The notes below the pieces were generated by a model. That model searched no databases, had not been told where the DNA came from, and was given only the letters and a program-made list of their open reading frames with translations. From a virus, in the IMG/VR virus record IMGVR_UViG_3300020119_000039, positions 1 through 42,441 of that record: a DNA stretch of 42,441 nt; one strand, 5' to 3'. Numbering within the stretch: the stretch's first letter is position 1; each line of letters begins with the position of its first letter. Below are positions 1 to 42,441 of this stretch, one piece after another. Made by a program: the position numbers and the translations under genes.

Positions 1-127
1 AACTGCAACGGCTCGGGGCGCGGCGCGAAGGTCAAACACTATCTTGCGTGCTGGCGGGTGACGATCGCGGATGACCGCTACTACATCCTCAACCGCGAGC
101 TGGCGCTTTACGCCACGTGGCTGACGG
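1..127. repeat. Left copy of 127-bp exact terminal repeat
   Basis: The first 127 bases are identical to 42315-42441. Because a coding frame crosses the join without interruption, the ends represent the same site on a circular or circularly permuted molecule. A length of exactly 127 matches the largest k-mer used by a common metagenome assembler, so the repeat is more likely an assembly overlap than a biological terminal redundancy (inference). Confidence 0.97.
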
Positions 128-159
128 GGCAGGCGGGGGCGGTATGTCCGACGCTTTGA
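1..159 (+). CDS. Secreted small protein, C-terminal part (gene crosses the circle junction)
   Basis: This is the 3' end of the gene that begins at 42081. Reading frame 1 is open from base 1 to TGA at 157-159 and continues the frame at the right end exactly, giving a 130-residue product when the 127-bp overlap is collapsed. The visible part is rich in aromatic residues and has three cysteines here (four in the whole mature protein), suggesting disulfides in the periplasm or outside the cell. Its end overlaps the start of the next gene at 144. No family recognised. Confidence 0.8.
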   Translation, partial: NCNGSGRGAKVKHYLACWRVTIADDRYYILNRELALYATWLTGQAGAVCPTL

Positions 160-479
160 ACGAACCGGAAGTCGCAGAGAACGGTTACGACGTGCCTTCG
201 CCGCTGGCTTTGAAGAGATGGTTAGATATTCGCTACAACGAGAGCGGCGATCTGCGGTTCATCCATGCCGGCAACATGCTTTGCGAACTGGAAGAGCTGC
301 GCCGCACCCCCGCCGCCTCGCCTGGTGGGATGACGGACCCAACCGACTGCGTCGAGTTCTATGACCTCATGCAGACTTATCGGCACACTCCAATCGTTGA
401 TCAGATGGCGACGTGTTCGGCTTACGAAGCAGTGCGCGATTACGTTCGCAGCGCTATCGCGAAGGGAGTGAAGCCATGA
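144..479 (+). CDS. Hypothetical early protein, 111 aa
   Basis: The ATG at 144 lies inside the end of the preceding gene, as usual in this tightly overlapped operon; an in-frame GTG at 117 would only add a low-complexity glycine stretch, so the ATG is preferred. The product is soluble and acidic, with no membrane segment or recognised motif. It contains a segment DLRFIHAGNMLCELEELRR that looks helical. The stop TGA overlaps the ATG of the following gene (476), indicating translational coupling. Function unknown; position in the early plus-strand operon ahead of the integrase suggests an accessory early role. Confidence 0.7.
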   Translation: MSDALNEPEVAENGYDVPSPLALKRWLDIRYNESGDLRFIHAGNMLCELEELRRTPAASPGGMTDPTDCVEFYDLMQTYRHTPIVDQMATCSAYEAVRDYVRSAIAKGVKP

Positions 480-742
480 CTTCGCGAACCGTGGGGCGGG
501 TGGGGAGCGTGGGGATGCCGGAGTGGCCGGAGTGGCCGCAGACCATCGACAGCTATGACGATGAAATAGGCTATGAACGCGCCCGCGCTGATGCGTGGGA
601 AGCGAGGTGCAGGTTGGCGGTGGAGGCGCTAACCAAAATCATGCACGACCGCAATGAATACAATATATCGCACTGGGATGAGGCCCAGTCTGCCATCGCC
701 GCCATCGGCCCCCTCCCCGCGAAGCCCGAGGCGGAGGGGTGA
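476..742 (+). CDS. Hypothetical early protein, 88 aa
   Basis: The start at 476 is chosen because it overlaps the upstream stop and is preceded by a purine-rich GAAGGGAGTG ribosome-binding site; a longer frame from 413 would run back into the upstream gene. The N-terminus is glycine/valine-rich, followed by an acidic helical part (YERARADAWEARCRLAVEAL) of the kind seen in many small phage early proteins with unknown roles. The TGA stop overlaps the next ATG at 742. No homologous family recognised. Confidence 0.65.
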   Translation: MTSRTVGRVGSVGMPEWPEWPQTIDSYDDEIGYERARADAWEARCRLAVEALTKIMHDRNEYNISHWDEAQSAIAAIGPLPAKPEAEG

Positions 743-936
743 TGTACGTCACTTGCTGGTACGCGGTATCCGATGAGGGTTTGAAATACAGCCATTATTC
801 AGAGGGCTTTCACCCGGACAATCTAGAGCCGCCGTATAAATGCGACTCGCAAAGAGTTTCTTGGGCCAAGAAAATTTGGCAGCCGCGCCGAGCGGAGTTG
901 ATCGGCGGAAAGATTGTCAATGAGGATGCCGGCTGA
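742..936 (+). CDS. Hypothetical early protein, 64 aa
   Basis: ATG at 742 follows a strong GGAGGGGTG ribosome-binding sequence; GTG at 739 is an alternative one codon earlier. The short product is rich in Tyr and Trp with a single internal Cys pair and has no recognised motif. It ends in TGA at 934-936, whose last base is the first base of the excisionase start. Its place directly before the excisionase and integrase suggests co-transcription with them, but no function can be assigned. Confidence 0.6.
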   Translation: MYVTCWYAVSDEGLKYSHYSEGFHPDNLEPPYKCDSQRVSWAKKIWQPRRAELIGGKIVNEDAG

Positions 937-1292
937 TGTTTCTCACCGTAGACGAAGCCGCAGCCGAGCTCGGAGTCACCCCAGGCACAGTGCGCGAGTG
1001 GGCGAAGAAGGGTAGGATTCCCGCGCGCCGCTTCGGTCGATTGTGGCGTTTCGATAAGAACGAGATCAACGACGCGGGGAAAGTTGAGGCGTGTCCCTCT
1101 ATCGCCATCCAAAGTCCGCTTATTGGTGGGTACGCTTCACGATCGGCGGTCGAGAAGTTCGCCAAACGTCAGGGACAAAAGACCGCAAGGCTGCCGAAGA
1201 ATTTGAACACAAGCTGCGCGAAAGATACTGGCGTCAAACTCGCCTTGGTGAGCAGCACCACAGTTGGAAAGAAGCGCGAGAACGGTGGCTGA
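936..1292 (+). CDS. xis: Excisionase-like helix-turn-helix protein overlapping the integrase
   Basis: Residues 1-50 form a typical MerR/excisionase-type winged helix-turn-helix: FLTVDEAAAELGVTPGTVREW, then KKGRIPARRFGRLWRF, the standard recognition helix and wing of the 'helix-turn-helix domain 17' family. Such proteins bend DNA at attachment sites and bias the integrase toward excision, or act as small regulators. The domain ends before residue 55, while the frame stays open to residue 118, so about the last 65 codons overlap the first 200 bases of the integrase and show no family-like sequence. The overlap is much longer than any other in this operon. The tail may be genuine, or the domain may once have been a separate shorter protein. 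Confidence 0.75.
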   Translation: MFLTVDEAAAELGVTPGTVREWAKKGRIPARRFGRLWRFDKNEINDAGKVEACPSIAIQSPLIGGYASRSAVEKFAKRQGQKTARLPKNLNTSCAKDTGVKLALVSSTTVGKKRENGG

Positions 1293-2110
1293 GGGAGCGG
1301 GTTGGGAAGCGCTCGCTTGAGCGTGACGTGCGGATCTTCGACGAGTATCGCGAGCTCGAGCCCGTATCACTGCGCGAAACCACGATCGACAAGCTGCGCG
1401 ACATTCGCGATGCCCGCATGGGCGCGGTAGCGCCCGGAACGCTGAACCGGGAATTCGCACTGCTACGCGCCGTGATGAATCGCGCCGTTGATTGGCGCTG
1501 GATCGATCAGGTGCCGAAATTCCCGATGGCAGAGCTAGAGGATCGCGACCCGCGATGGCTCACTCGTGCGCAGTTCGCTGAGCTGCTCAACCACTTGCCA
1601 CGGCATACCGCAGAGCTAGCGCGCTTCGCTGTCGCCACCGGTCTACGCCGAGGGAACATCACTGGCCTCACCTGGGACCGCGTGGACATGGCCGAGCGGT
1701 TCGTGCGCATCGAAGCGAGTCAGGCCAAGGGCAAGCGCGCGATCCATGTACCGCTCAACGATGACGCCATGGCCGTGCTCGAGCGACAGCAGGGGCGCGA
1801 TGAGCGATGGGTGTTTGTCTATCGAAAAAAGCCCGTGTATCAGGTGGCGACGAAGGCGTGGCGTGCGGCCGTGAAGGCCATCGGACAGGAGGGATTGCGG
1901 TTCCACGACCTTCGCCACACGTGGGCGTCGTGGCAGGCCCATGCGGGCACGCCTGCCTACGTCCTACGGGAGCTGGGTGGCTGGGCAACCGATGCCATGG
2001 TCAAGAAATACGCCCACCTGGGAGCCTCAGATTTGGCCCAATACGCTGGCCGCACCCTGCTGAAAGTCGGCACACCGGCCAAACGGCGCGTCGCGAGGCG
2101 CGGTAAGTGA
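1091..2110 (+). CDS. int: Tyrosine-family site-specific integrase
   Basis: A complete 339-residue phage integrase of the tyrosine recombinase family, which inserts and excises the prophage by strand exchange through a 3'-phosphotyrosine. The catalytic set is visible: R186 (ATGLRRGN), a beta-hairpin lysine near K213, H272 and R275 (HDLRHTW), W298 in the place often held by histidine (GGW) and the nucleophile Y307 (KKYAHL). The N-terminus (SLYRHPKSAYWWVRF) is the usual arm-binding domain, residues 60-140 the core-binding domain. GTG at 1091 is the start because TGA at 1085-1087 closes the frame just upstream. attP begins eight bases after the stop codon. Confidence 0.96.
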   Translation: MSLYRHPKSAYWWVRFTIGGREVRQTSGTKDRKAAEEFEHKLRERYWRQTRLGEQHHSWKEARERWLRERVGKRSLERDVRIFDEYRELEPVSLRETTIDKLRDIRDARMGAVAPGTLNREFALLRAVMNRAVDWRWIDQVPKFPMAELEDRDPRWLTRAQFAELLNHLPRHTAELARFAVATGLRRGNITGLTWDRVDMAERFVRIEASQAKGKRAIHVPLNDDAMAVLERQQGRDERWVFVYRKKPVYQVATKAWRAAVKAIGQEGLRFHDLRHTWASWQAHAGTPAYVLRELGGWATDAMVKKYAHLGASDLAQYAGRTLLKVGTPAKRRVARRGK

Positions 2111-2117
2111 CTGAAAT

Positions 2118-2162
2118 TGGTGGAAAGGGAGGGAATCGAACCCTCGACCCCGGCATTATGAG
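2118..2162 (-). other. attP core: 3' half of a CAU-anticodon tRNA
   Basis: Read on the minus strand this 45-bp block is the 3' half of a tRNA gene: anticodon loop CTCATAA (anticodon CAU), anticodon-stem 3' strand, five-base variable loop GGGTC, a perfect T arm (GAGGG TTCGATT CCCTC), acceptor strand CCTTTCC, discriminator A and encoded CCA. There is no D arm and the 5' anticodon strand does not pair, so it is not a functional tRNA. Phages that integrate into tRNA genes carry this identity block to restore the host tRNA. Its position directly after int makes it the attachment site. The target would be a tRNA-Met or a lysidine-type tRNA-Ile. Confidence 0.9.
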
Positions 2163-2178
2163 AGCAGGACGCGTCTAT

Positions 2179-2194
2179 AGTTCCACGTGAAACA
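2179..2194 (+). promoter_or_regulatory. parS-like 16-mer in the attP region
   Basis: AGTTCCACGTGAAACA matches the bacterial parS sequence TGTTCCACGTGAAACA at 15 of 16 positions. parS is bound by the chromosomal partition protein ParB. No parA or parB gene is present in this genome, so host ParB would be the binding protein if the site is functional. An alternative is that this is an integrase arm-type site, since it lies 17 bp from the tRNA identity block. Confidence 0.5.
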
Positions 2195-2205
2195 ATGACT
2201 TACAT

Positions 2206-2223
2206 ACCGGGTATGCCGGTTTT
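2206..2223 (+). terminator. Possible terminator after int
   Basis: ACCGG-GTATG-CCGGT is a five-base-pair hairpin followed by TTTT CC on the plus strand. It lies in the gap between the integrase, read rightward, and the last gene of the leftward unit, where a terminator would prevent collision. The stem is short and the T run weak, so this is tentative. Confidence 0.4.
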
Positions 2224-2230
2224 CCTCGCT

Positions 2231-2584
2231 CTATATATAGGCGTTTCGGTCTAGCGACGGTGGAATCACGGCACACCAACAGACGGGCCTCGCATAGGCA
2301 CCCAACGTGCTCCATCTTTCACCGTCCCAATACTCACGCCGTTCACTGCGCGACGGCTTGCCGTTGTCGTGGATGTCGATATCGACCAGCAGACGGTAGA
2401 GGCCGGGGGATGGCGGGTTGCCTGTGTGCCAGTCACGGCAGTCGCAGTCGTGGCGGCCTAGCACATTGTCGATAGAGAGGCAGTGGGCGGCATGTTTCAC
2501 TTTCGCTTTAGCCACGCACCAACCATCCATAGCGTGATTGAAAGCGCGAGCCAGCCAAGTCGCTCCAGTTTCCTCACATCCCAT
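2231..2584 (-). CDS. Hypothetical protein, last gene of the leftward unit
   Basis: The 117-codon frame starts at an ATG overlapping the stop of the upstream lipoprotein gene by 11 bases and ends in TAG at 2231-2233. The C-terminal half (PPSPGLYRLLVDI, then YWDGERWS) resembles small phage proteins that carry a repeated 'P.PG.Y....YWDGE.W' pattern, such as the DUF551 group, but the match is weak. It has cysteine- and histidine-rich stretches in the middle (HDCDCRDWHTG). An internal ATG at residue 19 is an alternative start. Function unknown. Confidence 0.55.
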   Translation of the reverse strand: MGCEETGATWLARAFNHAMDGWCVAKAKVKHAAHCLSIDNVLGRHDCDCRDWHTGNPPSPGLYRLLVDIDIHDNGKPSRSERREYWDGERWSTLGAYARPVCWCAVIPPSLDRNAYI

Positions 2585-2750
2585 TCCTCTTCGCCCACTC
2601 CCTCACCTTGCTCTCAGCCACGCAGACCGTGTTTACGCCGTCTGAAATCACGATGCAGCGCTCGGGTGGGTCGGGCTTCCTTTCGTACCAGTCGGGGGTG
2701 ATGCAGGCGGAGAGCGCAACGGTATATATACCGACAGCGATTCGCGCCAT
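2574..2750 (-). CDS. Small putative lipoprotein, 58 aa
   Basis: The start at 2750 gives MARIAVGIYTVALSAC, a short signal sequence ending in a lipobox (ALSAC), followed by a short soluble domain. It would be processed by signal peptidase II and anchored to a membrane. A longer frame from 2873 runs back into the exonuclease gene and is rejected. Neighbouring zincin, exonuclease and spanin genes form the end of the late unit. The codons for GIYTV overlap one of two identical TATA-rich palindromes. Role unknown; it could be a third spanin-like or exclusion lipoprotein. Confidence 0.55.
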   Translation of the reverse strand: MARIAVGIYTVALSACITPDWYERKPDPPERCIVISDGVNTVCVAESKVREWAKRNGM

Positions 2751-2785
2751 ATACCTAAACGCATCCCGTCTCGGTATATATACCG
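2720..2785. repeat. Two identical 14-bp palindromes CGGTATATATACCG
   Basis: The exact self-complementary sequence CGGTATATATACCG occurs at 2720-2733 and 2772-2785, 52 bp start to start, which is close to five helical turns. One copy is in the lipoprotein coding sequence, the other in the short gap between it and the exonuclease stop. Spaced identical palindromes are typical of a dimeric DNA-binding protein that touches the same face of the helix. Confidence 0.8.
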
Positions 2786-2788
2786 CGC

Positions 2789-3577
2789 TCACGTACCCAC
2801 CATCAGAGCCTTGCGCACGTTGTGGGAGAGCTGCTGCGCCTTGCCGCGCATCCATGTGCCGCACTCCATGCACTTGAACCGCGGGTAGCGCCCCTGCTGC
2901 GTGGTCTCGTAGCCGCGTCGCTGCAAATGGTCGCTAGAGCAGTTCGTGCACCGCATGTTTTTGTCTTCGGCGTATGCGCCCAAGTTCGGATGCCGACGAA
3001 TCCACGGCCGCTGTTCTAGATAGACCTTCTCGCATGCAAGGACATCGATTTCGCAGTAGGCCAGCATCTCTCGCCAGGCGGCGGGATTGTCTGCCAGCAC
3101 CTCCATCCATAGCTCCCATCCGGGGAACTTCCTGTGGTCAGACTTCGGCGTGTCGGTGAGCACTCGCGATTGATAGGCGAGCTTGTGCGTGGGAAAGCGG
3201 AAGCGGTCGCGGGAATTGAGCAGCGTGTCGATGATGCGAATGGGTGAGTAAGGCTTCATGCCCTGCTGAATCATTCTGCCGTTGATCATCTTGATATCGA
3301 ATTTCTTCCCGTTCTGGGCCACTACGATGTCGGCTTCGTCGAGCAGATCCCATAGCTCGCGCATCAGTCTGCGGTCGTCACGCACCCATCCCTTGCCGCG
3401 GCCTCCGCAGTGCCCGCGGATAATCTTTGATTCGCCCAGCCACCGTGCGCAGTAGCAGAGAACGCTCCAGTCCTCGACGATTTGTTCAGGCGATAGGTTT
3501 TGATCTCGCAGCGCCCAGACGTACCCGAGGATTGGCGATGTCTCGAGATCCAGAGTCAGGATGCGGGCTTCGGTCAC
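2789..3577 (-). CDS. PolB-like DEDDy 3'-5' exonuclease with C-terminal zinc ribbon
   Basis: The N-terminal 200 residues are a ribonuclease-H-fold 3'-5' exonuclease like the proofreading domain of family B DNA polymerases: ExoI LDLETSP (D10, E12), ExoII NGKKFDIKMI, and ExoIII AYCEIDVLA with the YxxxD arrangement of the DEDDy class. No polymerase domain follows. Instead the C-terminus has two CxxC pairs (CTNC, CMEC), a zinc ribbon that probably binds nucleic acid. Proteins of this build occur in many phages as stand-alone nucleases, for host DNA degradation, recombination or homing-like roles. Its stop overlaps the lipoprotein upstream region; its start overlaps the zincin stop. Confidence 0.85.
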   Translation of the reverse strand: MTEARILTLDLETSPILGYVWALRDQNLSPEQIVEDWSVLCYCARWLGESKIIRGHCGGRGKGWVRDDRRLMRELWDLLDEADIVVAQNGKKFDIKMINGRMIQQGMKPYSPIRIIDTLLNSRDRFRFPTHKLAYQSRVLTDTPKSDHRKFPGWELWMEVLADNPAAWREMLAYCEIDVLACEKVYLEQRPWIRRHPNLGAYAEDKNMRCTNCSSDHLQRRGYETTQQGRYPRFKCMECGTWMRGKAQQLSHNVRKALMVGT

Positions 3578-3873
3578 AGCGTCGGTGCCCGCAACCGCAC
3601 TTGCATGATGGAGATAGCTAGCGCCTCAACCAATGCCTCGTCATTGCACAGCTCTGGTCTACCGATCTCGTAGAAAAATGCGTGCGCCCATTCGTGCCAC
3701 AGAGTTGAGCGCCAGTTCTCTGCACTCGTTCCGTCAGTGATCATGATGTCGCGACCTTTAAGATCAGTGGCCCCGCTGGCGACATCCTTGTGCGTGGCTA
3801 CATCAATGCGCTTCACTGGCCTTACGCGGTACTCAACGAATGCCACTGGAAGGTAGAAGCGCTTGCGTTTCAC
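3574..3873 (-). CDS. Small zinc-metallopeptidase-like protein (HEWAH)
   Basis: This 99-residue protein has the zincin motif HEWAH at residues 60-64 and a downstream acidic pair (E79, E83) that could supply the third ligand, within the helical context STLWHEWAHAFFYE. Phage proteins of this size with the HExxH core resemble minimal ImmA/IrrE or SprT-like domains. No signal peptide is visible, so it should act in the cytoplasm. The stop overlaps the exonuclease start and the gene abuts Rz. Possible roles are cleavage of a host regulator or a structural zinc protein; substrate unknown. Confidence 0.6.
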   Translation of the reverse strand: MKRKRFYLPVAFVEYRVRPVKRIDVATHKDVASGATDLKGRDIMITDGTSAENWRSTLWHEWAHAFFYEIGRPELCNDEALVEALAISIMQVRLRAPTL

Positions 3874-4320
3874 TCAGTGACTCCTACTCCGCTCCCACTC
3901 GATCAGCGCGCGTTGTCGGGCGGCGTTTGACTGCTGCTCTCGCCAGACGTCGGATAGGGCAATCCCAATGTCTCGTAGAGGTTCCTCAGCGCCTGATCTG
4001 ACGGCGGCAACATCAACTCCGGCGGCGGCTCCGCCTTCGCTGGCGCTGGGCAGATGGGCGGGGCGGCAGTACACGCTGACAGGCTTAGGAGCGCTGTTGA
4101 TGCGAGCAAGCTCGGCTTCCAGTGACTTCGCAGACTCATCGGCTTTTCTCCTGTCGGCTTGTTCGGTCGCGCGGGCAATGCGCTCACCGGCAAGCGTCGC
4201 ATTCGCCGTCACCAGCGCCGCCTCGGCTTTGTCGCGTGCATGAACGACGTAGTTGTAGCGCCAGTAGCCCAAGCCGATGGCAATGGCTAGGCCGGCATAT
4301 AGGTAGATGCGCGGGATCAT
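3874..4320 (-). CDS. Rz: Rz-like inner-membrane spanin
   Basis: The 148-residue product begins with a single N-terminal membrane helix (IYLYAGLAIAIGLGYW), followed by a periplasmic coiled coil rich in Ala, Glu, Arg and Lys (about residues 30-80), the plan of Rz. i-spanins join an outer-membrane lipoprotein and fuse the two membranes in the last step of lysis. The ATG at 4320 is chosen over GTG at 4356 because it overlaps the preceding stop in an ATGA and starts directly at the membrane helix. A lipoprotein gene, Rz1, is fully nested in another frame inside it, which confirms the assignment. Confidence 0.85.
   Translation of the reverse strand: MIPRIYLYAGLAIAIGLGYWRYNYVVHARDKAEAALVTANATLAGERIARATEQADRRKADESAKSLEAELARINSAPKPVSVYCRPAHLPSASEGGAAAGVDVAAVRSGAEEPLRDIGIALSDVWREQQSNAARQRALIEWERSRSH
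3903..4139 (-). CDS. Rz1: Rz1-like outer-membrane spanin lipoprotein, nested in Rz
   Basis: The 78-residue product starts with a signal sequence ending in the lipobox LSLSAC, followed by a short proline-rich segment (CPAPAKAEPPPELMLPP), the hallmark of Rz1 o-spanins. The gene lies entirely within Rz in a different frame, an arrangement known from lambda. The start at 4139 is selected because it begins the signal sequence; a longer frame from 4202 would place 21 charged residues in front of it. Signal peptidase II would cleave before the cysteine, leaving the lipoprotein in the outer membrane to contact Rz. Confidence 0.87.
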   Translation of the reverse strand: MSLRSHWKPSLLASTALLSLSACTAAPPICPAPAKAEPPPELMLPPSDQALRNLYETLGLPYPTSGESSSQTPPDNAR

Positions 4321-4598
4321 GGCCGCGGCCTTATCACCACCGGCCCCCACGAGCACTCGACGACCATCGTCGAGCCCTCGCGGTAGCGGTGCAGCTCTGC
4401 CAGCCGCTCACGGTTACGCCTTGCTTCCCGTTCCGCACTTGGCAATGAGCGTTGTGCCTTCTGCCGGGCGCGGTACGACGGCTGAACGCGGTCGGCTGAT
4501 TGCGGTGTATCCGTCTGCTGTGACGCGGCTTTCATCACAGGCCGCGCCAAGACGCGCCACGCCCGCTCTCGAGCCTCTAACGAATGCGAACCGTCCAT
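4317..4598 (-). CDS. Possible overlapping ORF between FN3 protein and Rz
   Basis: This 93-codon frame ends in TGA overlapping the Rz ATG as ATGA, the coupling seen at most real junctions here, and its ATG is preceded by GTGAGG. The product is Arg/Gln/Ser-rich and basic. Against it, the frame overlaps the last 184 bases of the FN3-domain gene, whose C-terminus looks protein-like. Either both are translated or this is a chance frame needed only to bring ribosomes to Rz. No family recognised. Confidence 0.35.
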   Translation of the reverse strand: MDGSHSLEARERAWRVLARPVMKAASQQTDTPQSADRVQPSYRARQKAQRSLPSAEREARRNRERLAELHRYREGSTMVVECSWGPVVIRPRP

Positions 4599-5019
4599 AA
4601 TCGGGCCTCACGTTGTAAGCGATGGGTTCAACCACGACGAGATCTGTCGGCGGGTTTGGCGGGCCACTCGGCTGCGTGTTCGTCTTGCACGCGACGTTTG
4701 ACGGCACTGACTCGCCCTTCGCGGATAGCGCAACGACGCGATAGCAGTTCTGTCCTGCCGGCGCACTGGTGTGCGTAAAGCCCGTAGTCGTCGAGGTGCC
4801 GACAGACGCGAACGCGCCGGTGGCAGTAGCTGCCCGCTCGACGCGATAACCAGTGACGGCGCAGTTCGCAACGGGCTGGCCTGACGTGCAGGTAGTCGGT
4901 GCGACCCACTGCAAAATATTAGTGTCCCATGGCTGCACGCCCTGCGCCTTCGCCACGCCGACGAGGCAGAGGAGCGCGACGGTGACGGCTGTCGTGCGGA
5001 CGAGTTTTTCGATGTTCAT
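4414..5019 (-). CDS. Secreted fibronectin type III-like protein
   Basis: A 201-residue protein with a cleavable signal peptide (VALLCLVGVAKA, cleavage before Q) and one FN3-like beta-sandwich, residues about 30-110: 'LQWVAPTT..', 'GYRVERA', 'GFTHTSAPAGQNCYRVVAL'. FN3 domains commonly mediate carbohydrate or protein contacts on phage surfaces, but a secreted one in the lysis region suggests a periplasmic role. Cysteines at several strand ends may form disulfides. Its ATG overlaps the preceding stop (ATGA). The C-terminal 70 residues form a second small domain of unknown type. Confidence 0.75.
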   Translation of the reverse strand: MNIEKLVRTTAVTVALLCLVGVAKAQGVQPWDTNILQWVAPTTCTSGQPVANCAVTGYRVERAATATGAFASVGTSTTTGFTHTSAPAGQNCYRVVALSAKGESVPSNVACKTNTQPSGPPNPPTDLVVVEPIAYNVRPDYGRFAFVRGSRAGVARLGAACDESRVTADGYTAISRPRSAVVPRPAEGTTLIAKCGTGSKA

Positions 5020-5213
5020 TGCTGGTTCCTGCTATTGATGAATCCGCGCCAGAACGTCATCACTGCGATGGCGCCCATGTAGTACTTCAAGTGTGCTTCA
5101 GGGATCAGGCCGCCAACGCCGGCAATCGCCGCGATGGTTCCTGAAACGAAGCCAAGGATTTTGGTGCCGTGGTCGTCGATGAACTAACGGACTGCAAGTA
5201 GGTAGTCGGTCAT
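5016..5213 (-). pseudogene. Holin-like small membrane protein interrupted by an in-frame TAG
   Basis: From ATG at 5213 the frame reads MTDYLLAVR, then TAG at 5184-5186, then FIDDHGTKILGFVSGTIAA and on through one or two hydrophobic segments to TGA at 5016-5018. Without the TAG this is a normal 65-residue membrane protein. Both ends fit the operon: ATG overlaps the endolysin stop as ATGA, and the final TGA overlaps the FN3 gene ATG as ATGA. One base change from CAG, AAG, GAG or TGG would create the TAG. It is either a nonsense mutation or a codon read through by suppression. Proteins of this type, with a DxGTK segment before the helix, are common beside phage endolysins. Confidence 0.75.
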
Positions 5214-5746
5214 ATGCCTAGCGCCTTCCTCGCGCGGGTGTAGTGTTGAATTCGCGAGTCCATGCCATTGGCCCCGCCATTGATCTTCTTGCTAATGCCG
5301 TAGAACAGCTCTTGGTCTGCCATCATGTTCAGACCCTGCGTGTACCAAAACCATGCTGCTGATCGACTGGCGCCCATAGGCGTCTCTAGATAGAGGATGT
5401 CGTCAGCATTGCGTCCAAGCGCCGCAAGGCACTTAAGCGTGTTGGTGCGTCCTGTTATCTGAAGAAGTCCGCGGCCTTTGTACAATTCGCCGTCACCATC
5501 TGCGGCTGGCGTGTTGCCAAGACGCGTAGCTAAATCGCCAGTGTCGTATAGGCTCCCAGTACCAAGCTCGCGTGTGTAATGAAGCGACCCAGATTCATGC
5601 GCACACTGCGCGAGGAACATCGACTGCCGAAGCGGCGTCTCGATGTCGAACTCGTACATCGCCGTGTTCAAGCACTCTAGGAAGATTGGCGCGCGAGTGC
5701 CGGCGTACGGCATGCAGGCGTTGAGCTGTTCGAGGGTGAGGATCAT
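5210..5746 (-). CDS. GH19-type endolysin
   Basis: A complete 178-residue glycoside hydrolase family 19 (chitinase-like) lysozyme that cleaves peptidoglycan glycan strands. Family motifs are FLAQCAHESGSLHYTRE, with the likely catalytic glutamates E51 and E60, and YKGRGLLQITGR (residues 89-100), the substrate-cleft signature. It has no cleavable signal peptide, so release needs a holin. The gene lies among several small membrane-protein genes and upstream of Rz/Rz1, with ATGA overlaps at both ends. Confidence 0.93.
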   Translation of the reverse strand: MILTLEQLNACMPYAGTRAPIFLECLNTAMYEFDIETPLRQSMFLAQCAHESGSLHYTRELGTGSLYDTGDLATRLGNTPAADGDGELYKGRGLLQITGRTNTLKCLAALGRNADDILYLETPMGASRSAAWFWYTQGLNMMADQELFYGISKKINGGANGMDSRIQHYTRARKALGI

Positions 5747-5967
5747 GACCGCACCTCCCGCTCAAGGCTTTCAATCCGCAGTTCATGCTGAGTGAGAAAG
5801 CCAGCATGCGCATGCTTCTCTTTGCGCAACATCTCAACCTCTTTCTCAACCGTAGAGACGCGCACCTCGAGCTTGCCAACGGCCACGCGTACACCGACGA
5901 ATGCGCCGATGACGCCGCCGGCAATGCCGATTACGAGCGATAGAAGCTCTAAAGCCCATGGTTCCAT
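5743..5967 (-). CDS. Small membrane protein with C-terminal coiled coil
   Basis: The 74-residue product has one N-terminal membrane segment (LVIGIAGGVIGAFVGVRVAV) followed by a charged heptad-like helix (LEVRVSTVEKEVEMLRKEK) to the end. Single-helix proteins with such tails are frequent beside endolysins and may be holins, antiholins or pinholin-like. Its TGA overlaps the endolysin ATG. It follows directly after another small membrane-protein gene. The exact lysis role cannot be decided from sequence. Confidence 0.65.
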   Translation of the reverse strand: MEPWALELLSLVIGIAGGVIGAFVGVRVAVGKLEVRVSTVEKEVEMLRKEKHAHAGFLTQHELRIESLEREVRS

Positions 5968-6117
5968 TTAGAACAACCAGGCTCCGGCAATGAACGCCGC
6001 CACGTGCGTAGCAATGAACACGTGCCACAGCTTCACGCTGCCGCTCTTGTTCATACCCACTGAAAGTGCATCTCGCACTAGCTTCAAAATGATCGGTCCA
6101 GCGCCACCACCACTCAT
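5968..6117 (-). CDS. Small membrane protein, 49 aa
   Basis: ATG at 6117 overlaps the preceding stop as ATGA and the frame ends in TAA at 5968-5970, abutting the next ATG. The product begins with a glycine-rich, amphipathic N-terminus (MSGGGAGPIILKLVRDALSV) and ends in a hydrophobic segment (VFIATHVAAFIAGAWLF). It is one of five consecutive small membrane-protein candidates in the lysis region and could be a holin component. No family recognised. Confidence 0.6.
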   Translation of the reverse strand: MSGGGAGPIILKLVRDALSVGMNKSGSVKLWHVFIATHVAAFIAGAWLF

Positions 6118-6413
6118 GGTTTCGTCTCCTCGTATTGCTTGCGTTTCTCCGGCGACCAGCGTTCGCGCGGCTCAATGAATCCGGCGTGGATCAGCTTCCC
6201 GTCCACTTCATTAACGTAGTACTGGAGCATCCGCGTCTCTCGCTCTGCACGGATTGCGGTATAGGCAGACCACGCGGACAGCGCTGCAGCAATACCGCAG
6301 AGCGCCGCGCATACCGCGACCACTGAAAGATGTTTTCCGGAGTCGATATGGATTACTTGCGCCGACCGATCAGACGCGGTGGCATCGAAGTCCAAGGGCG
6401 TGTCATTTGCCAC
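6114..6413 (-). CDS. Small membrane protein, 99 aa
   Basis: The GTG start at 6413 overlaps the preceding stop by 11 bases; the stop overlaps the next ATG as ATGA. After an acidic N-terminus of about 28 residues comes one membrane segment (VVAVCAALCGIAAALSAWSA), then a charged C-terminus with a WSPEKRKQYEE end. This layout fits a single-pass inner-membrane protein of the lysis or exclusion type. Family not recognised. Confidence 0.6.
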   Translation of the reverse strand: MANDTPLDFDATASDRSAQVIHIDSGKHLSVVAVCAALCGIAAALSAWSAYTAIRAERETRMLQYYVNEVDGKLIHAGFIEPRERWSPEKRKQYEETKP

Positions 6414-6708
6414 GCTTCACCTCCTGCGGCTCCTTCGTGGCCTCTTCAATACCGCGATAGACTCGCCCCTCAACCGTGTTCAGATCCCGCTCTACCTGGC
6501 GCAATCTCTGCTCATGGTCCTGAATGCGCGCATCTCGCACGATGTCGCTGTCAATGCTGCGAGCTACCGTGACGTTGAGGTCGTATAGGTTCCGAGCTGC
6601 GATGCCCAGCAGTGCAACGATGGCAACGCCCAGCGAGCTCCAGAACCATCCCAAGAACTTATTCAAGCGCTTGTCGTGCATGGATATGGAGGCGCCAGTG
6701 TCAGACAT
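6403..6708 (-). CDS. Small membrane protein with coiled coil, 101 aa
   Basis: The first gene of the lysis region after the tailspike. Residues 16-40 form a membrane segment (FLGWFWSSLGVAIVALLGIA) and residues 55-95 a polar, heptad-like helix (DHEQRLRQVERDLNTVEGRV). This resembles holin-like or Rz-accessory proteins. The gap to the tailspike stop is only 33 bases. The role is inferred from position only. Confidence 0.6.
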   Translation of the reverse strand: MSDTGASISMHDKRLNKFLGWFWSSLGVAIVALLGIAARNLYDLNVTVARSIDSDIVRDARIQDHEQRLRQVERDLNTVEGRVYRGIEEATKEPQEVKRGK

Positions 6709-6741
6709 GGCGGAATTCTTCGGGGAGTTGGTCGTAGGGGA

Positions 6742-8259
6742 TCATGCGATTTGCACCCAATCAGTGGCGCCGCGAATGAAGCCGTATAGCTGGCCGGATG
6801 ATGGAGTGAGGTTCACGCCACCAGTTAGACGGAACGCATCGGCAACTCCTGGGTTGTGGACAATCGTGGTGTTTGCATTGCCGGCGCGTAGATAGACAAT
6901 GCAGCCCTCTTGACCGCCGGTAAGTGTCGCCATATTCGTGGCGGCGCCGTTGAACATCAGCAATCGCGCGTGATATCCGCCTTGAGTGCTGGATACATTG
7001 CAGTTCGGGTTTGCGCCCGAGATCGTCTTCTCTACCGTCAGTCCTTCAAGAACAGAGCTCTGCGACCACGCTGTTTGCGGCCCGGCAGCCATTTGCTGCA
7101 CGCCGTTGATGCGTACCCATGGGATTCCGGCTGAATCAAATAGATTGCGATGCGGGGCGATCTCTACGCCGAAATTCCCAGTGCTCTCGAGCTCGTAAAC
7201 AGAATCGCCATTGGGAACGGCGAAATTGTTTGCAGCGAACGTGACGCCATTGCAGCGTGACATGCTGACTGCGTGCTGCACCGTGGTCGTGCCTGACGGC
7301 GACCCATTGCAACCGCGAATGTCGTACGAGTTAATGAAGACGGTAGATAGCCCCGCGCCAAGCTCCATGTAGAAATGGGTATTGCCAGGATTCTCCATGT
7401 CTAGCCCGTGGATAATCCCGCCGACGCACCCGAGTGTTGAATCGCTCTTGTTGCCGATGCGAAGGCATATTCCGCTTGTCTCGATCGCGCCACCCAGAAT
7501 GGTGACGTGGTAGGTACGGTTGATTATCAGCCCGCCAACCGTCGTGTTACACGTTGAGATATACGAGTGATCCCACTTGAACGTGGTAGATAGAACAGAG
7601 CCGAACGTATCAACTTCAACCGCGCCTTCTGTGAGGCTTCCACAGGAGGTAAATAGACAGTGATCCAGCACCCCCATCAATGTGCCGAGGAATGCGACGC
7701 CGGCCCCGTTGACGTTGCTGAAGTAGCAGCGCTCGACACGGCCATTGGTGACATCTGTAAACGTGACGCCACGCAGCGCAGACCCAGATCCTCGAATACG
7801 GCAGTTCTTGACGCTGCCCGCGTAGCTGTAGCCGCTTCCGGCAAACGTAATACCAGTCGTGACCGATGCGCCCTGAAACCTGATGCCGCCGCTAGCCCAG
7901 CCACTTCCAACGATGTCTACCGTGTTGCCATTGCCTACTGGAACGGACAGGTTCGCGGTGCATAGATAGCCAGAGCCTTCGCCGACGTACACAGTCCCAC
8001 CGTTGACGGCGGCCACGAGCAGCGCGTTTGCAATGGCTGCGGTGGAATCAGTGGCGTCGTCGGAAACGGCTCCGTAGCGGCGCACGTCGCCGGGGGGATA
8101 AGCCTTATTGATCGGAGTGATGCCTGCGGCTATCTCCGCCGCCGTCTGTACCCTGCTATCATCGAAAGAGTGGTCCAAGACATTGTTAAGTGTTTCGCGC
8201 GCACGCCTCTGGTGGTTGAGATCGTCTAACCCAACCACAGGGAGCTTTTGGAGAGGCAT
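6742..8259 (-). CDS. Beta-helix tailspike / receptor-binding protein
   Basis: A 505-residue protein whose residues about 55-110 match the start of the pectate-lyase-like right-handed beta-helix fold of phage tailspikes: DVRRYGAVSDDATDSTAAI, then GGTVYVGEG. Short residues rich in Gly, Asn, Ser and Val follow in repeating turns to about residue 390, then a small C-terminal domain. The first 50 residues probably form the adaptor to the tail. Such trimeric spikes bind and often cleave surface polysaccharide. Stop TGA. No clear ribosome-binding site precedes the ATG, and a 147-base gap separates it from the upstream gene. Confidence 0.85.
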   Translation of the reverse strand: MPLQKLPVVGLDDLNHQRRARETLNNVLDHSFDDSRVQTAAEIAAGITPINKAYPPGDVRRYGAVSDDATDSTAAIANALLVAAVNGGTVYVGEGSGYLCTANLSVPVGNGNTVDIVGSGWASGGIRFQGASVTTGITFAGSGYSYAGSVKNCRIRGSGSALRGVTFTDVTNGRVERCYFSNVNGAGVAFLGTLMGVLDHCLFTSCGSLTEGAVEVDTFGSVLSTTFKWDHSYISTCNTTVGGLIINRTYHVTILGGAIETSGICLRIGNKSDSTLGCVGGIIHGLDMENPGNTHFYMELGAGLSTVFINSYDIRGCNGSPSGTTTVQHAVSMSRCNGVTFAANNFAVPNGDSVYELESTGNFGVEIAPHRNLFDSAGIPWVRINGVQQMAAGPQTAWSQSSVLEGLTVEKTISGANPNCNVSSTQGGYHARLLMFNGAATNMATLTGGQEGCIVYLRAGNANTTIVHNPGVADAFRLTGGVNLTPSSGQLYGFIRGATDWVQIA

Positions 8260-8283
8260 GAAGGGGTGTGCTAGCCTTGGGGG

Positions 8284-8427
8284 ATGTCAGGATGGAAAGC
8301 GGTTGGCATTCCGTTGATTTGCGGACTCATTGCCGTGGGATTGGGATGCATAAACATCTGGCTTGGCATTCTCGCGGCACCAATCCTGTACAGCCTGTCC
8401 AAAGAGCTACTTTCCGACTGGCGGTGA
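8284..8427 (+). CDS. Possible lone plus-strand membrane-protein ORF
   Basis: In the gap before the tailspike, the plus strand has a 47-codon frame (ATG 8284, TGA 8425-8427) coding for a strongly hydrophobic helix-forming sequence, VGIPLICGLIAVGLGCINIW and onward, then a polar end KELLSDWR. A G-rich stretch lies just before the ATG but is close to it. It is antisense to the end of the 518-residue gene. A membrane-like product in an otherwise empty gap is suggestive, but there is no other support. Confidence 0.3.
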   Translation: MSGWKAVGIPLICGLIAVGLGCINIWLGILAAPILYSLSKELLSDWR

Positions 8428-9963
8428 ATTAGCTGTCTGCCGCGCCTTCTCCGCCGCGATCAAAGCGGCAAGCACAACTTCAGGCGGAATGCCGCTTGAC
8501 GCGCCCTGCTTAGCAAGTTGCTGGCCTGGACCAGACAGCAAGAACGACCGCGCTGCCTGACGCGCAAACGGATATAGGAGCCATCCCGGCTCTTTCGACA
8601 GCGCGGAAGCCCCTGCACTCATGAGCACATCGGTATTGCGTACCGCGCCTGAATCCGTGATTCCCTGCGCCGCTTTCGGAAAGGCTTGGCCGAACTGCGC
8701 TGCGAGTTTCAGATCGCCAGATAGCGGTTTGTTCTTCGCCAACTGCGCTGCGAGTTTCGTTGCAACCACGTTTCCGGTCGAAGGATTGAAGGCGCTCTCA
8801 ACGCTATAGCTTTTCGCGATGAGCTGGCGCGCATCTTTGAACTGCTGAAGAGCATCGCCCGATAGATTGCGCTCCATCAGATTTTCAATTGCGCTCGATA
8901 CTTCGCGATATCCCTTGCCTAACTCCTTATCACCAGCCAAGTAGGCTTTGTTGGCGGAGCCGCGCAGTATGTCGATTGCATCAACTGCGCTGTTGCCGTT
9001 CAGAGGCTCATCCTTCAGTGCCTGGACGATCTTCGGGATATTGTTCCCATCGCCCAGCGCATCCTTGAGCTTGCTACCCGCGAACTTAGCGGCGACAGAA
9101 TCCAATGTCTGCGTAGCCGGCGCGTCTAGCGCAACCGATCCAACCTGGCGCAGCGTCTTATAGGCGTCGCCAGCTTCGGATCTGAGCGAGGTAAGCGCAT
9201 CTTGCGTGAGTGGCGCATCCTCAGATAACCCTAGCGCACGCTTAGCTAACGTGTTCGTCACGTCCTGATTGCGCACAGCGGCGTCCTGCGCGGTCGCCAT
9301 CTTGCCGCCGAGTGATTCCATTAACTTGTTACCAAGCGTCGGATTCGTGGTGGCAGGAGGCACGACATAGCCTGCCTTCTGCGCGTTGGCCAGCGTCTGC
9401 TGACGAACCATGTCGTATCCGGGCTTCACAAATCCAGACGGAGCCTGTTGGGCAGCCTGAGGGGCTGGAAGCCTAGAGCCTGCAAGTGCAGACTCCACAA
9501 CGCCCGCAATCTTCTCCTGCGGCGTGCGCGACTCAGGCAGCACCGTATTCAGTGCTTGACGATTCATCTGAGATGGCAAATCGTAGTTAGATCCTGTCAG
9601 CATGTTCCGCGCTGACACACCCATATCCATCGCGGTCATGGGCAGCGACTCAACCGCATCGACGATGTTACGACCGGCGAGCTTCGCCTGACGCCCCCAT
9701 GTTTGCGGGTACGTCATGGCCTTCAGCTCCTTACCCCACCAGTCACCAGTACTTTCAGTCGGCGAATGGCGTGGATAGTCCGCAGGCAGGCCATCCCTGG
9801 CGTTCAACTGCTCGTTGGTCGGCGGCTTGTAGCCGATGCGCTTCGAGAAGTCCTCGAACGGCATGTCAGAGTAGAACTTCTGATGCAACGCACCCGCGAG
9901 CTGGTCATCGGGCATGTCCGCGTATTGCGGATACCTTTGCCTAACTTCTGCTAGCGTCGGCAT
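8407..9963 (-). CDS. Internal virion / ejection-type protein, 518 aa
   Basis: A long alpha-helical protein placed between tail genes and the tailspike, where podophages keep DNA-ejection proteins. The N-terminal 60 residues (MPTLAEVRQRYPQYADMPDDQLAGALHQKFY) match a short motif common at the start of such phage proteins. The middle is helical with many Ala, Lys and Asp. The stop is TAG (8407-8409); reading through would add 40 residues of unremarkable sequence ending before the tailspike, so TAG is accepted as stop here. ATG overlaps the preceding TAA. Confidence 0.7.
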   Translation of the reverse strand: MPTLAEVRQRYPQYADMPDDQLAGALHQKFYSDMPFEDFSKRIGYKPPTNEQLNARDGLPADYPRHSPTESTGDWWGKELKAMTYPQTWGRQAKLAGRNIVDAVESLPMTAMDMGVSARNMLTGSNYDLPSQMNRQALNTVLPESRTPQEKIAGVVESALAGSRLPAPQAAQQAPSGFVKPGYDMVRQQTLANAQKAGYVVPPATTNPTLGNKLMESLGGKMATAQDAAVRNQDVTNTLAKRALGLSEDAPLTQDALTSLRSEAGDAYKTLRQVGSVALDAPATQTLDSVAAKFAGSKLKDALGDGNNIPKIVQALKDEPLNGNSAVDAIDILRGSANKAYLAGDKELGKGYREVSSAIENLMERNLSGDALQQFKDARQLIAKSYSVESAFNPSTGNVVATKLAAQLAKNKPLSGDLKLAAQFGQAFPKAAQGITDSGAVRNTDVLMSAGASALSKEPGWLLYPFARQAARSFLLSGPGQQLAKQGASSGIPPEVVLAALIAAEKARQTANSPPVGK

Positions 9964-11090
9964 TAGCGAATACCCAGCGGATCGTTTTCACTCGCCTTGG
10001 CCGCAGGCGCTTTGGCCTGCTTTCGCATGCGATCAAGTCCGCTCTTGAGCACAGAAGAAAGATCGTCGAGGGCCGCGCGATAATCTTCCGTGCTCTGGCT
10101 GCGATTCAGGCGAGCGATAGCCGCTTCGCCCTTCTTGCCTTCGATATCAGTGATTGCGCCGCCGCCCTTGAGAGAGTTGTACGCCTGCAAGAACGTCTGG
10201 CCCTGAACCTGTTCAGCCAGTGCATTCGCAGCGGCCTGATCGGTGCCAGGAATGATCGGCGCCTTGCTGTAGATGCCAGTGATGTTCCCAAGACCAGGAT
10301 GGTTTTTGAGCTTGTTGATATCGCCCAGCGCCTGCGTGACGTTCGACTCCACGCGCGGCAGATCGAATTGCGCGCCGGCAGTCTTTTCTCCAGTGGCTGT
10401 TCCGGATGCGCCTGCTGCGGCCAGCGTCTGCTTGGCGTTTGCCTCTCTGGGCAAACTAGATAGCGGCTGCGGAGTCAGGGCAGGCTGGACCATGCCGGCG
10501 GGCTGCGCAGTCGCGGGCACAGCAGGATTAATGCGCGGCACCAGAGTCGGCACCCCACCGACATCATTCACACTGTTCGGATATTGTGCGGATGCCTTCG
10601 TGAGCTCGCGCTGGAATTCGACTAGCGTGCCAGTGAATCCCTGGTCTCGAGCGGTGTTGTAGGCCTGAAGCAGCGCAGACGGCTTGGCCTGGTTTCCGCC
10701 AGCGTATGGCGTCATGCCGGCAGCCTGATCCTCGTACATGAGAACCGGCTTGCCGTCCTTGCCGATAACCGAAATCAGCTTGCGTTGGCCCTTGCCGCCG
10801 AGTGCCGCCATCTGCGCCTGCATGTACTGCCGCTTAAACTCATCATCCGCGCGCGCCTGTTTCGCCTGATCAGCCTGCTGCATCGAGGCGCCCAGGATCT
10901 GTCCGAAGGAACGCTTCTGCGGTGATGGGCCGCTATTCGCGAGCAGCGCAAGCGCAAGGTCGCGATTGCCGAGCAAGTCCCGTGCGCCACTTGTAAGGCG
11001 CGACTGCCAGGAGAAATTGGGTTGCTGCATAAGCGCGGTAGGCGCATCAACCTGTGGGTTGAACTCGATATAGGGGTCGTACATGCTCAT
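9963..11090 (-). CDS. Virion-associated protein, 375 aa
   Basis: ATG at 11090 overlaps the preceding stop as ATGA; earlier in-frame TTG/GTG codons are rejected. The N-terminal part (NRDLALALLANSGPSPQKRSF) and the following glutamine- and alanine-rich helical region are of the kind found in internal virion proteins of BPP-1-like phages. Around residues 260-375 the pattern DLPRVESNVTQALGDINKL and the end KSGLDRMRKQAKAPA suggests long helices. There are no membrane segments. Likely part of the ejectosome with its neighbours; no defined activity. Confidence 0.65.
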   Translation of the reverse strand: MSMYDPYIEFNPQVDAPTALMQQPNFSWQSRLTSGARDLLGNRDLALALLANSGPSPQKRSFGQILGASMQQADQAKQARADDEFKRQYMQAQMAALGGKGQRKLISVIGKDGKPVLMYEDQAAGMTPYAGGNQAKPSALLQAYNTARDQGFTGTLVEFQRELTKASAQYPNSVNDVGGVPTLVPRINPAVPATAQPAGMVQPALTPQPLSSLPREANAKQTLAAAGASGTATGEKTAGAQFDLPRVESNVTQALGDINKLKNHPGLGNITGIYSKAPIIPGTDQAAANALAEQVQGQTFLQAYNSLKGGGAITDIEGKKGEAAIARLNRSQSTEDYRAALDDLSSVLKSGLDRMRKQAKAPAAKASENDPLGIR

Positions 11091-11818
11091 ATCCACCAAA
11101 CCCTTCCTTTGATCACCACGGGCTGTAACTGGTGAGGCTGCTGTTGCTGCTGTTGGCCGCCTCCCATACCGCTCTGCTGAATCATCTGCAGATACTGCTG
11201 CGGGTTCTGCTGGAGCGAACCCAAGAAGCCGCCGCCAGAGGTTGCAGATCCGATGCCAGCGCCTCCGCCGATTCCGTGGCTCGCAGCTAGTGCGCCTTGC
11301 GCGCCTCCGCCGTAGCTAGCGCCAGCGAAGTCAGCGCTGATGTTTGCAGGAATGCCTGCAGTGCCAACGCCTCCGAATCCTACGGCTCCGTCTCCGGCTA
11401 ACGCCGCGCCGCCGCCGGCAGCTCCTCCACCTCCACCACCGCCGCCAGCAATTGCGCCACCAGATCCAGCGCCGCCCGCAGCTCCACCGCCCATGAGCGC
11501 GCCGCCGCCGAAGATCGTGCCTAGCACTGCAAGCGCGGAGTCGCCTGGCTTGTTATGCACCATGTCTTTGATCTTGCCGCCGATCTCAGTGCGATCAATC
11601 GCGCGATGGATGGGATTGATCTTCCGGTCAAACGTGTCGAACTTCGTGAGCGCCTTGCCCGCGTACTCGTTGGGATACTCCCAAGTCTTCCGCATGAAGT
11701 TGTCGTACTTGTCGCCGATCAGGTAGTGCAGGGGGTCGCCAAGCAGTCCGGCCTCACCGAACGGCGACGCGTTGTTGTCGCTCCGCGTGGCGTTATTGAA
11801 GGCGTCGAAGATGCCCAT
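11087..11818 (-). CDS. Glycine-rich virion protein, 243 aa
   Basis: The N-terminal 95 residues are an ordinary domain (MGIFDAFNNATRSDN..., LTKFDTFDRKINPIHRAIDR). They are followed by about 100 residues of glycine/alanine low complexity that could span a membrane or pack as a helix bundle, then a glutamine-rich end with seven Gln in a row near residue 222. It sits among the internal virion genes and overlaps both neighbours (TAATG, ATGA). Glycine-rich hydrophobic tracts of this sort occur in podophage ejection proteins that insert into the envelope (inference). Confidence 0.65.
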   Translation of the reverse strand: MGIFDAFNNATRSDNNASPFGEAGLLGDPLHYLIGDKYDNFMRKTWEYPNEYAGKALTKFDTFDRKINPIHRAIDRTEIGGKIKDMVHNKPGDSALAVLGTIFGGGALMGGGAAGGAGSGGAIAGGGGGGGGAAGGGAALAGDGAVGFGGVGTAGIPANISADFAGASYGGGAQGALAASHGIGGGAGIGSATSGGGFLGSLQQNPQQYLQMIQQSGMGGGQQQQQQPHQLQPVVIKGRVWWI

Positions 11819-12558
11819 TAGCCGAAGTACCCGGCGAGCGATCCGAGAATGCCGCCGTATAGGCCACCGTTGCCGCCGAAGTTCCCACCGAGTTGCGAGC
11901 CCAGCATGCCGCCGCCAAGCGCTCCGCCTAGTCTGTTCTGGCTCGTCGGCTGTGAGGTGACCTGACCATACGAGCCGCTGACGCGCTGCAGGTACTGGTC
12001 AAGGTTCTGTCCGGGCTGGTCGTACGCCGCCTGGTTCTGCTGTTGCTGCTGAGCGCCGATGCCGAGTAGCGCGTTCGAATCCGCATACTGCGACTGGTTC
12101 AACTGCGGCGACATGCCGAGCGTCGCCATCTGGTTCTGACGCTCCTGCGCGTAGTTGCCGCCATAGATCTGAGTGGCAAGGTCATTCAACTGCTGCGAAC
12201 GCAGGCCTTCAGATGCTCCTACGTTCCTACCGTGGCCTGCGAACTCAGATGCCAACTGATTCTGCGACTGCAGAGCGGCGCGATTGAACGTCTGATCAAG
12301 ATATGGGTTACTGTTCAGAAACCCGCCATTTAGCGTATTCGTGGCAAGCCCAGACGCAGCTCCGCTTAGCTGGTTGTTAGACGCGAGTCCGCGAATCTGA
12401 TTCTGCGCGTTGACCTGATCGGCAGTGAAGCCGGCAAGACCGGTGCCGCCGTTCTGGTAAATGTTCTGCGCCTGATCAGCGCCGTACTTCACAAACGGTT
12501 CTTGCCACTTGGGCAAGTTGACCGTAGTCGTGGAATTTCCGCCGCTTGAACCGCCCAT
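11818..12558 (-). CDS. Virion protein starting MGGSSGGN, 246 aa
   Basis: The N-terminus (MGGSSGGNSTTTVNLPKWQEP) followed by a Gln/Asn-rich helical body (QNIYQNGGTGLAGFTADQVN, several QQ runs) and a glycine-rich tail is a familiar type of small internal or head-tail protein in podophages. It overlaps the next gene as TAATG. The ATG directly follows the TAG stop of the upstream gene in the same frame; AGAGG six bases before the ATG gives it its own ribosome-binding site, partly inside the upstream gene. Confidence 0.65.
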   Translation of the reverse strand: MGGSSGGNSTTTVNLPKWQEPFVKYGADQAQNIYQNGGTGLAGFTADQVNAQNQIRGLASNNQLSGAASGLATNTLNGGFLNSNPYLDQTFNRAALQSQNQLASEFAGHGRNVGASEGLRSQQLNDLATQIYGGNYAQERQNQMATLGMSPQLNQSQYADSNALLGIGAQQQQQNQAAYDQPGQNLDQYLQRVSGSYGQVTSQPTSQNRLGGALGGGMLGSQLGGNFGGNGGLYGGILGSLAGYFG

Positions 12559-12957
12559 CTACAACCTCTGCTCTAAAATGATTCCGACAAACCGAAACTC
12601 TGGAAGCACTCGCTTCCAACCCTTGCGGCCGTAGATCCGCATGTACGAACAACCGACGCCCACTGCCCACATCCGAAGCCTGCCGAGTACGGCTCGCATT
12701 CCTTCGCGCGAACACGTGCCGCAAGCTGCGTAGATCTCGCAGACACGGCCCTTTGGGCTTTCGATTACTTGGGTGACGACGACGCCGCGTAACTGCTGGT
12801 CGCTGACCGACCACAGTTGCTTGTCGCCTTTCTTGCAGGCTTCGCGGATTGCCTCCGCACTCGCTACCTGCGTCTCTTTCTCAAATCTCTCGAGATGCGG
12901 GCCATAGGCTTCCCACTGCGCATCGATCTGCGCAGAGGAAAGCCAAGTGGCTTGCAT
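12559..12957 (-). CDS. Acetyltransferase-like phage protein, 132 aa
   Basis: The sequence follows the plan of a small GNAT-like protein often found beside tail genes: WSVSDQQLRGVVVTQVIESP (central strands), a helix after GMRAVLGRLRMWA, and the ending GRKGWKRVLPEFRFVGIILE. It lacks an obvious acetyl-CoA loop, so it may be a structural relative. Stop is TAG at 12559-12561, immediately followed in the same frame by the ATG of the next gene, so amber readthrough would fuse the two proteins. Confidence 0.65.
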   Translation of the reverse strand: MQATWLSSAQIDAQWEAYGPHLERFEKETQVASAEAIREACKKGDKQLWSVSDQQLRGVVVTQVIESPKGRVCEIYAACGTCSREGMRAVLGRLRMWAVGVGCSYMRIYGRKGWKRVLPEFRFVGIILEQRL

Positions 12958-14382
12958 TTATGCGTTGCTGGACTCGATGGCTTCCGCGACGATTCCCTTG
13001 GTCTTGTCGAAGTTGCCAACGATCTGAACTTCAGCTTTCGCGTATTTCGCGTCAACTCTAAAGTTAGCCATTCCAGTTCTGGTTAATGGAGTGGTGGTCG
13101 CCGTGTAGGTGGACGACGTTCCAAGATCATCCCTGTAACCGACACGCACCGAAATTGCTGGTGCAGTCGAAGTGGACTCGACGTTCGGCTTGATGCCGCT
13201 TAAGAATCCACGACCGCCGGGATTTATCTCGAATTCCGATGTCTCAAGCGTCGCAGCGCCTGCTGTCGCCTGAAACACGCCAAGTATTGAATTATTGCCG
13301 GAGCTGAAGCCAAGCAACTTACTTTGCGAGCTTAATCCTGGGACTGGAGTTACAAAAACCTCCATGTCCTGGTTGGCGAACGTAAATGACTCAGTCGCAG
13401 GATTGAATGCGATGATCCTATCAATATCGAATGACGCTATATCCGTGCTGTAACCTAAATAAATCAGTCCGGTAGATGGGTCGTACCCGAAATTGGGAAC
13501 ATTCCTATCAGGATATTTGACCGTGTTGAGGAAGTAGTTATCCACTTTCCCCTGACCAATTCGCTGCACGCTAACGCCATCGGTTCGACAGAAGCCAACG
13601 TCAGATATGAAATAGACGAGGTTTCCGACTTTGATGCTTCCCCTATCCAGGGATTGGCCATGGGTGTTGTCGATCGTGTCGAACTGAAACACGGCCGGCG
13701 GCCCGACGTATGTCATGCGGATAACAGCGTTACGCTGCATGATGATCGCGTACTGATCTCCGCCGTGTATGGCCTTCACATTGCCAAATGAGGCGTTTAG
13801 ATCCTGCTCTCCGGCCTGTGTTGCAGTAGCTGTTGCGCTATTAGCTATCGGCCATTTAGTCGGGTCATCAATGGCGCACCACTTAAGAGTGCTGGGGCGA
13901 GCGGAAATCGTGTCATTAATGTTCCCCAGAACGACAAACCGATTCACGACGCCAATGCAGCCGGCGCGAGTAATAGGATCAGAAGTAAGCGCGGTAATGC
14001 TTGAGCTAGAACCCACCGTATGAACTGACGGTGTGGTTTGGTCGCTCGCCATGATCATCAGATTGTCAAACTGCGCGTAGCTCAGATTGCCAGGCATCGT
14101 TCCAAGCACGACGAAAGCCCCAGCATTAGCCGCCGAGGCAAGTGTGTGGTTGAAGACTGAGTGTGCGTAGATATACCCAACCGGGTCGCCATAGGCGAAT
14201 GCCGCACTATCTACTGCATTAGTCGCAGGGAACGTTGCAAGGCTGTTGTCTAGCGGACGAAACGGGACATAGCCATCGTCGATAGGCAGCACGTTCTTGG
14301 CGACGATCAAGCCGCCACCGCCAACGTCTGCCTGATCCGGCAACCACTCGCCGAAGCTAATAACCGTCGTCGCGAGACTCAC
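12958..14382 (-). CDS. Tail nozzle / stabilization protein, 474 aa
   Basis: A beta-rich protein with repeated blades such as GYIYAHSVFNHTLAS, RFVVLGNINDT, YAIIMQRNAVIRMTY, LVYFISDVGFCRTDGVSVQR and GLIYLGYSTD, consistent with the beta-propeller-like nozzle of podophage tails (P22 gp10-like). The start (LATTVISFGEWLPDQADVG) is characteristic of this family. It starts with GTG overlapping the preceding stop. It would form the distal part of the short tail, under the adaptor encoded by the next gene upstream. Confidence 0.78.
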   Translation of the reverse strand: MSLATTVISFGEWLPDQADVGGGGLIVAKNVLPIDDGYVPFRPLDNSLATFPATNAVDSAAFAYGDPVGYIYAHSVFNHTLASAANAGAFVVLGTMPGNLSYAQFDNLMIMASDQTTPSVHTVGSSSSITALTSDPITRAGCIGVVNRFVVLGNINDTISARPSTLKWCAIDDPTKWPIANSATATATQAGEQDLNASFGNVKAIHGGDQYAIIMQRNAVIRMTYVGPPAVFQFDTIDNTHGQSLDRGSIKVGNLVYFISDVGFCRTDGVSVQRIGQGKVDNYFLNTVKYPDRNVPNFGYDPSTGLIYLGYSTDIASFDIDRIIAFNPATESFTFANQDMEVFVTPVPGLSSQSKLLGFSSGNNSILGVFQATAGAATLETSEFEINPGGRGFLSGIKPNVESTSTAPAISVRVGYRDDLGTSSTYTATTTPLTRTGMANFRVDAKYAKAEVQIVGNFDKTKGIVAEAIESSNA

Positions 14383-15008
14383 GCCACGCGCACCTGAAGA
14401 ACGCCGCCGGACATGTTCTGCGCCTTCTGCAGATCCTGGTAATCATCCAGCGCCTGTTCGTAGTAGCTCTGCCAGAGCGAAATGCGCGCATCGTCCTTAA
14501 TGACCGGCATCGCCTCTAGCAGCGCTCCATAGAGCAGCAGATCAGGCGCGTTCAACACGAGATAGTGCGCGGCAGCGTCCGATGCGAACGACCGCAGAAG
14601 CGTCGGCTTCGCATAGAACGACCCAGCTACCGGATAGTCCGACGACGGCACTGGGCCGTATTCGAAGTTCGATCCGTTGCGCGCGATCAACGATGGCTTT
14701 CCGGTGCAACCGCCACGCGGGTAACGCTCATGAAGCTGCGAGAGACCGACCGGGCTCAACCGACGAGCTGGCGTCGTGTTCAAGTAGACGACTTTCCAGC
14801 CGAGAAACGCCGCAGGAACCGCGCTCACGCCTGCCGACATGGACGTGGAATAGGCTGACTCCATCCACGGCCCCCAGTTCTTCGGCTGACGGTAGAAGCG
14901 CTCTTCCCAGTTCTGAATAAATACTGGTATCTGCGAGGTGAGATCGCTGCGCGAGAGCCAGTCAGCGACGTTCGCAAGCAACGAGGTGTAGCCAGAGGTG
15001 ACGGCCAT
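14379..15008 (-). CDS. Head-tail adaptor / tail tubular protein, 209 aa
   Basis: The N-terminus (GYTSLLANVADWLSRSDLTSQIPVFIQNWEERFYR) matches the start of podophage adaptor proteins that bind below the portal. The central part is beta-like (YLNTTPARRLSPVGLSQL), and residues 160-200 are helical (LYGALLEAMPVIKDDARISLWQSYYEQALDDY), the typical end of this family. The ATG directly follows the glycosyltransferase stop (TAA). It probably links portal and nozzle. Confidence 0.78.
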   Translation of the reverse strand: MAVTSGYTSLLANVADWLSRSDLTSQIPVFIQNWEERFYRQPKNWGPWMESAYSTSMSAGVSAVPAAFLGWKVVYLNTTPARRLSPVGLSQLHERYPRGGCTGKPSLIARNGSNFEYGPVPSSDYPVAGSFYAKPTLLRSFASDAAAHYLVLNAPDLLLYGALLEAMPVIKDDARISLWQSYYEQALDDYQDLQKAQNMSGGVLQVRVA

Positions 15009-15706
15009 TACTCAGTCTCCAGATGCGTCATGCGTTCAAACGATTTGTGCCAGTGCCTCGCGCCATCGCAGTTCGCGTAGTGCTGCATGCCTGGAACTCC
15101 GAGCGTGTAGTGCAGCAATGAGGCAGACGATGTTGTGTCCTGCTCTCCAACTAGCGCATTCCACTCAGCCGGAAGCTCTCCAATCTGGTCATCGCTCAAC
15201 CACTGGAAGCGATGCAGGAATGAACCCGGCGACTCGCGCACTACTTCAGGCGTCAGCCGCATGTTCGCGGAGTGCGCGCAATTCCAAAGCATTACGCTTG
15301 ACCAGTTCTTCCTCGGGTAGTCGGTGTTATCCGCTTCCATCGGTGTGCCGATGTACTTCCGGTCGTGCTTCGTCTTGTAGACGTGTTTGACGACTGCAAC
15401 TGCCTTGTTGAAGGCGAAACGCTCGCGCAGCGCCCACAGCTTTGCGATGTCGTCCGTTACGACCATATCGCCGTCGCAGAACAGCGCCCAGCCGCGATAG
15501 TTCTCAATGTACGGAACCAGAAAGCGCGAGTAGATAAACGCGTTTGTACCGTCGCGCTGGCCGTCAAAGTCCTCGAGCATCGGCTTGTGCAGCGGAATGA
15601 ACGCGCATGGCTGCGAGGCGCGGTCAATGACCGACTGACAGAAGGTGTGGTAAGCAGCCGCCTCCCTCGGGTCAAACCCGACGTAGATGCGGATCGGTTC
15701 TTTCAC
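15008..15706 (-). CDS. GT-A fold glycosyltransferase (GT8-like)
   Basis: A 232-residue nucleotide-sugar transferase: IRIYVGFDPREAAAYHTF at the N-terminus binds the nucleotide and FCDGDMVV at residues 76-83 contains the metal-binding DxD (D78, D80). A LHY...G(x)PG-like end (LLHYTLGVPGMQHY) carries a possible metal-binding histidine, as in GT8. It starts with GTG overlapping the methyltransferase stop. Encoded between capsid and tail genes, it is the last member of a four-gene glycan cassette and probably decorates a virion protein or host polymer; the sugar is unknown. Confidence 0.85.
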   Translation of the reverse strand: MKEPIRIYVGFDPREAAAYHTFCQSVIDRASQPCAFIPLHKPMLEDFDGQRDGTNAFIYSRFLVPYIENYRGWALFCDGDMVVTDDIAKLWALRERFAFNKAVAVVKHVYKTKHDRKYIGTPMEADNTDYPRKNWSSVMLWNCAHSANMRLTPEVVRESPGSFLHRFQWLSDDQIGELPAEWNALVGEQDTTSSASLLHYTLGVPGMQHYANCDGARHWHKSFERMTHLETE

Positions 15707-16260
15707 GAGAGCTTCGTGCCTTCTGCGTTCTCGATTGCGCCGCGTGCATAGAGAACGCAGTAGAAGCTGTCAGTTCCGCTGACCTGGAACGTGTGCAGAT
15801 CGAAGCGCGCCATGAGGCGTGGTAACCACCACTCCGCTGGCTGCTGAATCAGGTGAGCGTTCCTTCCATCGGACAGCACCTTCATCGCGGGACCCGTGGA
15901 TACAGTGATGAACGCCACCGCTTCCGTTAGCTCCATCAGATGGTCTAGCACGTTCTCAATCTTGTCTGGCTCGATGTGCTCGAGCACGTCAATACAGCAA
16001 ACCATTTCAGCCGGCGCCGGATCGCTGGAGAACGCCTCCACGGCCGGATCATACGCCTGGTACTTGAACTTGTGATCGGCCTTTAATGCCCGCATCAGCG
16101 ACAAGTTACGGCCACAGCCGTAGTCCAACACGTGCTGGACTTCCAATCGATTGATGATCTCGCTCACGAGCGGCGCGTACTTCCCGCCAGTGACGCCATA
16201 GTTGCCTTTCTCGTGCAACTCGGTCTGCTGCTGACGATAGCTTTCGCTGATCACATCCAT
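15703..16260 (-). CDS. SAM-dependent methyltransferase
   Basis: A class I methyltransferase of 185 residues: motif I VLDYGCGRN (44-52), the acidic motif II position in YQAYDPA, and motif IV MVCCIDVLEHIEP. This is the pattern of UbiE/sugar-methyl type enzymes that methylate small molecules or glycans rather than DNA: there is no DPPY or PC motif. Overlap with glycosyltransferase genes on both sides suggests it methylates a sugar made by them. Confidence 0.85.
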   Translation of the reverse strand: MDVISESYRQQQTELHEKGNYGVTGGKYAPLVSEIINRLEVQHVLDYGCGRNLSLMRALKADHKFKYQAYDPAVEAFSSDPAPAEMVCCIDVLEHIEPDKIENVLDHLMELTEAVAFITVSTGPAMKVLSDGRNAHLIQQPAEWWLPRLMARFDLHTFQVSGTDSFYCVLYARGAIENAEGTKLS

Positions 16261-16847
16261 TCTTTTCTCAATCCCTTGTAGTGCCAGATATGTGCGTCTG
16301 ACGTGTCGTCTTTGTTCGCAGGGGTCCAGTTGTAGCTAGTATCTAGGTCCAACACCTTGAAGCCGCCTTTCTGAGCTGTCACGGCAACGGCCATTTGATC
16401 TCCCCACCAGCGCTGCAGGCGATCCGGCAGGCGATGGCAAACCTCGGCCGCGCGCTTCCAGAACTTCCCGCCCTTGGAGAACATCACGCCCGTGTTGTAG
16501 GGACACGTCTCGGTAATGTTGCAGCCCTCGTAGACCGCGGGCTCAGTACGACGGGTTAGCGCGACATCGAATGCATTGTCGAAGACGTGGCTAACGTCGC
16601 CTTTGACAATGCAGTCATCGTCGAGAATCAACATCTGCTCGTGCGGGAACGCCGCGAGATGATCGAGCCGGAAAGTCATCATTCGGCCGTCATACGGTCG
16701 CGTGACGAGTTCGTCAGCAATGCAGTCCGTGTCGTAATCGGACATCTGAATCAATCGAGCGTTGGGGATATATTCCCTGACGCTCGCCACCATCTTCTTC
16801 GCCCACGGCCTATCGTTGCCGACTAGGACGAAGGAAACATCAAGCAC
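16251..16847 (-). CDS. Second GT-A fold glycosyltransferase
   Basis: A 198-residue protein with N-terminal LDVSFVLVGNDRPWAKKMV, the triple aspartate ILDDDCIV (D76-D78) that coordinates metal and the sugar nucleotide, and a later W-rich end (IWHYKGLRKEWM) near the acceptor site. It is short for the GT-A families, which suggests a minimal transferase. The GTG start overlaps the end of the TPR gene, and the stop overlaps the methyltransferase start. Donor and acceptor are unknown. Confidence 0.78.
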   Translation of the reverse strand: MLDVSFVLVGNDRPWAKKMVASVREYIPNARLIQMSDYDTDCIADELVTRPYDGRMMTFRLDHLAAFPHEQMLILDDDCIVKGDVSHVFDNAFDVALTRRTEPAVYEGCNITETCPYNTGVMFSKGGKFWKRAAEVCHRLPDRLQRWWGDQMAVAVTAQKGGFKVLDLDTSYNWTPANKDDTSDAHIWHYKGLRKEWM

Positions 16848-18243
16848 GCAGCTCGCGCCTCACTGCCTTGGCCGCGCCATTGATTGCATCGCGCCAGTCT
16901 CGCCCATGCGGGATGTGAATCACGTCGGGATGGAAGGGAAGGCCGGCATTGAAGTTCCAGTTCTTCCGCTTGGCATTCATCACGATCGTTTTCGTACCCA
17001 ACGCCGCCGCCACGCGAACCACTGCGGTCGGGATCGACACCATGCAATCAAGCGCTGCCACCAGCGCCGCAGTGTCGTCGTAGTCCTTCGTGAGCGTCGC
17101 CCACGGGTACTGCACGAGATCGACGTGCGGATGTTTCTTCACGAACTCTGCAATCTCATCGCTCGCGTCTTTGTACTGCAGGCACACCCAGTGCGCGTCA
17201 ATTGCCGCGAACACTGGCAACCAGTCCTCAAGATCCACGCGGCGGAACTTCGCTCCCGTCTTCGGGATGCCGCCAGTCCAGGCAATGCCGATTACCGGCT
17301 TCCCCTTCGCCTTGAAGACTGACCGCCACTGCTCTGTGCGCGTCGGACACGGCACGAGATAGGGACCAGCGGGGAATTGTTCGCGCGAGGTGCGGAAAAA
17401 CTCCCCCACCTGGCCCATTGCTAGACTCGCATCGAACTCTCTGTCTTCTGCGGCCCACGGCTTCGCATCGGACGATGCCGCGCGAGTGCCATAGACCTTC
17501 GCATCCGGGAACGATCGTGCAAACAGGTTCTTGAGCCGCTTGTCTACGTCAAGAATGACTTTCTTAGACACGCGAAGAACATCCGGCACCATCGAAGCGA
17601 ATGACACTTCATCGCCCAGGCCCTGCTCGCCGTACAGCACGACGGTTTTCCCTTCCGACCCGTCCCATTCAGGCTCGCCCTTGTACTGCACCAACTGTCG
17701 CCAGCCAGTGCCGATGGTGTGGTGGTAGTTCTTCCATCCTTCTGAGAAATCACCGAGCCCTAGCTGGCAGAAACCAAGATTTGACTTCGCAATGCGGCTT
17801 TTCGGATTCGCCTCAAGCGACTGACGGGCGTATTTCTCGCCCTCTTCGAATCGTCCATTATCAATGCAGAGCGCGGAGAGATTCCCGTAGAGCAGCGATC
17901 GGCTCTCGGCATTCTTCGTGAGCGTGAGCCCCTTGAGGTAGCACCGCTCCGCCTCATCTGTCTGCCACAGGTCTTCTGTTACGCGGCCGTAGTTGAGCCA
18001 TGACTGAGAACCAGTCGGCGCAACCTCCGTCACGCACTTATACAGCGCCTGCGCGACGACCGGGTTGCCGGCCATTTCGAATGTGTATGCCGCGATATCG
18101 AGTGCTTGAAGGTCGGACGGATCTTCGAGCAAATACGGCTCGACAATCCGCCACGCTTCGTTCGACTCGCGACGCTCGGCGTGCAGCTTCGCACGCCAAA
18201 GGTTCTTCAATTTATCGCTTGGTAGGACTTGCGCCGTTGTCAT
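16840..18243 (-). CDS. TPR-glycosyltransferase (OGT/GT9-like)
   Basis: A 467-residue protein with TPR-like helical repeats at residues 20-180 (ALDIAAYTFEMAGNPVVAQALY, SWLNYGRVTEDLWQTDEAERCY, ARQSLEANPKSRIAKSNLGF), then a GT-B type domain from about 200 (TVVLYGEQGLGDEVSFASMV) to the end, with VIGIAWTGGIPKTGAKFR and CMVSIPTAVVRVAAALGTKT typical of the GT41/GT9 nucleotide-binding side. Proteins of this design glycosylate proteins, the TPR binding the acceptor. It lies directly after a capsid-linked gene, so capsid or tail protein glycosylation is a reasonable guess. Confidence 0.82.
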   Translation of the reverse strand: MTTAQVLPSDKLKNLWRAKLHAERRESNEAWRIVEPYLLEDPSDLQALDIAAYTFEMAGNPVVAQALYKCVTEVAPTGSQSWLNYGRVTEDLWQTDEAERCYLKGLTLTKNAESRSLLYGNLSALCIDNGRFEEGEKYARQSLEANPKSRIAKSNLGFCQLGLGDFSEGWKNYHHTIGTGWRQLVQYKGEPEWDGSEGKTVVLYGEQGLGDEVSFASMVPDVLRVSKKVILDVDKRLKNLFARSFPDAKVYGTRAASSDAKPWAAEDREFDASLAMGQVGEFFRTSREQFPAGPYLVPCPTRTEQWRSVFKAKGKPVIGIAWTGGIPKTGAKFRRVDLEDWLPVFAAIDAHWVCLQYKDASDEIAEFVKKHPHVDLVQYPWATLTKDYDDTAALVAALDCMVSIPTAVVRVAAALGTKTIVMNAKRKNWNFNAGLPFHPDVIHIPHGRDWRDAINGAAKAVRRELRA

Positions 18244-18583
18244 GAATCACTACCAGTTTCTTGCCATGCATCTTGTCCGTGCACTTAAGTGCCGGAGCAT
18301 TCGTATTGATCTCTGCCAGCAGACGCTTGGTATCGTCCTCGCCGTTCAGTTTGAAGCCCCGAGCCCGTAGCTTGAGCTGCCAAATCGGCGGGATCTTCGC
18401 GTACAGCCACCAACCCTTTTTGATACCAGCGTCGTTTTGGCCCGAATTGGCAACCGCTTTGTTGTAATCCAGCACCGCTGAGACATCCGACGAATAGTGG
18501 ATGTGTGCATCGCCGGTCGCCTCGTCAAACTCGTAGTCCATGCGGACATTGTTGTCCGGGTCGTAATCGAAGAACTCTGGCAT
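18212..18583 (-). CDS. Hypothetical capsid-adjacent protein, 123 aa
   Basis: The ATG follows GGAGAG at good spacing and the stop TAA lies 32 bases inside the TPR gene. It is a soluble acidic protein with MDYEFDEATGDAHIHYSSDV near the N-terminus and WWLYAKIPPIWQLKLRARG in the middle, resembling conserved small genes between capsid and tail genes of podophages. The role is unknown; candidates are a head-completion or decoration protein. Confidence 0.65.
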   Translation of the reverse strand: MPEFFDYDPDNNVRMDYEFDEATGDAHIHYSSDVSAVLDYNKAVANSGQNDAGIKKGWWLYAKIPPIWQLKLRARGFKLNGEDDTKRLLAEINTNAPALKCTDKMHGKKLVVIHDNGASPTKR

Positions 18584-18601
18584 TTGCTCTCCAAAAGGAA
18601 A

Positions 18602-18623
18602 GGGGCCGGTATTACCCGGCCCC
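18602..18623 (-). terminator. Hairpin after the major capsid gene
   Basis: An 8-bp GC-rich stem (GGGGCCGG / CCGGCCCC, loop TATTAC) is followed on the minus strand by TTTCCTTTT. It lies just after the capsid stop and before the next gene's ribosome-binding site. It is likely a partial terminator that lowers expression of tail genes relative to capsid, or an mRNA-stabilising hairpin. Confidence 0.7.
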
Positions 18624-18636
18624 TAACTAGATCACA

Positions 18637-19644
18637 TCAAGTGCAAGCGACAACCTTCGACGAAGACTGCCAGTTGCGAGCCACCAAGGCCCATTCGGCG
18701 ATGATCTGGTACTTCGTACCGTCACCCGTCTTCGCAAGCTCTCGCTTCATCGGCTTACGCAGCCAGCGAATCGCCCAGAAGTTATCATCCAGACACAGCA
18801 CTACGCTCGCGCGCATGTACCGATGCAGAATGACCTGGTGCGTACCAAAGTCCGACACGTACACGTTCGCAGCGCCAACGATCGACGCCTGCTGACCCTT
18901 CATGACATCCACGAAGCGCGTCGCCTGACCCGTGAAGCCGTCAATCGCCTGCTTCTGGATCGGACCCACGAAGATCTTCGACGGATTGCCGCCCTGCGCC
19001 CATGCGCCCATGAGCGCCTGGTTCAGAACCGCGTTCGTCAGAGAACCCGTGGTAGAACCGTCCGTGGGAGCCGTACCTGCCGTACCTGAGGTCACCGCAG
19101 GAGTCGTGGTCGTATTCGCCGTCGTCGTCGAGCGCACCGCATTCGCAGTCGTCGTGCCGGGGTCAGCGGTCGGGCCGCCGATCCAGCTTTCGATACCAGC
19201 CGTAGAACGGCCAGTCGTCGCGCCACCAACGGTGCTAATACCGTTCTGCGCGATACGGGTTTCGATGTCACGCTTCAGTTCGCGCATCTTGACGATGGCG
19301 CCGCGCGCAACTTCGCTCTTGCGACCAGCCTTCGTCACCGCCTCGAGAGAGTCGGACACGAGGAAGGTCTTCGAGCTGATCTGCAGGTAGCTGCCATAGC
19401 GGCTCGGAGGAGTGAGCGACGCAAACGTCGCATCGTCGCCTTCAACACCGATGTTGGCACCCGGAGCCGCGAGGCCCTGACCCAACCACTCGGTATACGT
19501 TGCATTGGCCTCTTCGCGGTCGAAATTCGACAGCATGTACGTGTCTTCGGGGAAGAGATCGAAGATCACGTCCGAGAGATCTTCTCGGAGACCACCGGTC
19601 GAGCTCACGCCATACGTGAGGGTGGTGTTTGAAAGAACAGACAT
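18637..19644 (-). CDS. Major capsid protein, SU10/HK97-like
   Basis: The 335-residue protein has the N-terminal pattern of DUF5309/SU10-like capsid proteins (GLREDLSDVIFDLFPEDTYM, then TYTEWLGQGLAAPGANIGVE) followed by a helical arm (EVARGAIVKMRELKRDIETR) and a C-terminal part KIFVGPIQKQAIDGFTGQA. It fits the HK97-fold capsid of BPP-1-like podophages. The central Thr/Gly/Ala-rich stretch (residues 150-200) is probably a surface loop. The ATG follows AAAGG. The start of the gene is preceded by the scaffold gene. Confidence 0.87.
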   Translation of the reverse strand: MSVLSNTTLTYGVSSTGGLREDLSDVIFDLFPEDTYMLSNFDREEANATYTEWLGQGLAAPGANIGVEGDDATFASLTPPSRYGSYLQISSKTFLVSDSLEAVTKAGRKSEVARGAIVKMRELKRDIETRIAQNGISTVGGATTGRSTAGIESWIGGPTADPGTTTANAVRSTTTANTTTTPAVTSGTAGTAPTDGSTTGSLTNAVLNQALMGAWAQGGNPSKIFVGPIQKQAIDGFTGQATRFVDVMKGQQASIVGAANVYVSDFGTHQVILHRYMRASVVLCLDDNFWAIRWLRKPMKRELAKTGDGTKYQIIAEWALVARNWQSSSKVVACT

Positions 19645-19671
19645 TACCTTTCCTTTACCGCGTGCAAGCGG

Positions 19672-20604
19672 TTAGAAACGGCCCTCCAAGAGCTTCTGAA
19701 TGTTTTTCGCCTTGTCGGCGGAATTGGTAGAAGCCTTGATGGCCTTTTTGATCGCAAGCTCGTTCTTGACGGCCTGCGGCATCGGTCGCGTCGCTCCGGG
19801 TTTGAGGATCGGAGGCGCGGATTTTGCGGTTTGTACGGCCTTAGCCTTGCCGGCCATCAGCTTGTCGTACTGCATCGCCTTGTAGAGCGTGGCGGCGTGA
19901 CGCGGATCGAGATCCATGGAACTCAATTCAACGTCCGTATAGCCTTCGGATTTCGCGTGCTCGCGAATTTCCTTCACAGTTGCATCGCCCCAGTTCGGGA
20001 TCTTCTTCGAGATCACCTCGGCTGCTTTGGACTTCACATCCTTCAGCACCGCATCGCGCTGCTGCGCGAACTTCTGGTACTTCTCCTGCAAGGACTTCGC
20101 GAGCGAATCGCGTTCCTTTTCCCACTGCTTCTGGTTGCCGAGCGCTTCCAGCTTCTGATCGGTCGTCAGTGACTGCCAATCGATCTTCTGGTTAAGCACG
20201 GCGTCGTAAGCGTTGAGCTGGGCTAACTCCTGAGCGCTATCCGCTTCGAACTGAGCGCGCATTTGATGAACGCGGCCCTGTTCCTGAAGAACTTCAAACT
20301 GCCTCGCCTTCTCGGCGATCGTCTGGCTCTTCTGCGTGTAGTCCTTCTCCTGGAGAATTGCCTTCTCGAGTTTCTTGGGGACTTGGAATCGCTCGCCCTC
20401 GTATTCGACTTCCGCTAGTTCCTCTTCGGGCGGCGTCTCAACCTCTTCGGGGTTGGGAGCGTCGCCACCCTCTTCGGGACTTGCGGCTTGGTCCTGCGGA
20501 GCTTCGGGCTCATCGGTCATCCCGAACTTGGCTGCGATTCGATCAGCAATACTCTGGGACTCCGCCGGGGGCTGAGCTCCCTGCGGTTGGTCTTCGGTCT
20601 GCAT
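19672..20604 (-). CDS. Capsid scaffolding protein
   Basis: A 310-residue, highly charged helical protein. Residues 1-70 are acidic and disordered (PEEGGDAPNPEEVETPPEEE), the middle is coiled coil (AEKARQFEVLQEQGRVHQMR; KERDSLAKSLQEKYQKFAQQ), and the C-terminus is basic (KNELAIKKAIKASTNSADK), which contacts capsid in this class. It lies directly before the capsid gene. No protease domain is visible. A scaffolding role is inferred from composition and place. Confidence 0.8.
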   Translation of the reverse strand: MQTEDQPQGAQPPAESQSIADRIAAKFGMTDEPEAPQDQAASPEEGGDAPNPEEVETPPEEELAEVEYEGERFQVPKKLEKAILQEKDYTQKSQTIAEKARQFEVLQEQGRVHQMRAQFEADSAQELAQLNAYDAVLNQKIDWQSLTTDQKLEALGNQKQWEKERDSLAKSLQEKYQKFAQQRDAVLKDVKSKAAEVISKKIPNWGDATVKEIREHAKSEGYTDVELSSMDLDPRHAATLYKAMQYDKLMAGKAKAVQTAKSAPPILKPGATRPMPQAVKNELAIKKAIKASTNSADKAKNIQKLLEGRF

Positions 20605-20607
20605 GGG

Positions 20608-20898
20608 TTACCTTCGATAGCCTGCGGAGAATTCCACAGGCGTTAAACGGCGTTTTTCTTCGAGTGAAGCCACGATGACTTTGCCATCGCGGACAGCTTG
20701 CTCGAGATTGGCTCTCACGCCGCGTAAGAGCTTCAACATCAACTGACACTCATGGAGCCCTTCCCGATCGCGAATCGGGCCGTTCTCCATGTTCGAAAGG
20801 ATCTGCTCACGCAAGAGCGTGAATGCCTCGGTGAGCATCGGGTCTTGTAGTAGCCGCTCGGCCTTGCCGGCGCGTTCTAACTGCTGCTCTGGCGTCAC
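20608..20898 (-). CDS. Small helical protein between portal and scaffold, 96 aa
   Basis: The GTG start overlaps the portal stop in GTGA, and the stop abuts the scaffold gene. The product is almost entirely alpha-helical (EQQLERAGKAERLLQDPMLTEAFTLLREQIL), with a typical ending CQLMLKLLRGVRANLEQAV. A similar short gene is common after podophage portal genes and may be a connector or assembly factor. Family unknown. Confidence 0.65.
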   Translation of the reverse strand: MTPEQQLERAGKAERLLQDPMLTEAFTLLREQILSNMENGPIRDREGLHECQLMLKLLRGVRANLEQAVRDGKVIVASLEEKRRLTPVEFSAGYRR

Positions 20899-23165
20899 TG
20901 CTGCACTACTCGCGAGCCCACGGCCTTGCCGTTCTTGTCGCGGATGAACTCACGCGGCGCGCTCATCGCCTTCGACATCTTGTCGAGTGCATCCATCACC
21001 CTCTCAGAGTGCGTTGCGTGCTGCTGCTGTAACGCCTTCAGCACATCGGCGTGCGACGCGGAGTCTTTGGCTTTGGTTTCGGCTTCGAGCCTTTTCGGGT
21101 CGAGCTGTGCGCCAAGCTGTGCCATGTGTGCATCTTTGTGTGCTCCAAATTCGGTGACTTGTTTCTCGTGCTGCATCGACTCGCGATGCTTAGTTAGATC
21201 AAGCGTCGCGTAGGTTTCCAACTCGATCTGTTTCAGATTCGCATCGCGGATGCTGTCGCGCTCTTTCTGCTCGACATCCATTTGCTTCGTTTGCAGCGCC
21301 GTCTGGCTCTTGATCTGCTCTGCCGCCATAACGGTCGGATCTGGCTGTGGCGGCTGCTGTGGCTGGGCGTCCTTCGGGTCCTGCCAGAAGCGTTGCGGCG
21401 CCGTCATATCAGCGGCCTTCGTGAGCTCCATCGCGGTCTCGTAGACGTTGCGCGGGTTCACGATAGGCAGGCCGCCCATCAGCGCTTCCTTCTGGAAGTT
21501 AGCAATGAGCTGCAGCTTCTGCATCAGCGCGTCTTTGTTGCCGGCGGCGTAGCCCACGGCAATGCGGAAGTCAGTGCGCTTCTTCCATGTCGCGGGATCA
21601 ACCTCGATCCACTGCCCGCGCAGTTTCACCACCTCTTTCTGGTGGCCGGCTTTCAGGATCAATTCGTGTACGATCGAGAATAGGTCTTCAATGCCGGTCG
21701 CAAAGACACGCGCAATTTGCTCGACGCGCTGCGCAGCCATGCTCGACAACTGCTGAATGCCAGCAGCCGTCTTGTTCATCGCATTCTGGTCGATGCCCGT
21801 GAAATACCGGTTCGTGCCGGTGCGGTTCTCGCGCACCTGGTCCATGTATTCCAAGCCTTCCATCGCCTGCGGGAACACGAACGGCGTCGGGAGCGGCATA
21901 ATCTCGTTGCCCGGAATTCCACCTTGTTCGATGCGAACCAATCCGCCTGGACGGTTCGACAACATGTCGTCCAAGTTCACCTTGTCGGTGACGGCGTGAC
22001 GCGTGTTGTTAGCCAGGAACAGGTTATCGATGCCCTGACGCAAGATCGCGGTCTTGATGCGCTGCAGGTCGTGCGTGATGTCGGCAATCGATAGGCCGAC
22101 ATGCCGATGCGAAAGCGGGCACGGCACGATAGAGGCCACAGGAATGCGCGAGACTTCCTCGCGATACAGGATCTGCTGACCGACACGCACGACATACTGA
22201 AGCTCGGCCATGCCGTCTCCGTCGTAGTCGTGGCGAATCCAGATGCTGCGCGCACGTACGCGGCGCATGGATGGGTCTACTTTCTGCTCGTCATCGATCT
22301 GCGCGGATTCGTTGTAAACGTCGCGCTCCGTATCCTCCATCGTTTCGGGGTCGTCGGAGGTTGAGATATCGTCAGCGACATCGAAGCCCTCTGATCGCAG
22401 GTCAGACAGCGTCTTCATCTCCCAGTATTCGAAGTAGTCGCACTCCTCGAGTCGCCACGAGGGCGTGCGTTCGCTGATCTTGCAGCGCTCGGGCGCAAGG
22501 ACCTTGATACAAATCCTGCCCTTCTCCGCGCTCCTACGCAGCTCTACGTCATAGAGCATTGGCGGCGGCTGCATTACGGGCTGACCACTCTTGGGATCAA
22601 TCGCAGGCTGGCCCGTCATGGGATCGACGGCTGGCTGCGGCTGATATTCCGGATCTGGATATTCTTTCTGACCGATTACCTGCACGTCCTTGTCTGACAG
22701 CAGCATCGCAAGCCCATCAGCCGTCTGACGCTGATAGCGCTCGACCGAGCTTTCAGAATATGTATCGTGATACGCCATCGCATAGGCGTTCTTCGTGAGC
22801 AGTGCGTCCTGGCACCAGGTCAGGAAGATCTCAAACCACGGATTCTTCTGCGTGACGACCCAGTTGAGGTATTCCCCCTCCTGCTTCGCGGCCTGTTCGT
22901 CATCGGGGCCAATCGGCGGCAGTTCTACGACATCATCACCGCCTGCGAAAATCCTGCACAGCGAGGGCTTAATCCACTCTATGGTTTCGAATACGCTGCG
23001 GTCAATGACCGCCGATCGACCCTCAGGCACCGGGTCATAGTTCTTGCCTAGATAGAGACCGATCGAATAGGCGCGATCAGATGCAAGCTGGCTATCAGAA
23101 TCTGCGCCATAGGAGTCCTCTTCAGCGGCATCAATGGCGCTGATAAGGCGATCGTTGTCTTGCAC
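20895..23165 (-). CDS. Portal protein
   Basis: A 756-residue protein of the long podophage portal class. It shows the portal core (AIDAAEEDSYGADSDSQLAS at the start, then IWIRHDYDGDGMAELQYVVR, DLQRIKTAILRQGIDNLFLA and VRENRTGTNRYFTGIDQNAMNKTAAGIQQL, each split here only for reading) and a C-terminal helical barrel rich in Gln and Lys (residues 620-740). The dodecameric portal is the DNA gate at the capsid vertex and the seat of the tail adaptor. It begins with GTG directly before which a weak AGGG lies. The terminase and a small coiled-coil protein precede it. Confidence 0.9.
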   Translation of the reverse strand: MQDNDRLISAIDAAEEDSYGADSDSQLASDRAYSIGLYLGKNYDPVPEGRSAVIDRSVFETIEWIKPSLCRIFAGGDDVVELPPIGPDDEQAAKQEGEYLNWVVTQKNPWFEIFLTWCQDALLTKNAYAMAYHDTYSESSVERYQRQTADGLAMLLSDKDVQVIGQKEYPDPEYQPQPAVDPMTGQPAIDPKSGQPVMQPPPMLYDVELRRSAEKGRICIKVLAPERCKISERTPSWRLEECDYFEYWEMKTLSDLRSEGFDVADDISTSDDPETMEDTERDVYNESAQIDDEQKVDPSMRRVRARSIWIRHDYDGDGMAELQYVVRVGQQILYREEVSRIPVASIVPCPLSHRHVGLSIADITHDLQRIKTAILRQGIDNLFLANNTRHAVTDKVNLDDMLSNRPGGLVRIEQGGIPGNEIMPLPTPFVFPQAMEGLEYMDQVRENRTGTNRYFTGIDQNAMNKTAAGIQQLSSMAAQRVEQIARVFATGIEDLFSIVHELILKAGHQKEVVKLRGQWIEVDPATWKKRTDFRIAVGYAAGNKDALMQKLQLIANFQKEALMGGLPIVNPRNVYETAMELTKAADMTAPQRFWQDPKDAQPQQPPQPDPTVMAAEQIKSQTALQTKQMDVEQKERDSIRDANLKQIELETYATLDLTKHRESMQHEKQVTEFGAHKDAHMAQLGAQLDPKRLEAETKAKDSASHADVLKALQQQHATHSERVMDALDKMSKAMSAPREFIRDKNGKAVGSRVVQQ

Positions 23166-23187
23166 TAGTGGGCCCTATTGATGAGAG

Positions 23188-23358
23188 TCAGGCACGCGAG
23201 GACTCGCCTTTCGTGCGTAATGTGAGAGTGGGCTTGGAAGGCCGTTCGCTCTCGCGTACCTGAGGTTCACTTGCCAGCTCCAGCACGACGACGCGCGCTT
23301 TGAGCGCTGCAATCTCGGCTTCGAGCCGGGCAATTCGGTTGAAAACTTCTGCGCTCAT
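23188..23358 (-). CDS. Small coiled-coil protein between terL and portal, 56 aa
   Basis: ATG at 23358 overlaps the terminase stop as ATGA; TGA at 23188-23190. The product MSAEVFNRIARLEAEIAALK... has about 25 residues of heptad pattern, then a polar tail (SERPSKPTLTLRTKGESSRA). The frame is too short for many gene finders but fits the operon spacing. The role is unknown; it may be a terminase or portal partner. Confidence 0.6.
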   Translation of the reverse strand: MSAEVFNRIARLEAEIAALKARVVVLELASEPQVRESERPSKPTLTLRTKGESSRA

Positions 23359-24626
23359 ACGACACCTAAACTTGGGTAACGGATCACTTTCTTGAATCCG
23401 GCTCGATCATTCGTCACCTGATCGGCGATCAATGCGAGATAGCGAAAGCCATCAGCGCCATGCGATTCGTCGTCGTGAACAGGCGTCGAGCCCTGTCCTT
23501 CGGCATTCACGCGTCTGCGGTAACGGCCCAGGCGGTTCAGCAATTCACTCGCATTCGTCTTATCGATCGCGACGCGCTGGAAGACTTCGCGTGCCTTACG
23601 GATGCCAGTTTCGACGTCCACATTCGGCACGATCTCGACTTTCCATCCCAACTTCTGGAACTGCTCCTGAGCGCTAGCACCAGTTAGATGCTTCGCCTTG
23701 CCGTCGTGCGGCAAGTACAGATTCCCGTAGTTGAGTTTGAGATCGTTCAGCTCCTGCGAGTAGCTAGGAATGTAACGCTGACGATCTTCGATATAGCGGA
23801 TGATGCGTATCTCAGACGCCAAGCGCTGAAACAGGATCAGCGACATGTAGTCGTTGAACCCCAAGTCACACGCAACGTGGACCTTGAGCATCGGGTCGTA
23901 AGGCACGTTGCACAGACGACCTGAACTGCGAAGCTCCGACACCTCGCGGTAGTAGATAGCGCCTTCGACCGCTGGGACGCAGAACCCCTCGTACACATGC
24001 ATGTACTTCTCAGGGTCTTGCTCCTTCATCCGCTGGCGAGCCGAATCCAGAGCCTCTGAACGCCAAGGATTGTCCGACCAGTTCACCTTGACGACTTTCG
24101 CGTCGGCCGGCGTGTTCGTGACGAACAGCTTGTAGACGTAATCGTCTTCGAGCGACGGGTTAAAGCTCAGCCAAATCTGGCTCGCCTTCTTTCGAATCGT
24201 CGGCTCCAGGATGTCCCACGACATCTCGGAGATACTGTGCGCCTCCTCGATCCAGGCGATATCGATACCTTCGAACGACTTGATCGAGTCGCGCGTCTCT
24301 TTCGAGAGGCCTGAGAAAACGAACTCAGTGCCGTTCTCGCCGCGAATCACCTTCTGCTGGATGTCGTAGAAGTCACTCAATCCAAGCGCGTAAATCTGAT
24401 CCTTGAGCAGCTTGTAAACAGAGTCGTCAATCGACTTCTGGATCTCGCGAAAGCAGCCAATGCGTAGCGGCTTCTCAGCGCCTAGCAGGATCAGCGCGCG
24501 AGCAATGCTCCACGACTTCCCACCATCGCGACCACCGTAGGCGACCTTGAAGCGCCAGCCAGACTCGAATAGAAACCCCATTTTCTCGGGGAATTCGTAG
24601 TCAATCTGCTTAAGAACAGCGCTCAA
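23355..24626 (-). CDS. terL: Terminase large subunit (PBSX type)
   Basis: A complete 423-residue packaging motor. The ATPase has a Walker A-like loop GGRDGGKS (31-38), an adenine-binding region before it, and Walker B IDIAWIEEAH (121-130, with acidic E127/E128). The nuclease domain follows (VACDLGFNDYMSLILFQ, and ESHGADGFRYLA near the end). The start is TTG at 24626: GAGAGG lies five bases upstream, and the next in-frame ATG (residue 16) would remove the first strand. No small terminase subunit was identified next to it. The structured non-coding region lies directly upstream. Confidence 0.93.
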   Translation of the reverse strand: MSAVLKQIDYEFPEKMGFLFESGWRFKVAYGGRDGGKSWSIARALILLGAEKPLRIGCFREIQKSIDDSVYKLLKDQIYALGLSDFYDIQQKVIRGENGTEFVFSGLSKETRDSIKSFEGIDIAWIEEAHSISEMSWDILEPTIRKKASQIWLSFNPSLEDDYVYKLFVTNTPADAKVVKVNWSDNPWRSEALDSARQRMKEQDPEKYMHVYEGFCVPAVEGAIYYREVSELRSSGRLCNVPYDPMLKVHVACDLGFNDYMSLILFQRLASEIRIIRYIEDRQRYIPSYSQELNDLKLNYGNLYLPHDGKAKHLTGASAQEQFQKLGWKVEIVPNVDVETGIRKAREVFQRVAIDKTNASELLNRLGRYRRRVNAEGQGSTPVHDDESHGADGFRYLALIADQVTNDRAGFKKVIRYPSLGVV

Positions 24627-24881
24627 AATCGCCTCTCTAAATAGGTACTACGCGAGATGCCGGGACTCGAACCTAAAGACCGCGCACCCTTCGATGCCGT
24701 CACCGGAGCCACCACTTAAACCGTCCTATTACTAGGTAGGTGGTCTAGTCATCACCCCGAACCCACGGGGGTCATCTCGCGCTATGCCCGTTTTCGCCGG
24801 GCCAGTTATCCCCATAGCTAATCGGGGAGGACTAGTTGGTCTAAGGCTATCCAACCGCCGGCGGGCGCTACCCGGCCATGC
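24627..24881. other. Structured intergenic region upstream of terL
   Basis: These 255 bases hold no gene. Several inverted repeats are visible: a 9-bp perfect pair closing 24651-24781, GCCCG/CGGGC at 24786-24802, TCCCC/GGGGA at 24809-24828, and a possible long-range pairing CTAGTC (24745-24750) with GACTAG (24830-24835). The region sits where a packaging site, a leader RNA or a small RNA could lie. It is the largest non-coding stretch in the genome. Confidence 0.75.
24651..24781 (-). ncRNA. Possible 131-nt structured RNA with tRNA-like 3' end
   Basis: CGCGAGATG at 24651-24659 and CATCTCGCG at 24773-24781 form a perfect 9-bp terminal stem. On the minus strand the 3' part reads GGTTCGAGTCCC next to it, the consensus T-loop of tRNA, but the T stem pairs imperfectly. 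Internal hairpins can be drawn: ACCCC/GGGGT, CCTA-GTAA-TAGG (a GNRA-type loop) and GCATC-GAAG-GGTGC. No CCA is encoded and no good anticodon arm of normal size was found. It could be a degenerate or unusual tRNA, a regulatory RNA, or a packaging element. Confidence 0.4.
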
Positions 24882-25334
24882 TCATGAAAGCAGCCACAGT
24901 TCCTCGTCTTCCTCTTCCGCGAGTGCTAGCAGCAATCGCATCTCGGCCAACATCGACGCCGTTTCGTACGTGCGGGAGATTGCAACCATCGTTTCGATGG
25001 CTTGCGCCTCGAGCTCTGGCGACGCCTCGACATTCGGAGTCTTGATGTTGATCGGCTTGACTGCGCCCAGGCTCATCGCCTTCGGCAGTGCGCGTTCTAC
25101 GATCTCATCGGCTTTGCGTGTCGCTGCGATCTCAGCCAGCGCTTCGGCTTGCTTGAGGATCGCAAGCGCTTCCGCTTCATCGTTGGCGTGGAATACACGC
25201 CCTTCGATGCGGATTACATATGGCCGACGTCTGCGGCGGGAGCGGCCGGCGCCTTTGGCAGACGGCGTATCGACCGGCGGAGGCGTGGGGGCAGTGCCAG
25301 CCTTGTAGCCAAGCTGGATGATCCACGCGAGCAT
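24882..25334 (-). CDS. Hypothetical late protein, 150 aa
   Basis: A hydrophobic N-terminus (MLAWIIQLGYKAG), a Pro/Ala linker, an arginine cluster (RSRRRRRPYVIRIEGRVF) and then a long helix (DEAEALAILKQAEALAEIAATRKADEIV) with an acidic end. Similar small proteins occur between tail-fiber-like genes and terL in related podophages. The ATG lies nine bases after, and in the same frame as, the TAG stop of the upstream gene, and has no visible ribosome-binding site, so expression depends on reinitiation or readthrough. Not recognisable as a small terminase. Confidence 0.6.
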   Translation of the reverse strand: MLAWIIQLGYKAGTAPTPPPVDTPSAKGAGRSRRRRRPYVIRIEGRVFHANDEAEALAILKQAEALAEIAATRKADEIVERALPKAMSLGAVKPINIKTPNVEASPELEAQAIETMVAISRTYETASMLAEMRLLLALAEEEDEELWLLS

Positions 25335-25340
25335 TACTAA

Positions 25341-26510
25341 CTAGTTGTAGTAGATGTTGTAATCGACCGTCGAACCAGGACCAGTGCTGCCTGCACGAGT
25401 GGTAGTAACGGCAATACAAATAGCCGTCGAGTGCGGGATGCCGATGTCGCTCATCACGTTGGCGCCAGAAGTCGCTGGTATTCCAAGCGAATAGACAGGC
25501 GCGGTAGTTCCTAGCGTCACGCTCGCCGCAGCGGCGTTAAAGAACTGCACATAGGCAACCGAAGCATTAGGATTGTAGAAGTACCAGCCATACACCTGAC
25601 CAGCAGAACCCTTGATGTCGGTCTTCGTGGCAGCGATAGAGCCGGTCGCAGTTGTGAAACCGCCAGTCGTCGCAGGCTTCAGCGTGCTGTTAACGCTGAA
25701 CGCCGTATTGTCACTCGCGATCGTCACGCGATGACTGCCAGTGCCGGAGACGCCGTTACCCATCAGCGGCGTTACGCCATTGATCTGCGCTACGTTCACA
25801 GCGCTATTAGCGTCAGGCGTAACCAGCAGCTTGTTAGTTAGCTGCGGCTGGTCTGTCGCCAACACCACGCGTAGCGTGCCAGCGGACTTGTTACCGCTAT
25901 TCGTGTCGGTCGCGGTGCCGGCGAGCTGCGCACAATTGACAGACTGATTGGCGGGTAGAGCAACGGAATCGGGCGTGACGAGCAGCTTCGTCATGCTCGC
26001 AATGCCCTGGATCGTAATTACATCAGTCGATGCAGATCCTGCGGTACCGAGCGCCGGCTGTTTTGCCGCTGTCGCAGCGCCAGTCGGCAGCGAGACTGTG
26101 CCCGAGACGTTGGTGACGTTCCAGGTTCCAGACTGCGCAGCCTGTACGGCGAACGTACCTGCATTGTCCACGGTGAGCGAGCCCGCATTGTCTGCGACCT
26201 GCAGGGGCGTCATAGACGCAATGCCCTGTACTGAGATCACATCCGAGGACGCAGTGCCAGCGGTTCCTAAAGCAGGCTGCTTGGCCGCAGTGGACGCACC
26301 AGTGGGCAAAGATACGGTGCCGGAAACATTCGTGATGTTCCATGTGCCTTGCTGAGCAACTGGCAGGCCGTTAGACGTGCTAACAAGCGTGGCTGAGTCG
26401 AGCGCACCATAGGTTAGCTTTACGATCTGGTAATGAACGCCGCCGACATCATCTGTCGCAAGCGTCACACCATCAGCAGTACCGGCTGAGAGAACTACGT
26501 TGTCAGTCAC
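25341..26510 (-). CDS. Repeat-containing virion surface protein, 389 aa
   Basis: A Thr/Ser/Ala/Gly-rich, beta-type protein with a tandem repeat: residues 53-105 and 126-178 are about 85% identical in sequence (GTWNITNVSGTVSLPTGAST; GTWNVTNVSGTVSLPTGAAT). The C-terminal 100 residues (YGWYFYNPNASVAYVQFFNA) resemble phage head-fiber or decoration domains. GTG start adjacent to the preceding stop. It ends in TAG. The location upstream of terL with two other surface-like proteins suggests a decoration or fiber module. Confidence 0.7.
   Translation of the reverse strand: MTDNVVLSAGTADGVTLATDDVGGVHYQIVKLTYGALDSATLVSTSNGLPVAQQGTWNITNVSGTVSLPTGASTAAKQPALGTAGTASSDVISVQGIASMTPLQVADNAGSLTVDNAGTFAVQAAQSGTWNVTNVSGTVSLPTGAATAAKQPALGTAGSASTDVITIQGIASMTKLLVTPDSVALPANQSVNCAQLAGTATDTNSGNKSAGTLRVVLATDQPQLTNKLLVTPDANSAVNVAQINGVTPLMGNGVSGTGSHRVTIASDNTAFSVNSTLKPATTGGFTTATGSIAATKTDIKGSAGQVYGWYFYNPNASVAYVQFFNAAAASVTLGTTAPVYSLGIPATSGANVMSDIGIPHSTAICIAVTTTRAGSTGPGSTVDYNIYYN
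25977..26354 (-). repeat. Tandem protein repeat in the surface protein gene
   Basis: Two about-53-codon units (26354-26196 and 26135-25977) encode nearly the same peptide. Their DNA differs mostly at third codon positions, so the duplication is old and the protein sequence has been kept by selection rather than by recent copying. Confidence 0.75.
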
Positions 26511-27206
26511 TCAGCCAACTCCTAACAAACTTAATGCTTTAACTGTCGTACCGCCGCCGCCAGCAGCTTCCTTGAACGCAACGACATGCGTAGTGCGCGC
26601 GTTGTTGACTGACTGCGTGAACGTCGCTGTCTGCGCGCCAGTGGCTGCGACGGACTTCGATTCGACGCACATGATCAAGTTAGTGCCGGTTAACGAGAAG
26701 CCAGTACCGGCCGTTACCGTGCCAGTGCCGGGGTCGTTCTCCGTGATGTTCTGGGAGAACCCCATCACGAAGTCATTCGCCTGCGTCGTCGCAGCGGAGG
26801 CGCCCGAGCTCACGCCATTGGCGCCGGTGCCAGGACTTAGCTGGTTCTGGCCGGTAGACTTGTCAACGCTCGAGGCTGTTGCGCAGCCCGACACCTCGTA
26901 CGCGCGGATGCGGCGGAACGCGGCGGCGCTAGAGACCGTCAGCGTGATGACGTGCGAGCCAGAGCCTACGTTCTCCCGAACATAAACCTGACTCGCCTGG
27001 TTGTTCGTTGTGTCATTGCGCTGGGCGTCAGCCGTGCTGAACGCCGAGCCGTCACTTACTGTGGCCGTGTTGCCAGTGCCAGCCCAACCACCGTGGACAA
27101 CGAGGTTGTTGCCAGCCGTGACGCCAGTCAGCGTGACCGCGATCGTCGTTGATGTGCCGCCAGAGTCGTCTACGTTGTAGCCGGTCTGGACTACAGCGCC
27201 GGCCAT
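26511..27206 (-). CDS. Ig/jelly-roll-like virion surface protein, 231 aa
   Basis: A beta-rich protein of 231 residues (GTSTTIAVTLTGVTAGNNLVVHGGW, SAFSTADAQRNDTT, then GSHVITLTVSSAAAFRRIRA) with the arrangement of bacterial surface-adhesion beta sandwiches often seen as phage head decorations. It lacks a signal peptide. ATG directly follows the TAA of the preceding gene. Adhesion to glycans or stabilisation of the capsid are plausible roles. Confidence 0.65.
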   Translation of the reverse strand: MAGAVVQTGYNVDDSGGTSTTIAVTLTGVTAGNNLVVHGGWAGTGNTATVSDGSAFSTADAQRNDTTNNQASQVYVRENVGSGSHVITLTVSSAAAFRRIRAYEVSGCATASSVDKSTGQNQLSPGTGANGVSSGASAATTQANDFVMGFSQNITENDPGTGTVTAGTGFSLTGTNLIMCVESKSVAATGAQTATFTQSVNNARTTHVVAFKEAAGGGGTTVKALSLLGVG

Positions 27207-27602
27207 TTACAATCCGTTCAGCGTGATTGCCGTCGTAATCGCAACCGTGTTGGTGATCGTGACGAATACGCGGCCCGGGCGCTTCGGTACCGCATTGCCC
27301 TGCGCGTCGTAGGTCTCGGGCCAGTAGCAACGTTGACCAGATGCCGTCACTGGCAATCCAGTACGTGGGTTAGTGAGATCGCCACCTGGCCAGCCGAACT
27401 CCGTGAGTTCGAAGCGCGTGACGTCGTTGTCGTTCGATCCCTCGACGAGCCCCGTAATCACATTGCCGCCCGTGTCCGGCCAGCTCACGCGCGTCATCAG
27501 GATCTCAATCCCGTTGTCGTCGGTCGTGAGGTTCGGCAGCTCGACCGAACGCACGCCGGGTTGATAGACGCGCTGCGGGACTGTGATGGTGGCTTTGGCC
27601 AA
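27207..27602 (-). CDS. Hypothetical first late protein, 131 aa
   Basis: The start is a TTG at 27602 (no ATG or GTG in a better place); GGAAT lies just upstream. The beta-rich product (TITVPQRVYQPGVRSVELPN, ILMTRVSWPDTGGNVITGL, GRVFVTITNTVAITT) resembles small phage virion proteins. It is the first gene downstream of the terminator that follows the candidate antiterminator, so it marks the start of the late unit. Function unknown. Confidence 0.6.
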   Translation of the reverse strand: MAKATITVPQRVYQPGVRSVELPNLTTDDNGIEILMTRVSWPDTGGNVITGLVEGSNDNDVTRFELTEFGWPGGDLTNPRTGLPVTASGQRCYWPETYDAQGNAVPKRPGRVFVTITNTVAITTAITLNGL

Positions 27603-27625
27603 TGGAATTCCAGTGGATGGAAACG

Positions 27626-27648
27626 AAAAACCCCGCTGTTACACGGGG
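27626..27648 (-). terminator. Rho-independent terminator before the late genes
   Basis: On the minus strand CCCCG-(8 nt)-CGGGG is followed by TTTTT. It lies after the candidate antiterminator gene and before the first late gene, the place where lambdoid phages hold the terminator overcome by Q. The arrangement supports antitermination control of the late unit (inference). Confidence 0.8.
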
Positions 27649-27684
27649 TCGTTCGGGGAACGCAGGCTGTTTGGAAGGCAGTTA

Positions 27685-28047
27685 TCAGCTCGCGCGTAGC
27701 GTCCTAGTTCCATTTGCGCCCGTCCAGATGGTGTTTAAAAACACTTCGGCGCTTTTCCTGCGTCGATACCAGGCGTCAACCGATAGCCGCAAACGTGCCG
27801 CGTGGTCGCGGTAGTCACCGGACTTCGTATAGCACTCAACAAGGATTAGCTTATGCTGTGGCGGGCATCTAGCTACCTGCGCGTCAAGCTCTGCGATGTC
27901 GTCAGGGAGATATGGCCCGTCAAACACACCACCGCGCCCTATACGGGCTTTTTCTGTTGAAGCCATGGTTGGGTAGCCAGGTCCCACTACGCGGCACAGA
28001 CGGCCCCATATGACGAGATAGTGGCGCAGCGTGTTTAGGTTGCTCAT
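27685..28047 (-). CDS. Candidate late antiterminator (Q-like)
   Basis: A 120-residue protein with a C-terminal helical domain (PPQHKLILVECYTKSGDYRD, then HAARLRLSVDAWYRRRKSAE) resembling the sigma-70 region 4-type helix-turn-helix found in phage Q/ArpU-type regulators of late transcription. The N-terminal part (MSNLNTLRHYLVIWGRLCRV) is of the usual length. Its place just before the terminator and late genes supports this. The stop is TGA. It could otherwise be a small terminase, but the sequence is not typical of one. Confidence 0.6.
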   Translation of the reverse strand: MSNLNTLRHYLVIWGRLCRVVGPGYPTMASTEKARIGRGGVFDGPYLPDDIAELDAQVARCPPQHKLILVECYTKSGDYRDHAARLRLSVDAWYRRRKSAEVFLNTIWTGANGTRTLRAS

Positions 28048-28304
28048 GCGACATCCTTGGTAGATAGGCCAATCAATACGCTTTGATTGGATTCACGTGA
28101 AACATCGCGCTGATACTCAGCGATCTTGAACCGCTGGCCAGCAGTAGGCTTTTGCAGACCTCGGGCCACGGCGTCGTAGAACGCGGACACGCTGATGCCG
28201 TACTCACGCGCCTTATCGCGCACCGTGCCCATGTTATGCAGCGACCACCACCAGTCAGCGAGCTCTTTGTCCTGCTCTGGAGTTGTGATGCGAGGTTTGC
28301 TCAC
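28044..28304 (-). CDS. Helix-turn-helix protein, 86 aa
   Basis: An 86-residue protein with a central HTH (TVRDKAREYGISVSAFYDAV), flanked by ITTPEQDKELADWWWSLHNM. The GTG start overlaps the preceding stop as GTGA. Such short HTH proteins are often found before the late promoter and may be regulators or terminase small subunits lacking their usual context. A parS-like 16-mer lies inside this gene (28089-28104). Confidence 0.6.
   Translation of the reverse strand: MSKPRITTPEQDKELADWWWSLHNMGTVRDKAREYGISVSAFYDAVARGLQKPTAGQRFKIAEYQRDVSRESNQSVLIGLSTKDVA
28089..28104 (+). promoter_or_regulatory. Second parS-like 16-mer
   Basis: GGATTCACGTGAAACA matches TGTTTCACGTGAAACA at 14 of 16 bases, including the full CACGTGAAACA core that the site at 2179-2194 also has. 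It lies inside the coding sequence of the HTH gene, where such a match is free of obvious coding reasons. It is 25.9 kb (or 16.4 kb around the circle) from the other site. Confidence 0.4.
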
Positions 28305-28531
28305 GTGGAGCCTCCGTCGCCATAGGCAGGCCTCGTGGCATACGTGGCGCCGCTGTAGCCATCGAACATGATGGCAGGTTCACCGCGCGTACCGCCTAGC
28401 CAGCAGGGCGTGCACAGGTACTCGGTGACCCAACTCTCCTCGCCTGGCTCCATAGAGCCGCACTTGCGCTTACAGCCAATGCAAACCTGCGTGTCTTTCC
28501 ATGCGCGATAGCGGTCCATGTAGTCGCTCAT
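28301..28531 (-). CDS. Small CxxC zinc-finger protein, 76 aa
   Basis: The ATG at 28531 is chosen inside a longer frame because it overlaps the upstream stop. The protein contains CIGCKRKCGSMEPGEESW, then CTPCW, four to five cysteines that could form one treble-clef-like zinc site. It is one of several small zinc-finger genes in this region. Possible roles include regulation of host or phage RNA polymerase, but no target can be named. Confidence 0.55.
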   Translation of the reverse strand: MSDYMDRYRAWKDTQVCIGCKRKCGSMEPGEESWVTEYLCTPCWLGGTRGEPAIMFDGYSGATYATRPAYGDGGST

Positions 28532-28785
28532 GCGCCCTCCCCGTCGCCATCCGGCCTGACGAGTGCCTCTAAGCACGCCTCGCACGTATGCAACGCGCCG
28601 TTGTTATCTGCGTACTGGATTTGCAGGAATGGATACTTGATGCCATCAAGTGTTGAACTGTGCGTGCTAAGCACGATGCACGGCCTACTTAGGTAGAACC
28701 ACTTCGACCCTGGCGGGTAATCGCGGTCTAACTGCTGCCACCATGTAAGCTGCTTTGACTTATCGGATTTTTTAGCCCAGAACAT
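28528..28785 (-). CDS. Hypothetical protein, 85 aa
   Basis: The 85-residue product (WWQQLDRDYPPGSKWFYLSR, IVLSTHSSTLDGIKYPFLQI, then CEACLEALVRPDGDGEG) has a WWQxL start and an acidic, cysteine-pair end. Both ends overlap neighbours by the usual few bases. No family was recognised. Confidence 0.55.
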   Translation of the reverse strand: MFWAKKSDKSKQLTWWQQLDRDYPPGSKWFYLSRPCIVLSTHSSTLDGIKYPFLQIQYADNNGALHTCEACLEALVRPDGDGEGA

Positions 28786-29078
28786 CAGCCCTCCCCGCCA
28801 TTCGGCCTAACCAACCGCACGCGCCCCTCCACCTGCACCGGATCTGCATCAGCGTCGCCAACGATCACGGTGGCTGGCTTGCCATCGAGTCGGTCGCCAA
28901 ACTCCTTGAGTGCAGCCAGATCGCCAGTCGCTACCAGGTCGAGCAGCTTCGAAGCCAGCTCGTCGAGCTCGCGTTTGCCATCAAGGCGCGACTTATCTCG
29001 CGTCTCTAGCGCTCGCATGATCGCGGCGTGCCAAATGCGCTGGCGTTTGCCGTTTTGGTTGCCGAAGGGTGCTCCCAT
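28785..29078 (-). CDS. DUF5681-like protein, 97 aa
   Basis: The start MGAPFGNQNGKRQRIWHAAI and the helical part ELDELASKLLDLVATGDLAA, ALKEFGDRLDGKPATVI match a conserved small phage protein type (DUF5681-like) that has an N-terminal GNxNG loop and lies in replication or packaging clusters. Strong ribosome-binding site GGAGA before the ATG. Its cellular role is not known; one hypothesis is a small packaging or DNA-binding factor. Confidence 0.65.
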   Translation of the reverse strand: MGAPFGNQNGKRQRIWHAAIMRALETRDKSRLDGKRELDELASKLLDLVATGDLAALKEFGDRLDGKPATVIVGDADADPVQVEGRVRLVRPNGGEG

Positions 29079-29160
29079 AACTTTGTCTCCAATCTAAAAC
29101 GATGAAACTACGGATGTAGTAGACAGGGATTCGTGGCGATTAGTGCCGCAGCTCATCTGC

Positions 29161-29361
29161 TCACGCCCCGGGTTTGGTGAATGGGCTATGGCGCATCCAC
29201 CAAGCGATAGCTTCGAGCTCGTCAGCGGTGAAGTCGCCGTCAAGGCACGCTTCCTTGTCTCCGCGTGACCAAACCAGGTACCAGCCGCCGTTAAGCAATC
29301 CGTCATCGTTTCCAATGGCATTGCGAGCATCCAAAATCTCGCGCGCTTGTTCTTCGGTCAT
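29161..29361 (-). CDS. Hypothetical protein, 66 aa
   Basis: The ATG at 29361 overlaps the preceding stop as ATGA; an upstream in-frame start is less likely. The protein is soluble, with a WYLVWSRGDKEACLDGDFTA segment and a WWMRHSPF end. It is followed by an 82-base gap before the next start that shows nothing recognisable except a ribosome-binding site. Function unknown. Confidence 0.5.
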   Translation of the reverse strand: MTEEQAREILDARNAIGNDDGLLNGGWYLVWSRGDKEACLDGDFTADELEAIAWWMRHSPFTKPGA

Positions 29362-29570
29362 ACGCAGCCTCGGTCGGTGGGTTGCCAATGCGTCGGGTGC
29401 CACAGGTCGCATGACTCGACATCAGGTGGGTCGCTCAGGTAGCACCAGCCGTAGAGCGGCACGTGCGCCGTTTTTCCGTACCAGGTTTCCTGCGCCAATA
29501 TTCCAGCTAGGCCAGTTATGCGCGTCCCATCCCTCGGCGCGCTCTCAATCGGTCGCCATTCGATATTCAT
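29358..29570 (-). CDS. DUF551-like small protein, 70 aa
   Basis: The start at 29570 gives NIEWRPIESAPRDGTRITGL, the typical beginning of DUF551-like phage proteins, ending LWHPTHWQPTD. The longer frame upstream is rejected because it runs through the repeat cluster. The stop overlaps the next ATG. The function of this group is not established; they are frequent near replication genes. Confidence 0.65.
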   Translation of the reverse strand: MNIEWRPIESAPRDGTRITGLAGILAQETWYGKTAHVPLYGWCYLSDPPDVESCDLWHPTHWQPTDRGCV

Positions 29571-29746
29571 AAGCAGCAGCCTCGGGAGGGGGTGGGCTGC
29601 TTGCTCGAGCATTCCGAAATTATTGGTTCGACCTTCCGAAGTTCCGAACCTAAAGGTTGTTCGGAACTTTCGGAACATTGGGTCCTTCCGAATTCTTCCG
29701 TTTCGGAACATTTCGGATGATTTAACAGTTGTGAGATTTGAGCCAT
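29567..29746 (-). CDS. Short ORF across the TTCCGAA repeat cluster, 59 aa
   Basis: ATG at 29746 follows AGGAG by ten bases, one base after the helicase stop, and its TGA overlaps the next ATG as ATGA, so it is probably translated. The product is Ser/Glu/Cys-rich because its codons are built of the repeated element (CSETEEFGRTQCSESSEQ). The coding capacity may be secondary to the DNA repeats. No family. Confidence 0.45.
   Translation of the reverse strand: MAQISQLLNHPKCSETEEFGRTQCSESSEQPLGSELRKVEPIISECSSKQPTPSRGCCL
29612..29718. repeat. Iteron-like cluster of TTCCGAA / TTCGGAA, candidate origin
   Basis: Seven exact copies of the heptamer lie in 97 bases: TTCCGAA at 29612, 29634, 29642 and 29686, and its reverse complement TTCGGAA at 29660, 29669 and 29702. 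Imperfect copies sit at 29696 and 29712. GTTCCGAAC at 29641-29649 and GTTCGGAAC at 29659-29667 form a 9-bp inverted repeat. Clustered direct and inverted heptamers directly after the replication helicase gene resemble replication iterons or a helicase/initiator-binding origin. Confidence 0.7.
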
Positions 29747-29747
29747 T

Positions 29748-31613
29748 TCAGAGTGCTCCTGAGGTGACTTTGTGGCCGCCAACCGATGGCAGCAGAGCGC
29801 CGGCGTTGACCAGCCAGTTCAAGACTTCGGGTTTGCGCTTGGACGTGATGCCCTGGCGCTTGAGTAACGCCGCGAGCTCGTCATGTGGGATGACTTCCTT
29901 GCCTGGATGGGCGGCTACCCATTCCCGCAAGGCCACCATGGCGGCTGTTTGGTTGGCGCCGCCAGCGCGCACCTTTGCGGGCTGGATGTCGCCAGAGCGA
30001 AGGATGATCGAGGTGACTGGCTTGCCGCGTTTGTCGAGGCGGCCAAGGTCGATAATCTCGCCGGCATATCCGAGCGGCGGCATGGATGGCGAATCCTTGA
30101 AACGATCTCGCGTGACGGAACATCGAAGCTCGGGCCCCTGGGGCCGCTCAACGATGTATTCGGCTTCTGTGTTGGCGCCCAGCGAGCTAGCGCCACGAGC
30201 GCGATCGGATGCCGCGTGGCCGGTATGCGCAACAATGAGGATCGTGCAGCCATAGTGCTGCTTGATCGCGACGACCAGAGATTCCAGAAATTCGGCCACC
30301 TCTGAGTTGTCGTTCTCATCGATGCCAGCGCTGAACTTGCTGAACGTGTCTAGCAGAATTGCCTTTGGCACGAACGGCAGATCGCCGATAGCTTTGTGAA
30401 GCTCGAGCAGCACGTCGGCCTGGCGCAGGGAGATGGACTTCTCCATAGCCAGAAGGTTTAGTCCGCGCAGATCAATCGCGGGGGCAAAAACGTTCTGCCA
30501 TGCCTCAATGCGGCGACCCAGCCCAGATCCTTCGGCAGACAGGATCACAACGCCCTTCGCCTCGAGCGCCATTCGCATGAACCAGTCGATGGCAATGAAC
30601 GACTTCAACGAGCCGCGACGACCAACCATGAGAGCTGTGACGTTCTCTTCGATCGTGTCCTCAATCAGCCACTCAGGCTCGCGGCGCTCCGCAACAATGT
30701 CGGCAATGTGTCGCAGAACAATGCGTGGCTCTTTCTGCTTCTCGGGCGGCTCTTGCTTCTGTGGTCCCCTATGCTTGCCACCGAACTTCTTGACGGCAGA
30801 TTCGGCCAGCGGATGAATGCGGCTACGCAGGTCAGTCCCATCGCCGTTCCGGCTGTCGCCCTTGGCCAGCAGATCCTCGAGAGCGGCGCAGATGTCGTCG
30901 TACTCCATCCCACGAGCAGCCCAGCGGGACGACAGCTTCATCATCGCGATATATCGGTCCTCGCCGCGATCGAAGGCTTCGCGCAGCTCATCATTAGTGC
31001 GCGTGTCGCGATTGATCTCATCATGCGAGGCTGGATACAGCGGCTCGATGTCGGCCGCCATGTCGATGCAGCGGCCAAGCGTCGCGCGCGTCTCGTATTC
31101 CCTGCCTTTCACTCGCCCGATGTAGAACGACTGGGATAGAGCGAAGGATTCAGTTGAGGCAATGCCGCCCAGGATGCGATTGGCACGCCCGACGTACTCG
31201 GCGCGCTTCTCAGGTAGCGCAGGCTCTGACAGCGGCAACAACACGCGCCACCGCGGCTTGTACGCGGTGTGCGAAGCGGACGTGTAGAAGACGCCCATAA
31301 TGTTCGCGCGCTGGAGGGTGGCGGCGGCTTCCGTGAGCCCGATCTTCTCTTGGTCGTAATCAAGCTCGACACCGAAACACCGCATGACATTCTCGCCATG
31401 CCTAACGTAGCCCTTGACTGAGAGCACGTTGCCGTACTCACACATTGAGATCAGGGGGCATGATTCCTTCGACGGGTATTCGCGCGCATTAGTCACACGC
31501 TTAACGAGATCGGACCAGCCAACATCTGTGCGCGGCGTCAATGACTTCGGGTACACGTCATCGAACAATGTGTAGGAAATGTAGAGTTCTTCTGGCTGCG
31601 GCTCGCTCATCAT
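29748..31613 (-). CDS. Replicative primase/helicase-type ATPase (RepA-like)
   Basis: A 621-residue replication protein. The first 200 residues (RCFGVELDYDQEKIGLTEAA, SHTAYKPRWRVLLPLSEP, ESFALSQSFYIGRV) match the N-terminal primase-polymerase-like domain common to phage and plasmid replication ATPases; the latter half is a RecA-fold helicase core with Walker A-like GRRGSLKS near residue 330, Walker B ILLDTFSKFSA near 418 and an ILIVAHTGH motif. The C-terminus is a winged-helix part. The start is the ATGATG at 31613, overlapping the HNH gene's TGA; the longer frame upstream is an artefact of that overlap. It probably unwinds the origin. Confidence 0.85.
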   Translation of the reverse strand: MMSEPQPEELYISYTLFDDVYPKSLTPRTDVGWSDLVKRVTNAREYPSKESCPLISMCEYGNVLSVKGYVRHGENVMRCFGVELDYDQEKIGLTEAAATLQRANIMGVFYTSASHTAYKPRWRVLLPLSEPALPEKRAEYVGRANRILGGIASTESFALSQSFYIGRVKGREYETRATLGRCIDMAADIEPLYPASHDEINRDTRTNDELREAFDRGEDRYIAMMKLSSRWAARGMEYDDICAALEDLLAKGDSRNGDGTDLRSRIHPLAESAVKKFGGKHRGPQKQEPPEKQKEPRIVLRHIADIVAERREPEWLIEDTIEENVTALMVGRRGSLKSFIAIDWFMRMALEAKGVVILSAEGSGLGRRIEAWQNVFAPAIDLRGLNLLAMEKSISLRQADVLLELHKAIGDLPFVPKAILLDTFSKFSAGIDENDNSEVAEFLESLVVAIKQHYGCTILIVAHTGHAASDRARGASSLGANTEAEYIVERPQGPELRCSVTRDRFKDSPSMPPLGYAGEIIDLGRLDKRGKPVTSIILRSGDIQPAKVRAGGANQTAAMVALREWVAAHPGKEVIPHDELAALLKRQGITSKRKPEVLNWLVNAGALLPSVGGHKVTSGAL

Positions 31614-32221
31614 CGGGCGCCCTTCGATGAATTGCATGAGCGGCAAAGGAGCTGGTAGTGGGCGCGGCGTGCATGGAACGCGATCCACTCCGCCTAGAGA
31701 TCGTCGTCCGCGAATCCGTCAGACATTCCCTGGATCTCTTTCAGCGCGAAGTTTCCATGGAGCTTGATGAACTCCATAGCGATGAAGTGGAACGGTGGCT
31801 TGATGTGATCGACGGTCAAATCCATCGTCGCGGCACAGAGAGCACAGCAATACGGATCGGCGGATTCTTTGAAGTCGCGCAGGTCGCCGCGAATGCTTTG
31901 ACGCAGGGCCAGCAGTCGCTTCTGCAATGCGCGCCGCGCTTCAGCTTCCGGGCCTGGTTTCGGGCCGTACTTAATTGCCTTCCGCCACGACCATTGCTGC
32001 GGTTCGTGCCAATCGAACGCGAGCACATGCAGATGCCGCGTGTCATTCGGGAATTCTGGATTGCGTCTGCGGTATGCCTCGGACAATTCGGTGCCCGTGA
32101 TATCACTCAGCACCTTCAGATCCTCAGCAGTGAACGGCTCGTCAATGGCGTACTTGTCGATGATCGCGCGAGCAATCGCCAACTTGGCTTTCTGTGTTAG
32201 CGGTTTCGGCTCCTTAGACAT
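31610..32221 (-). pseudogene. HNH endonuclease interrupted by an in-frame TAG
   Basis: Codons 1-175 encode an HNH protein through CALC (126-129) and TVDHIKPPFHF (D138, H139). TAG follows at 31694-31696. Beyond it the same frame continues AEWIAFHARRAHYQLLCRSCNSSKGAR, then TGA at 31610-31612. That continuation supplies exactly the missing part of the HNH fold: the second CxxC (193-196) and N197. It ends overlapping the helicase ATG. Without the TAG the protein has 203 residues. The TAG therefore truncates the zinc site and active site, unless read through. A CAG-to-TAG transition would explain it. Confidence 0.85.
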
Positions 32222-32222
32222 T

Positions 32223-32702
32223 TCAGCCTGCCTTTTCCTTCCATCTATTCACCAACTCATCTGCCTCGCCTGCATTTCGAGCAATGCCGGCAATTCCGCC
32301 AGCATCACGCACCTTCTCTATGAATCGCTGCTGCTCCTCGCTCACGACTCCTTCCGGCGCCTTTGCCTCGATGCATGTCAGAACCGCAATGCGTCGTCCT
32401 ACCATTGACGACGTAACGACGACGCTAGTTAGCCCAACAAAATCAGAGCTTCCAACGCATAAGCCATAGCGCAGCCAGCGGCCTGGGCGCCACTCGAGCG
32501 CCCCAACGTTATTCCGCCAGAGCGTTAGGTCACCTCGAGCGCTGGCCCATTCGCGGATCAGCTTCATCACTTCTTGTTCTGGCGCGCGCTGCTTTGCTCG
32601 CGGTTTTTTCTCGGCCGCCTGTTCCATAACAGTTGAGCCGCCCATGAATGCGAGGCGATTCGCGATATCTCGCCTGGACGGCCTTGTGGGAAAGCGCCTC
32701 AT
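32223..32702 (-). CDS. VRR-NUC domain nuclease
   Basis: A 159-residue protein. The region EVMKLIREWASARGDLTLWR, DFVGLTSVVVTSSM, CIEAKAPEGVVSEEQQRFIE and the end AGGIAGIARNAGEADELV match the VRR-NUC PD-(D/E)XK-type domain (acidic residue, E-A-K, Q). VRR-NUC proteins are stand-alone nucleases that cut branched DNA in phages. The start at 32702 is chosen because it overlaps the small membrane gene stop as ATGA; a longer frame is an artefact. It is co-transcribed with the helicase. Confidence 0.85.
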   Translation of the reverse strand: MRRFPTRPSRRDIANRLAFMGGSTVMEQAAEKKPRAKQRAPEQEVMKLIREWASARGDLTLWRNNVGALEWRPGRWLRYGLCVGSSDFVGLTSVVVTSSMVGRRIAVLTCIEAKAPEGVVSEEQQRFIEKVRDAGGIAGIARNAGEADELVNRWKEKAG

Positions 32703-32830
32703 GCTTCTCTCACAACGCAAATGGCGAACCCGATGCCGAGTGCAATACCGACGACAGCGCCAACTGCGATGCAGAATCCCGTGAAGGCTATTGCGCCTAA
32801 AACGAACAGCAGGCATCTAACTAACCGCAT
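32699..32830 (-). CDS. Small membrane protein, 43 aa
   Basis: ATG at 32830 lies inside the end of the upstream gene, and its TGA overlaps the VRR-NUC ATG. The product is one to two membrane helices (CLLFVLGAIAFTGFCIAVGA, VVGIALGIGFAICVV). It is too short for standard predictions but well placed. Its location among replication genes is unusual for a membrane protein. Confidence 0.55.
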   Translation of the reverse strand: MRLVRCLLFVLGAIAFTGFCIAVGAVVGIALGIGFAICVVREA

Positions 32831-33186
32831 GGCCGTTTCTCCTGGCGTTGCGCAGCCCGCTCTGCTTTCGCTTCCTTTGTGCGGCTGTACCAGTACTTCC
32901 CGCCGGGCTTGTACGCGCCTTCGGCTTTCAGCCGCTCGCGTCGCTCGCGCGCATAGTCGGGATTTTTCTTCCGCCACTCGGCAGTGAGCGCGCGGTCGCG
33001 ATCTCGGTTGAAGAATTTCCAGAGACGGTTAGACACACGTTTGGAATCAGGATTGCGTGCGGCCCATCGGCGCGACGCCTCGCGGGACTTCTCTGGATTC
33101 TTATCGCGCCATGCCTTGCAGCGCTCGCGGTGGATAGCGCGGGCAGCGGCTTCCACTTCTGCCTCGAGCTGGTAGCGGGACTTCAT
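32821..33186 (-). CDS. Basic helical protein, 121 aa
   Basis: A highly basic protein (KAWRDKNPEKSREASRRWAA, RVSNRLWKFFNRDRDRALTA, EWRKKNPDYARERRERLKAE) of the kind that recurs in phages as a possible DNA- or RNA-binding protein; the repeated WRxKNP segments suggest tandem helical units. It ends in TAG at 32821-32823. In the same frame two more TAGs follow within the overlapping membrane gene, so this TAG functions as stop. ATGA overlap with the upstream gene. Confidence 0.65.
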   Translation of the reverse strand: MKSRYQLEAEVEAAARAIHRERCKAWRDKNPEKSREASRRWAARNPDSKRVSNRLWKFFNRDRDRALTAEWRKKNPDYARERRERLKAEGAYKPGGKYWYSRTKEAKAERAAQRQEKRPCG

Positions 33187-33368
33187 GGCGCCACCCCCGC
33201 CCTTCGCAGCTTGAACACACGGTAGTAGTAGTCGCGCTGTCGCTCGAGCACATATTCGCGATTAAGCAAATACTTCTCGCGACGTTTGGCGGCGTCGAGC
33301 TCGGGATGCTTTCGGCGTTGAGCGCGCTTTTGCGCCTTCCACTTGAGCCGCTGTTCAGGGGTGCTCAC
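33183..33368 (-). CDS. Basic helical protein, 61 aa
   Basis: The GTG at 33368 overlaps the preceding stop as GTGA; the longer frame is not used. The product is basic (TPEQRLKWKAQKRAQRRKHPEL, DAAKRREKYLLNREYVLERQ) and resembles the next gene in composition and repeat rhythm, perhaps a diverged duplicate. Nucleic-acid binding is likely. No family. Confidence 0.6.
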   Translation of the reverse strand: MSTPEQRLKWKAQKRAQRRKHPELDAAKRREKYLLNREYVLERQRDYYYRVFKLRRAGVAP

Positions 33369-33559
33369 AAATGCACCATCGGCAGGTGGCGCAGCTCCCA
33401 CGCCCTCTTACACAACCAGTGATACATCGCGCTCGGTGCGCTGTCTTGCGCGAATTCCCGCTGTAGTGGGGCGTCTAGGAATGACTTGTGCGTGCGTAGT
33501 TGGGCGAGACGCCATAACGCTTGAGCCGCGCCTACCCCGTAGAAAATGCCGGGAGTCAT
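33365..33559 (-). CDS. Hypothetical protein, 64 aa
   Basis: ATG at 33559 has GGGAG five bases upstream. The product (TPGIFYGVGAAQALWRLAQL, THKSFLDAPLQREFAQDSAP) is soluble with hydrophobic helices. An overlapping frame from 33623 is regarded as a shadow. A short inverted repeat GGCACC/GGTGCC lies in the 64-base gap before it. Function unknown. Confidence 0.5.
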   Translation of the reverse strand: MTPGIFYGVGAAQALWRLAQLRTHKSFLDAPLQREFAQDSAPSAMYHWLCKRAWELRHLPMVHL

Positions 33560-33623
33560 AGGCACTCCCGGCTAAGGGCACCGTTGGTGCCTGAGGGGAC
33601 TTCCTCGCATGAAACCTGGGCAC

Positions 33624-34088
33624 TCATAGGAGCAGCCCAAGGATCTTGTTAGTGGCAGCAAACTCGCCGAATAGATCGGTAGCTAACTTGTCATATGCAA
33701 GCGCGGCTTCTTGCGGGTATTTATATTTCTCTGATCTGTAAACCTTGTATTGACATGTAATTTCTGCGCGCCAGCGATTTCCGTACTTGAAGACACCCTT
33801 GAATCCACTGGCGGCTTTTACAACGCGCCTATTTGCGCCCTGCTGAGATTGGGTCGCAAAACGTAGATTGGAGCGCTGGTTGTCAAGCCCGCTGCCATTG
33901 ATATGGTCAACGCCCCTCCCGCCCATAAGCACGTTGTGCATGAGCCGTGTCTGGCTGCCAAAGTGACGCTCCGCATAGACCTTGCCGCCAGATCCTTTGC
34001 GGACATACCAACCAGATTTGGGCAGCGACTCATAATCTTCGTCGTCAACTAACGTCTCGTAGCCCTGTGAGAGTTCGATGACCTTCAT
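33624..34088 (-). CDS. HNH endonuclease with AP2-like DNA-binding domain
   Basis: A 154-residue free-standing homing-type endonuclease. The HNH part reads RLMHNVLMGG, VDHINGSGLDNQRSNLRFAT (residues about 49-80), and the C-terminal part SGFKGVFKYGNRWRAEITCQ, AALAYDKLATDLFG matches an AP2/ERF DNA-binding domain, the common partner in phage homing endonucleases. Such genes spread by cutting related phage DNA. The ribosome-binding site GGAAGAG precedes the ATG. Complete. Confidence 0.88.
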   Translation of the reverse strand: MKVIELSQGYETLVDDEDYESLPKSGWYVRKGSGGKVYAERHFGSQTRLMHNVLMGGRGVDHINGSGLDNQRSNLRFATQSQQGANRRVVKAASGFKGVFKYGNRWRAEITCQYKVYRSEKYKYPQEAALAYDKLATDLFGEFAATNKILGLLL

Positions 34089-34188
34089 AGGTCTCTTCCG
34101 TCAGCGTGAGCCCATAGAAAAAGCGGGATATGTCCCACACGGATTTGACGCGGACCATGGCTAGGGAGCGTTTGCATCTCATTGATTC

Positions 34189-34410
34189 CTAGGGTTTACC
34201 CACGGACGCCCGCGAATCCCCAACGATTCCCAGGCGGCTTAATTGGGCATGAGCGAGATTGGTATCCCCAATCCGCTTAGCGAGATGAGCAGTGATGATT
34301 TCTTCGCAGTATTTCTTGAGGGTCTTGCCATCGAGATCGGCAAAGACTTTGAGCGCGTCATGATCGCGCTCGTCGAAATGCAGCTTCAGGTCGGGACGAT
34401 CGAGCGCCAC
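34189..34410 (-). CDS. Hypothetical protein, 73 aa
   Basis: A GTG start follows the cro gene by 19 bases. The product (LDRPDLKLHFDERDHDALKV, KKYCEEIITAHLAKRIGDTN) is helical and may bind DNA as a ribbon-helix-helix-like fold: 'LKLHFDERDHDALKVFADLDGKTL' style. It ends in TAG at 34189-34191. Readthrough would continue for 45 residues into the HNH gene start, which is not credible, so TAG is the stop. Its place directly after cro suggests a regulator. Confidence 0.55.
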   Translation of the reverse strand: MALDRPDLKLHFDERDHDALKVFADLDGKTLKKYCEEIITAHLAKRIGDTNLAHAQLSRLGIVGDSRASVGKP

Positions 34411-34429
34411 TGCGGCACCTCGAGAGTAG

Positions 34430-34621
34430 TTAGGACCCTTTTCGGGTCAACTTGCGGAAGGTTTCGAAGTTCTCGAGCACAACGTCAGAAGGAATGCCGC
34501 GCTTCTTCCAGTTGGAAATTCGCTGCTTGTGCCAGGGCTCTTTTTCGATCCCTAGAAGCTCAGCGAACTTTTGATTTCCACCGGCGGCACGGATGATTCG
34601 GACTGATTCGTCTGCTGTCAT
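34430..34621 (-). CDS. cro: Cro-like repressor
   Basis: A 63-residue Cro/YdaS-type protein: ADESVRIIRAAGGNQKFAEL is the first helices, followed by the helix-turn-helix LGIEKEPWHKQRISNWKKRGIP. The start at 34621 is chosen over an upstream ATG because it directly follows the operators and gives a normal length. Divergently transcribed from cI with three operators between. It should turn on lytic growth by blocking cI expression. Confidence 0.82.
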   Translation of the reverse strand: MTADESVRIIRAAGGNQKFAELLGIEKEPWHKQRISNWKKRGIPSDVVLENFETFRKLTRKGS

Positions 34622-34632
34622 GACGCCCGAGC

Positions 34633-34696
34633 GTACACTTTCAGTGTACTCGGTGTCCAACGGTTTGTGTACCCGTGGTGCACACGCCCTGTGTAC
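34633..34696. promoter_or_regulatory. Three cro/cI operators
   Basis: 17-bp sites with 6-5-6 symmetry: 34633-34649 (GTACAC-TTTCA-GTGTAC, perfect), 34667-34683 (GTGTAC-CCGTG-GTGCAC, imperfect) and 34680-34696 (GCACAC-GCCCT-GTGTAC, imperfect, overlapping the second). They fill the 85-bp gap between the divergent cro and cI starts. Core promoter hexamers were not clearly assigned. Confidence 0.82.
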
Positions 34697-34706
34697 TTTT
34701 GGCCGC

Positions 34707-35120
34707 ATGGCCGACCCGACCGCTGAATACGTCTTTGCCCTAGCCGCCCAGCGCGGCTGGAGCCAGGTCGAGTTCGCTGAAAAAGTCAGCCAAACGAAGC
34801 AATCCGTGACGAACTGGCGGTCTCGGGGGATTCCGCCAAAACATCATGCAAAGGTTGCGCGGGTATTCGGCATCACAGTTGAGGAGTTGCTGGCGGCTGG
34901 AAAAGCCGCAAAAGGGCCTAGGGAGTCCCTGAAACAGATATTCGGCGTGGAGCTCACCGCAGAAGCGGCCCACTTTGCAGCCGAGTGGATGGCGTTACGG
35001 AGCCCTTTACGGGCCCAAGTACAGGCCATCATTCAAACCCTAGTACAAGAGCAGGCTCGAGACGCAAGGAATGCATCCGTAGACGTCCGAGAGCCACTTC
35101 GGCGAAGCCAGGGATCTTAA
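34707..35120 (+). CDS. cI: CI-like repressor, helix-turn-helix only
   Basis: A 137-residue protein with an N-terminal HTH (YVFALAAQRGWSQVEFAEKV, SQTKQSVTNWRSRGIPPKHH, then AKVARVFGITVEELL) of the Cro/C1 type. The C-terminal half is helical and lacks the Ser-Lys peptidase (S24) domain of LexA-like CI, so RecA-induced self-cleavage is not expected. ATG at 34707. It is divergent from cro with operators between, and another operator precedes the rightward early operon, as expected of the immunity repressor. Confidence 0.8.
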   Translation: MADPTAEYVFALAAQRGWSQVEFAEKVSQTKQSVTNWRSRGIPPKHHAKVARVFGITVEELLAAGKAAKGPRESLKQIFGVELTAEAAHFAAEWMALRSPLRAQVQAIIQTLVQEQARDARNASVDVREPLRRSQGS

Positions 35121-35168
35121 TATCTTGGCCTTCGACCATCTTCGACCTAGGAGAAAGTAGCTCGAATT

Positions 35169-35351
35169 ATGGAAAAGATGCCATGGAGATACCCTGCGGC
35201 GTGGTTTCTGGGCCTTACGGCACTCGGCGCGCAGAATTACCGCAATTTCACCAACATCCCTGGTATTGTGATTTACCTGCTGACGACAGCCGCCATTGCG
35301 TACGGCCTCGCCTATTTGAACTGGCGCACAGTCTCACGACGAAAACCGTAA
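35169..35351 (+). CDS. Small membrane protein co-transcribed with cI
   Basis: A 60-residue protein with one or two membrane segments (AAWFLGLTALGAQNYRNF, GIVIYLLTTAAIAYGLAYL). AGGAGAAAG lies about 14 bases upstream of ATG 35169. It follows cI on the same strand with a terminator after it, so it should be expressed in the prophage state. Small membrane proteins in this position can exclude superinfecting phages (inference). No family recognised. Confidence 0.6.
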   Translation: MEKMPWRYPAAWFLGLTALGAQNYRNFTNIPGIVIYLLTTAAIAYGLAYLNWRTVSRRKP

Positions 35352-35372
35352 GCAGCCCCGTCTGACAGCCAG

Positions 35373-35397
35373 ATCCGGCCTACCGCCGGATTTTTTT
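35373..35397 (+). terminator. Rho-independent terminator after the immunity genes
   Basis: ATCCGGC-CTACC-GCCGGAT is a perfect 7-bp stem followed directly by a run of seven T. It closes the cI unit before the operator and early operon. Confidence 0.92.
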
Positions 35398-35429
35398 CGC
35401 CTACGGCAAAACAGGCTGTTTACTTCTGT

Positions 35430-35446
35430 GTACACATGTGGTGTAC
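35430..35446. promoter_or_regulatory. Perfect repressor operator before the rightward early operon
   Basis: GTACAC-ATGTG-GTGTAC has the same 6-5-6 layout and outer half-sites as the best cro/cI operator. It lies 33 bases before the first early plus-strand start at 35479, downstream of the terminator, so a separate promoter for the early operon under the same repressor is likely. Confidence 0.8.
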
Positions 35447-35478
35447 TGGCCCCGTCCTCTGAAAACGGAGCCATCGCA

Positions 35479-35706
35479 ATGACCTGCCCCACCTGCCAGC
35501 TCGAGCCGATCTACGAAGGCTTTGAGCATTGCCTGAAATGCGAAGTCGCTGGAGCGCTGGTTGAGGACCCCGACTACATCAACTTCGCCCGCCGCGTGTA
35601 CGCGGGGACGGAGTGGTTAGCCGGCGTTGAGCGCGAGTGGCAGCGTCAGGCTTCGGCCCTATCGATCACCTGCGGACATGTTGGACCGCTGGCGGGTGCG
35701 GCATGA
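35479..35706 (+). CDS. Small zinc-finger early protein, 75 aa
   Basis: First gene of the rightward early operon. Starting at ATG 35479, it begins TCPTCQLEPIYEGFEHCLKC, a four-cysteine zinc site with CxxC at both ends, then an acidic helical body. Small zinc proteins produced first after infection often bind host machinery, but nothing more can be stated. Its stop overlaps the next ATG. Confidence 0.65.
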   Translation: MTCPTCQLEPIYEGFEHCLKCEVAGALVEDPDYINFARRVYAGTEWLAGVEREWQRQASALSITCGHVGPLAGAA

Positions 35707-35903
35707 GCGGCATGACCTCCCGCGACAAACTTTTCTACATGGCCGGCCGCGAAGCTGGGTTTCGCCAAGCGTATATGCACAAAGCGCGCCTTGCCCCTCG
35801 CGGCAGCGCTGTTCGCAGAACGATGGCACTACTCGCGCGCAATGCGAGCAGAGAACGCCTTCGCTACCTCGCCGCCGCCAAAGGAGAGTCACGTGTCAGC
35901 TAA
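35703..35903 (+). CDS. Basic early protein, 66 aa
   Basis: ATG at 35703 overlaps the upstream stop. The product is basic and helical (SRDKLFYMAGREAGFRQAYM, RTMALLARNASRERLRYLAA). A nucleic-acid-binding role is possible. The next gene's GTG start lies inside it in a different frame. Confidence 0.55.
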   Translation: MSGMTSRDKLFYMAGREAGFRQAYMHKARLAPRGSAVRRTMALLARNASRERLRYLAAAKGESRVS

Positions 35904-36303
35904 CAACCCGCCCGTGGCGAATGACAAACACACGCCGACTGCGGCGCTAGCCAACCAGATCCCGCTCCATGAGCAGGTCGCCTACATGGAGCGCGAATGT
36001 CATTACCACCTTGCGCATAACCGGCTTGGCGAGCAGCTGATGGCCGAGGCAATCACCGCGAATCTGCGGTCAGTAGACGCCTTGCTTCGCCATCGCGACG
36101 AGCTGCGAGCTCAATGCGCAACGCTTCTGGCTAATGCTGACGAACTACGCGGCATTGCAAGCGTGATGTCGCATCAACTGGACTTGCCAATACCAGGCAC
36201 CGAATTCGAGGACGGGAAACCGCGCATTCACGTGCATGCGAAAGATGCGCTGGCATTGATTGAATTTATAAATGCTGCGATCTCCATCATGGCGGCACCA
36301 TGA
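35893..36303 (+). CDS. Hypothetical early protein, 136 aa
   Basis: The GTG at 35893 with GGAGAG before it is chosen over an earlier frame start. The sequence has a central helical segment (LHEQVAYMERECHYHLAHNR, LRSVDALLRHRDELRAQCAT) and an end typical of many small phage early proteins. No family recognised. ATGA overlap with the next gene. Confidence 0.6.
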   Translation: MSANNPPVANDKHTPTAALANQIPLHEQVAYMERECHYHLAHNRLGEQLMAEAITANLRSVDALLRHRDELRAQCATLLANADELRGIASVMSHQLDLPIPGTEFEDGKPRIHVHAKDALALIEFINAAISIMAAP

Positions 36304-36488
36304 GTAGGTATAGAGCTAGCTTGCGCACAGAGCACTCCTGTTGCTGGGGCGCGTGTGTTGAAGACACGGCATCGCCAACGATTTTCAACGGTGAGCACTA
36401 CAAAGACGAATACGAGATGGTCTGCGAGTGCGATGACTTCGAAGCGGCTCAGCGCATTGCTGACGCTCTAAATGCGGAGAAGCAATGA
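36300..36488 (+). CDS. Hypothetical early protein, 62 aa
   Basis: A 62-residue acidic protein with four cysteines (CCWGACVEDTASPTIF, then EMVCECDDFEAAQRIADALN), which looks like a small domain that may bind a metal. ATG overlaps the preceding stop, and its TGA overlaps the next ATG. Confidence 0.55.
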   Translation: MSRYRASLRTEHSCCWGACVEDTASPTIFNGEHYKDEYEMVCECDDFEAAQRIADALNAEKQ

Positions 36489-36649
36489 CCAACTACCTCG
36501 CCAATCTACTGCTTTGCGCCTTCGTTTTGTCCACCCCTCTCCTGGCGATATGGCTGGCGGAGAAGGTGGAGCAGAAGTGGGATGCGTGGGTTGATTACTA
36601 CTACTGGCTGAAATTGTCCGTCGAGGAATGGATCAGGGAGCATGTATGA
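36485..36649 (+). CDS. Small membrane protein, 54 aa
   Basis: The ATG at 36485 overlaps the preceding stop; TGA at 36647-36649 overlaps the next start. The product has one membrane segment (MTNYLANLLLCAFVLSTPLL, AIWLAEK) and an acidic aromatic tail (DYYYWLKLSVEEWIREHV). Not a known type. Confidence 0.55.
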   Translation: MTNYLANLLLCAFVLSTPLLAIWLAEKVEQKWDAWVDYYYWLKLSVEEWIREHV

Positions 36650-36999
36650 ATAGTTTGAGCTGGCTTCTGTACCTCGCCGACGTCGCTGGAAACTTTCAGA
36701 ACGCCATGATCGGCACATGCGTTGCGTCGTTCATGTCACTCATGGGCATCACGATGGTGATGGACAGCTACAACGAGGAAGAGAAGCGTAACAAGCTGCT
36801 GAAGAAAGCTGTTTGCGTCTTCTTCATTGCCGGCGCAATGGGCACATTCATGCCGAGCAGCAAGACGGTCTACGCCATTGCTGCCAGCGAGTACGGCGAA
36901 GATGTTCTGAAGATGCCAGAGGCGTCGAAAGCACGCCAAGCCCTGAACGCATGGCTCGACAAGCAGATCGGCGAGCAGAAGCCGGAGAAAGCCAAGTGA
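36646..36999 (+). CDS. Membrane protein, 117 aa
   Basis: The product contains two hydrophobic segments (MIGTCVASFMSLMGITMVM and VCVFFIAGAMGTFMPSS) followed by a helical, charged tail (EASKARQALNAWLDKQIGEQ). The start at 36646 overlaps the preceding stop. Membrane proteins in an early operon can change the host envelope or exclude other phages; direct evidence is lacking. Confidence 0.6.
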   Translation: MNSLSWLLYLADVAGNFQNAMIGTCVASFMSLMGITMVMDSYNEEEKRNKLLKKAVCVFFIAGAMGTFMPSSKTVYAIAASEYGEDVLKMPEASKARQALNAWLDKQIGEQKPEKAK

Positions 37000-37244
37000 T
37001 CTACAACACCCCCATCGCGAACGGCCGCGAGTACACGAGCGCCGAATGGCTTCGCGCAATGATCGAAATCGAGGTGGAAGGCTATGCGCCTAACGAGATG
37101 CTATCGGTGGTTCCTTTTACGGCTGCGCTTTCGACTCTCCTGCTGGTCGAGGCGGGTGCATCGAAGACGACTCCAGCGCTGGACAACCTTCAAGCCGACG
37201 CCCGACATTTTCCAGCGGGCGCGGGAGCGGAGGTACTAGCGTGA
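36996..37244 (+). CDS. Hypothetical early protein, 82 aa
   Basis: GTG at 36996 overlaps the preceding stop as GTGA. The protein (IYNTPIANGREYTSAEWLRA, MLSVVPFTAALSTLLLVEAG) has one hydrophobic helix in the middle and a polar end. No family recognised. Confidence 0.5.
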   Translation: MIYNTPIANGREYTSAEWLRAMIEIEVEGYAPNEMLSVVPFTAALSTLLLVEAGASKTTPALDNLQADARHFPAGAGAEVLA

Positions 37245-37543
37245 GACGTCGTCGCAAAAGCTACGTGCAAATCATGGCGCTGGACAGGCAGCACAAGAAC
37301 ACGCTGCGCAAGATGCAGGCTAACCAGTGCTGTTGGTGCGGTAAGCCTATGCAGGCGAAAAAGTCCTGGCAGTGGGATTACGAAACGATTGAGCACCTGA
37401 TGCCGCTCTCCAAAGGCGGCTCACATGAAATGTCCAATCTCGCCTTGGCACACAAGAAGTGCAACCAAGAGCGTGGCATAGAGGATCGCGAACCCCTGCT
37501 TAGGCGCGTAGCTAGGCGCTTTACCAACGAGCAGCAGCCATGA
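37241..37543 (+). CDS. HNH nuclease, 100 aa
   Basis: A complete small HNH protein: CCWCGKPM at residues 27-34 gives the first metal-binding CxxC, EHLMPLSKGGSHEMSNLALA the catalytic E/H-N region, and HKKCNQERG the end. GTG start overlaps the preceding stop. Small HNH proteins like this can nick DNA or act with packaging. It belongs to a set of several HNH-type genes in this genome. Confidence 0.85.
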   Translation: MRRRRKSYVQIMALDRQHKNTLRKMQANQCCWCGKPMQAKKSWQWDYETIEHLMPLSKGGSHEMSNLALAHKKCNQERGIEDREPLLRRVARRFTNEQQP

Positions 37544-37776
37544 CCGCGCCTGACTTCCGCGAGGATGTTGGGGATGACGACTGGACGTGGTGGCACCAGC
37601 TCGACCTCGAGAGACAACGTTACGAACTAACTGAGTTACAGGAGATGAGAAGTGAGCATTGCAACAATCGTTATCGGGCAAAGCGGGACCGGGAAGAGCG
37701 CGAGTTTGCGCAACTTGGACCCGTCTTCAACGCTGCTGATCCAGACCATCCTGAAACCGCTGCCGTTCCGTTCTAA
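37540..37776 (+). CDS. Hypothetical acidic protein overlapping the Sak4 gene
   Basis: A 78-codon frame with ATG at 37540 overlapping the preceding stop. The first 36 residues (TAPDFREDVGDDDWTWWHQL) look like a normal small phage protein; the rest overlaps the recombinase gene by 125 bases in another frame, as in the xis/int case. Stop TAA. It may be translationally coupled to the recombinase. Confidence 0.5.
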   Translation: MTAPDFREDVGDDDWTWWHQLDLERQRYELTELQEMRSEHCNNRYRAKRDREEREFAQLGPVFNAADPDHPETAAVPF

Positions 37777-38296
37777 GGAGTGGCGACCGATATCGAAGGA
37801 TGGCGGCAACATCATCGTGTCCGCTGACTCAGCGCAAATCGTCGTGGCGATGGAGAAGACTTCGCGCCCGGTGATTGTCGTGGACGATTTCCAGTATCTA
37901 CTCGCGACCGAGTACATGGCCCGAGCCCATGAGAAGGGCTATGAAAAATTCACGGAAATGGCCCTGCACTATTTCAACGTGCTGACCAAGGCAACGACGT
38001 TGCCGGCGTACAAGCGCGTCTATCTGCTGTCGCACACCGACACGAGTGAGGCGGGCCAAGTGAAGGCCAAGACGATTGGCAAGCTGCTCGACGAAAAGAT
38101 CACCGTCGAGGGCCTGGTCTCTATCGTCCTGCGTACGCACGTCATCAACGGGCAGTACGTGTTCAGCACGCGCAACAGCGGCAGCGACACCGTGAAGACG
38201 CCGCTTGAGCTTTTCGCCGACGAGCACATTCCGAACGATCTCTCTGAGGTTGATAGAAAGATCGTGGAGTACTACGGGTTGGCGGAGGCCGCGTGA
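37652..38296 (+). CDS. Sak4-like single-strand annealing/recombination ATPase
   Basis: A 214-residue RecA-fold ATPase: Walker A GQSGTGKS (9-16), Walker B VIVVDD (about 74-79), and QYLLATEYMARAHEKGYEKF followed by VYLLSHTDTS, the pattern of Sak4-type phage recombinases. These work with a phage single-strand-binding protein, here the DUF669-like gene at 38902. GTG start with AGGAGATGAGAA before it. It likely acts in replication-linked recombination. Confidence 0.85.
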   Translation: MSIATIVIGQSGTGKSASLRNLDPSSTLLIQTILKPLPFRSKEWRPISKDGGNIIVSADSAQIVVAMEKTSRPVIVVDDFQYLLATEYMARAHEKGYEKFTEMALHYFNVLTKATTLPAYKRVYLLSHTDTSEAGQVKAKTIGKLLDEKITVEGLVSIVLRTHVINGQYVFSTRNSGSDTVKTPLELFADEHIPNDLSEVDRKIVEYYGLAEAA

Positions 38297-38889
38297 TTGG
38301 TCAACGATTTGGCCGGCTCATGGTAGTTGCGCGAGCGCCTAATAAGGGCCGCCATTCCGCTTGGCTATGTGCCTGCGACTGCGGAAACGATACGGTTGTG
38401 TTCGGATCGAATTTGCGTCGCGGCTTTACGACGAGCTGCAAGTGTTTACACAAGGAAGTTACGAGCGCTGCAAGCAGAACCCACGGACTCAGCAAGACGC
38501 GTGCGTATCATATTTGGTGCGGCATGCTTGCCCGCTGCGGCAATCCAAAGAATCCGCGGTACTCCAGATACGGCGGGCGCGGTATCAGTGTCTGCAAAAG
38601 ATGGCTGAAGTTTGAGAACTTCTTAGCAGACATGGGCGATCCGCCAACCAGCCATCACACACTAGATCGCAAAGACAACGACGGCCATTACAACAAACGT
38701 AACTGCCGTTGGGCGACGCAGACGATGCAAGCACGAAACACGTCTGCAAATAGAAAGGTTCGATTCCAAGGAATGTTCATTCCGCTTGTTGAGCAATGCG
38801 AGCGGGCTCGACTTCCTTACAAAACAGTCCATCAACGCCTTAAGCGCGGGTGGCCAGTCTACAAAGCCTTGACAACCAAACTAGCCTAA
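38293..38889 (+). CDS. HNH-like zinc-finger endonuclease, 198 aa
   Basis: The N-terminal part has CACDCGNDTVVFGSNLRRG and TSCKCLHKE, a zinc knuckle; the second half SHHTLDRKDNDGHYNKRNCRW is the typical 'H.LDR.DNDGHY...NCRWA' HNH-like motif of phage genes, with a helical end. GTG start overlaps the Sak4 stop, and it separates the recombinase from its single-strand-binding partner, as expected of an inserted homing-type gene. Confidence 0.78.
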   Translation: MIGQRFGRLMVVARAPNKGRHSAWLCACDCGNDTVVFGSNLRRGFTTSCKCLHKEVTSAASRTHGLSKTRAYHIWCGMLARCGNPKNPRYSRYGGRGISVCKRWLKFENFLADMGDPPTSHHTLDRKDNDGHYNKRNCRWATQTMQARNTSANRKVRFQGMFIPLVEQCERARLPYKTVHQRLKRGWPVYKALTTKLA

Positions 38890-38901
38890 GGAGCTACAGA
38901 C

Positions 38902-39528
38902 ATGTTGACCTTCAACGAAAACGAAGCACGGAAAGCCGACAGCGGCGGCGTCATAAAGGAGACTGGAAAGTACGTCGGCGTCATCACGCGAGCGGAGAAG
39001 CTGACGAGCCGCAACGGCACCGCGGGCCTTGGCCTGTCGTTCAAGACGGCGGACGGTGCGAGCGCTAACTACCTCGACATCTACACGCAGAAAGCGAACG
39101 GCGAGAAGCTGTGGGGCGCGAACCTCGTGCAATCGCTCATGGCGTGCCTGAAGCTGAAAGAGGCGAAGGAAGGACCCATCAAGGTCGAGAAGTGGACGCG
39201 CGACCAGGGCATCGTGGAAGCCACGGTGACGGGCTACCCGGACATCATGGGAAAGAAGATCGGCCTGCTGCTCCAGAAGGAGCTGCAGTCGCACCACGAG
39301 ACCGGCGCCGATGTCGAGCGGTTGAATATCGTTGCGGTGTTCCAGGCGGATACGGGCCTGTCGGCGTCCGAGATCCTCGACGGGAAGACGAAGCCTGAGA
39401 AGGTGGATCAGAAGCTTCGCGCGTTGCTGCCGATTCGTGACAGCAGGAAGAAAGGCGCACCGCTCAAGGTGGTCGGCGGCGATTCGCCGGAATGGACCGA
39501 TGATGAATTGAGCAGCATCAAGTTCTGA
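38902..39528 (+). CDS. DUF669-like single-strand DNA-binding protein
   Basis: A 208-residue protein starting LTFNENEARKADSGGVIKET, the pattern of DUF669 phage proteins, with a central OB-like beta part (GKYVGVITRAEKLTSRNGTA, LGLSFKTADGASANYLDIYT) and the acidic C-terminal tail (WTDDELSSIKF) common to single-strand-binding proteins. Works with the Sak4 gene. AAGGAGCTACAG precedes the ATG. Confidence 0.8.
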   Translation: MLTFNENEARKADSGGVIKETGKYVGVITRAEKLTSRNGTAGLGLSFKTADGASANYLDIYTQKANGEKLWGANLVQSLMACLKLKEAKEGPIKVEKWTRDQGIVEATVTGYPDIMGKKIGLLLQKELQSHHETGADVERLNIVAVFQADTGLSASEILDGKTKPEKVDQKLRALLPIRDSRKKGAPLKVVGGDSPEWTDDELSSIKF

Positions 39529-39530
39529 TC

Positions 39531-39833
39531 ATGAGCGACGAAGCACTCATGGCCTGGCTGAACGCGGGGGCTCCTGCCCCGCTTTCGGCCGAGGAGTCAG
39601 ATGCGCGACGACGCGCGGAGTTCGTGCGCCGGTTCAGCGAAGCGCTCGACCCGCCGTTCGATCTTGGCCCTACGTCCGAGCTCCACGAGCAAGGCATCGC
39701 TCGCGCAGTGTGGCGAGTCCATTCGGATCTCAATCTGCTGGGCGAAGTCGCCTATAGCGACGTATGGCAGGCCATGAGTGCGCCTGTTAGGCGAGCTATC
39801 AAGGCGTATGTGGCCATGAAGGTAACGGAGTGA
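39531..39833 (+). CDS. Hypothetical early protein, 100 aa
   Basis: A 100-residue acidic, helical protein (SDEALMAWLNAGAPAPLSAE, RRAEFVRRFSEALDPPFDLG). The stop TGA is overlapped by the next GTG start. ATG lies two bases after the single-strand-binding gene stop. No family recognised. Confidence 0.55.
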   Translation: MSDEALMAWLNAGAPAPLSAEESDARRRAEFVRRFSEALDPPFDLGPTSELHEQGIARAVWRVHSDLNLLGEVAYSDVWQAMSAPVRRAIKAYVAMKVTE

Positions 39834-40027
39834 GTGAGGAACTGTCGCCGTATGAGGACTTGTGCCGCGCATTGCGAAGCGCCCGCCACCCAACCTGCCG
39901 GTTAGCGTGGGCGAGGCGAATAGTGCAGGCGCGTTTTGAGCGCGGTGATTACGAGATGTTAGGCGAGCTGAGTGTGGATATCAGAGAGGCAATGGCGATG
40001 AAGTTAGTGGAGGAAGTTAGATCATGA
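39830..40027 (+). CDS. Hypothetical early protein, 65 aa
   Basis: GTG at 39830 overlaps the preceding stop (GTGA). The protein is helical (SEELSPYEDLCRALRSARHP, MLGELSVDIREAMAMKLVEE). It ends directly overlapping the next ATG. Function unknown. Confidence 0.5.
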   Translation: MSEELSPYEDLCRALRSARHPTCRLAWARRIVQARFERGDYEMLGELSVDIREAMAMKLVEEVRS

Positions 40028-40338
40028 CCACGCCCAAGACGCCGACGGTGGAGGAGCAGATCGCGTGGTTAGAGTCTGCGCGCATTAGCGGCAGCGAGGC
40101 CACGGTCGAGGCGCACGCAAACGCCATCCTCTCCACCCTCCGCAACTACGCGGCGATGGAGAGGTGGATCAAGGAGCACGCACAGCACGACGAGAGACTA
40201 GGCGGCCAATGCTACGGGCTTGTCCGGGGCCGATATGTCGGTGACCCGCCTGACATGGTCTACGAGGAACACACGTGCAAGTGTGGGCTTGATGCGTTAC
40301 GCGCCGCCATCGACGCAGCGCGCGAGGGGGAGAAGTGA
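40024..40338 (+). CDS. Hypothetical early protein, 104 aa
   Basis: The sequence (TVEEQIAWLESARISGSEAT, AHANAILSTLRNYAAMERWI) is a common small phage early pattern with a C-terminal CKCGLDALRAAIDAARE segment. ATGA overlap with both neighbours. It has no established function. Confidence 0.55.
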   Translation: MTTPKTPTVEEQIAWLESARISGSEATVEAHANAILSTLRNYAAMERWIKEHAQHDERLGGQCYGLVRGRYVGDPPDMVYEEHTCKCGLDALRAAIDAAREGEK

Positions 40339-40820
40339 GGGACGCAGCCATCATCAGCGCGTGCGAGCGATACCGCTACATGCTTGAACGGATTTGGGGC
40401 CGCGATCATTCGCGACTCGTGCTGTGGGTGATGTTGAATCCGAGCACGGCTGACGCATCCACCGACGACCAAACTATCCGCAAGTGCCGCGCTTTCACGG
40501 AAGCATGGGGCTATGACGGCTTCCGCGTGGTGAACCTGTACGCATGGCGCGCGACCGATCCTGACGAACTATGGTCAGCGGAAGATCCGACCGGCGGTCC
40601 AGCGAATGAGGCGCACATTACGCAGTGGGCCGAGAATGCCGCGCTGATCGTATGTGCGTGGGGGAAGCCAGGTCCGAAGGAATTCCGTCCCAAGACGATT
40701 CGCGAACTGCTGGCCAGCAAAGGGCACAAGCTGCATTACCTGCGGCTCAACAAGGACGGCAATCCAGGCCATCCTCTCTATCTACCCGGCGCATTGACGC
40801 CGCAGGAGTGGCAGCCATGA
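40335..40820 (+). CDS. DUF1643 protein, 161 aa
   Basis: Residues 10-100 match the DUF1643 pattern: RYRYMLERIWG, LVLWVMLNPSTADAS, DQTIRKCRAFTEAWGYDGF and VVNLYAWRATDPDEL. The family occurs in many phages and bacteria; the function is unsettled, perhaps nucleotide or DNA modification. The GTG start overlaps the preceding stop. The gene is full length and in the middle of the early operon. Confidence 0.85.
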   Translation: MRDAAIISACERYRYMLERIWGRDHSRLVLWVMLNPSTADASTDDQTIRKCRAFTEAWGYDGFRVVNLYAWRATDPDELWSAEDPTGGPANEAHITQWAENAALIVCAWGKPGPKEFRPKTIRELLASKGHKLHYLRLNKDGNPGHPLYLPGALTPQEWQP

Positions 40821-41254
40821 CGACCCCCAACGCCGGCGCGGTGAGCGAGGAGCTGAACCTTCCGCTTGATGTGGTCGACACCGGCTTCGAAAGCTACGCC
40901 TCGCGCATTGAAGACGACGCCGGCATCGGTATCGCTATGTGCTTTTCGCACGATGACGCTGCCGCGATCGTCGAGCGCGTGAATGCGTGTACCGCCCTCC
41001 GCCAGCAGCTCGCCGAGCTACAGCGGGAGAAGGCCGCAGCCGTCGGCTTGCAGGAAGGCACGGCGCTAGTCGTGCGGCAGTTGGAACAGCAGCTCGCCGA
41101 GATGCGGGGGGCGTTGGAAACGCTACTGGCGAACGTTCATCCGTATCAGAGCGACAACGCTGGCGAGCTGCTATGCGTCGATACCGACGATCTAGAGCGC
41201 GTTAAAGCCATCTCCTCCCCCACCTCAGCCAGTCGCGAAGGCGGGGCAAAATGA
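40817..41254 (+). CDS. Coiled-coil early protein, 145 aa
   Basis: The N-terminal 60 residues (VVDTGFESYASRIEDDAGIG, FSHDDAAAIVERVNACTALR) are followed by a coiled coil (QQLAELQREKAAAVGLQEGT, VVRQLEQQLAEMRGALETLL). This layout is common among early phage proteins of unknown role. ATG at 40817 overlaps the DUF1643 stop; TGA overlaps the next ATG. Confidence 0.6.
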   Translation: MTTPNAGAVSEELNLPLDVVDTGFESYASRIEDDAGIGIAMCFSHDDAAAIVERVNACTALRQQLAELQREKAAAVGLQEGTALVVRQLEQQLAEMRGALETLLANVHPYQSDNAGELLCVDTDDLERVKAISSPTSASREGGAK

Positions 41255-41790
41255 AGACCAATGCTGAACTGAGAGCGTGGTGTGCCGAAAAATCTGCGGA
41301 GTTACAAAGGCTTTCTCCGTACGACATCATTCTCGCGTGGGCCGAATTCGAAAATCGCGATGAGTCCACTCCCGCGGCCGAGACGAAGGGGAAGTGCGAG
41401 ACGTGCGGCGGCACGCGCGAGAAATGCTTCGAGTTTGAGGGTGAGACGTGGTGTTCTCCGTGCCCAGAATGCAGCACCGCCCGCGCTCCAGCAGCCGACG
41501 TACCGTCAATGCGCTGCCCCAAGTGCGGCGAGTCAATGCCGGACCATGACGGCTTCGGCGTGCTGCATCACGAGAAGTGCGGCTACTGCACGCATGCATC
41601 GCGGATCAATGGCGTGTGCGAGTTGTGCGGGGATGGCGCCCGCGCTCCAGCAGCGGAGCCAATTCCGTACTGCGCTGCGCATGGGGTCTGGCCGTGTATG
41701 GCCTGCGGCACGAAGCATTCCGCTGATTGCGAATGCCCGTACTGCGTTGCGCCCAAAGCCCAGCCCGCCGCCGAGCGCGAGGGGAAATAA
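41251..41790 (+). CDS. Multi-zinc-finger early protein, 179 aa
   Basis: An N-terminal helical segment is followed by many CxxC pairs: CETCGG, CSPCPEC, CPKCGE, CGYC, CELCGD, CMACGT, CECPYC, enough for about three or four zinc sites. The proline/alanine linkers (ARAPAADV, ARAPAAEP) separate them. Such strings of zinc ribbons bind nucleic acid or proteins. Stop TAA abuts the next ATG. Confidence 0.6.
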   Translation: MKTNAELRAWCAEKSAELQRLSPYDIILAWAEFENRDESTPAAETKGKCETCGGTREKCFEFEGETWCSPCPECSTARAPAADVPSMRCPKCGESMPDHDGFGVLHHEKCGYCTHASRINGVCELCGDGARAPAAEPIPYCAAHGVWPCMACGTKHSADCECPYCVAPKAQPAAEREGK

Positions 41791-42084
41791 ATGAGAACAC
41801 GTCCTGACTACATCCATTTCGACGGCGATCATGTGATCGTACGTGTGCAAGTTTCAGTTCCTTGGCGCGACGAGGAGCTTTGCTACCAGCACGCTCTAGA
41901 TAGCCCAGGGATTCGCGAGGAGTTCGGCCCGCTTCCTGAGCCAAGGGGATTCAACGAGCGCGATGATTCGCTCACGTTTTTCCGACGCCGCGAACTTATC
42001 GAGAAGCGCGCGAAGTCGATCGAGATGATCGCTGACAGCATCACTCGTTCGATCCTTCACGCGATGGAAAAGGAGTCGAAATGA
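41791..42084 (+). CDS. Hypothetical early protein, 97 aa
   Basis: A 97-residue protein (TRPDYIHFDGDHVIVRVQVS, then LTFFRRRELIEKRAKSIEMI) with a beta start and a charged C-terminal helix. ATG directly follows the preceding TAA, and the TGA overlaps the next ATG as ATGA. Function unknown. Confidence 0.5.
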   Translation: MRTRPDYIHFDGDHVIVRVQVSVPWRDEELCYQHALDSPGIREEFGPLPEPRGFNERDDSLTFFRRRELIEKRAKSIEMIADSITRSILHAMEKESK

Positions 42085-42441
42085 CCCACACCCCAACGGA
42101 GACCCCAATGACCAAACTACGCGTCGGCCTCACCGCCATCCTCATCACCTGCGCCCTGATGTACGCAGCGACGGCGTTCGCGCAAGTACCGCTCGATCCG
42201 ACGCAGAGCGGCGCGTATCCACCCTACCCCGCCTACCTTACCGTCTCCTGCGGCGGCGTGAAGCTCTCGGTTCTCGAAGAAAGCGGCAACGTCGCGATGG
42301 TGTCGGCGACCACTAACTGCAACGGCTCGGGGCGCGGCGCGAAGGTCAAACACTATCTTGCGTGCTGGCGGGTGACGATCGCGGATGACCGCTACTACAT
42401 CCTCAACCGCGAGCTGGCGCTTTACGCCACGTGGCTGACGG
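42081..42441 (+). CDS. Secreted small protein, N-terminal part (continues at base 1)
   Basis: ATG at 42081 follows AAAGGAG at ideal spacing; an in-frame ATG at 42108 is also preceded by GGAG and begins directly with the signal sequence TKLRVGLTAILITCALMYAA, cleavage after AFA. The frame runs off the window and continues at base 1 to TGA at 157-159 once the 127-bp overlap is removed (130 residues from 42081, 121 from 42108). The mature protein is about 97 residues with four cysteines (SCGG, NCNG, ACWR, VCPT). A secreted early protein may alter the envelope; family unknown. Confidence 0.8.
   Translation, partial: MTHTPTETPMTKLRVGLTAILITCALMYAATAFAQVPLDPTQSGAYPPYPAYLTVSCGGVKLSVLEESGNVAMVSATTNCNGSGRGAKVKHYLACWRVTIADDRYYILNRELALYATWLT
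42315..42441. repeat. Right copy of the 127-bp exact terminal repeat
   Basis: Identical to bases 1-127. The junction gene proves that the copies are the same position on a closed molecule; removing one gives a 42,314-bp unit. Confidence 0.97.

Follow-up and report, generated by a model that had tools for sequence, protein, structure and literature searches.

A probable recent amber nonsense allele in an optional, replication-linked phage HNH endonuclease gene

The HNH gene that precedes the replicative helicase in a viral DNA of 42,441 nt (IMG/VR record IMGVR_UViG_3300020119_000039, taken at its full length and referred to here as the window) is broken by a single in-frame TAG, and we consider it probable that the nonsense change is recent and that the gene it struck is an optional one linked to replication. 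On this account, the ancestral locus would have been an HNH (His-Me finger) endonuclease gene of ~203 codons within a phage replication module, in which a single sense-to-amber change struck the non-conserved codon 176. The product would then be a 175-residue protein without the second zinc dyad, the W..[FY]H element, the Asn/Lys-Gly residues, as well as the strand and helix that end the predicted core, a loss that the phage would tolerate because the HNH gene is apparently optional in its module. An initial reading, made from the nucleotide sequence alone, had proposed either a recent nonsense allele or amber read-through; the evidence assembled here favors the former, since the relatives are intact and TAG stops translation elsewhere in this genome. 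The TAG allele would then be both real and fixed. The window itself carries an exact 127-bp terminal direct repeat (1-127 and 42315-42441), a length typical of assembler k-mers, and is probably a complete circular assembly.

The features of the locus are as follows.
29748-31613, minus strand: replicative helicase (AAA_25, RepA-like), 621 aa from the ATG at 31613.
31610-31693, minus strand: continuation of the HNH frame past the TAG, 27 codons and a TGA, which matches PF01844 on its own.
31631-31645, minus strand: second zinc dyad C193-x-x-C196 followed by N197, with C193, C196, and N197 invariant in the family.
31694-31696, minus strand: in-frame TAG at codon 176, an amino-acid codon at the same column in all relatives.
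31694-32221, minus strand: HNH open reading frame up to the TAG, 175 aa and the stop, with the N-terminal domain, the first CxxC, and the Asp-His pair; it aligns to residues 1-175 of the relatives.
31805-31810, minus strand: catalytic-type Asp138-His139, invariant in the family alignments.
31835-31846, minus strand: first zinc dyad C126-x-x-C129, invariant in the family alignments.
32223-32627, minus strand: VRR-NUC endonuclease gene adjoining the HNH gene on its upstream side (PF08774, E 2.7e-10; phrog_93), its start assigned by eye.

The HNH frame opens with the ATG at 32221 and runs for 175 codons (32221-31697) before meeting the TAG, after which it reads AEWIAFHARRAHYQLLCRSCNSSKGAR and closes with a TGA (31612-31610) that overlaps the helicase ATGs at 31613 and 31610. 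The coordinates and frame first assigned to this gene are therefore exact, the gene lying on the minus strand, and a single TAG within an HNH frame that continues to the helicase ATG is confirmed from the sequence. The accompanying claim that all catalytic parts lie beyond the TAG holds for the second CxxC and the Asn, which are found there in the arrangement C-x-x-C-N-x-x-K-G together with W..[FY]H (W..FH in the window), but not for the catalytic Asp-His and the first CxxC, which precede the stop. The zinc-dyad HNH motif (C126/C129, D138-H139, C193/C196, N197, K200) is complete only if the TAG is read through; the 175-aa product, lacking the second dyad, does not qualify as a zinc-dyad HNH protein, and a gene caller would here deliver a 175-aa open reading frame without a recognizable nuclease motif.

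That the HNH frame continues past the TAG is more than chance. The 27 post-TAG residues match the PF01844 HNH profile by themselves with an E value of 0.015, which is weak in isolation. When the two halves are joined across the TAG the E value becomes 0.0023, while the pre-TAG part alone gives no PF01844 match; for phrog_7785 the corresponding values are 0.00096 for the joined protein and 0.039 for the pre-TAG part, again weak in isolation. The joined protein still falls short of the curated PF01844 cut-off (18.5 vs 21.4 bits). By composition, the probability of finding the eight family-invariant residues of this stretch at their fixed spacing is about 2e-12, and the early argument that a random downstream frame would not supply the missing zinc site is upheld by this figure and by relatives that align across the TAG, the latter being the decisive evidence.

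These relatives were found with a degenerate DNA pattern based solely on residues of the post-TAG motif (W, H, A, LC, CN, KG) and run over 2.9 million viral contigs. Because the pattern is silent on codon 176, interrupted copies would have been found equally. It matched 63 contigs, representing 48 distinct proteins, all of them uninterrupted across the codon-176 point (63/63, with L070 cut by the contig end) and none with a stop at that codon (0/63). The uninterrupted homologues of ~203 residues envisaged by the sequence-only reading thus exist; they align with the window protein, nearly all over the full length and mostly at 30-54% identity, none ends near residue 175, and the residues that follow the TAG in the window are those of a canonical HNH C-terminus. 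Gp123 of Synechococcus phage S-CBWM1 likewise aligns across the TAG position. Other routes to relatives were less productive: standard searches among viral contigs, phage records, and plasmids turned up no close relatives (a single weak match among the plasmids), and peptide-pattern scans with single HNH and helicase proteins gave no matches because the chosen peptides are not conserved.

Codon 176 itself is variable, the 48 proteins having Glu (GAG/GAA) in 23 cases, Leu in 11, and Phe in six, with Ala, Lys, and others also seen. All four of the nearest relatives (L063, L042, L044, and L039) have Glu here, and Glu is most likely the ancestral residue. Alignments of 32 and 43 sequences define 16 invariant columns, every one of which is kept in the window, and eight of these (W179, H183, A187, C193, C196, N197, K200, and G201) lie beyond the TAG. 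With the relatives uninterrupted and all 16 columns kept, comparison across the family indicates that the natural, ancestral gene is one of ~203 codons and that the TAG is derived.

The post-TAG stretch has no visible decay that could be dated to the time since the TAG arose. Between the window and its dozen best matches, identity over this stretch is 74-89%, as compared with 61 +/- 9% among intact relatives of comparable N-terminal divergence. Against L063, 24 of the 27 residues are identical, and the codon differences over these 27 codons comprise 13 synonymous and three non-synonymous changes. Such a pattern suggests either that the TAG is young compared with the divergence from the known relatives or that the stretch is still translated. 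The two marks of a nonsense allele, relatives intact across the stop and an undecayed sequence downstream of it, are both found here; a preserved downstream stretch is also what functional read-through predicts, and in this respect counts against a nonsense allele.

An AlphaFold (AF2) model of the read-through protein, built with the TAG as Gln for modeling and with the 43-sequence alignment, has a mean pLDDT of 92.2. In this model codon 176 sits within a helix spanning residues 173-186, and the second dyad and the Asn lie beyond the TAG, on strand 189-193 and helix 194-202; the predicted core elements are this strand and helix together with the strand 135-139. A fold search of the PDB with the read-through model returned nothing significant (no matches at E <= 0.001), and the PDB sequence matches, a cytochrome trimer and two weak ones, were judged spurious. 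The best viral fold matches, in BFVD, are S-CBWM1 gp123 (ATW62807.1, E 1.9e-10), H6WFX8 of cyanophage S-TIM5 (E 1.1e-6), and an uncultured Caudovirales protein. With half of the zinc site gone, the 175-residue product is most likely inactive.

The surroundings of the gene bear on how its loss could be borne. By its 16 invariant columns and its place upstream of a helicase/primase gene, the window gene belongs to the same family as its relatives. The HNH gene is followed immediately by a helicase related to that of the window in 25 of the 63 contigs; elsewhere the next large gene encodes a helicase or primase of some other type (VapE/Prim-Pol, SNF2, DEAD/ResIII, or AAA_25 with primase domains) or else a nuclease. 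The helicase start overlaps the original HNH TGA by 4 nt in the window, and the HNH stop likewise in all 11 relatives inspected, an arrangement that suggests translational coupling, so that helicase translation might fall when termination shifts 84 nt upstream. When the helicase served as the query instead, 60 loci were recovered, 57 of which have enough upstream sequence to be read, and the slot upstream holds an intact HNH gene in 25, none within the available sequence in 32, and a broken one in no case, counts that include near-identical contigs and are hence not independent. All 25 of these HNH genes are uninterrupted with the full motif. From these presences and absences the HNH gene looks to be an optional member of the replication module. 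In HNH-less loci (L119, L120, L124, L126-L129, and others) the slot before the helicase is often taken by a small Cro/CI-like helix-turn-helix open reading frame that ends in ...VEAATGVSRKALRPDIYP.

The main rival to a nonsense allele is a wrong base introduced in sequencing or assembly, or a minor allele captured in the consensus, with the phage population encoding an intact HNH protein. The window is a metagenomic contig with a terminal repeat of 127 bp that resembles a k-mer overlap, the TAG is one base from GAG, the commonest codon of the relatives at this position, and no relative has a stop there. On the other side, it is the sole such lesion recognized among the 65 genes read, and consensus substitution errors are rare in assembled contigs; we regard an error or minor allele as unlikely.

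A second alternative is that the TAG is read through, by a host suppressor tRNA, by a programmed mechanism, or by basal leakiness, yielding trace full-length HNH protein in a limited dose. The fully conserved post-TAG codons, with their excess of synonymous over non-synonymous differences to L063, are consistent with this, and read-through would be the sole route to the C-terminus, as no ATG, GTG, or TTG is seen by eye in frame after the TAG, which rules out separate initiation of the C-terminal piece. The conservation is, however, equally explained by the recency of the TAG; a search for tRNA genes in the window, suppressors included, found none; the RNA around the TAG folds no better than shuffled sequences do (z 0.11 and 0.53); and TAG is absent from codon 176 in all relatives. 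A programmed mechanism, for which one would look to a stop conserved in relatives and a local RNA signal, finds neither here and is rejected, and we think read-through of any kind quite improbable.

A more elaborate version would make the amber functional. Host read-through could then give trace HNH protein and, with termination shifted away from the helicase start, tune both nuclease dose and helicase expression, a proposal that we hold to be very unlikely. A GTG at 31686-31688, in the helicase frame and starting 5 nt after the TAG, would open a 646-aa frame for an N-extended helicase; restart at this GTG is possible in principle, and no support for it was found.

It is highly implausible that the 175-residue form is natural and selected, for example as a non-cutting DNA-binding regulator, the downstream similarity being residual. 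The N-terminal 118 residues do form a conserved region (S78, W79, and R107 invariant) that is intact in the window, but no relative stops near residue 175, and in the AF2 model truncation there splits a helix and the zinc site and follows no domain boundary.

An alternative code in which TAG is sense, leaving the gene uninterrupted, would account for a frame open across the TAG and is effectively untenable. In code-15 phages, TAG occurs within numerous genes and suppressor tRNAs are also encoded (PMC9523058, PMC10607447). Of the 65 window genes that were read, 45 stop with TGA, 14 with TAA, and six with TAG, and one of these TAGs, at the end of a 389-aa gene (26510-25341), is verified as a terminator in this lineage by relatives that stop at the identical residue, using TGA or TAG. 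A TAG that does not terminate, many in-frame TAGs, and a suppressor tRNA, the marks of code 15, are not found, a single gene being affected, and genome-wide TAG recoding is rejected. In the TAG-terminated genes within 11818-12957 and 24882-26510 the next gene follows in the same frame; by comparison with relatives, the TAG in 24882-26510 is a true stop.

Returning to a recent nonsense allele, the lesion itself would be ordinary, as phage nuclease genes of this optional kind are often lost. Precedents for the decay of phage HNH genes include T5 hegG/hegJ, T4 mobA, and those of the Xanthomonas phages Xp10/OP1/Xop411 (PMC2248197). Like the family described here, these freestanding HNH genes are present in some relatives and absent or broken in others; the T5 and Xanthomonas genes, however, decay by insertion, deletion, or domain loss (PMC2248197), whereas the window gene has one nonsense codon and nothing further. 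The TAG-recoded phages (code 15, crAss-like) share with the window an in-frame TAG within coding sequence, and differ in that many of their genes are affected and suppressor tRNAs are present (PMC9523058), while the window has one such gene and TAG still terminates others. The window thus offers what would be a clean case of a gene newly broken, from a family whose members are otherwise seen as intact or absent at the helicase slot.

This replication-linked HNH family is little described. Its metagenomic members (L039-L101) share with the window protein full-length similarity, the 16 invariant residues, the HNH-helicase order, and the 4-nt overlap, and differ from it in being uninterrupted where the window has its TAG. 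Among 32 aligned members, 28 match phrog_4234 (best E 1.5e-7), and weak Pfam matches are found to PF01844 HNH in 20 and to PF02945 Endonuclease_7 in 10; NCBIfam gave no match for the window protein. The zinc-dyad motif is common to the window protein and these two Pfam families, unlike which it has a long insert between the Asp-His and the second dyad and a large N-terminal domain. The fold matches S-CBWM1 gp123 and S-TIM5 H6WFX8 are only about 20-27% identical to it, and gp123 lacks a canonical second Cys dyad (CASAN in its place). Searches with the window protein and two family members found no match, at the limits used, in 50,697 annotated phage records, and the HNH motif pattern found none in 84,980 genomes. 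An alignment search of cellular genomes returned six partial generic HNH proteins and one full-length match at 29% identity (L111:3878-4561), which lies beside a urease gene in a Paracoccaceae single-cell genome; the 8.5 kb of this contig that was examined contains no phage replication gene of the kind present in the window.

In one relative (L080:2-2851) a family A DNA polymerase (PF00476, E 2.1e-13) bears the HNH domain at its C-terminus, fused through a Lys/Glu/Ala-rich linker, and in another (L059) a polymerase-like open reading frame lies just upstream and ends beside the HNH start. An HNH family found beside unrelated helicases and primases, with one polymerase A fusion, suggests a general role in phage replication or recombination; given this company and the weak similarity to Endonuclease VII, the probable task of the intact enzyme is to nick or resolve DNA in replication or recombination.

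The window is a mosaic. Its terminase-based relatives (31 loci) share the structural module and have neither this HNH gene nor this helicase, which indicates that the structural genes belong with different phages than does the replication module. Two further HNH-type genes, at 33624-34088 and 37241-37543 (HNH_3 and PF01844), fall outside this HNH family.
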